IMG/VR virus record: IMGVR_UViG_3300045806_000300
Span: 1-41,249 of that record
Strand: one strand, 5' to 3'
DNA length: 41,249 nucleotides
DNA from: a virus
Position 1 is the first letter of the stretch, and each line of letters begins with the position of its first letter. The notes under the pieces are model-generated. The model searched no databases. It had not been told where the DNA came from and worked only from the letters and a program-made list of their open reading frames with translations. Below are positions 1-41,249 of this stretch, in pieces. The position numbers were made by a program, and so were the translations under genes.

Positions 1-121
1 GTCACGTGCACAGAAATTTCGAGAGGAAAAGTGACCGCGGCTTACAAAGCATATCGTATGACGCCACCTTGCCGAAGGTCACGACGCACTTCGGATGCCC
101 ATCGTTTGTTGGGCACGCAAG
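1..121. other. Left edge, no gene; small hairpin at 96-115
   Basis: No convincing gene lies here. Positions 96-101 (TGCCCA) and 110-115 (TGGGCA) form a 6-bp stem with an 8-nt loop, just beyond the stop codon of the minus-strand gene that ends at 122. There is no U-run after it on either strand, so it is at most a weak transcript-end structure. Being just outside the recombinase module, this is where a left attachment site would be expected, but the right end of the element is not in the window, so no repeat can be matched. Confidence 0.3.
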
Positions 122-508
122 TCACCGAATTTCGATGGGATGAGCGAGTTGGATGCGCTGGCCGTCCCACTCCACCGGCCACCGTTCCAGCAGCCTCGGC
201 AGCGTCAGGCCCGTCGACTCGCGCCCGTCCACGATCGCCTGGACGATGTCCGGCGCCAACAGCGTCAGGCGGAGGATGCTGCCGGCATAGCCGCGGTCGA
301 TCTTCTCCGCGTCCGCGATCTCGCTGATCGAAGCGCGCTTGCCATCCTCCAGCATCCGCTTCCACCTGAACGCCCGGGCCAGCGCCTTGACCAGCGCCGG
401 ATCAGCGCGCGTGGCGGTGTGGCCGCCGGACGTCACGACCGTCTTCCGCCCCGGGCGTGACCGCACGGTGAGCGGCACCCGGACGGTGATGGTGGTCAGT
501 CCCGTCAT
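122..508 (-). CDS. Small conserved protein downstream of the recombinase
   Basis: This 128-aa protein is the last gene of the leftward integration operon; its ATG overlaps the recombinase stop (ATGA-type overlap at 505-508), so the two are translationally coupled. The N-terminus is basic (TVRSRPGRK). The middle (about residues 45-85) reads like a helix-turn-helix: ALARAFRWKRMLEDGKRAS, then ISEIADAEKIDRGYAGSIL, then LRLTLLAPDIVQAIVDGR, which resembles the KorB/ParB-type HTH region seen in small partners of alphaproteobacterial recombinases. Function is unknown. A DNA-binding accessory or directionality factor for the recombinase is inference from context. Confidence 0.75.
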   Translation of the reverse strand: MTGLTTITVRVPLTVRSRPGRKTVVTSGGHTATRADPALVKALARAFRWKRMLEDGKRASISEIADAEKIDRGYAGSILRLTLLAPDIVQAIVDGRESTGLTLPRLLERWPVEWDGQRIQLAHPIEIR

Positions 509-1848
509 GCCGCCGCCCTCCGAGCCGCGGCGCCCAGGTCACGGACCAGGCTGGCCAGCCCCTCCACCCGCAGCCGGATGTCGGCCGCGCCCCTGCTGAC
601 GTCGACCCGTTCCACCAGCGACCGGACGATTCGCGCCTGTTCGGCCGGGAATAGTTGGTCCCACAGCGGTTCCAGGCTGGTGAGCGCCTCGCGCACCTCC
701 TCTTCGGTCAGGTCTGGCGACTCGGCGCGCGCGGCGCCCCAAGTGCCGACGATGATCTCCGGCTGACGCAGCAGCGCCCGGACCTGGTCGACGACCGCCC
801 GCTCGATCTCGGCCGCCGACACCCGGCGCACGATGCGTTCGTCGCCGGCGGCGTCGGCTTTCAGCACGCGCTGGGCCACGTAGTAGTGGTAGAGGCGCCC
901 CCGCTTCCTGCAGTAGGTCGGCGACAGCGCGCGGCCGTCGGCGCCGAAGATCAGCCCGCGCAGCAGCGCCGGCGTCTGCGCCCGGTTTTCGTTCGTCCGC
1001 GCCCTGGGGCTGACCTGCATGACCGTGTGCACTCGGTCCCACAGGTCGCGTGGCACGATCGCCTGATGCTCGCCGGGATAAACCTTGCCCTTGTGCGCGG
1101 CTTCGCCGACGTAGGTGCGGTTGTGCAGCAGCTTGTAGAGGGTGCCCTTGTCGAGCGGCCGGCCCGACTTGGTGATAATCCCCTCGGCCCGCAGCCGGCG
1201 AACAGTCTCGACCCCGGAGCCGGTCTCGGCGAACAGTTCGAACGCACGGCGGACGCAGGGGGCTTCCGTCTCGTTCACCACCAGCTTGCGGTCTTTCACG
1301 TCGTAGCCGAGCGGCACCGTGCCCCCCATCCACATGCCGCGGGCGCGGGACGCAGCGAATTTGTCCCTGATTCTCTCGCCAATGACCTCGCGTTCGAATT
1401 GGGCGAAGCTCAGCAGGATGTTGAGCGTCAGACGGCCCATAGAGGTCGTCGTATTGAACGATTGCGTTACAGACACGAAGGTCACGTTGTGTGCGTCGAA
1501 TACTTCCACAAGCTTGGCGAAATCCATCAGGGACCGGCTCAGGCGGTCGATCTTGTACACCACAATCACGTCGACCTGCCCGGCCTCGATGTCGGCGAGC
1601 AGCCGCTTCAGGGCCGGGCGTTCCAATGTGCCACCGGAGAAGCCGCCATCATCGTAGTGGTCGCGAAGCAGCATCCAGCCTTCAGCGCGCTGCGAGGTGA
1701 TGTAGGCTTCGCAAGAATCGCGCTGTGCATCGAGCGTATTGTATTCCTTGTCCAGACCCTCGTCCGTGCTCTTGCGCGTGTAGACTGCGCAGCGGACCTT
1801 CTTCGTGGTCGGCGGCATTGGCGGTTCGGTGCGCGTGCGGCGGGTCAT
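505..1848 (-). CDS. Serine recombinase (site-specific integrase family)
   Basis: A 447-aa serine recombinase expected to catalyse integration or excision of the element. Residues 18-160 are a resolvase-type catalytic domain: YTRKST supplies the nucleophile Ser27, followed by DDGGFSGGTLERP, VDVIVVYKIDRLSRSL and the FAQFEREVIGERIRDK helix. Residues about 170-285 are the Recombinase domain (GYDVKDRKL to the DLWDRVHTVM segment). The usual zinc-ribbon cysteines are absent: LLRGLIFGADGRALSP stands where CxxC is normally found, as in one alphaproteobacterial subfamily I recall. The C-terminal 150 residues are helical. The start at 1848 is supported by GAGGTG a few bases upstream and by the ATGA overlap with DUF2924. 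Confidence 0.93.
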   Translation of the reverse strand: MTRRTRTEPPMPPTTKKVRCAVYTRKSTDEGLDKEYNTLDAQRDSCEAYITSQRAEGWMLLRDHYDDGGFSGGTLERPALKRLLADIEAGQVDVIVVYKIDRLSRSLMDFAKLVEVFDAHNVTFVSVTQSFNTTTSMGRLTLNILLSFAQFEREVIGERIRDKFAASRARGMWMGGTVPLGYDVKDRKLVVNETEAPCVRRAFELFAETGSGVETVRRLRAEGIITKSGRPLDKGTLYKLLHNRTYVGEAAHKGKVYPGEHQAIVPRDLWDRVHTVMQVSPRARTNENRAQTPALLRGLIFGADGRALSPTYCRKRGRLYHYYVAQRVLKADAAGDERIVRRVSAAEIERAVVDQVRALLRQPEIIVGTWGAARAESPDLTEEEVREALTSLEPLWDQLFPAEQARIVRSLVERVDVSRGAADIRLRVEGLASLVRDLGAAARRAAA

Positions 1849-2363
1849 GCTTCACCTCGCGAACGAATTCCGAAAAAGGTCCAGCCGTTCCAGCGAGTTC
1901 CTGTGATATGCCGGGCGATCCCGGACAGGGACTGATATGGCCGCCCCTCGAACTCGAAGCCGTCCTGCAGCACGGTCACCACATGGCGGACGCCCTTCCA
2001 GTCGCGCACCAACTGCGTGCCTGGCAGCGGACGGCTGTCGGCACGGATGCGGCGCAGCACCACATTGCCGCCGTCGAGCCGTTCGCCGAGTGCCTCCAAC
2101 CGGGCCACCGTCTCCGGCTTCAGCCCACCGTACGCGAGTTCCTGAACCCGGTACGCGAGCCGGTCCTGCAGGTAGCGCTTGTTGAAGGCAGGAGGCTCCG
2201 TGCCGAACAGCAGTCGCCACTCGGCCTTGAGCTCGGCAGTGGACGCGGTCTGCAGCGCGGCCAAGCGGCGGAGGACCTGCGCTGGCGGGATCGTCGGGAT
2301 GACCGGCGCCGGCGGCTGCGGCACGGTTGCCACCATTGCGGCACTGGTTTGTCGTTTCGTCAT
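1845..2363 (-). CDS. DUF2924 domain protein
   Basis: A 172-aa protein of the DUF2924 family, which habitually sits directly upstream of this kind of serine recombinase in alphaproteobacteria. Recognisable blocks are the N-terminal helix AALQTASTAELKAEWRLLFG, the PPAFNKRYLQDRLAYRVQEL segment, and the C-terminal VRDWKGVRHVVTVLQDGFEF with RPYQSLSGIARHITGTRWNG. I chose ATG 2363 over an upstream in-frame TTG at 2393 because AGAAAGGGA lies just upstream of 2363 and because 2363 overlaps the stop of the preceding small gene. The biochemical role is unknown; co-operation with the recombinase is inferred from the conserved operon. Confidence 0.88.
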   Translation of the reverse strand: MTKRQTSAAMVATVPQPPAPVIPTIPPAQVLRRLAALQTASTAELKAEWRLLFGTEPPAFNKRYLQDRLAYRVQELAYGGLKPETVARLEALGERLDGGNVVLRRIRADSRPLPGTQLVRDWKGVRHVVTVLQDGFEFEGRPYQSLSGIARHITGTRWNGWTFFGIRSRGEA

Positions 2364-2590
2364 GCGAGTTCCCTTTCTCTGGGGTTCGCACAACGGCGCT
2401 GCCGGGCGGTGGAGTGTAGGCGAACGTCTCCGGACCCCCGAGCCTGTTCGGCGTCACGGGCGAAATCTTCGGCCGTGCGGCTGCGCAGCCGCAGCAGGCC
2501 GGCGGCCAGGATGGCGGACACCTCGCGCAGGTGGGGCGGGAGGTGGGCGTTGGCGAAGGGGATGACGGATGATGGGTGTCTCACCCTCAA
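2360..2590 (-). CDS. Small conserved protein upstream of DUF2924
   Basis: A 76-aa protein whose core (HLPPHLREVSAILAAGLLRL, then RSRTAEDFARDAEQARG) matches a short uncharacterised family that I recall preceding DUF2924/recombinase pairs. It starts with TTG at 2590, or GTG two codons later. Its TGA overlaps the ATG of DUF2924 (2360-2363), giving a tightly coupled four-gene leftward operon. The C-terminus ends in a basic, Arg-rich tail. Function unknown. The start is the least certain part because the 5' end faces the divergent control region without an obvious Shine-Dalgarno sequence. Confidence 0.7.
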   Translation of the reverse strand: MRVRHPSSVIPFANAHLPPHLREVSAILAAGLLRLRSRTAEDFARDAEQARGSGDVRLHSTARQRRCANPRERELA

Positions 2591-2672
2591 TATCTACTCA
2601 GGCCGGCGGCGACCTGTTCCACCCGCGCGGGCGCCGCAGATTGGATTCGACTCAGACGTAACCACTTTGCTA

Positions 2673-2687
2673 GAACATAGGGAGAAC
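2673..2687. promoter_or_regulatory. LexA-type SOS box, GAAC-N7-GAAC
   Basis: The sequence GAACATAGGGAGAAC is an exact GAAC-N7-GAAC direct repeat, which on the other strand reads GTTC-N7-GTTC, the established alphaproteobacterial LexA operator. It overlaps a plausible -10 (TAGAAC, 2671-2676) with TTCGAC at 2646-2651 as a weak -35 (19-bp spacer), and ends 17 nt before the TTG start at 2705. It lies in the 114-bp gap between the leftward integration operon and the rightward genes, so it could control either or both. The match is seen; SOS control is inferred. Confidence 0.65.
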
Positions 2688-2704
2688 GCCGCGCGGGGTG
2701 CAGC

Positions 2705-3952
2705 TTGTCACGTGACCTCAAGAAGTTCGTCAATCCTCGTTTCCTCAAGACCGTCGACCTACGACTATTCAGGCGACTGTTCGAGCGGCAACCTGCCGGC
2801 AGCGTAGGATTCGACCTGCACGTCTTTGATCAGGAAATTGCAGTTGCCCGCGCGGCATTGCAGGATTTTTTCGAAGGTCCCGAAGATCAACTGCCGCAGG
2901 GGATCGTAGCCGACCTCCATCGCATTGCCGAACTGGGCAACGAGAACGGCATGCGGCTGCTCCAGGAGCGCGCCGCCCGGCGCGGCGTCCACATTGGAGA
3001 GCCGCCGGCGGAGGGCGACGAGCCGATCGTGCTCGATCCGAAGCATTTCGCCATCCTGGCGTTTCTCGACCATCTCAGCATCTTCGACGCCGCGTCCGAC
3101 CTGCTGGCGCGCGAGGCGCGATCATCGCTCGCCGAGTATGTCGGCGTCGACGAAGGTGTTGAGCCGCGCCTTGATGCCGCATCAAAGTCGAGGGTTGAGA
3201 CCGCCGCCTCGGAAATGTTTCGGCGCGACCACCGCAGCGCATACTGTCGCGTCGGCTGGTACGACGATGGCGGCCAGCTGACCCTGGTGGTCACACACGG
3301 TGCGCCGGTCTCGATCGTCCCTGTTGTCGATGGCGACCGTGAAGATGTCATCAGCTACCGCAGCCTCGAATACGCCGTCCTGGCCTACAACATTGCCACG
3401 GGCCGCCTCGGAATTGGTGGCGTGCCGAAGGCGCGCCGAGCGGAGCTTGCGGAGGTCTTTGCGACCCACATGCTCGGCCGGCCCGGCTTCTTCGCCGGGG
3501 AGGACTGCCAGGACCTCTATACGCTGGAGCCGATCGAACGCGCCGGCCTGTGCTTCGATGTAGACCGGTCCTACGACCCTCTCGGCATCCTGCGCGCGCA
3601 GATCGTGGAGGTGCAGATCGACCGCTTCGGCCCCGATCCGGCCGGCGGTCCACCGATCGCTGTTGCATCGCACCTCACCAGGGGCTTCCGCGGCGACGCG
3701 CTGGAGTGCGTTGCAGCCTTCGCCGGTCATCTGGCGTTCCGGTCTGGGCTCTACCGCATCGGGCACATCGTCATGCGAGTCCAGTTCGCCACCGCACGAG
3801 GCCGCCCCGCCACGGTGACCGTCAAGGTCAAGCCGCCGTCGATCGCGGTGTTCAAGCGCCAGCGGTTCGAGCAACGCGTCATCGAACTGCTGAACCGCAA
3901 CGGATTCTGCCGTGTCCGACAGCCTGGCGAAGCTGCTGCTGCGGCGGACTGA
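2705..3952 (+). CDS. Unknown protein, first gene of a LexA-box-preceded pair
   Basis: A 415-aa protein that I cannot assign to a characterised family. It opens with a basic motif (KKFVNPRFLKTVDLRLFRRL) that I recall from uncharacterised bacterial proteins. It continues with helical segments including DPKHFAILAFLDHLSIFDAA, a central block YCRVGWYDDGGQLTLVVTHG that looks like beta strands, and a C-terminal VMRVQFATARGRPATVTVKVK with an Arg/Lys-rich end. No signal peptide or membrane segment is seen. The start is TTG at 2705, with only a weak ribosome site (GGGGTG). The end overlaps the next gene by 41 nt, so the two form one unit. Position between integrase and replication genes is where phages often carry cargo or regulators. 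Confidence 0.75.
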   Translation: MSRDLKKFVNPRFLKTVDLRLFRRLFERQPAGSVGFDLHVFDQEIAVARAALQDFFEGPEDQLPQGIVADLHRIAELGNENGMRLLQERAARRGVHIGEPPAEGDEPIVLDPKHFAILAFLDHLSIFDAASDLLAREARSSLAEYVGVDEGVEPRLDAASKSRVETAASEMFRRDHRSAYCRVGWYDDGGQLTLVVTHGAPVSIVPVVDGDREDVISYRSLEYAVLAYNIATGRLGIGGVPKARRAELAEVFATHMLGRPGFFAGEDCQDLYTLEPIERAGLCFDVDRSYDPLGILRAQIVEVQIDRFGPDPAGGPPIAVASHLTRGFRGDALECVAAFAGHLAFRSGLYRIGHIVMRVQFATARGRPATVTVKVKPPSIAVFKRQRFEQRVIELLNRNGFCRVRQPGEAAAAAD

Positions 3953-4883
3953 CGGCAAGCCGGGGGCGGTCCTCTGGGGCCGCGAGGCACAACCGTATTT
4001 CGGCCGGGCGTTCGACTGGTTGCTGGCGCGCCGTGTGCTGGTCGAACGATCGCCGGCTGACTCCTGGCCGGTCTGCCCGGCATGCGATGGGACGTGTGGC
4101 GACCGGCCCATCGTCGAGATCAACGGTGCGCTGGTCGCCGCGTGCCCGGAGGATCATGCCCGCGATACCACCCTGCTGCCACACGACATCCGCAGTTTCC
4201 GGATCGATACCGCCGCGCTGATCGGCGCGATTGCCGCGGCGTCGGGCCTGGCCGGCGAGCCCGCGGCGATCGTGGACGGAGTTTGGGACGTGGGGCGCAC
4301 CGCCGCCGGGCGTGCGGTGGTGATGGTGCTCGATCGCGCACAGGCGGCGAACACCCGGTTGCTCGCCCTTCTGCACGCGCTCGTGCCGGCAGCCGATAAG
4401 ACGATTCTTCTGCCGGACGATGTGGCCGCGGCGGATTGCATGCGCATTCGTGACGCCGGCGTGCATGCGGTTGCCGTGAGTGAGGCTCTGGCGGCAAGCG
4501 GGTTCGCGCTGGTCGCCACCATGCTGGTCCCCGGTCCGGCCCTGCTGCCGCGGCTGGTGATTGACCGCGCCGCACAGGCCGTAACCCTCGATGGCAGGGC
4601 GTGCTCCCTCGCCGATCAGCCATTCCGCCTTCTGGCCCTGCTGGCCGACCGCGCCAGGACAGGTCGCCACGACGTTCAGGTCCGGGGGATCGAGGACGCC
4701 ATCTGGCGGGGGCAAGCAATGCCGGGATCGCGCCAGATCAGGGATATCGTGCGGGAGTTGCGCGACGCCATGGTCTCCGCAGGCATTGACCGGGCCACCG
4801 CCAGCGGCCTGGTCGAGAACCGGCGGAACCCCAGCCGCTACCGCCTCACGCTGCAGGCCGAGGATATCGACCTCCGGGGTTGA
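3912..4883 (+). CDS. Unknown protein with Cys cluster and winged-helix C-terminus
   Basis: A 323-aa protein starting at GTG 3912 inside the end of the preceding gene. Residues about 54-85 hold a Cys cluster (CPACDGTCGD, then VAACPED) that could bind zinc. The middle alternates strands and helices around VVMVLDRAQAANTRLLALLH. From about residue 220, the segment LVIDRAAQAVTLDGRACSLA, PFRLLALLADRA, GIEDAIW, RQIRDIVRELRDAM and NPSRYRLTL has the order of an OmpR-type winged helix, so DNA binding is likely. The first gene with this one may be an effector/regulator or two-subunit system; that is inference. It could autoregulate through the repeats just downstream at 4902-4940. Confidence 0.75.
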   Translation: MSDSLAKLLLRRTDGKPGAVLWGREAQPYFGRAFDWLLARRVLVERSPADSWPVCPACDGTCGDRPIVEINGALVAACPEDHARDTTLLPHDIRSFRIDTAALIGAIAAASGLAGEPAAIVDGVWDVGRTAAGRAVVMVLDRAQAANTRLLALLHALVPAADKTILLPDDVAAADCMRIRDAGVHAVAVSEALAASGFALVATMLVPGPALLPRLVIDRAAQAVTLDGRACSLADQPFRLLALLADRARTGRHDVQVRGIEDAIWRGQAMPGSRQIRDIVRELRDAMVSAGIDRATASGLVENRRNPSRYRLTLQAEDIDLRG

Positions 4884-4901
4884 TGCCGTTCCGGCGCGTC
4901 T

Positions 4902-4940
4902 TCCCACGCTGCTCCCACGATCGTCCCACGCTGCTCCCAC
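4902..4940. repeat. Four TCCCAC repeats phased at 11 bp
   Basis: TCCCAC occurs at 4902, 4913, 4924 and 4935, always exactly 11 bp apart, so all copies face one side of the helix. Copies 1-2 and 3-4 form a 17-bp direct repeat (TCCCACGCTGCTCCCAC) repeated after 22 bp. The array is in the 116-bp gap between the winged-helix gene and the sigma-like gene, so it looks like an operator for a co-operatively binding protein or an activator array. Confidence 0.7.
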
Positions 4941-4970
4941 CATCGGCGCCGGCTGGTCCGGCAGGTTCCC

Positions 4971-4988
4971 GTCATCACCACCGATGAC
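4971..4988. promoter_or_regulatory. Inverted repeat before the sigma-like gene
   Basis: GTCATC (4971-4976), six bases, then GATGAC (4983-4988): a perfect 6-bp inverted repeat ending 11 nt before the ATG at 5000 and just before its GGAG ribosome site. It may be a small operator or an RNA hairpin that affects initiation. Short enough to occur by chance. Confidence 0.35.
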
Positions 4989-4999
4989 CGGAGCCGCCG

Positions 5000-5569
5000 A
5001 TGTCGCCATCCCTGTCGCTCGCCGACCTCGAACCGCTGCATCGCCTTGCCGATCAGCATGCCCGCCGCCTGTGCCGCTCGCTTCGCCTCGCCGCGCATGA
5101 GTTGGAGGACGTCCGCCAGGACTTGCTGACGGACCTGCTCGCGCGCCTTCCCGACTACGACGCCGGGCGCGGTGAGCTGTGTGGCTTCGCGGCGACCTGC
5201 TTCAAGCACCGCGTTGCCCGCATGGCCCTCTGGCACCGGCGTGAGCGGGCCGGTCGTGCCGATTTTTCGCTCGATGACCCGCTCCCCGGCGACGAGGGAA
5301 TGACCATTGGCGCCGCGCTGGCCGAGGACGCCGGCTACGGCGCCTGGGTCGGGCAGCCGACAGATCGCATCGCCATGCTGGAGCGCCGCCTCGACCTGGA
5401 GCGGGCCGGCCAGGCCCTGTCCCCGGACGACATGCCGCTGCTTGCGGCTCTCGCGCGTGGCGACGCGCACGCGCCTGCCCAGGCCGGGCTGTCGCGTACC
5501 ACCGCGTTCCGCCGGGTGCACGAAATGCGTCTGCGGCTGCTCGCGGCGGGCGTGTCCTCGGCAGCGTGA
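5000..5569 (+). CDS. Sigma-70-like RNA polymerase sigma factor
   Basis: A 189-aa protein laid out like a small sigma factor. Residues about 13-80 resemble region 2 (ARRLCRSLRLAAHELEDVRQ, then LLARLPDYDAGRGELCGFAA, then FKHRVARMALWHRRERAGR). Residues about 130-185 resemble a region-4 helix-turn-helix (LSPDDMPLLAALARG, then QAGLSRTTAFRRVHEMRLRL). A Shine-Dalgarno GGAG lies 6 nt before ATG 5000. It follows the TCCCAC array and begins the replication operon, so it may direct transcription of later phage genes. A host-polymerase-binding role is inferred from fold resemblance; a non-sigma HTH regulator is the alternative. Confidence 0.7.
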   Translation: MSPSLSLADLEPLHRLADQHARRLCRSLRLAAHELEDVRQDLLTDLLARLPDYDAGRGELCGFAATCFKHRVARMALWHRRERAGRADFSLDDPLPGDEGMTIGAALAEDAGYGAWVGQPTDRIAMLERRLDLERAGQALSPDDMPLLAALARGDAHAPAQAGLSRTTAFRRVHEMRLRLLAAGVSSAA

Positions 5570-5603
5570 AACAGATCGTCGAGAGCGTGAGTAGTAGAAC
5601 AGT

Positions 5604-5945
5604 ATGGACATCTGCATCCCCGACATCCCTGCCGCAGCGGCGCCGCTCAATGAGGTGGCGCTCTGCACGTGGCTCGGCGCCGCGGCGCCTGGCGACTGCA
5701 TCTCCTATCACCGTGGCTTCCTCGCACGCGAGGTCTCGCCGCTGACGCTGATGCTGCCGGAGCCCGAGCGGCTCGCGCTGGTGCGGCTCGCCAACCGGGC
5801 CTGGCTGCTGGCCGACGCGGGCCTCGCGCACCTGCTGCAGCGCCGGCACGGCGAGGAGGACTACGAGTACCTCATCGTCGCGCGTCGCCGCCCGCGCCGT
5901 CCCAAGCCGCACGTCCTCGCTGTCCTGTTGAAGGAGGCTGCGTAA
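5604..5945 (+). CDS. Small hypothetical phage protein
   Basis: A 113-aa protein with no recognised domain. It begins MDICIPDIPAAAAPLNEVAL and has a central segment around LPEPERLALVRLANRAWLLA that is predicted helical, followed by the basic stretch VARRRPRRPKPHVLAVLL. The ribosome site is weak, but the gene abuts the next one (TAA at 5943-5945, GTG at 5946), which places it in the early operon. The basic C-terminal region could contact nucleic acid; nothing more can be supported. Confidence 0.7.
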   Translation: MDICIPDIPAAAAPLNEVALCTWLGAAAPGDCISYHRGFLAREVSPLTLMLPEPERLALVRLANRAWLLADAGLAHLLQRRHGEEDYEYLIVARRRPRRPKPHVLAVLLKEAA

Positions 5946-6443
5946 GTGGCAACAACCCAATCGAATCATCCGACGCTCGCCGATGTGCGGCACATGCCGG
6001 TAGGCGATGTGATCGCACTGGCCGGCGAACACCTCGCGCTGCTGCAAGCCGACGCCCGCGACGCGGTTGATGCCGCCAAACGCATGGCGGACTGGATCGA
6101 GGCCGCGATCGCGCTCCGTTACGAGCAGCGCGCCGTTGCCGCGCGCGCCGCTGCAGGCAAGGACACCGGCACCGTCCGATTCCACGACGGCACCGTCGAG
6201 GTCACATCCGAACTGCCGAAGCGGGTCGAGTGGGACCAGTCCCGCCTCGCTGCACTCATCGATCGCATCCGCGCCGGCGGCGAGGACCCGGCCGACTATA
6301 TCGAGACCAGCTTCAAGGTCGCCGAGCGCGCCTACGCCGCGTGGCCGGAGCGCATCCGCACCGTCTTCGAGCCGGCACGCACCGTCCGGACCGGCCGGCC
6401 GACGTTCAAGCTGTCCATCACCACCAAGGCGGAGGGTCACTGA
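5946..6443 (+). CDS. Hypothetical early phage protein
   Basis: A 165-aa protein starting with GTG directly after the previous stop codon and sharing TGATG with the ATPase gene that follows. The N-terminal half is a long alanine-rich helix (about residues 30-75, DAVDAAKRMADWIEAAIALR). The C-terminal half contains GTVRFHDGTVEVTSELPKRV and ends in FKLSITTKAEGH, which looks like a beta-rich domain. Proteins of this shape commonly precede the RecA-like ATPase in alphaproteobacterial phages, so a partner role in recombination or replication is plausible but not shown. Confidence 0.75.
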   Translation: MATTQSNHPTLADVRHMPVGDVIALAGEHLALLQADARDAVDAAKRMADWIEAAIALRYEQRAVAARAAAGKDTGTVRFHDGTVEVTSELPKRVEWDQSRLAALIDRIRAGGEDPADYIETSFKVAERAYAAWPERIRTVFEPARTVRTGRPTFKLSITTKAEGH

Positions 6444-7276
6444 TGGCACTCCGCATCGTCAGTGCCGACGAGCGCCTGTCGCGCGCGGCCAACAAGACCA
6501 CCATGGCGCTGTTCGGCCCGAGCGGTGTCGGGAAGACCTACCTTCTCACCACGTTGCCGCATGCCGAGACGGTCTGCATCGACCTCGAAGCCGGGCTCAA
6601 GTCGGTGCAGGGGTGGCGCGGCGACAGCATTCCCGTGCGCAGCTTCAGCGACGCGATCGACATCGCCTGCCTGATCGGCGGGGTGAACCCGGCGGCTGAC
6701 CCGAATGGCTTCTTCTCCGAGGGGCACTACCAGCATCTCGCTACCGCCTATCCCGACCTGGTGCGGTTGATCGCCAGCAAGTCGGTCGTCTTCGTCGACA
6801 GCATCACCGACCTCACGCGCCAGGCCATGGCCTGGGCGAAGACGCGGCCGGAGGCGTTCAGCGACAAGACCGGCAAGCCGGACACGCGCGGCGCCTACGG
6901 CCTGCTTGCCCGCGAGACGATCGGCCTGCTCAAGCACCTGCAACACGCGCCGGGCAAGACCACGATCATGGTCGGCATCCTGGAGCGTGTCACCGACGAA
7001 TTCGGGCGCGTGAACTGGCAGCCGCAAATGGAAGGCGGCAAGGCCGGCCGGGAACTGCCGGGCATCGTCGACCAAGTCGTATCGATGGCGATGTTCAGCC
7101 GGGATGGTGATGCCTGGCGACACGACCCGGAGCGCGGCACCGAACGGCGCCTGGTCTGCCGCGCCGCCACCGCCTTCAGCCTACCGGCGAAGGACCGCTC
7201 CGGCCGCCTCGACGAGACCGAGCCGGCCGACCTCGGCGCCCTGCTCCGCAAGATTAACTCCCCAGCGAAAGGCTGA
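6443..7276 (+). CDS. RecA-like phage ATPase (Sak4-like recombinase)
   Basis: A 277-aa P-loop ATPase of the AAA_24/Sak4-like group, minimal RecA-fold proteins that promote single-strand annealing or exchange in phages. Walker A is GPSGVGKT at about residues 25-32; the acidic strand TVCIDLEAG and the Walker B strand SVVFVDSITDL follow; TTIMVGILERV is a later core strand and RRLVCRAATAF is near the C-terminus. The length fits the family. ATG 6443 was chosen because it overlaps the upstream TGA (TGATG). The next gene looks like a ssDNA-binding protein, the usual partner of Sak4. Host RecA involvement cannot be told from sequence. Confidence 0.85.
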   Translation: MALRIVSADERLSRAANKTTMALFGPSGVGKTYLLTTLPHAETVCIDLEAGLKSVQGWRGDSIPVRSFSDAIDIACLIGGVNPAADPNGFFSEGHYQHLATAYPDLVRLIASKSVVFVDSITDLTRQAMAWAKTRPEAFSDKTGKPDTRGAYGLLARETIGLLKHLQHAPGKTTIMVGILERVTDEFGRVNWQPQMEGGKAGRELPGIVDQVVSMAMFSRDGDAWRHDPERGTERRLVCRAATAFSLPAKDRSGRLDETEPADLGALLRKINSPAKG

Positions 7277-7279
7277 CCC

Positions 7280-8017
7280 ATGACCTTCGACATGAACGAT
7301 GCGGAACTGCCGCGCGGCTCCGACATCATCCCCGACGGCAGCTTCGTGAAGGCGACAATGTCCATCCGCAAAGGTGGGCTCGATGGCCAGGGCGAGGCGG
7401 ACCGCGGGCTGCTCAAGGCAGCGAAGACCCCCGGCAGCGACGTCCGCATGCTGGACTGCGAGTTCACCGTCGTTGCCGGGCCGCACAACAAGCGCAAGTT
7501 CTGGCAGATGTTCACCGTCGCCGGCGGCAAGGTGGACGAGCACGGGGTCTCGATCGGCTGGAAGATCTCGAAGGGCTTGTTCCGGGCGATGATCGACAGC
7601 GCGCTCGGGCTCGACCCGCAGGACATGAGTGAGGCGGCGAAGGCGAAGCGGATGCTGCGCGGGCTGTCCGACCTGCAGAACATCACCTTCGCGGCCAAGC
7701 TGCGCGTCGAGGCCGCCAGCGATCCACGCTACAGCGACAACAACCGGCTCGACCGTGTGGTGATGCCGAACGAGCCGGAGTGGCGGCGCATCATGGACGG
7801 CGAGTCGGTGCCGGCGCAGCCCAGCACGCGCACGGCGCGTGCCCCGGCGGCGGTGGCGGCCACCGCGCCGGCCTGGGCACCGCCGGTCACAGCCGCGGCC
7901 ACGCCTGCCCAGGCGCCGCTTTGGGCGCCGGTCGCGCCGCAAGCCCCGGCCGTCCCGCCGCCCGCACAGGCGCCCGCGCAGGTGCCCGTGGGTGGCCCGT
8001 CCTGGCTGAACGGCTGA
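7280..8017 (+). CDS. Probable phage single-stranded DNA-binding protein
   Basis: A 245-aa protein three bases after the ATPase. Residues 1-165 look like a beta-rich OB-type domain: GSFVKATMSIRKGG, MLDCEFTVVAGPHNKRKFWQ, then ITFAAKLRVEAA. Residues about 175-240 are an Ala/Pro-rich, disordered linker that ends in the short tail GGPSWLNG, an arrangement similar to SSBs with a C-terminal interaction tip, though the tip here is not acidic. The assignment rests on layout, on the KFWQMFTV-type strand seen in DUF669-like phage proteins and on the RecA-like neighbour, so it is moderate only. Confidence 0.55.
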   Translation: MTFDMNDAELPRGSDIIPDGSFVKATMSIRKGGLDGQGEADRGLLKAAKTPGSDVRMLDCEFTVVAGPHNKRKFWQMFTVAGGKVDEHGVSIGWKISKGLFRAMIDSALGLDPQDMSEAAKAKRMLRGLSDLQNITFAAKLRVEAASDPRYSDNNRLDRVVMPNEPEWRRIMDGESVPAQPSTRTARAPAAVAATAPAWAPPVTAAATPAQAPLWAPVAPQAPAVPPPAQAPAQVPVGGPSWLNG

Positions 8018-8039
8018 CCGCGGCGCACCGGGTGGCAGC

Positions 8040-8495
8040 ATGGCGCGCAGGAAGTGGCAGGCGAGTGCAGCGCGGCGAGCGGCAGACCGGTCGACGGTCA
8101 AGCTGCCAACCGCGACGAGAGCGGAACTGGTCTCACGCCACACCTGCGTGCTGTGCGGCCGCGAGGCCCGCGGCAATGGATACACCCATGAACTCCGCTT
8201 CGATCGCTTCCCCAGCTACGCCTTCTGCTCGGGCGGCTGCTTCGATCCTGGTTCGGCGCTGGCACGGAGATGCAACGGCGTGATCGATAAGACCCGCATG
8301 GAAACGCAAGCGATCAAGGATGCGCGGCGGTACTTCGCCGACGTCCTGACGGAGCTCGGGCTATTGGGGCCGTTTCACGACCGCAGCCCAGCCGAGATCG
8401 ATCGCATCATCGAGTCCTGCATCGACGGCTTCCAGGACTCGATGCAACGCCAGGCCGCGCAGCGCGATCCGATGGACGACGCTTTGCCATTTTGA
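8040..8495 (+). CDS. DUF6511 domain protein
   Basis: A 151-aa protein with a Cys pattern CVLCGREARG at about residues 36-45 and FCSGGCF at about 63-69, likely a zinc knuckle. The second half carries VIDKTRMETQAIKDARRYFA, DVLTELGLLGPFHDRS and EIDRIIESCIDGFQDSMQRQ, a block I recognise from DUF6511 proteins of alphaproteobacterial phages. The function of the family is not established. It sits between the putative SSB and the Cas4-like nuclease genes, so a DNA-transaction role is suggested by context only. Confidence 0.8.
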   Translation: MARRKWQASAARRAADRSTVKLPTATRAELVSRHTCVLCGREARGNGYTHELRFDRFPSYAFCSGGCFDPGSALARRCNGVIDKTRMETQAIKDARRYFADVLTELGLLGPFHDRSPAEIDRIIESCIDGFQDSMQRQAAQRDPMDDALPF

Positions 8496-8505
8496 GAGTG
8501 CGACA

Positions 8506-9279
8506 GTGATCATCGACCTGAACCATAAATCTGGCTGCATCTATGGACAGGATCGCACGGCCTGCGCCGACACCACCTCACGGGTCAATGCGCTGGTCGA
8601 TGCGGCTATCCTGGACCGACATGCACGGCAGCGCCCGCGCGACTATCTCGGCGGCAGCCGCATCGGCGAGCCATGCGCGCGCAAGCTGGTCTACGAGGTC
8701 ACCCACACCGCCAAGGACCCTGACAAGGACTTCGACGCCCACATCCTCCGCATCTTCGATGCCGGCCACCAGTTCGAGGCGCTGTCGATCCGCTGGCTGC
8801 GTGCCGCCGGCTTCGACCTGCGCGACCGCGGCGCCGACGGTGAGCAGTTCGGCTTCAGCGTCGCCAGCGGACGGCTGCGTGGACACGCCGACGGCGTCAT
8901 CGTCGCAGGCCCCGACATCGGCGTTCGATGGCCCGCTCTTTTCGAACACAAGGCCTTGGGCGCGAAATCCTGGACCGACCTGGTGAAACACGGCCTGCGC
9001 CTGTCGAAGCCGATCTACTATGCCCAGGTGCAGCTCTACATGGCCTACTTCGATCTGAACGTCGCGCTCCTGACCGCATTGAACCGGGACACGCTTGCGC
9101 TGCACCACGAGGCAGTGCCGTTCGATCCGGCCGAAGCACAGCGTCTCTCGGATCACGCTGTGGACATCTTGCGCGCCGCTGCGGCGGGCGAACTACCGCC
9201 GCGCATTGCGGTGCACGCTGACTTCCACCTCTGCCGCTTCTGCCCCTACGCAACCCGCTGCTGGGAGACGAACGCATGA
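8506..9279 (+). CDS. Cas4/RecB-like PD-(D/E)XK nuclease
   Basis: A 257-aa nuclease starting at GTG 8506. The catalytic core has GHADGVIV (Asp) and, after a strand, the ALFEHKALG motif (E-H-K), which match the D...ExK active site of the PD-(D/E)XK superfamily; a Q follows in KPIYYAQVQLYMAY (motif QxxxY). Cysteines near the start of the fold (SRIGEPCARKLVYE) and the C-terminal CRFCPYATRC can ligate an Fe-S cluster, as in Cas4 and AddB. It probably resects DNA ends in phage recombination. Its TGA overlaps the ATG of the helicase gene (9276), so nuclease and helicase are coupled. Confidence 0.85.
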   Translation: MIIDLNHKSGCIYGQDRTACADTTSRVNALVDAAILDRHARQRPRDYLGGSRIGEPCARKLVYEVTHTAKDPDKDFDAHILRIFDAGHQFEALSIRWLRAAGFDLRDRGADGEQFGFSVASGRLRGHADGVIVAGPDIGVRWPALFEHKALGAKSWTDLVKHGLRLSKPIYYAQVQLYMAYFDLNVALLTALNRDTLALHHEAVPFDPAEAQRLSDHAVDILRAAAAGELPPRIAVHADFHLCRFCPYATRCWETNA

Positions 9280-10559
9280 GCTTTACCCCATCGCCGCAGC
9301 AGGCGGCTGCGATCACGGCGATCGTGCAGTGGTTCCACAACAGACGACAGATGCAGCAGGTCTTCCGGCTCTTTGGGTACGCAGGGACCGGGAAGTCCAC
9401 CATCGTGACCCACGTGATCACGGCTCTCGGCCTGGAGCACATGAGCCGCGACACCAGTTGCACGCCCGGCGTGGTGTTCGCCGCGTTCACCGGCAAGGCG
9501 GCGCTGGTGATGACGCGCAAGGGGACGCCGGCGTCCACCATCCACAGCCTGATCTACCGGGTTTCAGAGGCAACGCCGGAAGAGATTGACCGCGTCGAGA
9601 AAGAACTGTTTGACCTGCGCCGCACGCTGGGCCGCATGGGCGGCGCCGAACGGGCCTTCGCAGAGACCCAGATCAGGCGGCTCGAACTGCGCCTCGCCGA
9701 CATCCACCAGCCGCAGTTCCTGCTCAACGACCAGTCCATGGTGCGCGATGCCGAACTGATCGTGCTCGACGAGGTCTCGATGGTCGGGCCGGAAATGGCC
9801 GCTGACTTGCTGGCATTCGGCAAGCCCATCCTGGTGCTCGGCGATCCCGGCCAGTTGCCGCCGATTAAGGGTGCCGGCGCCTTCACCGATGTCGCGCCCG
9901 ACGTGATGCTGACCGAGATTCACCGCCAGGCCGGCGAGAGCGCGATCGTCCGCCTCGCCACCATGGCGCGGCAACACCAACCGATCCCATACGGCGAGCA
10001 CGACCAGCTGGTCTGGAAGATGCCACGCAGCAGCGTCTCGCCGCGGCAGATGCTGAACGGCGGACAGGTGATCTGTGGTCGCAACGCCACGCGGCTGTTC
10101 CTGAACGGCGCCATGAAGCAGGTCGCCGGCTTTGACAGCACCTATCCGGAGGGCCGCGGCGAGAAGATCATCTGCCTGAAGAACAGGCACGACATTGGCC
10201 TGATCAACGGCATGTTCGTGACGCTGCAGGACGTGCGCGACGAAGACCCGCTGATCTTCACGGCCACCGTCACGACTGAAGATGGCACCACGGTCAGCGG
10301 CCGGCAGCGTTTCTACAAGGGCCACTTCGACGACCACGTCACCTTCGACGCCGACCGGCTGCGGCGCGACTGGCGCGACCTGCGCCGGCTGATCGAGACG
10401 GTCTGGGGCTACGCCATCACCTGCCACAAGGCCCAGGGCAGCTCCTGGCCGAACGTGATCGTCTACGACGACGGGCTCGGACGCACGGCCGATGACCGCG
10501 CGCGCTGGCTCTACACCGCCATTACCCGCGCCGAGCGCGGGCTGGTGATCCTCGACTGA
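9276..10559 (+). CDS. SF1 DNA helicase, RecD/Dda-like
   Basis: A 427-aa superfamily-1 helicase. Walker A is FGYAGTGKST at about residues 33-42; motif II is LIVLDEVSMVG at about 161-171; GDPGQLPPI is motif III; the C-terminal UvrD/RecD half has WGYAITCHKAQGSSWPNVIV (motif V) and RWLYTAITRAERGLVIL (motif VI with its Arg). The length fits Dda/RecD2-type helicases lacking long inserts. It likely unwinds DNA at replication forks or recombination intermediates and, given its overlap with the Cas4-like gene, may act with that nuclease in an AddAB-like resection pair; that coupling is inference. Confidence 0.92.
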   Translation: MSFTPSPQQAAAITAIVQWFHNRRQMQQVFRLFGYAGTGKSTIVTHVITALGLEHMSRDTSCTPGVVFAAFTGKAALVMTRKGTPASTIHSLIYRVSEATPEEIDRVEKELFDLRRTLGRMGGAERAFAETQIRRLELRLADIHQPQFLLNDQSMVRDAELIVLDEVSMVGPEMAADLLAFGKPILVLGDPGQLPPIKGAGAFTDVAPDVMLTEIHRQAGESAIVRLATMARQHQPIPYGEHDQLVWKMPRSSVSPRQMLNGGQVICGRNATRLFLNGAMKQVAGFDSTYPEGRGEKIICLKNRHDIGLINGMFVTLQDVRDEDPLIFTATVTTEDGTTVSGRQRFYKGHFDDHVTFDADRLRRDWRDLRRLIETVWGYAITCHKAQGSSWPNVIVYDDGLGRTADDRARWLYTAITRAERGLVILD

Positions 10560-10571
10560 CGGAGGCAGGAC

Positions 10572-10838
10572 ATGGCCAGAAATCGAGAGCGGCGGCTTGC
10601 ACGCGCGTGCGGCGTCCGCGTCGAGGATATCCAGGAAGTGGAGACAGCGCTCCGAGCGATGCCGATGGAGAAGTTCCTCGACGGGGTCTTCGGCCCCGGC
10701 AAGGCGTTCTACGACCCGGAGGCCGACCTTTGGATCGTGCCCAATGAGCGCCACATCGGTCCAGGGTTCGGCTTCATCGCTGTCCGGCCCGACAAGAGCT
10801 ACTTCACCGGTGTCGTCCCGGTAGGGGCGTTCCAATGA
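10572..10838 (+). CDS. Small hypothetical early protein
   Basis: An 88-aa protein with a good ribosome site (GGAGG) just before ATG 10572. The N-terminus is basic (MARNRERRLARACGVRVEDI); the second half (YDPEADLWIVPNERH, then GFGFIAVRPDKSYFTGVVPV) reads as short beta strands. Its TGA overlaps the ATG of the primase gene (10835-10838), so expression is coupled. No known domain is recognised. A small replication accessory protein would fit the position. Confidence 0.75.
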   Translation: MARNRERRLARACGVRVEDIQEVETALRAMPMEKFLDGVFGPGKAFYDPEADLWIVPNERHIGPGFGFIAVRPDKSYFTGVVPVGAFQ

Positions 10839-13780
10839 TCGACCTCAATCTCATCGATCCCCCGCCGGTCCGCTACGACCTGGACGAAATCGTCCGACGG
10901 CTGCGCGGGACCGCGGAGCGCTGGGTGCCCGACTACTTCCGGCATGGCAGGCGAGATGGCAACACGTGGCGGCTCGCCAACATCCAAGGCGATCCGCCTC
11001 GGCACAACGGCTCCTGCATCATCGCTCTGCGCGGCGAACACGCCGGCGACTGGCACGATTTTGACGGCGGTGATGGTGGCGGTCCACTCAGCACGCTGGA
11101 ACATGGCTGCCGCCGTTCCGGCACCGAGCTGTATGCCCTGGCTGCGGACCTCGTCGCCTGGTCACCCGCGGCGCCGCCACAGCGGCAGGCACCGCCACCG
11201 CCGGCGCCCGAGCGTGACCCTGCGCAGGACGTCGCCTTCGTGCTGGAGCGCGCGGCGCCGATCGCCGGCACGCCAGCGGAAGCCTATCTGCACGGCCGCG
11301 GCCTCACCGCACCGCCGCAGTCTGACCTCGCCTACCACCCCGACCTGGCCGACAGGGAAAGCCGCCGTGGCTATGACGGGCTGGTCGGCATCGTGCGCGA
11401 CCTGGCCGGCCAGATCATCGGACTGCAGCGCATCTACCTCGCGCCGGATTCCGAACAGCCGGACCGGATCGGCAAGGCCCCGATCGCCAGCCCGCGCAAG
11501 ATGCTCGGCCGAATGGCCGGCGGCACGGTACGGCTCGCACCCATCCGCGACGACGGGCTGCTGGCGCTCAGCGAGGGCATCGAGACCGGCCTGGCCGCCA
11601 TGACTGCGTGCCCCGGCGTGCCGGTCTGGGCCGCACTCTCCACCACCGGGCTGGAGCAGGTGCGGCTGCCACCCGAGGCACGGCGCGTGCTGATCCTCGC
11701 CGACCACGACGCTTCCGGCGCCGGGCTGCGCGCCGCAGAGGCCGCAGCTTCCATTCTGCGCGGCCAGGGGCGCGCCGTTGCCATCACGCTGCCGGCCGAG
11801 CCAGGCCAGGACATCAACGACGTGCTGCTGCGGGCCGGGCCCGAGGCGGTGGCGGCGCTGATCGGGCATGGACTTGCCCTGCTATCCCCGGCGCCGGCAC
11901 CGCAGGCCGAACCCGAGACCGGGCGCCACCAGCCATTCGGCTTCGTGGAACCGGCCTCGCAACGGCCCATGCTGCGCGTCGATGAGGGCGACCTCGCCCG
12001 CGCCACACGGCGTGCCTGGCGGGTGGTGCATGCGTCCAACGCCCCGCCCTGGCTGTACCGGCTGGGCGGCGAGCCGACGTGGATCGTGCCCGACGACGAC
12101 GGCCGGCCGGTGACCGCGACCGTCCGCGAGGAACGCCTGCGCCACATGCTGGCCCGACTCGCCGACTGGCGCCGCGCCGGCCCCAACGAGACACTGGTGC
12201 CTGCGCCGCCGCCTACCGGACTGATGAAGTCGCTGGTGGTCACGCCCGATCCCGCGCTGCCGGTGCTCGGCGGCATCGTCACCGCTCCGGTGTTCGGCCG
12301 CGGCGGCGTGCTGCTGACCGAGCCAGGCTACCATCCCGACGCGCGGCTGCTCTACTGCCCCGCGCCCGGCTTCCGGCTGCCGCCCGTGCCGGATCGCCCG
12401 TCGCCGCAGGAGATTGCCGCAGCGCGCACGCTGTTGGTTGACGACCTGCTCGGCGACTTCCCCTTCGTCAGCGAGGCCGAGCGCGCCCACGTGCTCGCGC
12501 TGCTGCTGCTCGGCTTCGTGCGGCCGATGGTGGCGGGGGCGACGCCGCTGCACCTGATCGAGAAGCCCACGCCCGGCACCGGCGCCACGCTGATGGTGGA
12601 TGCCGTCGCGATGATCCTCACCGGCAGCAGCGCCGCCGTCATGGCCGAGGGACGTGACGAGGACGAATGGCGCAAGCGGCTGACCGCCAAGCTGCGCCAG
12701 CTGCCGACACTGCTGCTGATCGACAACCTGCGGCGGGAACTCGACAGCTCGGCGCTCGCCGCCGCGCTCACCGCGCCGTTCTGGGAAGACCGCGTCCTCG
12801 GCGTGTCGGAGATGACGCGGCTGCCGGTGCGCTGCGTGTGGATCGCCACCGGCAACAACCCGTCTTTCTCGAACGAAATCGCCCGTCGCCTGGTGCGCAT
12901 CCGGCTCGATGCACAGACCGACCAGCCCTGGCGGCGCGAGGGCTTCCGCCATCCGGACCTGATGGGCTGGGTGCAGGCGAACCGCGGGGCGCTGGTCGCC
13001 GCCTGCCTCACGCTCTGCCGGGCCTGGATCGTCGCCGGCCGGCCGCGCGGCGAGCGCAGCATCGGTAGCTTCGAGTCCTGGGCACACACCATCGGCGGTA
13101 TCCTCGGCGTGGCCGGCATCGGTGGCTTCCTGGGCAATCTCGATCACGTCATGCAGGCGTCGGACAAGGAGGGCCCCGCCTGGGGCGCCTTCATCCAAAC
13201 CTGGTGGGATCGGTTCGGCAGCGCAGAGGTCAGTGTTTCCGACCTGGTCGGCTTCGCGCAGGCGGCCGAACCGGCCCTGCCAATCGCATCCAAGGCCGAC
13301 CATGGCTTCAAGGTCGCCTTCGGCATGGCGTTGCGCAAGCTGCGCGACCGGGCGTTCCGGATCAGCGATCGCCTGGTGCGCGTGCGCTTCGGCGGCGTGC
13401 AGCACAACGCGCAGCGCTGGCGCCTGGAGCCGGCCCAGGATGCCGCGACTGTCGGCGCGTCTGCCGGACGCCTGGCCAGGCCATCCGAGGGGAGTCTTTT
13501 CGTTTCGGGGGAGTCTTTTTCTGAAAGACTCCCCTCCGAAACCGCCATGGAAATCAACGCCGTTGGGAGTCTGGGGAGTCTGGGGAGTCTTTTCCCTACC
13601 CCCCTGTATGTGCGCACGCATGCGCGTGTGAAAGAAGGGTTGGAAAAAGACTCCCAAGACTCCCAGGACTCCCCAACCCCAGGGAATGCCTCGGTTCCGG
13701 GGTGGGAGTCTTCGGGGGAGTCTTCCAGCGCAGTCCCCCAAAGACTCCCACCCCCCGCCTGGCTGGATGGGGTGCCTTGA
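10835..13780 (+). CDS. Toprim primase fused to helicase-like ATPase
   Basis: A 981-aa two-part replication protein. Residues 1-110 hold a primase-type N-terminus (RWVPDYFRHGRRDGNTWRLA, DWHDFDGGDGGG). Residues about 130-340 are a toprim region: GLVGIVRDLAGQIIGLQRIY, LALSEGIETGLAAM with the catalytic Glu, and LILADHDASGAG with the acidic pair. Residues about 560-700 are an ATPase: TPGTGAT stands at the P-loop (Ala584 in place of the usual Lys), TLLLIDNLRRE is Walker B-like, and VWIATGNNPSFSNEIARRLV supplies sensor and Arg-finger motifs. From about residue 885 the chain is low-complexity, because it is encoded by the GGGAGTC repeat array. It is expected to prime and help unwind phage DNA. Confidence 0.88.
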   Translation: MIDLNLIDPPPVRYDLDEIVRRLRGTAERWVPDYFRHGRRDGNTWRLANIQGDPPRHNGSCIIALRGEHAGDWHDFDGGDGGGPLSTLEHGCRRSGTELYALAADLVAWSPAAPPQRQAPPPPAPERDPAQDVAFVLERAAPIAGTPAEAYLHGRGLTAPPQSDLAYHPDLADRESRRGYDGLVGIVRDLAGQIIGLQRIYLAPDSEQPDRIGKAPIASPRKMLGRMAGGTVRLAPIRDDGLLALSEGIETGLAAMTACPGVPVWAALSTTGLEQVRLPPEARRVLILADHDASGAGLRAAEAAASILRGQGRAVAITLPAEPGQDINDVLLRAGPEAVAALIGHGLALLSPAPAPQAEPETGRHQPFGFVEPASQRPMLRVDEGDLARATRRAWRVVHASNAPPWLYRLGGEPTWIVPDDDGRPVTATVREERLRHMLARLADWRRAGPNETLVPAPPPTGLMKSLVVTPDPALPVLGGIVTAPVFGRGGVLLTEPGYHPDARLLYCPAPGFRLPPVPDRPSPQEIAAARTLLVDDLLGDFPFVSEAERAHVLALLLLGFVRPMVAGATPLHLIEKPTPGTGATLMVDAVAMILTGSSAAVMAEGRDEDEWRKRLTAKLRQLPTLLLIDNLRRELDSSALAAALTAPFWEDRVLGVSEMTRLPVRCVWIATGNNPSFSNEIARRLVRIRLDAQTDQPWRREGFRHPDLMGWVQANRGALVAACLTLCRAWIVAGRPRGERSIGSFESWAHTIGGILGVAGIGGFLGNLDHVMQASDKEGPAWGAFIQTWWDRFGSAEVSVSDLVGFAQAAEPALPIASKADHGFKVAFGMALRKLRDRAFRISDRLVRVRFGGVQHNAQRWRLEPAQDAATVGASAGRLARPSEGSLFVSGESFSERLPSETAMEINAVGSLGSLGSLFPTPLYVRTHARVKEGLEKDSQDSQDSPTPGNASVPGWESSGESSSAVPQRLPPPAWLDGVP
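13490..13749. repeat. Array of 12 GGGAGTC/GACTCCC heptamers, candidate origin
   Basis: Forward GGGAGTC begins at 13490, 13509, 13565, 13574, 13583, 13704 and 13716; reverse GACTCCC begins at 13527, 13649, 13658, 13667 and 13743. Two triplets have an exact 9-bp period (13565-13589 forward, 13649-13673 reverse) and face each other as arms of an inverted repeat (13563-13595 and 13642-13676) around a 46-nt centre that contains alternating purine/pyrimidine TGTGCGCACGCATGCGCGTG. A third inverted pair is 13702-13721 with 13732-13751 (18 of 20 positions). I saw no other copy elsewhere. Iteron-like repeats inside a primase gene suggest a replication origin; this is inference. Confidence 0.85.
13508..13534. 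repeat. Perfect 11-bp hairpin within the heptamer array
   Basis: GGGGAGTCTTT (13508-13518), loop TTCTG (13519-13523), AAAGACTCCCC (13524-13534). The stem is perfect and each arm contains one heptamer. It lies inside the primase reading frame, so it is not simply a terminator of that gene; it could be a protein-binding palindrome or a nick/initiation structure. Confidence 0.75.
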
Positions 13781-13908
13781 TGCGCCCGCCCGCGACTGGG
13801 CCTCCTGGCCTGCCAACACACCGAGCCGGACGACGACGGCGAGCTCCGCCAAGAACCGCGCCATCGCCGCCCGCACCAGGACCCAGCCCCCCGTTCAGGA
13901 GACCACCC

Positions 13909-14451
13909 ATGGCATTCGCGACTCTGATCGCGCCGGCGCCGGACGCAAGTCGCGCCCAGTTCACGCCGCCGCTGACCATCACGGCCGGCACCGTGCTGGC
14001 GCTCGACCTCGGCACCACGACCGGCTGGGCGCTGCTCACCGGCGATGGCCGGATTACCTCCGGCACCATCAGCTTCAAGCCGACCAGGTTCGAGGGCGGC
14101 GGCATGCGCTACCTGCGCTTTCGCCGCTGGCTGGCCGAGATCGCCGACCTGGCCGGCGGCATCGGGCGCATCGCCTTCGAGGAGGTCCGCTCCCATGCCG
14201 GCACCGACGCGGCGCACGTTCACGGCGCGTTCCTTGGCATGCTCACGGCGTGGTGCGAGGAGCGCGCCGTCCCCTACGAGGGCGTCCCCGTCGCCACCAT
14301 CAAGCGGTTCGCCACCGGCAAGGGCAATGCCGGCAAGGAGGCAGTGATCGCCGCCATGCAGGCCCGCGGCTTCGCACCGGCGGACGACAACGAGGCCGAC
14401 GCCCTGGCCCTGCTGCTCTGGGCCACCGAATCGCAGGGAGGTGTCCAGTGA
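13909..14451 (+). CDS. RuvC-like Holliday junction resolvase
   Basis: A 180-aa RNase H-fold nuclease of the RuvC type. The catalytic acids are visible: LALDLGTTTGWAL (Asp, about residue 30), IAFEEVRSH (Glu), and DDNEADALALLLWA near the C-terminus with the Asp pair. The central HVHGAFLGMLTAWCEE and VPVATIKRFATGKGNAGKEA match the RuvC core, the latter a typical KxxxTGxGxAxK segment. ATG 13909 has CAGGAGA upstream; reading further upstream would enter the repeat array in a different frame. It probably resolves branched phage DNA before packaging. Its stop overlaps the GTG of the next gene. Confidence 0.88.
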   Translation: MAFATLIAPAPDASRAQFTPPLTITAGTVLALDLGTTTGWALLTGDGRITSGTISFKPTRFEGGGMRYLRFRRWLAEIADLAGGIGRIAFEEVRSHAGTDAAHVHGAFLGMLTAWCEERAVPYEGVPVATIKRFATGKGNAGKEAVIAAMQARGFAPADDNEADALALLLWATESQGGVQ

Positions 14452-14675
14452 GGCTTCCGGGCGCACCACAGCCGCCGCGCTGTTCGCTGGACCATATCCG
14501 CAGCGCCACCACGATGCCCGAGATGGACAGCATGCGGCGGCGGGCCTGGCACGAGCAGGGCATCGCCGCGCTGCCGGTCTCGGAGATCACCGACGCCTGG
14601 CTGCGCCAGGCCATCACCAACGAAGCTACGCGGCGCTGGGGGCCGCGCAACGGAGGGCAGACCCATGGCCGGTAA
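14448..14675 (+). CDS. Small hypothetical protein coupled to the RuvC-like gene
   Basis: A 75-aa protein starting at GTG 14448, overlapping the resolvase stop (GTGA), with GGGAGG upstream, and ending at TAA 14673-14675 inside the start of the next gene. The core ATTMPEMDSMRRRAWHEQGI, then ALPVSEITDAWLRQAITNEA, is helical and ends in the polar tail RRWGPRNGGQTHGR. No domain is recognised. Overlaps on both sides make it a believable gene despite its size. Confidence 0.72.
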   Translation: MRLPGAPQPPRCSLDHIRSATTMPEMDSMRRRAWHEQGIAALPVSEITDAWLRQAITNEATRRWGPRNGGQTHGR

Positions 14676-15216
14676 AGGCAAGGCGAAGCAGAGCGCGGTT
14701 CGACTCGGCGATCTTTCCAAGCCGACGCAGTGGAGGCTGCAGCACGGTGGCTTCGATCGATGTCACGATACCGATCCCGAAACGGGCATCGTCGTCACGC
14801 ACCACCGGTCGGTCGACACGCTTGGCATGATGCTGGCGAACGGCACGATCACGCAGGAGATGCATGATGCGGGACAGCTCTTCCGCGGCCTGTTCCGCAG
14901 TGCCGCCTTCGACAGCATGTCCACCTCGCAGATCATGCGTGTCCCCGGCACGCGCGTGGACACCCTCTCCACGCTGCAGGTCGATGCACGCCGCAAGATC
15001 ACCGAGGCACTCGACGCACTCGGCGGCCATGCCAGTCCGGCCGGCTCCTGCGTGTGGTTTGTCGTGGGCCTGGAGTTCTCGATTCGGGAGTGGGCAGCCC
15101 GCCGCGGTTGGGCTGGTCGGCCTGTTCCCGGGCCTGTAGGCCAGGGCGTGTTGGTCGCTGGGCTCGGCATGCTTGCCATGCACTTCGGCCTGACGCCGCG
15201 ATCCCAGGCTGCGTGA
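14665..15216 (+). CDS. DUF6456 domain protein, last gene of the early operon
   Basis: A 183-aa protein. Its middle and C-terminal part (MHDAGQLFRGLFRSAAFDSM, DARRKITEALDALGGHASPA, then GSCVWFVVGLEFSIREWAAR) fits the DUF6456 family found in alphaproteobacterial chromosomes and phages; in other members this region follows a helix-turn-helix. Here the N-terminus is short (KQSAVRLGDLSKPTQWRLQH), so the protein may be a reduced version. A regulatory role is possible but unproven. It is followed by a terminator-like hairpin, consistent with being the end of the early transcription unit. Confidence 0.78.
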   Translation: MAGKGKAKQSAVRLGDLSKPTQWRLQHGGFDRCHDTDPETGIVVTHHRSVDTLGMMLANGTITQEMHDAGQLFRGLFRSAAFDSMSTSQIMRVPGTRVDTLSTLQVDARRKITEALDALGGHASPAGSCVWFVVGLEFSIREWAARRGWAGRPVPGPVGQGVLVAGLGMLAMHFGLTPRSQAA

Positions 15217-15230
15217 CAGCGGGCGAGGTT

Positions 15231-15255
15231 CGGGGACGGCACCGCGCCGTCCCCG
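15231..15255 (+). terminator. GC-rich hairpin ending the early operon
   Basis: CGGGGACGGC (15231-15240), loop ACCGC, then GCCGTCCCCG (15246-15255): a perfect 10-bp stem starting 14 nt after the DUF6456 stop. There is no U-run, so it is a terminator-like or RNA-stabilising structure rather than a classical intrinsic terminator. Confidence 0.5.
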
Positions 15256-15264
15256 GGCGTGCGA

Positions 15265-15291
15265 TTAACAATTCAGCCGCGCTGTTACAAT
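15265..15291 (+). promoter_or_regulatory. Promoter-like sequence TTAACA-15-TACAAT
   Basis: TTAACA (15265-15270) and TACAAT (15286-15291) resemble sigma-70 -35 and -10 boxes, and the segment is clearly AT-richer than its surroundings. The 15-bp spacer is short for a housekeeping promoter, so it may need an activator or the phage sigma-like protein. It would drive the methyltransferase genes and perhaps a leader RNA. Confidence 0.45.
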
Positions 15292-15514
15292 ACACCCAGT
15301 GGCGGCGCGCGAATCGATGATTGTAGAGTGCCGACACGTAGAGAAGGTGCGAGACAGCGAGCGCAATCTTCAGCGCCAGGGTCCTTCCTGCGCCCATCGT
15401 ATGCGGGGGGCCGCAGCGCGAAACCCCGCCAGCGTCAGGCCCGCCGCATGGTTCGCAGTTCGCACCAACCGCGCCGTGAGCCGCAGAATTCCGCCAGTTT
15501 TTCCGCCTGAGCCG

Positions 15515-15538
15515 GCCGCGAGGTTCGCACCTCGCGGC
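15515..15538 (+). promoter_or_regulatory. Hairpin in the methyltransferase leader
   Basis: GCCGCGAGGT (15515-15524), TCGC loop, ACCTCGCGGC (15529-15538): a perfect 10-bp stem, 33 nt before ATG 15572. No U-run follows. It may act as an attenuator-like structure, an operator palindrome, or a transcript-stabilising hairpin. Confidence 0.45.
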
Positions 15539-15571
15539 TGAGCGCACGCCGACCACCCAACCCCAGCCTGG

Positions 15572-17056
15572 ATGGTGCCGATGACGCTTCCCTGGATGGC
15601 AGCGAAGATCGTGCTGCGCCCGGCAGCGGAACTGCGTCGCCATGCCGGCAACGCCCGCCTGCACTCGGCGGAGCAGCTGGAGCAGATCAAGGCCAGCATG
15701 CTTGCCTTCGGCTTCACCAACCCGCTGCTGGTCGACGAGGACGGCGTGCTGATCGCCGGCCATGGTCGGCTGGAAGCGGCGCTGGCGCTCGGCATCGCCA
15801 AGGTGCCGGTGATCGTGCTGCGGCACCTGTCGGCTTCGCAGAAGGATGCGCTGCGGCTGGCCGACAACCGCATCGCCGAGAACGCCACCTGGGACCAGGC
15901 GCTGCTGCGCGATGCGCTGGCCGGCTTGCAGGAGGCGGGCGAGATCGACTTCCTGGCCATCGGATTCTCGCGCGACGAGATCAGCACCATCCTGGCCGCG
16001 GCCGAGCAAGCCGTCGCCGCGCCCGAGTCGCGGGACGAGGAGAGCGCTGACGAGGGTGCATCGGGCGGTGTCAATGAGGACTCTGCTGACGCCGCCGACA
16101 GTGATGCCGAAGACCCCGCCGACGAAGCGCCGGAGCCGCCGCGCGCCGCCGTCACCCGCCCCGGCGATCTGTGGCTGCTCGGGCCGCACCGTCTGCTGTG
16201 CGGCGATGCCACCGACGCGGCCACGGTCGCGCGCGTCATGGGCGGCGACCGAGCGGCGCTGCTGGTGACCAGCCCGCCGTACGGGAATCAGCGGGACTAC
16301 ACCACCGGCGGTGTGGCCGATTGGGATGCGTTGATGCATGGCGCGTGCTCGCACCTGTCCGCCGCCATGGCCGACGACGGCCAGGCGCTGGTGAACCTGG
16401 GCCTGATCCACCGCGATGGCGAATGGATGCCGTATTGGCTCGGCTGGCTGGACTGGATGCGAGCGCAAGGCTGGCGCCGGTTCGGGCTTTACGTTTGGGA
16501 TCAGGGGCCGGGCCTGCCGGGCGACTGGAACGGCCGCCTGGCGCCGTCGTTCGAGTTCATCTTCCACTTCAACCGCACCGCGCGGCAGGCGAACAAGATC
16601 GTCCCCTGTCGCTGGGCAGGTCACGTCAATGCCGAGAAAGGCGGGCTGCGCGCCAAGGACGGCACGGTCGGCACCTGGACCCATGCCGGCCAGGGCGTGC
16701 AGGACACCCGCATCCCGGACAACGTGCTGCGCATCACCCGCCACAAGGCCCGCGGCATCGAGACCGAGCACCCGGCGGTGTTCCCGGTGGCGCTGCCCGC
16801 GTTCCTGATGGAGGCGTATTCCGACACCGGCGCCGTAGTCTACGAGCCGTTCTCCGGCAGCGGCACGACCATCCTGGCCGGGCAACGCACTGGCCGGCTG
16901 GTGCGCGCGATCGAGCTTGCCCCGTCCTATGTCGACCTGGCGATCGCGCGCTGGCGCACGCTGCACCCGGACCTGTCGGTCACGCTCGACGGCGACGGGC
17001 GTAGCTACGACGCGGTGGCCGCCGAGCGCACGGAGGGGCTGGCCGATGCAGCATGA
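15572..17056 (+). CDS. ParB-domain DNA methyltransferase (TSPPY type)
   Basis: A 494-aa protein with a ParB/Srx-like N-terminal domain (about residues 10-125: RRHAGNARLHSAEQLEQIKA, LVDEDGVLIAGHGRLEAALA, DALRLADNRIAENATWDQ), an acidic linker (about 150-190, rich in Glu and Asp), and a SAM-dependent DNA methyltransferase domain. The catalytic motif is TSPPYG at about residue 233 and the SAM motif VVYEPFSGSGTTILAGQRTG comes after it, the beta-class order for N4-cytosine or N6-adenine methylation. Such phage enzymes usually protect phage DNA from host restriction or change regulation. The start may be at the first or fourth codon, both ATG. Confidence 0.9.
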   Translation: MVPMTLPWMAAKIVLRPAAELRRHAGNARLHSAEQLEQIKASMLAFGFTNPLLVDEDGVLIAGHGRLEAALALGIAKVPVIVLRHLSASQKDALRLADNRIAENATWDQALLRDALAGLQEAGEIDFLAIGFSRDEISTILAAAEQAVAAPESRDEESADEGASGGVNEDSADAADSDAEDPADEAPEPPRAAVTRPGDLWLLGPHRLLCGDATDAATVARVMGGDRAALLVTSPPYGNQRDYTTGGVADWDALMHGACSHLSAAMADDGQALVNLGLIHRDGEWMPYWLGWLDWMRAQGWRRFGLYVWDQGPGLPGDWNGRLAPSFEFIFHFNRTARQANKIVPCRWAGHVNAEKGGLRAKDGTVGTWTHAGQGVQDTRIPDNVLRITRHKARGIETEHPAVFPVALPAFLMEAYSDTGAVVYEPFSGSGTTILAGQRTGRLVRAIELAPSYVDLAIARWRTLHPDLSVTLDGDGRSYDAVAAERTEGLADAA

Positions 17057-18293
17057 CCTGCATGTGACCACGCTGCCGGTGGCGGCGCTGATCCCGTACG
17101 CCGAGAACGCCCGCACCCACTCGGACACGCAGGTGGCACAGATCGCCGCCTCGATCGCCGAGTTCGGCTTCGTCAACCCGGTGCTGGTGGATGCCGCCGG
17201 TGTGCTGGTCGCTGGCCACGGCCGCGTGCTGGGCGCGAAGCGGCTCGGGATGACGGCGGTGCCGGCGATCCGGCTGCAACATCTCTCGGAGGCGCAGGCC
17301 CGCGCGCTGCGGCTGGCGGACAACCAGATCGCGCTCAACTCTGGCTGGGACGAGGATCTTCTGGCGGCCGAGATCGCCCGCATCCGCGACGATGCCGAGG
17401 TCGATCTCGATGTGCTCGGCTTCTCGCAGGTTGATCTCGACCGGCTGCTGGCAGCCGCGGAAGCAGGTGCCGGCGATGACGCCGACGATGCGCCGCCCCC
17501 GCCGGCCACGCCGGTGTCTCGCACCGGCGACCTGTGGCGCTGCGGCGCGCACCGTGTGCTCTGCGGCGATGCGACGGTGCTAGCCGATGTGCAGCGCGCG
17601 TTGGGCGTTCGTTGCCTTGCCGACATGGCCTTTCTCGATCCACCATACAATGTTGCATATGAGGGTGGAACGCCGGCGAAGATGACCATCGCCAACGACG
17701 CGCTGGGCCAGGGCTTCCTCGACTTCCTGCGCCCGGCGCTGGCCAACCTGCTGCAGGTCACCAAGGGTGCCTGCTACATCTGCATGTCGTCGTCGGAATG
17801 GCCGACACTGCACCGCGCCTGGCAGGAGGCCGGCGGCAAGTGGTCGAGCACCATCATCTGGGCCAAGAACACCTTCGCGCTGGGGCGCGCCGATTACCAC
17901 CAGCAGTTCGAGGCGATGCTCTATGGCTGGAAGCAGGGCAGCCAGCATTTCTGGTGCGGCGCGCGTGACCAGGGCAATGTCTGGCACTTCGACAAGCCAG
18001 CCCGCAACGACCTGCATCCGACCATGAAGCCGGTCGCGCTGGTCGAGCGCGCCATCCGCAACAGCAGCAAGCATCGCGACACGGTGCTCGACCCGTTCGG
18101 CGGCTCGGGCACGACAATGATCGCGGCGGAACGGACCGGACGGCACGCCGTGCTGCTGGAGGTCGACCCCTGCTACGTCGATGTCATTGTCCGGCGCTGG
18201 CAGGAGACGACCGGCGATGTTGCCGTGCTGGACGGAGAAGACCGGACCTTCGACGACATCGCCGCCGCCCGTGGTGTGCGGGCGGCGGCGTGA
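17046..18293 (+). CDS. Second ParB-domain DNA methyltransferase (DPPY type)
   Basis: A 415-aa relative of the preceding gene, overlapping it by 11 nt. Residues 1-140 are ParB-like (YAENARTHSDTQVAQIAASI, VDAAGVLVAGHGRVLGAKRL, ALRLADNQIALNSGWDEDLL), a Pro-rich linker follows, and the methyltransferase domain has FLDPPYNVAYEG at about residue 198 and VLDPFGGSGTTMIAAERTGR near the C-terminus. The DPPY motif suggests N6-adenine methylation, in contrast to TSPPY in its neighbour, though motif alone does not fix the base. It belongs to the ParB-fused adenine methylase type common in alphaproteobacterial phages and gene-transfer islands. Confidence 0.9.
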   Translation: MQHDLHVTTLPVAALIPYAENARTHSDTQVAQIAASIAEFGFVNPVLVDAAGVLVAGHGRVLGAKRLGMTAVPAIRLQHLSEAQARALRLADNQIALNSGWDEDLLAAEIARIRDDAEVDLDVLGFSQVDLDRLLAAAEAGAGDDADDAPPPPATPVSRTGDLWRCGAHRVLCGDATVLADVQRALGVRCLADMAFLDPPYNVAYEGGTPAKMTIANDALGQGFLDFLRPALANLLQVTKGACYICMSSSEWPTLHRAWQEAGGKWSSTIIWAKNTFALGRADYHQQFEAMLYGWKQGSQHFWCGARDQGNVWHFDKPARNDLHPTMKPVALVERAIRNSSKHRDTVLDPFGGSGTTMIAAERTGRHAVLLEVDPCYVDVIVRRWQETTGDVAVLDGEDRTFDDIAAARGVRAAA

Positions 18294-18313
18294 TCGTGGT
18301 GGCGGCGGTGGTG

Positions 18314-19081
18314 TCAGGCGCCCAGGCGGTAGACGGTAAAGGACCCCTTCGCGCCTTCCTTGTTCGGGCCGACCATGCGGACCCGCTCCAGGGTCTCGAC
18401 CTTGATGCCTTTCTTCTTCAGCCCGGCCAGGAAGCCACGAACTGTGTTGCTGTTCCAGCCAGTTGCTTCGGCGATCTGCGGCCCGCTGGCGCCGTCGGCG
18501 CGGCGCAGCATGGCGAGCACCTGCTCCTGCTTGGTGCCCTGGCGCGGTCCCCGCGGCGCCCGTTCGGCGCGCGGCGCCGGTGTCGCCAGGGCGGCGTCGA
18601 GGCGGGCGATGGCGGGGTTCATGGCGCCCGCGATCGCCACCGCGTCCAGGCTGGTGATGCCGCGCCAGGCGTCGAGCAGTGCCAGGGCGGCGTGGCGCAG
18701 GGTGTCGCGCCCGTTGGCCCCGGCGGGCGCCACCGGGGCGGCGTCGAGGGCGTCGGCGACCGCGGCGGCTTCCTGTGCCACCGCCTCGGGTGAAGCCGCA
18801 CGTGGCGCCGTGGGCGGCTCGGCACCGATAGCGCGGAAGCCGGCGTCGGTTATGCGTAGCGTGGTGAGCAGCATGCCGCCGTCCTGCTCGGTGACCGGGG
18901 CGTCGCGGTAGGTGCCGGCGGTCTCTTCCAGCAGTCCCTGCTTCAGCAGGCTCTCGGCCACCTTGTGCCGGGCTCCGGCGGGGAGCTTCTTGTGGAAGGA
19001 GACGAGGCGCTCCCTGTGCTCGGCTGCGCGGGTCAGGACGATGCGGGCGGTATCGGAAAGCTTCGTGGCGGTATCGGTCAT
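18314..19081 (-). CDS. DUF3489 domain protein with C-terminal HTH
   Basis: A 255-aa protein on the opposite strand to the late genes. ATG 19081 is preferred over an upstream in-frame start because GGAG lies about 10 nt upstream. The N-terminus (KLSDTARIVLTRAAEHRERL, then LLKQGLLEET, LRITDAGFRAIG) is a winged-helix-like domain, an Ala/Pro-rich linker follows, and the last 75 residues (GTKQEQVLAMLRRADGASGP, QIAEATGWNSNTVRGFLAGL, KKKGIKVET) form the DUF3489 helix-turn-helix. It probably binds DNA and may regulate neighbouring late or methyltransferase genes. It converges on the methyltransferase gene, 20 nt apart. Confidence 0.85.
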   Translation of the reverse strand: MTDTATKLSDTARIVLTRAAEHRERLVSFHKKLPAGARHKVAESLLKQGLLEETAGTYRDAPVTEQDGGMLLTTLRITDAGFRAIGAEPPTAPRAASPEAVAQEAAAVADALDAAPVAPAGANGRDTLRHAALALLDAWRGITSLDAVAIAGAMNPAIARLDAALATPAPRAERAPRGPRQGTKQEQVLAMLRRADGASGPQIAEATGWNSNTVRGFLAGLKKKGIKVETLERVRMVGPNKEGAKGSFTVYRLGA

Positions 19082-19182
19082 CTTCGGGACTCCGTGAAGC
19101 GGCACCCGACCATCGGGCGCCTGCTACCACCCCAAGCCCCGCCGGGCGCACCCGGGCGGGGCAGTGCATGGGGCGTGCCGCG

Positions 19183-19407
19183 TCAGGCGGCGAATTCGCC
19201 CCGGCGGAAGTAGGCGTCGGTGATCTGGCGCAGCAGTTGGTTGCGACGTTCGAGGTCGGCGGCCTCGCACCAGAGGACCCCCTCGGGGTCGGCGCCGAAA
19301 TGGTCGGCACTCATCTGCTGAAGTTCGGCGACCATCCGGTCGAATTCGGCTTTGCGGGCCAGGAAGAGGCTCAGGCTCTGTTGCTGGTTGGCTTCGCGCT
19401 TCGTCAT
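19183..19407 (-). CDS. Small hypothetical protein upstream of DUF3489
   Basis: A 74-aa protein starting at ATG 19407 with GGAGG six bases upstream. It is mostly helical: MTKREANQQQSLSLFLARKA, EFDRMVAELQQMSADHFGAD, then ADLERRNQLLRQITDAYFRR. It is probably the first gene of a two-gene leftward unit with DUF3489 (101 nt apart), divergent from the terminase genes. The family is not recognised. A small DNA-modification-linked or regulatory partner is possible but unsupported. Confidence 0.7.
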   Translation of the reverse strand: MTKREANQQQSLSLFLARKAEFDRMVAELQQMSADHFGADPEGVLWCEAADLERRNQLLRQITDAYFRRGEFAA

Positions 19408-19446
19408 GGTGGCCTCCAGTGCGTCGGTGCGTGATGGACCATTCGC

Positions 19447-19464
19447 GCTGCGGCTCGCCGCAGC
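19447..19464. promoter_or_regulatory. Hairpin in the divergent region before the terminase
   Basis: GCTGCGG (19447-19453), CTCG loop, CCGCAGC (19458-19464): a perfect 7-bp inverted repeat in the 125-bp gap between the leftward small gene and the terminase operon. It is a candidate operator, or part of a packaging (cos/pac) region, since such sites often lie next to the small terminase gene. Neither use is proven. Confidence 0.35.
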
Positions 19465-19532
19465 CAAGCGGTAAGCGATCTGGAATCGCATCATTCTTCG
19501 ACCCATGACCGTGCGGCGGGAGGTCGCCGCCC

Positions 19533-20048
19533 ATGCCGGAACTGACCGCATCGACCCGCGAACTGGCACGGCGCATCGGCGTCACCGAGGCGGCGCTGCG
19601 CAAGGCCGAGCAGCGCCAGCGCATCGCCCGCGAACCTGATGGCCAGTGGGATATCGAGAAGACACGGCGCCGCATGGGCGAGACCGCCGACCCGGTTCGC
19701 TCACCGCTCGCCGCGCCCGGTGCAGCCGCGGAAGGCACGCCGTACGGCAGGCTCAAGATCGCCCAGCTGGCGCTGCAAGTGGAATCGCAGCGGCTCGCGC
19801 TGGACGAGGAGAAGGGCCGGCTGCTCGACGTGCATGCCGCCAACGGCGCGATCGACGAGATCGCCGGCGCGATGCGTGACGCTTTGCTGAACTGGCCTGC
19901 CCGGGTCGCCGGCCTGATGGCAGCGGCACTCGGAGCTGATCCACATCTCGTGCAGACGGTGCTGCAGCAGCACGTCGCCGACCTGCTGATGGAGGCGGCC
20001 GATCGCTTCGACCCGCCCGACCTCGGAGATCGCGCCGCGGACCGCTGA
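19533..20048 (+). CDS. Terminase small subunit (HTH, Nu1-like)
   Basis: A 171-aa protein with an N-terminal winged-helix motif (STRELARRIGVTEAALRKAE, then REPDGQWDIEKTRRRM) that fits DNA recognition by a lambda Nu1-type small terminase, followed by a long helical segment (GRLKIAQLALQVESQRLALD) and a C-terminal HVADLLMEAADRF. ATG 19533 has GGGAGG about 10 nt upstream. It ends four bases before the large terminase start, the usual order. It would bind the packaging site and load the large subunit. Confidence 0.82.
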   Translation: MPELTASTRELARRIGVTEAALRKAEQRQRIAREPDGQWDIEKTRRRMGETADPVRSPLAAPGAAAEGTPYGRLKIAQLALQVESQRLALDEEKGRLLDVHAANGAIDEIAGAMRDALLNWPARVAGLMAAALGADPHLVQTVLQQHVADLLMEAADRFDPPDLGDRAADR

Positions 20049-20052
20049 GCAC

Positions 20053-21969
20053 GTGCATCGCCGCATGGGCCGGATGCTTCGGCCGCCGCCGGCCCTGACC
20101 GTCAGCGCCTGGGCCGAGCAGCATCGCGTGCTCAGCACGCGAGCCTCTTCCGAACCGGGGCCGTGGCGCACCGGCCGCGCGCCGTATCTACGGGACATCA
20201 TGGACGCCCTGTCGGCGGTGCATCCGGCCCGGCGTGTGGTGTTCATGAAGGGCGCGCAGACCGGAGGTTCTGAAGCCGGAAACAACTGGCTCGGCTACAT
20301 CATGCACCACGTGCCGGCACCGGTCCTCGCGGTGCAGCCGACGGTGGAGCTGGCGAAGCGGTTCAGCCGGCAGCGCATCGACCCGCTGCTGGAGGAGACG
20401 CCGGCATTGCGCGAGCGTGTCGCGCCGGCGCGGGCGCGCGATGCCGGCAACACGATGCTGTCGAAGGAGTTCCCTGGCGGCATCCTGGTGCTGACCGGCG
20501 CCAACAGCGCGGTCGGGCTGCGCTCGATGCCGGCGCGGTTCCTGTTCCTCGACGAGGTCGATGCCTATCCCGGCGATGTCGAGGGCGAAGGCGATCCGGT
20601 GGCGCTGGCGGAGGCCCGCGCACGGACGTTCGGCTGGCGCCGCAAGGCGTTTCTCGTGTCCACACCGACGATCTCGGGCCTGTCACGCATCGAGCGCGAA
20701 TATGCGGCGACGGACCAGCGGCGGTTCTTTGTGCCATGCCCGCACTGCCAGCACATGCAGGTGCTGCGCTTCGAGCGGCTGATCTGGGAGAAAGGCCAGC
20801 CACGCTCGGTTTGTTATCACTGCGAAGCCTGCGACAAGCCGATCGATGAGCCGCACAAGACGGCGATGCTGGCCGGCGGCGAATGGCGGGCGACGACGGC
20901 GGCGCAGGACCCGCATGCCATCGGCTTCCACATTTCTGCTCTCTACTCGCCGGTCGGCTGGTTCTCCTGGGAGCAGGTCGCGCGCGAGTGGGAGGCGGCA
21001 CAGGGCGACGACCGCGCCATCAAGACGTTCCGCAACACCGTGCTGGGCGAGACCTGGCAGGAGAGCGGCGAAGCGCCGGACTGGCAACGCCTCTACGACC
21101 GGCGCGAGGACTGGCCGGCCGGCACCGTGCCGATCGGCGGGCTGATGCTGACGGCCGGCGTCGACGTGCAGCGTGACCGGCTGGAGGTGAGTATCTGGGC
21201 CTGGGGCGCGGACCGGCAGTCCTGGCTGGTCGAGCATCGCGTGCTGGCCGGCAATCCGTTCGAGGCGGCCGTCTGGGACGAACTGCGCGGCCTGCTCGGC
21301 GAGACCTGGCGGCACGCGAGCGGGCACCAGCTTGGTATTGCCATGGCGGCGATCGACAGCGGCGACGGCATGACCACCGCGGAGGTCTACAGCTTCGTCC
21401 GCCGAGCCGGCGCGGTGCGGGTCATCGCGGTGAAGGGCCAGGACCAACTGCGCGCGGCAGTTGGGCAACCGGCGGCGACGGAGGTGAGGCGCGGTGGGAG
21501 AAAGCTCGGCGGGCTGAAGGTCTGGCCGGTCGGCTCGTCGTTCCTGAAGGGCGAGACCTATGGCTGGCTGAAACTGGATCGGCCCACGGACGAGAGCGGC
21601 GATCCACATCCGCCAGGCTTCATCCATCTGCCCGTGCATGCGGCGGGCGAAGAGTTCTGCCGGCAGCTGACCGCCGAGGCACTGGTGGCGCGGAGCACCC
21701 GCAACGGCTTCCGCAAGCTGGAATGGGTCAAGACGCGCGAGCGCAACGAGGCGCTGGACTGCCGGGTCTATGCCCGCGCGGCCGCGGCCGCGCTCGGCAT
21801 GGATGGCTGGGGCGAAGGTCGCTGGCAACGGCTCGCGGACGCGGTGTCGCTGCCACCGGCCGCGATGCCGGAACCGGCCACCACGACACCAGCGCCGACG
21901 CCCCCGGCGCCGGCAACCGACATCCGCCCGCGCTCCTGGCTCGGCTCGCGCTCCGGCTGGCTGCGCTGA
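20053..21969 (+). CDS. Terminase large subunit (GpA family)
   Basis: A 638-aa lambda GpA-type packaging motor. The ATPase centre shows MKGAQTGGSEAGNN (P-loop-like, about residues 64-77) and RFLFLDEVDAYP (Walker B, about 168-179). A zinc-finger-like pair CPHCQHMQ and CYHCEACDKP occurs at about 230-275. The nuclease half contains LTAGVDVQRDRLEVSIWAWG (catalytic Asp) and IAAIDSGDGMTTAEVY-type strands. The length matches the family. It starts at GTG 20053 (ATG 20065 is the alternative). It cuts the concatemer and pumps DNA into the prohead. Confidence 0.93.
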   Translation: MHRRMGRMLRPPPALTVSAWAEQHRVLSTRASSEPGPWRTGRAPYLRDIMDALSAVHPARRVVFMKGAQTGGSEAGNNWLGYIMHHVPAPVLAVQPTVELAKRFSRQRIDPLLEETPALRERVAPARARDAGNTMLSKEFPGGILVLTGANSAVGLRSMPARFLFLDEVDAYPGDVEGEGDPVALAEARARTFGWRRKAFLVSTPTISGLSRIEREYAATDQRRFFVPCPHCQHMQVLRFERLIWEKGQPRSVCYHCEACDKPIDEPHKTAMLAGGEWRATTAAQDPHAIGFHISALYSPVGWFSWEQVAREWEAAQGDDRAIKTFRNTVLGETWQESGEAPDWQRLYDRREDWPAGTVPIGGLMLTAGVDVQRDRLEVSIWAWGADRQSWLVEHRVLAGNPFEAAVWDELRGLLGETWRHASGHQLGIAMAAIDSGDGMTTAEVYSFVRRAGAVRVIAVKGQDQLRAAVGQPAATEVRRGGRKLGGLKVWPVGSSFLKGETYGWLKLDRPTDESGDPHPPGFIHLPVHAAGEEFCRQLTAEALVARSTRNGFRKLEWVKTRERNEALDCRVYARAAAAALGMDGWGEGRWQRLADAVSLPPAAMPEPATTTPAPTPPAPATDIRPRSWLGSRSGWLR

Positions 21970-21979
21970 AGGAGAGAGC

Positions 21980-22216
21980 ATGGACCCCACCATCCTGGCC
22001 TGGGCACTGGCGCTGCCCGCCGGCAATCGCTGGCGCGGCCTCGCCGAGGCGTACACCACCGGCACCACGCGGGTGACCTTCGAGGGCCGGACGGTGGAAT
22101 ACCGGGCGCTCGACGACATCCGCCGGGCGCTGGCCGCCGGCTATGCCTCCGAGAACAGCACAGCGCGCCGGCCCGGCACCACGCTGGCCAGCTTCGGCCG
22201 AGGGACCGCATCATGA
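21980..22216 (+). CDS. Small head-tail joining protein (gpW-like)
   Basis: A 78-aa protein with GGAGAGAG immediately before ATG 21980. The sequence runs from LAWALALPAGNRWRGLAEAY through TTRVTFEGRTVEYRALDDIR to the polar tail TARRPGTTLASFGRGTAS. The helix - beta hairpin - helix layout between large terminase and portal matches gpW-type head completion proteins. Its stop overlaps the portal ATG (22213-22216). It probably occupies the portal vertex after packaging. Confidence 0.75.
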   Translation: MDPTILAWALALPAGNRWRGLAEAYTTGTTRVTFEGRTVEYRALDDIRRALAAGYASENSTARRPGTTLASFGRGTAS

Positions 22217-23685
22217 TCGGCCGGTTCCGCCAGGCATGGCATGCGCTACGTGGCTACGCGGCGGCGCAGGACACGCGTGCCTCGGTCTGGGCACCGTCCG
22301 GTGGCTCGGCGAACACGGAAGTGGCCGGCGCGGCGGCAACCATCGCGCGACGAGCCCGCGATGCCGTGCGTAACGACCCCTATGCGTCCCGCGTCGTCGA
22401 TCTGTGGACCGGCAATGCCGTCGGCGCCGGGATCACCACGCGCTGGCCCGATGCCACGCATGCCGATGCCTGGCGGCGCTGGGCAGAGAGCACCGCCTGC
22501 GACGCCGAGCAGCGGCTCGACCTCTACGGGCTGCAAGCGCTGGTCATGCGCGGCGTGGTCGAGAGCGGCGAATGCCTGGTGCGGCTGCTGCCGGCCGAGC
22601 CGACGCTCGCCAACCCGGTCGGGCTGCGCTTGCAGGTGCTGGAGAGCGACTACCTCGATGCGTCCCGCTTCGGGTCCATCGATGGCGTGCCAACCATGCA
22701 GGGCATCGCGCTCGACGATGCCGGCGCGCCGGTTGCCTACTGGCTGTTCCGCCAGCACCCCGGCGCGGCCTGGATGATGCCACAGGGATGGCGCGTGAGC
22801 GAACAGGTGCCGGCGCGCGACGTGCTGCACGTCTACCGCAAGCGCCGGCCCGGACAGTTGCGCGATGTGTCCTGGCTGGCGCCGGCGCTGCTGCGGCTGC
22901 GTGATCTCGGCGATTACGAAGCCGCGTTGCTGATGAAGGCGAAGATCGAGGCGTGCCTGGCCGCCGTAGTGACCGACGACAGCGACGAGGCGCTGACCGG
23001 CGCGGCGTCCGGCCTGTTGCGCGATGCGCAGGGCCGTGCGGTCGAAGCCTTCGAGCCGGGCATGATTCTCTACCGCCGCGGCACCGGTGCCGTGGAGGTG
23101 GTGAACCCGTCCGGCGGCGGCAGCCACACCGCCTTTGCCCGTCGTGCCCTCGAAGCCGCCGCGGTTGGCACCGGATTGACCTACGACCAGGTGTCGGGCG
23201 ATCTGACCGCCGCCAATTACTCCAGCCTGCGCGCCGGCAAGATCGAGTTCCGCCGGCTGTGCGAGCAGGTGCAGTACGGCATGTTGATCCCGATGCTGGT
23301 GCGCCCCATCGCCGAGCGCTTCCACGCGCAGGGCGCGTTGCTCGGCCTGTGGGGCATGGACATGCCGGAAGGCGTGTCGCATGTGCCGCCGGCGCACGAG
23401 ATGATCGATCCGTTGAAGGACACTGCGGCGCTGGTGGCACAGGTGCGCGCGGGCTTCGTGCCGCTGCCCGAGGCGGTGGCGTCATTCGGCTACGATTTCC
23501 GCCAGGCGGTCGAGATGATCCGCGAAGCCAACGCCGCAGTCGATGATGCCGGCGTGGCGCTCGATACCGATCCGCGGCGCGTCGCCAAGACGGGCGTCGC
23601 CCAGGACGCGGCGCAGCTGGCGGCGGTCGAGATTGCCGCCACCGGCGCCGCTTCATCCCCGGCCGACCCACAAACCCAGGGCTAA
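22213..23685 (+). CDS. Phage portal protein (lambda family)
   Basis: A 490-aa lambda gpB-type portal. Typical blocks are ARDAVRNDPYASRVVDLWTG near the N-terminus, CLVRLLPAEPTLANPVGLRL, the portal-core segment PARDVLHVYRKRRPGQLRDV, LAPALLRLRDLGDYEAALLM, and the late stretch DQVSGDLTAANYSSLRAGKI, which is highly conserved in the family. It forms the dodecameric channel through which DNA enters and leaves the head. It overlaps gpW at its start and is followed five bases later by the protease-capsid gene. Confidence 0.93.
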   Translation: MIGRFRQAWHALRGYAAAQDTRASVWAPSGGSANTEVAGAAATIARRARDAVRNDPYASRVVDLWTGNAVGAGITTRWPDATHADAWRRWAESTACDAEQRLDLYGLQALVMRGVVESGECLVRLLPAEPTLANPVGLRLQVLESDYLDASRFGSIDGVPTMQGIALDDAGAPVAYWLFRQHPGAAWMMPQGWRVSEQVPARDVLHVYRKRRPGQLRDVSWLAPALLRLRDLGDYEAALLMKAKIEACLAAVVTDDSDEALTGAASGLLRDAQGRAVEAFEPGMILYRRGTGAVEVVNPSGGGSHTAFARRALEAAAVGTGLTYDQVSGDLTAANYSSLRAGKIEFRRLCEQVQYGMLIPMLVRPIAERFHAQGALLGLWGMDMPEGVSHVPPAHEMIDPLKDTAALVAQVRAGFVPLPEAVASFGYDFRQAVEMIREANAAVDDAGVALDTDPRRVAKTGVAQDAAQLAAVEIAATGAASSPADPQTQG

Positions 23686-23690
23686 CCTTC

Positions 23691-25748
23691 ATGACAGAGA
23701 CGACCGAAGCGAGCGCCGAGCCGGCGCCGCTGGTGGCTGCGCGCGCGCTGGCCGCGCCGGCGAGCGTGGATCGCGCCGCCCGCACCGTCGAGGTGGTGTG
23801 GTCGACCGGCGCACGTGCCCGCAACTTTGTCCCGCCGCTCGGCATGATCACCGAAGAGCTCGACATGTCGCCAGGCGCCGTCCGCATGGACGGGCTGCAG
23901 AGCGGTCGGGCGCCGGTGCTGAACAGCCACCGCCGCGGCGATGCGCGTGATGTGGTCGGCCGCGTCCTGGCGGCCGGGCTGCAGGACGGGCGCGGCACGG
24001 CCACGCTGCAATTCTCGGCCGCCGATGATGTCGAACCGCTGTGGCAGCGCATCGCCGATGGAACGCTGCGCAGCGTCAGCGTCGGCTATCGGGTGCACCG
24101 TTACGAACAGATCACCGATCCGCGCGACGGCACGGTCCATCGCGCCGTCGATTGGGAACCCTACGAGATTTCGGTCGTGCCGGTCCCGGTGGACCCGGCT
24201 GCGGCTGTGCGTGGTGCGGGACACCAGGGCGTTCCCGCCGCCGCCATTGAACCTGCCCTGACCACTCCAGAGGAACCCTCCATGCCCGATGCTGCCCCGG
24301 CCGCAGTCGCCGAGACGCCGCCTGCCACCCCGCCTGTCCAGGAGACGCCGCCCGCCATGCCCGCCACCGACACCACGCGCGCAGCGACACCGCCGCCGGC
24401 CGTTGCTCCACCGGCCGCCGCGACGCCGTCGCCCTGCGACGCCACCGCCGACGCCGTGCGCGCCGAACGTGACCGCATCGCCGCCCTCGGCCCGGTCGCG
24501 CAGGGCGCGCGCGCCCTCGTCGCCGCCGCCACGGTCGACGCGCTGCACCAGCGTGCCGTGGCTGACGGCTGGACGCCGGAGGTGCTGCGCGGCGCGCTGT
24601 GGGATGCCATGGTGCAGGGTGCGCGCGCACCCGCGCTGCCGGCATCGCCCGCCGCCACGCCGGCGCGCGAGGATGCCACCGTCATCCGCGATGCCATGGC
24701 CGAAGCGATCGCCGTGCGCGTCATGCCTGGCTACCAGGCGCCTGCCGGCGGCCGGCATGCCGAATTCATCGGCTGGCGCCCGAGCGAAATGGTCGCCGAA
24801 CTGATGCGTGCCCGCGGCGAGCGCAACATCCCACGCGATACTGCCAAGCTCGCCGAACGTGCATTCCACACCAGCAGCGATTTTCCTCTGCTCCTGTCGG
24901 CAGCGGCGAACAAGATGCTTCTGGCCGCCTACCAGCCCGCGCAGCCGAGCTACCGGCAGGTCTTCCTTCGCCGCGACTTCCGCGACTTCAAGCCGCACCG
25001 TCACCTGCGCGTCGGCGATTTCCCCAACCTGGTGCAGCTGTCCGAGAACGGCGAAATCCAGGCCGGCACCATGTCGGAGAGCCAGGAACTCGTCTCGCTC
25101 AGCACTTTCGCGCGGCGCATCCGCGTCACCCGGCAGATGCTGGTCAATGATGACCTCGGCGCCTTCACCGACTTCGCCGCCATGATCGGCCGGCGCGTCG
25201 CCGATTTCGAGAATGCCACCGCCTATGCACTGCTCAACACCGCCAGCGGCTCCGGCCCGACGCTCGCCACCGGCAGTGCGGCCGTGTTCGGCACCGGTGC
25301 CACCCGCGCCAACCAGGCCTCCGCTGGCACCGCGCTGGACCTGGCCAACCTCGCCACCGGCCGTGCCGGCGTGATGAAGCAGAAGACGCTCGATGGGCTG
25401 CCGATCGCCATCGGCTCGTCGATGCGGCTGCTGGTCGGGCCGAACCTGGAACTGGCGGCACGGCAGCTGACCTTCAGCGTCGGCGCCACGCAGATCTCCA
25501 ACGTCAACGTCTATGCCGGCTTCGTGCAGCCGGTGGTCGAGCCGTTGATCCCGAGCAACCGCTGGTACCTGTTCGCCGATCCGACCGCGGCACCGGTCTA
25601 CGTCTACGGCTACCTCAACGGTGCCGAGGGGCCGCAGGTCACCACAGGCCCGGTCTCCGGCGTCGATGGCGTCGAGGTCAGCGTGATCTTCGACTTCGGT
25701 GTTGGTGCCATCGACTACCGCGGCGGCTGGTTCAACCCGGGCCTGTGA
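23691..25748 (+). CDS. Prohead protease-major capsid protein fusion
   Basis: A 685-aa polyprotein. Residues 1-175 are an HK97/S78-type prohead protease: VLNSHRRGDARDVVG supplies the His and LRSVSVGYRVHRYE the Ser, followed by WEPYEISVVPVPVDPAA. Residues about 198-260 are a Pro/Ala-rich, scaffold-like region. Residues about 330-685 are the capsid domain (VFLRRDFRDFKPHRHLRVGD, RIRVTRQMLVNDDLGAFTDF, LVGPNLELAARQL). Fusions of this kind are known in phages. An internal in-frame ATG at 24282 with its own Shine-Dalgarno sequence can give a separate 488-aa scaffold-capsid product. Confidence 0.92.
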   Translation: MTETTEASAEPAPLVAARALAAPASVDRAARTVEVVWSTGARARNFVPPLGMITEELDMSPGAVRMDGLQSGRAPVLNSHRRGDARDVVGRVLAAGLQDGRGTATLQFSAADDVEPLWQRIADGTLRSVSVGYRVHRYEQITDPRDGTVHRAVDWEPYEISVVPVPVDPAAAVRGAGHQGVPAAAIEPALTTPEEPSMPDAAPAAVAETPPATPPVQETPPAMPATDTTRAATPPPAVAPPAAATPSPCDATADAVRAERDRIAALGPVAQGARALVAAATVDALHQRAVADGWTPEVLRGALWDAMVQGARAPALPASPAATPAREDATVIRDAMAEAIAVRVMPGYQAPAGGRHAEFIGWRPSEMVAELMRARGERNIPRDTAKLAERAFHTSSDFPLLLSAAANKMLLAAYQPAQPSYRQVFLRRDFRDFKPHRHLRVGDFPNLVQLSENGEIQAGTMSESQELVSLSTFARRIRVTRQMLVNDDLGAFTDFAAMIGRRVADFENATAYALLNTASGSGPTLATGSAAVFGTGATRANQASAGTALDLANLATGRAGVMKQKTLDGLPIAIGSSMRLLVGPNLELAARQLTFSVGATQISNVNVYAGFVQPVVEPLIPSNRWYLFADPTAAPVYVYGYLNGAEGPQVTTGPVSGVDGVEVSVIFDFGVGAIDYRGGWFNPGL
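24269..24284 (+). promoter_or_regulatory. Internal ribosome site and start inside the protease-capsid gene
   Basis: AGAGGA (24269-24274), seven bases, then ATG at 24282-24284, in the same frame as the fusion (codon 198). The protease domain ends before it and the Pro/Ala-rich scaffold part begins after it. This resembles lambda C/Nu3, where an in-frame internal start makes the scaffold. It predicts two products from one gene; the strength of the site is inferred. Confidence 0.6.
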
Positions 25749-25772
25749 TCCCGGCTTCAGGAGACATTCCAC

Positions 25773-26120
25773 ATGAAGAACTTCGTCCAGCCGGGCGACA
25801 GCCTGGGCATGGCGGTGCCCTATGTCGGCGGCGTCACTGCCGGCCAGGGCTTGCTGGTCGGCGCACTGTTCGGTGTCGCCGCGTTCGATGGCGCGCAGAA
25901 TGCCGTCATCGAGGCGGCGACCGAAGGTGTGTTCGACCTCACCAAGGAGCCGGCGTTGGCGATCACCGCTGGCAGCCGGGTGTTCTGGGACAACACCAAC
26001 CGCCGCATCACCACCACGCTGACCAGCAACTACCAGGTGGGCCTCGCCACCATTTCGGCGCTCGCCGCCGATGCCACGGTGCGGGTGACGCTGTTACGCG
26101 TGCCACCGGTCGGCACGTGA
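25773..26120 (+). CDS. DUF2190 head protein (probable decoration)
   Basis: A 115-aa DUF2190-family protein with CAGGAGA upstream. The order MKNFVQPGDSLGMAVPYVGG, VTAGQGLLVGALFGVAAFDG, EGVFDLTKEPALAITAGSRV and FWDNTNRRI is characteristic: a beta-rich fold that trimerises and decorates the capsid. It directly follows the major capsid gene, the usual place. Its stop overlaps the GTG of the endolysin gene (GTGA at 26117-26120). Confidence 0.9.
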   Translation: MKNFVQPGDSLGMAVPYVGGVTAGQGLLVGALFGVAAFDGAQNAVIEAATEGVFDLTKEPALAITAGSRVFWDNTNRRITTTLTSNYQVGLATISALAADATVRVTLLRVPPVGT

Positions 26121-26674
26121 CGGACATCTGGGACCAGCGCATCGCCGGGCTGTTCGGCCGCGAAGGTCCGTTCAGCCAGGATGCGAACGACCATGGCGGC
26201 GCCACTGCCTGGGGCATCACCGAGGCGGTGGCGCGGGCCTTCGGCTATGCGGGCGCGATGCGTGACCTCACGCGCACGCAGGCGGCCGCCATCTACCGGC
26301 AGCGTTACGTCGTGCAGCCACGCCTCGACCAGCTGGAACCGATCGACAGCGCGCTGGCCGCCCGGCTGTTCGACATCGGTGTGAACTGCGGCCCGCCCAC
26401 CGGCATCCGCTTCCTGCAGCGGGCGCTCAACGTGCTCAACCGCAGCGGCGCGCTGTTCCGCGACATCAGCGTCGATGGCGTGCTCGGCGCCATGACGCTC
26501 GCGGCGTTGCAAGAGTTCATCGCCACCCGCGGCGACGATGGACGCCGCGTGCTGCTCGGCATGGTCACCGCGCAGCAATCCGTCCGCTACATCGAGATCG
26601 CCGAACACGATGCCTCGCAGGTGGATTTCGAGTTCGGCTGGCAGCTGCATCGCGCCCTCGGCGCGATCGGCTGA
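26117..26674 (+). CDS. GH108 endolysin (N-acetylmuramidase)
   Basis: A 185-aa lysozyme-like enzyme of glycoside hydrolase family 108. The N-terminal REGPFSQDANDHGGATAWGI carries the catalytic Glu in the E-G-(x)n-N-D-x-G-G-A-T-x-W-G-I-T signature. A LFDIGVNCGPPTGIRFLQRA block and a C-terminal VDGVLGAMTLAALQEFIATR peptidoglycan-binding-3 motif follow. It has no signal peptide, so a holin or pinholin would be needed for release. It starts with GTG overlapping the DUF2190 stop. A lysis gene between head genes is unusual. Degradation of peptidoglycan at lysis or entry is expected. Confidence 0.9.
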   Translation: MTDIWDQRIAGLFGREGPFSQDANDHGGATAWGITEAVARAFGYAGAMRDLTRTQAAAIYRQRYVVQPRLDQLEPIDSALAARLFDIGVNCGPPTGIRFLQRALNVLNRSGALFRDISVDGVLGAMTLAALQEFIATRGDDGRRVLLGMVTAQQSVRYIEIAEHDASQVDFEFGWQLHRALGAIG

Positions 26675-26719
26675 TCCCCCGCCGGCGGGGCCACGCCGGC
26701 ACAACCCAAGGAGACACCA

Positions 26720-26896
26720 TTGAACTACCTGATCGCCCGTTTCGGCGAGGGCAGCACCTATGCCGCCATTGCCGCGCTGCTGGCCGGGTTCGGCCTGCAT
26801 CTCGATCCCGGCATCGTCCAGGACATCACGCTGGCCGGCACCGGCATTGCTGGGCTGCTCGGCATCCTGCTCCGCGACACCGCCGCGATCGCCTGA
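26720..26896 (+). CDS. Holin-like small membrane protein
   Basis: A 58-aa protein with an AAGGAGA ribosome site at 26708-26714 and a TTG start at 26720. Two hydrophobic stretches, TYAAIAALLAGFGLHL (about residues 13-28) and ITLAGTGIAGLLGILL (about 36-51), are joined by the turn DPGIVQD, giving a two-helix hairpin in the membrane. It follows the GH108 gene, so release of the endolysin is the likely role. The size is small for a classical holin but fits small phage holins. Confidence 0.7.
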   Translation: MNYLIARFGEGSTYAAIAALLAGFGLHLDPGIVQDITLAGTGIAGLLGILLRDTAAIA

Positions 26897-26924
26897 TCAC
26901 ACCCACCCACAGGAGATACACGCC

Positions 26925-27155
26925 ATGTCCACTCTCGACGTCCTCGCCGACAAGGTCTCGCGCATCCAGACCGTCATCGACGGCGCGGTCGCGCTGATCA
27001 CCGGCCTGGCGCAGCACATCCGCGACGCCGGCCATGACGAGGAGAAGCTGACCGCGCTGGCCGCGTCGCTGGATGCCAGCGCTGGCACGCTGGCGGCGGC
27101 AGTCACCGCCAACACCCTGGCTGCGGCCGAGCCGGCGCCGACCGCCACCGTCTGA
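26925..27155 (+). CDS. Small helical protein after the holin-like gene
   Basis: A 76-aa protein with AGGAGA upstream of ATG 26925. The heptad-like pattern MSTLDVLADKVSRIQTVIDG, AVALITGLAQHIRDAGHDEE, KLTALAASLDASAGTLAAAV predicts a coiled coil; the C-terminus is Ala/Pro-rich. Its TGA is followed at once by the next ATG (TGATG). It resembles small phage proteins found beside lysis or baseplate genes but has no known activity. Confidence 0.65.
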   Translation: MSTLDVLADKVSRIQTVIDGAVALITGLAQHIRDAGHDEEKLTALAASLDASAGTLAAAVTANTLAAAEPAPTATV

Positions 27156-28513
27156 TGAGCGCCTTCGCCACGGCCATGGCGGCGCTGCATGCCGATACGA
27201 ATATCGGCACCGCCGCGGACTACCGCCGCCCGCCATGGTCGTGGCTGCCGGTGCGCATCGTCCTGTCCTCGCCGAGCAACCAACTGGGTGCGCTCAGCGG
27301 TGTCGGCATGCGCGCCGGCACGACGCTCGCCACGCTGCTCGCCGTCGAGCTTGTTTCGCTGGTGCCGGCACGCGGTGATGAATTGCGCATCGCGGGCGCG
27401 ATCCATCGCGTGGAAGATGCCGAGCCGGACGTGCTCGGCATCACCTGGCGGCTGGTGCTGTCGCCGACCGATCCTTCGCGGCCGGATGTAACGCTCGGCG
27501 CGATCCGCTACGATGCCTGGTATGCCCCGGCGACGGCGCTCACACAGGCGGAAGCAGCGGCACTGTCGCCGGCGCAGTATCACGCGCGGGCACCATTCTT
27601 CGCCAGCGTGGGCAGCGGCGTGACGCTGCCCTCCGCAACGCAGGCAACGATCGATGCCGAGATTGCGCAGGCCGTGTCGGCTGGTTTGTCGTACTGGGCG
27701 TTCCTCGGATGGGACCCGTCCGATCCAGCCTGCGCGGCATTGAACCTGTATCGCAGCAGCACGCACCGCAGCGATATCGGCTTCTGCATGATCGAGAACA
27801 TGCAGGGGCTCTATTTCCAAGGCGCCTGGCTGCCGAACGTTGCCCGCACTGTCGGCCTGATGGCCGAGCCGGGCTATGTCCGCGTGCTGGGCAACCGGCC
27901 GCTGCTGTTCATCAACGCAATGGATGATGCCGCGATCATCACCCGCTTTGGCAGCATCGACGCCATTGGCACCGTGCTGGCCGGCATCCGCTCGCAGGCG
28001 ATCGCCGCCAGTGCCGGTGATCCGTACATCGTCATGTTGGACGGCTGGACCGTCCGGGCCGCGAGCCTCGCCGCGCATGGAGCGGACGCGATCGGCGCTT
28101 ACGCAGCGCTTGCGGTGATCACCTCGCCACAACCCTACATCGCACTCGCGGCGGCCGCGGAGCAATGGTGGATCGACGGACACGCCACCGGCAGTGACGT
28201 GGTGCCGACGCTGATGACCGGCTGGGATTTCCGCCCGCGCATCACCACGCCCAATGCCCTGTTCGGCTCCGAGAGCAGCGGCAATCCCAACGCCCACTAC
28301 GACCCAGCGACGCCGGCCGAACTGGTCGACCACATCGCCAACGGCGTCGCATGGATGGCCGCCAACAGCACCGCCGCGCCGGCGCAGACCGCCCTGGTTT
28401 ACGCCTGGAACGAGTTCACCGAAGGCGGCTGGCTCTGCCCGACATGGCTCGCCGGCCAGCTCGGCGGCGACACGTCGCGCCTGATGGCACTGGCGTCCGT
28501 CCTGAAGCCGTAG
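27155..28513 (+). CDS. Head-tail connector fused to a GH99-like domain
   Basis: A 452-aa chimera. Residues 1-110 resemble a short phage connector family (FATAMAALHADTNIGTAADY, PVRIVLSSPSN, ELRIAGAIHRVEDAEPDVLG, WRLVLSP). Residues about 115-445 look like a GH99/WbsX-type TIM barrel: GAIRYDAWYAP at 115-125, AGLSYWAFLGWDPSDP, IGFCMIEN, PYIVMLDGW, LMTGWDFRPR and finally YAWNEFTEGGWLCP (Tyr416 to Pro429), where the acidic residues could be catalytic. The reading frame is continuous. The fusion suggests a structural protein with carbohydrate binding or hydrolysis at the virion neck, which would be unusual. Enzyme activity is unproven. Confidence 0.75.
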   Translation: MSAFATAMAALHADTNIGTAADYRRPPWSWLPVRIVLSSPSNQLGALSGVGMRAGTTLATLLAVELVSLVPARGDELRIAGAIHRVEDAEPDVLGITWRLVLSPTDPSRPDVTLGAIRYDAWYAPATALTQAEAAALSPAQYHARAPFFASVGSGVTLPSATQATIDAEIAQAVSAGLSYWAFLGWDPSDPACAALNLYRSSTHRSDIGFCMIENMQGLYFQGAWLPNVARTVGLMAEPGYVRVLGNRPLLFINAMDDAAIITRFGSIDAIGTVLAGIRSQAIAASAGDPYIVMLDGWTVRAASLAAHGADAIGAYAALAVITSPQPYIALAAAAEQWWIDGHATGSDVVPTLMTGWDFRPRITTPNALFGSESSGNPNAHYDPATPAELVDHIANGVAWMAANSTAAPAQTALVYAWNEFTEGGWLCPTWLAGQLGGDTSRLMALASVLKP

Positions 28514-28549
28514 GCACGCCACTCTTTCTTTTCTCCCAGCGAGGTCCCC

Positions 28550-28861
28550 ATGGACATCTCCCCGGACGAACCGGCTGCAACGCCGGCCGAGACATCGTGG
28601 CATTTCGACAAGCGGGTGCCGCTCGCCATGCTTGGTGCGCTGGTGCTGCAAACCGTCAGCATTGCCTGGTGGGCCTCTGGCGTGACCTTCCGGCTGGAGG
28701 ATCATGAGCGCCGTGTCACCGCGCTTGAGCGCACCGAGGCGCTGCAAACACAGCAGTTCACCACCATCGCCGAACGGCTCGCCCGCATCGACGAGCGGCT
28801 GGAACTGATGCTGCTCGACCGAAGGCCACTGCCGCGGCAGCCCACGCGCGAGCAGCCGTAG
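28550..28861 (+). CDS. Membrane-anchored coiled-coil protein
   Basis: A 103-aa protein. A short cytoplasmic N-terminus (PDEPAATPAETSWHFDKRVP) leads into a single membrane segment, LAMLGALVLQTVSIAWWASG (about residues 25-44), then a long coiled coil (LEDHERRVTALERTEALQTQ, FTTIAERLARIDERLELMLL). One membrane helix plus coiled coil resembles spanin-like or small accessory lysis proteins. Whether it acts with the GH108/holin pair or in tail assembly is not settled. Confidence 0.7.
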   Translation: MDISPDEPAATPAETSWHFDKRVPLAMLGALVLQTVSIAWWASGVTFRLEDHERRVTALERTEALQTQQFTTIAERLARIDERLELMLLDRRPLPRQPTREQP

Positions 28862-28865
28862 CGCC

Positions 28866-29315
28866 ATGCCAACCCCGATCCGCGAGGCGGCGCTGGCCGC
28901 CATCGAGGCGCGGCTGCGCGCGCAACTGCCGGACGTGCCGGTCGAGCGCGCGCGGCGTGCACCGATCGACACCGACAAGGAGAAACTGCCGCGGCTGGTG
29001 CTGCGCGGCGAGGGCTGGGACGCGGACGACAGCCAGGAGCCGGGCACGACGCATTACCGCATCGGCATCTCGGTCGCCGGCACAATTCGCGCTGTGACTG
29101 ACCTCGACGCGGAACAGGCGCTGTCCGCGCTGCATGCCCGCGTGGTCGCGGCGCTGGCCGGCTGGACGCCGGATGCGCCCGGCCTCGGCGACGTCGCCGA
29201 GCAAGGAACAGAATTTCGGCTGCACGACGCCGATGAGAGCGCCCGTCCTGCTGGCGAGTTCGCCGCGCGCTTCGCAATGACCGCCTACGCCGCCACCGGC
29301 AATCCCTTCCTCTGA
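28866..29315 (+). CDS. Tail terminator-like protein
   Basis: A 149-aa protein of the gpU/DUF3168-like style: an N-terminal helix (IREAALAAIEARLRAQLPDV), a strand-rich centre (LPRLVLRGEGWDADDSQEPG, THYRIGISVAGTIRAVTDLD), the helix ALSALHARVVAALAGW, and a C-terminal FAARFAMTAYAATGNPF. Its position before the tail tube gene matches a tail terminator or completion protein that ends tube growth and binds the connector. The family is assigned by layout and neighbours. Confidence 0.72.
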   Translation: MPTPIREAALAAIEARLRAQLPDVPVERARRAPIDTDKEKLPRLVLRGEGWDADDSQEPGTTHYRIGISVAGTIRAVTDLDAEQALSALHARVVAALAGWTPDAPGLGDVAEQGTEFRLHDADESARPAGEFAARFAMTAYAATGNPFL

Positions 29316-29327
29316 CGGAGCCCATCC

Positions 29328-30494
29328 ATGTCCACCAGCCTGGTCCGCATGAAATTCGCCGCGGTGGCGGTGAAGATCGAGGCCACCCCCGGCGGCGACG
29401 CGATCGGCGGCACGCCCGCCAACAGCGACTTCATCGCCGCCGACTGCGAGGTCGACTTCGATCCGCAGCTGATCGACAACCCGGAACTCACCGGCACGCT
29501 GGACAAGGCGCCCTCCATCGTCGGCGGCTTGCGGCCGCGCATCCGGCTGCGGTTGCCCCTGCGCGGCAGCGCCACGCCGGACAATCCGCCGGAATGGGGC
29601 AAGCTGCTGAAGTGCTGCACCATGGCGGAGACCATCACCTCGGCCGCTGTTGGTGCGCCGACCGCGGCCACCGCCGGCACTTTCACTTCAATCACGCTGG
29701 CGGCGCCGTTCGCCACCACCGCGCAGCAATATCGCGGCATGCCGCTGCTGCTCACCGGCGATCGCACGGTCACCACCGGCATCACTGACTACACCGCCGG
29801 CCGCGTCGCCACCGTCGCCGAGTCCATGGCAACCGCCGCCACCATCTCGACGCTCGCGCAAATCCCGAAGAACGTGCTGTACACGCCAACCTCCGACGAA
29901 TCGGTGTTCAAAACCTGCACGCTCTACTTCTACGCGGACGGGCTGAACTGGCGCTTCTGCGGCGCCCAGGGCACCTGGACGCTGGAGCTCACCACCGGCG
30001 GCATCGGCTTCCTGACCTTCGAGATGCGCGCCATCGTCGTCGCCTTCACCGGCGCCGCGCTGCCCACCGGCTGGAACACCGCCCAGCGCGCGACGCCGCC
30101 GCGCTTCGTCAACGGTCGCTGCGTGCTGGCCTGGAGCAAGGCGCAATGCCGCACGCTCACCATGAACTTTGGCGTGCAGGTGGTGCTGCCTGACGACCCG
30201 GAAGGCACCGAAGGCTATGGCCCCGCCGTGTCCACCGAGCGCGATCCGGGCGGCTCGATCGACCCGCTGATGAACACCACCAACGCCGTGTCCCTCTACG
30301 ACTACTTCCGCACCGGCACGCCAGTTCCCCTGATGGCGGTGGTCGGGGCCAGCGCCGGTAACCGCTTCATCGTGGTGGCGCCCGCCGCCAAGGCCACCGG
30401 CCTGAAGCCGGGTGCGCGCGACGGCCTCGGCCAGAACGCCATCACCTTCCAACTTGACGGCGCCGATTCTTCCGTCTTCCTCGCGCAGTTCTGA
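29328..30494 (+). CDS. Major tail tube protein
   Basis: A 388-aa protein immediately upstream of the tail chaperone, the usual order for siphophages. The N-terminus (FAAVAVKIEATPGGDAIGGT, PANSDFIAADCEVDFDP) is typical of phage tail tube proteins. The centre is rich in Ala/Thr repeats that may be Ig-like insertions (about residues 105-180), and FKTCTLYFYADGLNWRFCGA, then GTWTLELTTGGIGFLTFEM, resembles a tube core with beta hairpins. It forms the tail channel around the tape measure. A conspicuous GDG-less, Thr-rich middle may make the external domain. Confidence 0.82.
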   Translation: MSTSLVRMKFAAVAVKIEATPGGDAIGGTPANSDFIAADCEVDFDPQLIDNPELTGTLDKAPSIVGGLRPRIRLRLPLRGSATPDNPPEWGKLLKCCTMAETITSAAVGAPTAATAGTFTSITLAAPFATTAQQYRGMPLLLTGDRTVTTGITDYTAGRVATVAESMATAATISTLAQIPKNVLYTPTSDESVFKTCTLYFYADGLNWRFCGAQGTWTLELTTGGIGFLTFEMRAIVVAFTGAALPTGWNTAQRATPPRFVNGRCVLAWSKAQCRTLTMNFGVQVVLPDDPEGTEGYGPAVSTERDPGGSIDPLMNTTNAVSLYDYFRTGTPVPLMAVVGASAGNRFIVVAPAAKATGLKPGARDGLGQNAITFQLDGADSSVFLAQF

Positions 30495-30502
30495 GGGTTT
30501 CC

Positions 30503-31093
30503 ATGTCCGATCCTGTTTTCTCCCGCCGCGACGTCGAGCGCTTTTCTCCTGACGGCTCGCCGCGCTGCTATATGCTGGCGCCGCTGACCTTCCGCGAGCG
30601 CCAAGCCTTCCGCGCCGACATGGCACGACAGGGCGGCCTGTTCCCGACACGGTCGCAGCTTGCGGAGGCGCTGCGCGCATCGGTGCGCGAACTGGCGCCG
30701 GCGAACATCGCCGACACGCTTTCCGTCATCGATACGGCCGAGGCCGAGCCCGACAACGCGGATGCGCAGGCCCGCCTCGGCGCCGTAGAAGCTGCCTGTG
30801 CCGCAGTGCCGATCTACGCCGCGTTGCTGGCGGCCCGGCAGCGCTACATCGGCATGCAGCCTTGGGTTGCGGCCGCGCACGCGCTGCGTGGCTGGGACGG
30901 ACCCGGCTTGCCGGCGTTCCGCCGTGAGCGCGGCATCGTGCCTGACGACCTGCTGGACCAACTGCCGCTCGACGAACTGGACGCGCTGGGCTGGCGTGCG
31001 GTCGCGTTGATGCAGCCGAGCCCGAGTGCGGAGGGAAACTCCGCGGCGCCCTCGCCGTCGCCCGAGACCCCGGCGCCTACGACGGCGGGCTGA
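30503..31093 (+). CDS. Tail assembly chaperone, short form (gpG-like)
   Basis: A 196-aa protein, the zero-frame product of the chaperone locus. Helical segments YMLAPLTFRERQAFRADMAR, SQLAEALRASVRELAPANIA and WVAAAHALRGWDGPGLPAFR fit a gpG-type tail chaperone; the C-terminal PSPSAEGNSAAPSPSPETPA is disordered. A slippery heptamer at 31033-31039 within this tail lets a fraction of ribosomes shift to the -1 frame. It lies between the tail tube and tape measure genes, exactly where lambda G and T are. It should bind tape measure and tube subunits during tail assembly. Confidence 0.85.
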   Translation: MSDPVFSRRDVERFSPDGSPRCYMLAPLTFRERQAFRADMARQGGLFPTRSQLAEALRASVRELAPANIADTLSVIDTAEAEPDNADAQARLGAVEAACAAVPIYAALLAARQRYIGMQPWVAAAHALRGWDGPGLPAFRRERGIVPDDLLDQLPLDELDALGWRAVALMQPSPSAEGNSAAPSPSPETPAPTTAG

Positions 31094-31341
31094 TCCCCGC
31101 CGACGGCGGCAAGTGGCTCGTCGCCGGCCAGGAATGGCCGCGCAACCCGAGGCTGACAGTCACCCAACCCTGGCACAACTTCGTGCGGCTGTGGTTCGCC
31201 TGCCGCGGCGGCATGGGTGGCATCGCCACCTGGCCGGACGTTGGCGGAGTGGCCGCCCAGGCCGCCTGGGTCATCGACGCGTTCGGCATCCTCGCCGTGC
31301 TCGACGTGCAGATCGACGAAGCAAACTGCCCACAGCGATAG
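30503..31341 (+). CDS. Tail assembly chaperone, -1 frameshift long form (gpGT-like)
   Basis: The predicted fusion product of 279 aa: zero frame to codon AAC at 31037-31039, then -1 frame from CTC at 31039 to TAG at 31339-31341. The extension is a continuous open frame with protein-like composition (LIPADGGKWLVAGQEWPRNP, TQPWHNFVRLWFACRGGMGG, then VAAQAAWVIDAFGILAVLDV) and has no good start of its own. In lambda, the GT fusion recruits the tail tube protein to the tape measure. The shift itself is predicted from the motif and not measured. Confidence 0.75.
31033..31039 (+). promoter_or_regulatory. Programmed -1 frameshift site G GGA AAC
   Basis: The heptamer GGGAAAC is in the correct phase (G GGA AAC; codons GGA and AAC in zero frame), as in lambda G/T (GGGAAAG). 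Five bases downstream, GGCGCC at 31045-31050 can pair with GGCGCC at 31072-31077, a possible stimulatory stem with a 21-nt loop. Context and phase make it convincing; efficiency is unknown. Confidence 0.75.
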
Positions 31342-31348
31342 GCGCCGC

Positions 31349-32026
31349 ATGAAGCTCGCCGCGGAGATCACAGGCAGCGTGCGCGGGATCATGGATGCGG
31401 AACTGCGCGACCTCGCCAAGGCGATGCGTCGCGGCGTGACCGATGCGGGCGCGGCGGTGCACGAAGAACTGCGCGCCCAGCTGGTCGGGTCGCTGCCCAT
31501 GACCGTGGTCAACGGAATGTTCGGTGTGACCATCTTCCCGACCGAAGGGACAGCCGCGCAGAACAGCCTGATGCCGGCCGCCGTGGTCGCGCCGCGCAAG
31601 CCGAAGATCGTCATGGCGCTGGTCGATCCAATCGAGATCGTCGCCAGGGACGGGCGCTACCTGACCTTCCCGACACCCTACAACCAGAACCGCTCCGGTT
31701 CGGTGAAGGTGAAGATTGGCGACATGGTGCGCGCACACGGGCAGACCTTCGTCATCGCATCGCGGAGCGATCACGCAGTGAAACTCTGGTGCCTGCGCGG
31801 CGGGGCGGCGGTCGACATGAACATGCTGCGCCGCGACGAAGCAGCCCGCGCCCTCGGCCGCCAAATCTTCCCAACCCAGCGGCGCAACTTCATTCCGATG
31901 TTCTTCCTGCTGAAGACCGTCCGGACGAGGAAGCGTCTCGACATCGAACGGGTACGTCACGATGCAGTCCGCATCCTGCACGGCACGATGTCGTCGGCAA
32001 TGATCCAGCAGGGGCCATCTTCATGA
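31349..32026 (+). CDS. DUF6441 tail-associated protein
   Basis: A 225-aa protein starting at ATG 31349, eight bases after the -1 frame stop. The N-terminal LAAEITGSVRGIMDAELRDL, AKAMRRGVTDAGAAVHEELR and the later FPTEGTAAQNSLMPAAVVAP, VDPIEIVARDGRYLTFPTPY, FIPMFFLLKTVRTRKRLDIE blocks fit the DUF6441 family of alphaproteobacterial phages. Its stop overlaps the tape measure ATG (ATGA). Function is not established; a minor tail component is likely from position. Confidence 0.8.
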   Translation: MKLAAEITGSVRGIMDAELRDLAKAMRRGVTDAGAAVHEELRAQLVGSLPMTVVNGMFGVTIFPTEGTAAQNSLMPAAVVAPRKPKIVMALVDPIEIVARDGRYLTFPTPYNQNRSGSVKVKIGDMVRAHGQTFVIASRSDHAVKLWCLRGGAAVDMNMLRRDEAARALGRQIFPTQRRNFIPMFFLLKTVRTRKRLDIERVRHDAVRILHGTMSSAMIQQGPSS

Positions 32027-35000
32027 GCGGCTCCCGCACCATCTCCATCCGCCTGTCCTCTGAGGGCGCCGACGAGGTCAAGCGCCAGCTTGAAGCGATC
32101 GGCGAGTCCGGCGATCGTGCGCTCGGCCGGCTCACCGACGCCGCCGGGCAGGTGCAGCCGGCGCTGCAGAGCGTGTCGTCGGTCTCCGACGACCTGACGC
32201 GGTCGCTGGCTGATGTCGGTTTCGCGGCCACCGGCCTTGAGCGTGTGGCCGGCCGCATGTCCTCGCTGCTGTCCATCGCTGGCCCAACCGCGATCGGCAT
32301 CGGTGCGGTGGGGGCTGCGATCGGCGGCGCGCTGCTGGCGGCGTCGAACTTCAATGCCGAGACGCAGGCGCTGGAAATCTCCATGCGCGCGGTCGGTCGC
32401 CAGGCCGACATCACCGCTGCGAGCCTGCGCAGCTACATCCGCGAGTTGCAGGCACAGGGCGTGGCGAAGGACGTCGCCACCAAGGCCGTCACCGACATGG
32501 CGCGCAACCCGGCCATGTCCGACGCAACCGTCGGCCGCGCCGCCGCGCTCATTCCGGACGCCGCGGTGGCGTTACAGACCAATGCGGCCGACGCGGCCCG
32601 GCAACTCTCCGACGCCTTCGGCGGCACGTACGAGGGTGTGCGCAAGCTCGACGAGGCCCTGAACTTCCTGTCCTCGACCGAACGCGACGCCATCCGCACC
32701 ATGTTGGAGCATGGCGACCGTGCCGGTGCGGTCGAGAAAGAGTTCGCGGCGCTGGAGCGGCGCATCCGCGGCATGGATGCCGAAATGGCCTCGCCCTTCA
32801 AGCAGGCGATGAACGAGCTCGATGCCGCCTGGCAAGGGTTCATCGACGCGGTCGGCAACAGCGACCTGGTGCAGCGCGCGCTGAAGGGGATCACCGCGGA
32901 GGTCAAGAGCCTCGCCAAGGCCATGCAGGAGGGCAGCGCGGCCTCCGTGGCCGATGCCATTCCTGGCCCGCTCGGCGCACTCGGCCGGCTGGTGTTTCCG
33001 CACACGATCGCGCCGGAACTCACCGTCACCGCCAGCGGGCTTGACCGCTCGGACCGCATGGCCGGCACCCCCGCCGACACGGCCGCCGGGGCCGGCGTGA
33101 CCGCCGACCAGCAACGCCAGGCGAAGATCGTCAGCGACCGCCTGCGCCAGGCCGATCAGGAGGCCGAAGCGGCAGGCAAGACCGGCCGCGCCCTGGCCGA
33201 ACTCACTGCGCGGCGCGAGGCCGACCGGATTGCGGAGGAAAAGGGCCTCACCGCCGACCAGCGCGACCGGCTGGAGAAAGGCCTGCTGCAGGCGGAGTTG
33301 GCAAAGCTCAGCGCCCAGCATGTCGAGCACAAGCGCAACATCGACGATGTCATCAAGGAGACGGAATCGGAGGTCGCCGCGCAGGCGCTCGTGCTGGCCG
33401 CCTATCAGAACAGCAACGACGCGGTCGCCGCCGCCATCGCGCACGCCCACGCGCAGAAGGAGGCGATGCACCTGCTGCGCGACGGCGTGCAGTCCACCAC
33501 CGAGCAGATCGACCGCGAGGCGGACGCCCAGCTGCGGCTGGCGCACGTCAACAGCGACATCGCCTCTGCCCAATCGACGCTGCAGAATCAGCACCAGCTG
33601 GAATACATCCAGCGCGAGACGGAACTGCTGACCGAGGAAACGGGCGTGCGCGAGCGCGAACTCGCCGCCCTGCGCGAGCGCCAGCGCATTGTCGAGCGCC
33701 AGGGCGATCCCGGCAGCGACGCCTCGCAGAAATCGATCCGCCTGGCCGCCGACGTGGCCGAGGCGAATGCTGCGCTCGACCGCCAGCGCGCGGCCATCAG
33801 CGAGATCGGCACGCTCGGCACCCAGGTGTTCGACCAGGTCGGCAACGCCATTACCAACGCGTTTGTCTCGGGTTCCGGCCAGGCGGTCAATTTCGGCAAC
33901 ATCGCCCGCGGCGTGCTGGCCTCGGTGGCGCAGGAGGCGCTGAAGCTTGCCGTGCTGAACCCGGCGCTGAATGCGCTGTTCGGCGGCTCACGGGTCACGA
34001 TGGGGTCGGCTCTCTCGGCGGCATCTTCCTCCGGGTCGGGCGGCGGTTCCATGCTGGGCAGCCTGGGCGATGCGCTCGGCCTCGGCATGGATGGCGCAAA
34101 GCTGTTCGGCTACGATTTGTCCGGCGGCCTCGGCCTGTCCGGAATCATGGGCACGACGCTGTGGGGTGGCACCACATTGGCCGGCACCGATGCGGTCGCC
34201 GGACTGATGGCCGGCGGCGCCAACAGCATGATTGCCGAAGGGGCCATCAGCAGCGCCGGTGTCTCGGCCATGCCGGCAGCGACGATCGGCGGCATGCTCG
34301 GCGGTGTCGGGCTCGGCTTCGGCGCCGGCAGCATGCTCGGCAGCATGATCAACCCGAACCACGGCACCGGCAGCATGGTCGGCTCCGGCGTGGGTGCCGC
34401 AGCCGGGGCGGCGATCGGCTCCATCATCCCCGGCATCGGCACCGTCATCGGCGGCCTGATCGGTGGTCTTGTCGGCGGCGCCGGCGGCTCGCTGTTCGGG
34501 CCGGGCAAGAAACACCATGGCTGGGGCTACCACGTCGAGACCGACGCCAACGGCCAACTCATCATCACCGACCCGAAGATCGACCCGGTGGCGCAGGATC
34601 AGTTCGCCGCGGAACAGCAGCAACTGGTGCAGCTGAACCAGTATCTCTCGGCGCAGGGCATCCGCGCCTCGGGCACCTACATCGTCGGCGGCAACAACGG
34701 CTACGTCGCCGGTGAGGTGCCGACGCTGGCACAGGGCGCCTCGGCGCTGCGTTTTACTGCGGCAAACGACAACGCCCATGGCGCCACGCTGAACCGTATC
34801 TTCGCTGGCCGGGCCTTCGACAGTTTCGATGCGCTGCAATCTGCGGTTGGCTTTGCCGGCACCTACGACACGCTGGTGCCCTCGACCGCGCCGAAAATCG
34901 GCACACTGCAGACGCAGATCGACGCGCTCAATAAGACCTTCGACGATGCCGTCGCCAAGGCGAAGGAGTACGGCCTGGCCGAAGACGAGCTGAACGCCTC

Positions 35001-35733
35001 GCGTGCCAAGCAGATCGGTGACCTGCGCGACGCCGCGGCCAAGCTGATCGCCGACACCGAGACCGGCTACGCGATCCGGCTTGCCCGCGCCCAGGGCGAC
35101 ACCGGCCGAGCCGACCTGCTCGCCTTCGACGCATCGGCGACCGCCGAGCAGAAGGCACTGACGGATCAGCTCACCGCCGCCTTCGGCGATGCCTACACCG
35201 CGACGGCGGAGTATGCCCGCATCACCGGTGAACTCACTGGCGTGCTGACCGCCGAGCGCCAAGCCATCGAAAAGCGCAACGCGGCCCAAGCGGAAGCCGA
35301 CGCACAGGCCGCCCGCGGCCTGCTGACCGACCTCACCATCGGCACGCAATCCGCGCTCGCGCCCGAGCAGCGCTACTTCGCCGGCCTGTCGCTGCTGTCC
35401 GATGCGCGGCGATCGCTCGACGCCGGCGGCAGCCTGGACGATTTCTCGACCGTCGCCCGCCAGGTGCTGCCGGTCGCCCGCGACTATCTGGGCACGTCGG
35501 AACGCTATGCCTCGCTGGTCGCCGAGGTGGCGTCGCTGGTGTCCTCGAAGGGTGGCGACAGTGCCGGCCTCGGCTCGCTGTTGCAGGCGCAGGTCGATGG
35601 CACCGACGCCCTGCGCGACACCTTCGCCCGCTTCGGCCAGCAGCAGGTCGATGTTGCCAGCGCCACGCTGACCGAACTGCGCCGCCTGGCCAGCACGCTT
35701 GAAGCGCTGATCGCCCGCCAGCGCGTCGCCTGA
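32023..35733 (+). CDS. Tail tape measure protein
   Basis: A 1236-aa protein starting at ATG 32023, overlapping the DUF6441 stop. Residues 1-150 have the usual start (ISIRLSSEGADEVKRQLEAI, then helical AIGESGDRALGRLTDAAGQV). Long helical and coiled-coil stretches fill about 360-620 and 1000-1230. A Gly-rich, membrane-like region (about 760-830: MLGGVGLGFGAGSMLGSMIN, GAAIGSIIPGIGTVIGGLIG) may penetrate the host membrane. It sets the tail length and helps DNA entry; by the rough 1.5 angstrom per residue rule the tail would be about 180 nm. Adjacent chaperones support this. Confidence 0.93.
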   Translation: MSGSRTISIRLSSEGADEVKRQLEAIGESGDRALGRLTDAAGQVQPALQSVSSVSDDLTRSLADVGFAATGLERVAGRMSSLLSIAGPTAIGIGAVGAAIGGALLAASNFNAETQALEISMRAVGRQADITAASLRSYIRELQAQGVAKDVATKAVTDMARNPAMSDATVGRAAALIPDAAVALQTNAADAARQLSDAFGGTYEGVRKLDEALNFLSSTERDAIRTMLEHGDRAGAVEKEFAALERRIRGMDAEMASPFKQAMNELDAAWQGFIDAVGNSDLVQRALKGITAEVKSLAKAMQEGSAASVADAIPGPLGALGRLVFPHTIAPELTVTASGLDRSDRMAGTPADTAAGAGVTADQQRQAKIVSDRLRQADQEAEAAGKTGRALAELTARREADRIAEEKGLTADQRDRLEKGLLQAELAKLSAQHVEHKRNIDDVIKETESEVAAQALVLAAYQNSNDAVAAAIAHAHAQKEAMHLLRDGVQSTTEQIDREADAQLRLAHVNSDIASAQSTLQNQHQLEYIQRETELLTEETGVRERELAALRERQRIVERQGDPGSDASQKSIRLAADVAEANAALDRQRAAISEIGTLGTQVFDQVGNAITNAFVSGSGQAVNFGNIARGVLASVAQEALKLAVLNPALNALFGGSRVTMGSALSAASSSGSGGGSMLGSLGDALGLGMDGAKLFGYDLSGGLGLSGIMGTTLWGGTTLAGTDAVAGLMAGGANSMIAEGAISSAGVSAMPAATIGGMLGGVGLGFGAGSMLGSMINPNHGTGSMVGSGVGAAAGAAIGSIIPGIGTVIGGLIGGLVGGAGGSLFGPGKKHHGWGYHVETDANGQLIITDPKIDPVAQDQFAAEQQQLVQLNQYLSAQGIRASGTYIVGGNNGYVAGEVPTLAQGASALRFTAANDNAHGATLNRIFAGRAFDSFDALQSAVGFAGTYDTLVPSTAPKIGTLQTQIDALNKTFDDAVAKAKEYGLAEDELNASRAKQIGDLRDAAAKLIADTETGYAIRLARAQGDTGRADLLAFDASATAEQKALTDQLTAAFGDAYTATAEYARITGELTGVLTAERQAIEKRNAAQAEADAQAARGLLTDLTIGTQSALAPEQRYFAGLSLLSDARRSLDAGGSLDDFSTVARQVLPVARDYLGTSERYASLVAEVASLVSSKGGDSAGLGSLLQAQVDGTDALRDTFARFGQQQVDVASATLTELRRLASTLEALIARQRVA

Positions 35734-35754
35734 TCCACCACCGCCAGCGCTCTC

Positions 35755-35772
35755 GCGGTGCAAGCGCACCGC
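35755..35772 (+). terminator. Hairpin after the tape measure gene
   Basis: GCGGTGC (35755-35761), AAGC loop, GCACCGC (35766-35772): a perfect 7-bp stem in the 76-bp gap after the tape measure stop. No U-run follows, so it may attenuate or stabilise the transcript rather than stop it. Confidence 0.35.
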
Positions 35773-35809
35773 TGTCGCTTGCCTCGCCAAACCAAGGGGT
35801 TTGTCTGTC

Positions 35810-36964
35810 ATGCCCATCCTCGCCTGGCGCTGCCAGCAGAGCACCAACACGGCCGGCACCGGCACGCTGGCGCTGAACGCCGCCGCTTCCGGACGGCGCA
35901 GCTTCCAGCAGGCCTACGGCACCGGGACCCGCCGCGTGCCGTACGTCATCCAGGGCGCCAGTTTCTATGAGATGGGCTATGGAGATTTCGACGGCGGCTC
36001 GCCCGGCACGCTGGCGCGCAGCACGGTGATCGCCTCGTCATCTGGCGGCTCGCTGGTCTCGCTGCCGGCCGGCACCGCCGACGTGTTCTCCTGGATCGAT
36101 CCCGCGCAGCGCGGCGTGCTGACAGGGACCGGCAATATCACCCTCGGCACAACCGATCTCGGCAATGCCGTGCTGTTCCAGGGCAACACGGGCGCCACGT
36201 TGGCGCTGCCCGCGATCGCCAGTGTGCCGGAGGGGCTGGGCGTGCTGGTACGCAACGCCGGCACGGCGGCGCTCACCATCGACCCGTCCGGCGCCGAGCA
36301 AATCAACGGCCAGACCACACTTGTGCTGGCGCCGCTGCAGGCAGTGGACATCCTGCGTGTCGGCACCGCCTGGGCGGCGTTCTTCGAGGGCGGCAAAGCG
36401 GTCGGCGAGATCATCTGGGGCGGCATGAACCTGCCACCGCCACGCTGCGTCTGGGCGAATGGGCAAAACCTGTCGCGCGCGACCTACGCGCCGCTGTTCG
36501 CCGTGTTCGGCACCACCTTCGGCGCCGGCGACGGCGGCACCACGTTCGGCATTCCCGATCTGCGCGGCCGCGCTGCCTTTGGCCGCGACGACATGGGTGG
36601 AAGCGCCGCCGGCCGCCTGACAGGGGGTAACTCCGGCATCACCGGCACCACGCTTGGCGCCGCCGGCGGTGATGAGCGGCTGCATTCGCACAACCACGGC
36701 GTCAACGACCCGACCCACAACCATGGCGTGAACGATCCCGGCCACACCCACACGGTGAATGCCGCCCTGCGCGACTACACCGGCGACGGCTTCGGCTCCG
36801 GCGGCTGGGGCCAGAACTACAACCGCACCAGCACCTCATCGACCACCGGCATCACCATCCAGGGCAACGGCACCGGCATCAGCATCCAGGGCAATGGCGC
36901 CGGTGGCGCGCAGAACGTGCCCCCGGCCTTCGTCGCCAACGCTTTCATCTATGCAGGGGTCTGA
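35810..36964 (+). CDS. Tail collar/fibre protein with His-rich repeats
   Basis: A 384-aa protein. ATG 35810 is preferred over TTG 35801 because AAGGGG lies 10 nt upstream. Residues 1-200 are a beta-rich shaft (GRRSFQQAYGTGTRRVPYVI, GTADVFSWIDPAQRGVLTGT). Residues about 205-260 are a phage_Collar domain: GEIIWGGMNLPPPRCVWANG, GTTFGIPDLRGRAAFGRDDM. A His-rich repeat with three HxH motifs (about 292-318: HSHNHGVNDP, THNHGVNDP, GHTHTVN) probably binds metal ions in a trimer, as in T4 gp12. A Gly/Asn-rich tail follows. It likely recognises a surface receptor. Confidence 0.82.
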   Translation: MPILAWRCQQSTNTAGTGTLALNAAASGRRSFQQAYGTGTRRVPYVIQGASFYEMGYGDFDGGSPGTLARSTVIASSSGGSLVSLPAGTADVFSWIDPAQRGVLTGTGNITLGTTDLGNAVLFQGNTGATLALPAIASVPEGLGVLVRNAGTAALTIDPSGAEQINGQTTLVLAPLQAVDILRVGTAWAAFFEGGKAVGEIIWGGMNLPPPRCVWANGQNLSRATYAPLFAVFGTTFGAGDGGTTFGIPDLRGRAAFGRDDMGGSAAGRLTGGNSGITGTTLGAAGGDERLHSHNHGVNDPTHNHGVNDPGHTHTVNAALRDYTGDGFGSGGWGQNYNRTSTSSTTGITIQGNGTGISIQGNGAGGAQNVPPAFVANAFIYAGV

Positions 36965-36966
36965 CC

Positions 36967-37416
36967 ATGCGCATCGAATCCTCCTCCGTTGCAGCCCTCG
37001 GCGGCAAGGACGCCGTCACCTTGCGGGTCGAAGCCTTCCGCCGCGCCCTCGATGAGCACCGCTTCACCGTCGGCGTGCCGGCCCCGGCCGAGGACCCACT
37101 GATCGATGCCATCGGCCGCAGCGGCGGCATGGAGGCGGTCGAGATCCTCGACACCGCAGACACACCATCCGCTGCGCCGCGCACGCTGTCCGCCTTCGCC
37201 TTCCGCCGCCGCTTCACGCAAGCAGAACGCGCCGCCATCACGCTGGCAGCGTCGCAAGCGCTCGACGCCGGTGACGCCACGCTGCAGGTCTGGCTCGACG
37301 ACCTCAACAGCACGCAATTCGTCGAACTCGACAATCCGGAACTCGCCGCCGGCCTCGCGCTGCTGGTCGAGCACAAGCTGATCGACGCCGCCCGCGTCGC
37401 CGAGGTGCTGGCGTGA
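36967..37416 (+). CDS. Hypothetical tail-region protein
   Basis: A 149-aa protein two bases after the collar stop. Residues 1-85 mix helices with a flexible stretch; TLSAFAFRRRFTQAERAAIT, LAASQALDAGDATLQVWLDD, FVELDNPELAAGLALLVEHK are well-formed helices in the C-terminal half. A similar layout (short N-terminal segment plus FRRRFT-type helix) occurs in tail-fibre-associated proteins such as XkdW-like accessories, but no firm family can be given. Expected to be a small structural or assembly protein. Confidence 0.68.
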   Translation: MRIESSSVAALGGKDAVTLRVEAFRRALDEHRFTVGVPAPAEDPLIDAIGRSGGMEAVEILDTADTPSAAPRTLSAFAFRRRFTQAERAAITLAASQALDAGDATLQVWLDDLNSTQFVELDNPELAAGLALLVEHKLIDAARVAEVLA

Positions 37417-37571
37417 TGGACGGCTTCGGCCCGGCCGGCGTGGTCGCCACTGCCACGCTGCCGGCGGCACTGGAACTCGCCACGCTGTCCTCCCGCCCAT
37501 CCCGCAGCGCCGGCAGCCAGCCGCTCGCCGCGATCGTGTTGCTGGAAATCGAGACCAAGGGTTTGTCCTGA
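37416..37571 (+). CDS. Very small protein between tail genes
   Basis: A 51-aa open frame from ATG 37416 (GTG 37413 is an alternative) to TGA 37569-37571. It overlaps the upstream stop and shares TGATG with the next gene. The sequence includes VVATATLPAALELATLSSRP, ending in AIVLLEIETKGLS. No homologous family is recognised. Tight packing and reading-frame continuity support it, but its short length leaves doubt. Confidence 0.5.
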   Translation: MDGFGPAGVVATATLPAALELATLSSRPSRSAGSQPLAAIVLLEIETKGLS

Positions 37572-39136
37572 TGGACTGCTTCGGCGCCCCAGCGACCGAC
37601 GCCGATGCCGTCCTGGCGCTGGTGTTCATCACCCCGCAGGGCATCGCGGTCTTCCGCGCCGCCAGCGCCGGCTGGGCCAGCGCGCCCTCCGACGAGCCGG
37701 CCAGCACCGCCTGGCCGCCGCGCCTGCTCGCCGACGTGGAACTGTCGCAGAGCGCGGTCGATGCCATCGGCGTTGGCGGCCGCGTCGCCCTCGGCCTGGC
37801 CGACATCGACCTCTGGGACGGCGACGGCGCACTCGCCGATGTCGCCCGCTTCGGCACGGCCGATGGCCGCCTCGCCACCATCCGCATCGCCACTGCTACC
37901 GATCCGCGCGCCTCCAATGCCGGCACGCCGCTCGCGGCCACAGCGATCGCCTTCCGCGGCATGGTCCGCGCCATCGATCGCGCCGCCTCGTTCCGTGCCC
38001 GCCTGTCCATCGTCGACGTCGCCGAGCGCCTCGCCACCCCGCTGCAAACCACCCGCTACCAGGGCACCGGCGGCATCGAAGGCCCGCTCGCGGTGAAGGA
38101 CAAGCCCAAGCCGGTCTGCCTCGGCCGGGTGTTCAACGCAGAGCCGGTCGCCCTCGGCAATGTCGATCTCAGCGCCGGCGCACTGCCGACCTACCAGACC
38201 AATTGGCGCGCCGTTGTTGCCCACGACGCCGTCCGCATCCGCGGCGTGCTGCAAACCGCCGTCGGTGGCACGCCCACGGTCGGGCAATACCGCGACTGGC
38301 CCAGCCTCGGCGTGTTCCAACTCGGCAGCACGCCGGACGGCACCGTCACCGCCGATGTCCGCGGCGACAGCACCGGCGGCTACGCCAACGCCATCCCCGA
38401 CGTGCTGCGCCGCCTCGTGCAGGCGCTCGGGCCGCAACTTTCCGACACCGACTTGCAGACCGACGCTTGGTCCTTTGCCCAGGTCGACCTTGCCGGCGAA
38501 ATCGGCTGGTTCCGCGGCCCCGACGACATCAGCACCGCCGACGCCGCCCAGGACATCCTGGCCAGTTGCGGCGCCGTCCTGGCGGGAGGCCGCGCCGGGC
38601 TGCTGCGCCTGTTCGATCCGCTCGCTGATGACCTGCCGCAATTCGACCTGCCCGCGCCCTGGATCATCGACCTGCAACCGCTCGCCCTTCCGGCCGGGCT
38701 GCGCCCGCTGCCCCGCGCCATCGCGGTGGAATGGCAGCGCAACTGGACGCCGCTTTCTGATCTCGCCGGCAGCGTCGACGGCACCGAACGGCAGCGCCTC
38801 GCCGGCGCCGCCTCGGGTCCTGCCCGCGCCGAGAGCGCCCTGGTCACCAGCCGCGTGGCCCAGCAGCGCGACCTGCGCCTGGCCGGCCTCTACGCCACCG
38901 AGGCCGATGCGCTCGCCCGCGCCGACAAATGGCGCCGCTGGGTCGAGGCCGGACCCCGCCTGTTTGAAATCCAGACCGACCGCTACCTCGGCCAGATCGA
39001 ATGCGGTGACATCGGCCGCGTCACCTATCCGGCCTATGGCCTCGATCGTGGCATCCGCGGCGTCGTGGTCGCCTGGCGCGAGGCCCTCGGCGCCCGCCGC
39101 CTCACGATTACACTGTCCACCCTGCCGGAGCCCTGA
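37571..39136 (+). CDS. Distal tail protein, function unknown
   Basis: A 521-aa protein starting in the stop of the small gene before it. The N-terminal block (LVFITPQGIAVFRAASAGWA, LADVELSQSAVDAIGVGGRV) is beta-rich. A later block (PVCLGRVFNAEPVALGNVDL, GTVTADVRGDSTGGYANAIP, DVLRRLVQALGPQ) and the last part (RIGYVTYPAYGLDRGIRGVV-type strands, AWREALGARRLTITLST) look like hub or baseplate-domain sequence, broadly like phage baseplate/receptor-hub proteins. No specific family name can be supported. It sits between the fibre genes and a probable receptor-binding protein, so a hub role is plausible. Confidence 0.72.
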   Translation: MDCFGAPATDADAVLALVFITPQGIAVFRAASAGWASAPSDEPASTAWPPRLLADVELSQSAVDAIGVGGRVALGLADIDLWDGDGALADVARFGTADGRLATIRIATATDPRASNAGTPLAATAIAFRGMVRAIDRAASFRARLSIVDVAERLATPLQTTRYQGTGGIEGPLAVKDKPKPVCLGRVFNAEPVALGNVDLSAGALPTYQTNWRAVVAHDAVRIRGVLQTAVGGTPTVGQYRDWPSLGVFQLGSTPDGTVTADVRGDSTGGYANAIPDVLRRLVQALGPQLSDTDLQTDAWSFAQVDLAGEIGWFRGPDDISTADAAQDILASCGAVLAGGRAGLLRLFDPLADDLPQFDLPAPWIIDLQPLALPAGLRPLPRAIAVEWQRNWTPLSDLAGSVDGTERQRLAGAASGPARAESALVTSRVAQQRDLRLAGLYATEADALARADKWRRWVEAGPRLFEIQTDRYLGQIECGDIGRVTYPAYGLDRGIRGVVVAWREALGARRLTITLSTLPEP

Positions 39137-39138
39137 AG

Positions 39139-39180
39139 ATGATCGTGCGCTTGCGCTCACTCCGTTCGGTGCCGCGCTGA
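39139..39180 (+). other. Minicistron coupled to the last gene
   Basis: ATG 39139 opens a 13-codon reading frame (MIVRLRSLRSVPR) that ends with TGA 39178-39180, whose last base is the A of the ATG at 39180. GGAG lies about 10 nt upstream of the minicistron, while the next gene has no clear ribosome site of its own. The arrangement suggests translational coupling. It may equally be an accident of codon use. Confidence 0.3.
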
Positions 39181-41249
39181 TGGCCGGAGCCTTCCTCTGG
39201 GACGACCGTGTCCGCAGCGCCATCGCGCTCACCTCCGCCGCCGGCACGCCGGTGGCCTCGTTGCCCATCTCCAACCTGCTCGACCCGCAGCCGCGCCTGC
39301 GCGCCCGCTGGCTCGGCGGCACCGCTGGCGTGCTGGTCGACTTCGGCACCGACACCCCGGTCGAGGCGGTGGCGCTGATCTCCACCACTCTGCCGGACAC
39401 CGCGACCGTCCGCTGGCGCGTCGGCCCGGCCGAAGCATTGGTTGAGGAACCCCGCACGGTGGATGCCGACTTCACCGCCGTGCCCTTCGTCCCACCGACC
39501 GGCTGGCTGTTCGCCCGCGCCGGTTCGGCCTGGTGCTTCGACGCCACCGGCCAGTTGGTGCAGTCCGGCACCGACGTGCCGCGTTTCGATTGGGACCCGG
39601 CCACCCGCCAGCCCCGCGGCCTGCTGCTGGAGGAGAGCCGCAGCAACTATGTGCGCAACCCGCGCGCCGAAGGTGCCACCGCCGGCGTGATCGGCTCCGG
39701 TGGCGCGGCTCCGACGTATTGGAGCGCCGGCACCCTTGCCGGCATCACCGTCACCATCGTCGGCACCGGCACGGAATCTGGCATCCCATACTGCGACATC
39801 CGCTTCAGCGGCGCCGCCACCGGCAATATCGGCCTGGACTGCGAGAACTGGTTCACCGCCGCCCCCGGCGATGTCTGGACCACCAGCGCCTTCATCCGGC
39901 TGGTCGCCGGCAGCCTCACCAACGTCACCGGCTTCACCACCCGAGTCTATTACTCCGGCGGCGGCACCAACTCCCAGGGCGCCGTCACCCCGACCGCCGC
40001 CGCACTCGCCACCCAGCGCTGGGCCAGCGCGCCCGCCACCGCCGGTACCGGTGTCTCGGCCGTGAAAGGCTCGTTGCGTCTCGACTTCGGCGGGGCGGTC
40101 GACCTGACCATCCGCGTCGGCGCGCCGCAGATGGAAAAAGGCGCGACCCCTTCCTCGGTGATCCTGCCGGCCCCCGGGACCCCCGCCGTAACCACCCGCG
40201 CGTCCGACTGCGCCGTGATCCGCCTGCCGTCGCCGGCGGCGCTGCCCTTCACCTTCCTGGTCGACAGCGGCAACGAGGCCAGCACGGGCACCGTCCTGCC
40301 GCTGGGCCTCGGCCGCACCGACGGCGTCTGGGGCTTCCCCAAGGCGACCTACTTCGTCCGCAGCCCGGGCGGCACCACCGCCGGCCTCACCACCCTGAAC
40401 GATGACGTCGGCGGCGGTTCCATCGTCGGGGGCACCGTGAGTTACCCGCCCGGCACTGGCGGCCGCATCGTGCTCGCCATGGACGGCGCCGGTGCCTCCT
40501 CTGCCGGCCTCGACGGCGTCCTCTCCCGCCAGATCACGTCTGTGACCTATCCCGCCACCAACGACGGTCTGTATGTCGGCGGCTCCCCCTGGGGCGGACC
40601 ACCATACGGCGCCGCCACCGGCATCATCCACGTCCGCCACGTCGCCTTCTGGACCAAGCGCTTGTCGGATGCGCAATGCACGGCGCTCGCGCTAACCGGG
40701 TCGAGCCTGGTGCCGGCACTGCTCGCCCACGACAGTGGCGTGCTGGCGGCCCAGACCGGCGACGCCGCGAACGGCAATGTCGTGCTGCTCCGGTCCGGCG
40801 CGGCCATGGGGCGCTATCTCCAGGTGGACGTGGCCGCGCCCGGCATGGACACGGTGGACATCGGCCGCCTCGTCGCCGGCCCACTCTGGCGGGTGGCGCA
40901 CGGCCCGGCCTACGGGCTGCAGGAAGGGCGCGAAGTGCTGGACCGGCGCGACCGCAACGCCCTGACCGGCGCCGAATTCCCGGTGCCCGCGCTCGCCAAC
41001 CCGCGCGTGGTCCGCTTCACCCTGCCGCTGCTCTCCACCGCCGAGGTCCGCGGCGAACACCGCCGCATGCTGCGGGCGCTGGGTGCCGCCGCCGAGGCGT
41101 TGTGGATGCCGGATGTCGGCCTGTCACTGGCCGAGATGAACGCGCGGTCGATGTGGGGGGCGGTGGCCGTGGCCGGTGAGGACGCGGCCACGACACGCGA
41201 TAGCCCGGCGGCGTGGTCGCGAAGCTTCCGGATCGCTGAACGCCCTTGA
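39180..41249 (+). CDS. Probable receptor-binding or tail-tip protein with LamG-like region
   Basis: A 689-aa protein that ends exactly at the window end with TGA. Residues 1-165 are beta-rich (LWDDRVRSAIALTSAAGTPV, VLVDFGTDTPVEAVALISTT). The middle contains SNYVRNPRAEGATAGVIGSG, a start I recall from phage carbohydrate-binding modules, followed by a beta-sandwich with VWTTSAFIRL and LTIRVGAPQMEKG. Residues about 355-510 (FTFLVDSGNEASTGTVLPLG, IIHVRHVAFWTKRLSDAQCT) resemble a LamG-like jelly roll. A C-terminal helical/strand region follows. It likely binds a host surface glycan; no enzyme motif is seen. Confidence 0.72.
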   Translation: MAGAFLWDDRVRSAIALTSAAGTPVASLPISNLLDPQPRLRARWLGGTAGVLVDFGTDTPVEAVALISTTLPDTATVRWRVGPAEALVEEPRTVDADFTAVPFVPPTGWLFARAGSAWCFDATGQLVQSGTDVPRFDWDPATRQPRGLLLEESRSNYVRNPRAEGATAGVIGSGGAAPTYWSAGTLAGITVTIVGTGTESGIPYCDIRFSGAATGNIGLDCENWFTAAPGDVWTTSAFIRLVAGSLTNVTGFTTRVYYSGGGTNSQGAVTPTAAALATQRWASAPATAGTGVSAVKGSLRLDFGGAVDLTIRVGAPQMEKGATPSSVILPAPGTPAVTTRASDCAVIRLPSPAALPFTFLVDSGNEASTGTVLPLGLGRTDGVWGFPKATYFVRSPGGTTAGLTTLNDDVGGGSIVGGTVSYPPGTGGRIVLAMDGAGASSAGLDGVLSRQITSVTYPATNDGLYVGGSPWGGPPYGAATGIIHVRHVAFWTKRLSDAQCTALALTGSSLVPALLAHDSGVLAAQTGDAANGNVVLLRSGAAMGRYLQVDVAAPGMDTVDIGRLVAGPLWRVAHGPAYGLQEGREVLDRRDRNALTGAEFPVPALANPRVVRFTLPLLSTAEVRGEHRRMLRALGAAAEALWMPDVGLSLAEMNARSMWGAVAVAGEDAATTRDSPAAWSRSFRIAERP

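Follow-up and report, generated by a model that had tools for sequence, protein, structure and literature searches.

SaPI Rep and SCCmec Cch2 are helicases that load themselves and bind, through their C-terminal domain, short iterons located just downstream of the gene (PMC7581432). In lambda, the iterons lie inside the gene for O itself (PMC6022878). Lambdoid phages also differ in their O specificities. In Vibrio cholerae PLE, the DNA-binding domain of the RepA_N initiator and the origin co-vary and are exchanged as a module, and some types of origin are targeted by an origin-directed phage nuclease (PMC8263062). ORF904 of the Sulfolobus plasmid pRN1 is a multifunctional protein with primase activity, and a stem-loop origin of about 100 bp is located just 3′ of its gene (PMC4234260). 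In satellite phage P4, the crr region lies directly 3′ of the gene for alpha, likewise a primase-helicase, and contains 8-bp repeats in both orientations, some of them spaced by 9 bp (NC_001609).

Here we analyse a viral record (IMG/VR IMGVR_UViG_3300045806_000300; the window, 41,249 bp) in which a repeat array lies within the last 100 codons of a 981-codon primase-helicase gene (Table 1). The array is probably an initiator-binding, cis-acting site inside the initiator's own gene, and most likely a replication origin; DNA binding and origin activity are both inferred. A search of the literature, limited to open-licence papers, returned no description of this primase-helicase and array family, which appears to be undescribed and to have an unusually readable recognition code.

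By analogy, the family probably operates in the manner of P4 alpha/crr, SaPI Rep/ori and lambda O/ori, yet is separate from them. It has the P4-alpha-type combination of primase, helicase and C-terminal winged helix in a single protein and, as in P4, the gene is accompanied by short repeats that run in both directions. The first-pass annotation had named no described counterpart for the repeat motif, and this must be corrected: the type-1 ori repeats of P4, beside the alpha primase gene, are a functional counterpart and, in their GGTGAACA-like reading on one strand, are close to the GTGAACNT units of this family. P4 differs in that crr and ori lie outside the alpha gene, in two places, and its clusters contain fewer units, without facing triplets or a purine/pyrimidine spacer. 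We do not file these phages as P4 members, since neither hmmsearch nor hhalign with the family profile detected homology between the DNA-binding domain and P4 alpha. No matched alleles with a residue–base code were found for P4 in the open-licence literature searched.

With SaPI Rep, SaPI5 and Cch2 the family shares the SaPI Rep/D5-class helicase fold. The further likeness would be a helicase that loads itself and reads short iterons where its gene ends; for this family the reading is strongly implied by co-variation, and self-loading is inferred by analogy. Those systems belong to Gram-positive islands, use different iterons and have an origin that comes after the gene, not within it. With lambda O, the shared trait is that the iterons are internal to the initiator gene, as 13490–13749 falls within the coding sequence 10835–13780. 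The other lambda O trait, a non-helicase initiator beside an AT-rich region, is absent, as the protein here has its own helicase half and the lowest GC is 45% over 40 bp; the lambda origin is mid-gene, with 18-bp iterons beside the AT-rich region. PLE differs in its RepA_N initiator, its iterons of about 30 bp, its two origin groups only and the absence of a residue–base code. pRN1 is an archaeal plasmid with a noncoding stem-loop and, in the passages of PMC4234260 considered, no comparable iteron array.

Repeat array in the window phage

The heptamer GGGAGTC occurs 12 times in the whole record, with seven forward copies (starting at 13490, 13509, 13565, 13574, 13583, 13704 and 13716) and five reverse copies (13527, 13649, 13658, 13667 and 13743), and none outside the array. 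Dinucleotide shuffles give 6.2 copies per 41 kb, or about 0.04 per 260 bp. The first-pass annotation had reported 12 clustered heptamers (seven forward, five reverse), two facing triplets with a 9-bp period, a perfect 11-bp hairpin and, by eye, no copy elsewhere; all of these held on exact counting, and the hairpin arms, GGGGAGTCTTT and AAAGACTCCCC, are present in the sequence. Our analysis adds that the true repeat unit is 8 bp (GGGAGTCT), not the heptamer, and that a 26-bp tract of alternating purines and pyrimidines separates the triplets. This tract may be prone to form Z-DNA or a cruciform. As single-stranded DNA, the central 117 nt folds at −37.5 kcal/mol, compared with −15.9 for shuffles (z −7.4).

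Table 1. Features of the primase-helicase locus in the window (F, forward unit; R, reverse unit)
Feature	Position	Strand	Basis
Primase-helicase, 981 aa, tail contains the array	10835..13780	+	Pfam, phrog and fold matches
Part coding for the winged-helix domain, aa 780–866, predicted iteron reader	13172..13432	+	Model and identity pattern
Recognition helix, aa 822–836, putative specificity residues H823, V827, M831	13298..13342	+	Co-variation, model
Wing tip, aa 857–859 (H857, N858, A859)	13403..13411	+	Co-variation; turn between strands 846–856 and 859–866
Whole iteron array, 12 units	13490..13749	none	Exact count; layout common to 179 non-redundant loci
Left outer group, F F R, with the 11-bp hairpin	13490..13533	none	
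Central forward triplet of GGGAGTCT, 9-bp period	13565..13590	+	
Alternating purine/pyrimidine tract, 26 bp, perfect, separating the triplets	13605..13630	none	
Central reverse triplet, 9-bp period	13648..13673	−	
Right outer group, units F F R	13704..13749	none	
Conserved C-terminal PAWLDGVP and stop; TGATG overlap with the next start codon	13754..13780	+	
RuvC-like resolvase, next gene, domain from 13918	13780..14451	+	phrog_159, 1.8e-31

Because the units fall in two reading frames and on both strands, the repeat is a feature of the DNA and not a peptide repeat. No classical long AT-rich unwinding element was found near the array, where the lowest GC content over 40 bp is 45% (69.5% for the record overall); the left outer group contains a 40-mer that is among the most AT-rich in the record. 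The exact GGGAGTC count identified no second array elsewhere in the 41,249-bp record.

The primase half of the protein matches Pfam DUF7146 (2.5e-25) and Toprim_3 (2e-19), and the protein matches phrog_10537/510. The helicase half is D5/SF3-like, and its model resembles the SaPI5 primase-helicase, poxvirus D5/E5, NrS-1 and SCCmec Cch. The top structural match is the SaPI5 primase-helicase (7ola; Z 12.4, 5.6 Å rmsd over 305 residues), and the match to the SaPI Rep/D5 class is moderate and at the level of fold only. An AlphaFold2 model of the winged helix (pLDDT 85) has helices at 780–794, 801–809 and 822–836 and strands at 840–843, 846–856 and 859–866. Sequence-based searches against solved structures returned no relevant match. 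Fold matches of the winged helix to Z-DNA-binding Zalpha domains do not support a role in Z-DNA binding, as they are weak (Z 5.6–6.0) and tied with many ordinary winged helices.

Conservation of the array in relatives

A first protein search yielded 37 viral loci, to which bacterial genomes and viral contigs were then added. The final set contains 340 loci with the C-terminal domain, of which 328 have a readable tail and 179 are non-redundant; loci from public contigs are non-independent samples. Relatives are alphaproteobacterial phages and prophages, with record titles that include Roseomonas, Elioraea, Paracoccus, Jannaschia, Shimia and Bauldia. The array is present at the same location in 328 of 328 readable tails (319 by automatic caller, 9 by eye), with a median of 13 units and the common layout FFR, FFF, alternating purine/pyrimidine spacer, RRR, FFR, or close variants of it. 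The alternating run in the spacer has a median length of 26 bp (163 loci), compared with a shuffled mean of 6.2. Counting GGGAGTC itself in relatives finds almost none, and this count is misleading, because the motif has at least 25 alleles. The near-absence of GGGAGTC could suggest that relatives have lost the array; this is rejected, as the arrays are present, built from a changed unit.

No obvious array was found in the part searched of distant homologues in Ruegeria and Actinoplanes phages. A blind scan of viral contigs for GGGAGTCNNGGGAGTC returned 119 stretches, mostly with a single match each. One tail (L232) seems to contain two consecutive arrays of related but different units. In the 60-kb genome of a virus of Methanosarcinales (L477, BK063673.1), 8 of 8 copies of TGCGGGTAT lie at 883–1218 of the record, directly 3′ of a phrog_10537 primase-helicase gene, a similar arrangement with archaeal hosts.

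An alternative explanation is that the array has no DNA function, being a protein-level repeat or a mutational by-product of slippage or gene conversion in an unconstrained tail. In its favour, the tail is translated and repeat-rich, and arrays homogenize. Against it, in 139 of the 179 loci the units are spread over both strands and at least two reading frames, and they change together with specific residues of a DNA-binding domain. Six loci (L141, L226, L309, L365, L391 and L460) have an early stop in the primase tail that leaves much of the array noncoding, and tails cut in this way, such as that of L141, keep the units. The translated tail seems to be dispensable as protein. We consider the by-product explanation the least likely of those that we examined.

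Unit versions

The 8-bp unit changes as a whole between phages, as in GGGAGTCT, GGGGGACT, GTGAACCT, GGGAACGT and others; when placed in one register, the units follow the pattern G[G/T]G NNNN T. The first 135 non-redundant loci gave 26 version calls and the full set of 179 gave 27; because a few calls derive from mixed arrays, the safe count is at least 25. Copies agree within most arrays. The tails of L474, L223, L446 and L236 each have two unit versions in one array, and these could represent concerted evolution midway. Avoidance of a phage's own unit outside the array is weak (29 observed, 40 expected).

The winged helix tracks the unit

We compared pairs of phages with helicase halves at least 95% identical, measuring the C-terminal domain over residues 795–864. 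Identity of this domain is 0.96 when the unit is shared and 0.69 when the units differ; the corresponding values for the Toprim half are 0.93 and 0.88. Only in the winged helix does identity discriminate between phages with the same motif and phages with different ones. What is exchanged is a narrow segment, and the flanks on either side stay alike.

The array could instead be read by another phage or host protein, such as a ParB-like methyltransferase, terminase or recombination protein, for example as a partition or packaging site. The genes just downstream give this reading some support: the RuvC-like gene follows directly, and a fusion of a ParB-like domain with an N4/N6 DNA methyltransferase is encoded further on, at window positions 15572–17056. 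Against it, the 11 neighbour genes with enough data, which include Cas4-like, Dda-like, DUF6511, RuvC-like and ParB-methyltransferase genes, reach only background (AUC 0.63–0.75; 0.69 for the RuvC-like gene), whereas the winged helix reaches 0.95, and residues of the primase-helicase match the unit bases nearly one-to-one. The terminase gene, 6 kb away, was outside the pair test. We consider a reader other than the primase-helicase very unlikely. As its own domain tracks the unit and the neighbours remain at background, the reader is most likely the primase-helicase itself. That its winged helix reads the units is a well-supported inference from sequence alone, without binding data.

A residue–base code

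Mutual information was calculated between every variable protein column (n = 555) and every variable base of the unit. The top columns for bases 2, 4, 5, 6 and 7 are 857, 859, 823, 827 and 831, all in the winged helix, with normalized values of 0.82 for base 2 and column 857 and 0.94 for base 4 and column 859 (runner-up column for base 4, 0.26). At base 2, His857 occurs with G and Gln, Arg or Asn with T. At base 4, Ala859 occurs with A, Ser, Thr or Val with G, and Leu with T. Base 5 is A with Arg or Lys at 823 and G with His, Gln or Asn. Thr827 occurs mostly with C at base 6 and Ile or Val with T, G or A, and this base requires more than one residue. At base 7, Lys831 occurs mostly with G, Met, Ile or Ala with C, and Arg mostly with A. 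Residues 823, 827 and 831 are spaced i, i+4 and i+8, on the same face of a helix and in an order parallel to the bases. The AlphaFold2 model, which was built after the code, places them on the third helix and residues 857–858 at the wing tip. The third helix and the wing tip are where winged helices typically contact DNA.

On a tree built without the winged helix, unit and residue class change on the same branch without exception for bases 4 (18/18) and 5 (17/17); for bases 2 and 7 they do so in 24/26 and 23/28 cases, respectively. The expectation is 0.9–2.4 shared branches, and the best of 217–301 control columns reaches 6–9. Residue classes were chosen after seeing the data, which held-out prediction only partly offsets. 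When the code was frozen on the first 135 loci and applied to 28 unseen domains, it was correct for base 2 in 27 of 27, for bases 4 and 5 in 26 of 28 each, for base 6 in 24 of 28 and for base 7 in 26 of 26. Copying the unit of the nearest helicase relative was correct in 20, 25, 24, 23 and 24 cases for bases 2, 4, 5, 6 and 7, respectively. Two of the loci that failed (L382 and L319) are register ties or alternative calls, and two further unseen sequences were fully predicted by the frozen code (2 of 2).

Because reader and array are physically linked, part of this correlation is joint transfer. Linkage does not explain a fixed match of residue to base across lineages that share only 60–65% of the helicase half. 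Close relatives illustrate the association. The window phage shares its unit with L145, and their domains are nearly identical; L160, which is about as close to the window phage in the rest of the protein as L145 is (88% overall against 87%), has a different domain and the unit GGGGGACT. L190 and L179 form a natural half-swap, in which the recognition helix and bases 5–8 are common and the wing and bases 2 and 4 differ. In the domain, only T819P and I827T distinguish L446 from L447; their units differ mainly by T to C at base 6. All three of L446, L474 and L223 have Ile827 and arrays mixed for C and T at base 6, possibly transitions in progress.

A separate group of loci (L211, L212, L422–424, L433 and L504) has TGTGAGG-type units and a divergent recognition helix, TAELGRGISRM. 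In the most natural register, these arrays violate the base-4 rule.

Origin or regulatory site

The array, its conservation, the concerted change of the unit, the residue–base co-variation and the narrow region of joint exchange are seen in the sequences; physical binding, ring loading, melting and origin activity are inferred only. In the mechanism that we propose, the C-terminal winged helix would bind each 8-bp unit of the form G[G/T]G NNNN T, with residues 823, 827 and 831 of the recognition helix reading bases 5, 6 and 7 and wing-tip residues 857 and 859 reading bases 2 and 4. Copies bound to the facing triplets and flanking groups would load two opposed helicase rings around the alternating spacer, the DNA would open in the spacer or in the AT-rich left flank, and priming at both forks would fall to the attached primase half. 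The array would then be either the origin or a P4-crr-like part of the origin, in the 3′ end of the initiator gene. As reader and sites adjoin, they would diverge and move between phages as one cassette.

Four lines of inference suggest an origin. By analogy, the precedents are SaPI Rep, Cch2, lambda O, pRN1 and P4 crr. Facing triplets around a structured spacer could suit two oppositely loaded helicases, and the presence within the array of one of the record's most AT-rich 40-mers is a further, tentative pointer. In each of the 95 loci tested, GC skew changes sign at the array, turning from negative to positive. At third codon positions, the skew of the RuvC gene runs the opposite way, and the test is mixed. 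Because the loci share genes and RuvC behaves oppositely, we regard the shift as only suggestive. Of the two functional proposals in the first-pass annotation, an iteron-like array bound by a replication protein is thus strongly supported by the co-variation of winged helix and repeat, without binding data, and a phage origin is inferred from precedent and the suggestive skew, not shown.

Alternatively, the primase-helicase may bind the array for regulation, to autoregulate the operon or to control copy number by handcuffing of arrays; the true origin would then be at another site, much as P4 has ori apart from crr. The array lies within an operon and its arms face each other, and in the closest layout, that of P4, crr is needed in cis and is distinct from ori. 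Against this reading, the window record has no second array, a 3′-terminal site is an odd position for an operator, and P4 crr is itself required for replication according to its annotation. We consider regulation alone unlikely, although less so than a different reader or a by-product, and favour the origin.

Implications

It has long been asked how an initiator and its origin can acquire a new specificity and remain functional, usually with only a few alleles to study. Here there are dozens of natural alleles, including mixed arrays, half-swaps and near single-residue switches. A bolder reading, for which we see as much reason for doubt as for belief, is that the family is a natural library of at least 25 initiator–origin pairs with a simple code of about one amino acid per base, diversifying by point change and cassette exchange under pressure against cross-talk with co-resident prophages or against origin-targeting antagonists. 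Units differ in three pairs of co-resident prophages and match in two; because they do not always differ, the incompatibility idea is unproven.

The family offers a route to candidate origins in unannotated alphaproteobacterial prophages and, as a similar arrangement was seen once, possibly in archaeal viruses. Both partners lie within about 1 kb of DNA, so that the path of co-evolution and the winged-helix code are directly testable. The letters of the repeat and a few amino acids change together, and the phages thereby provide a natural table of matched pairs of protein and putative origin.
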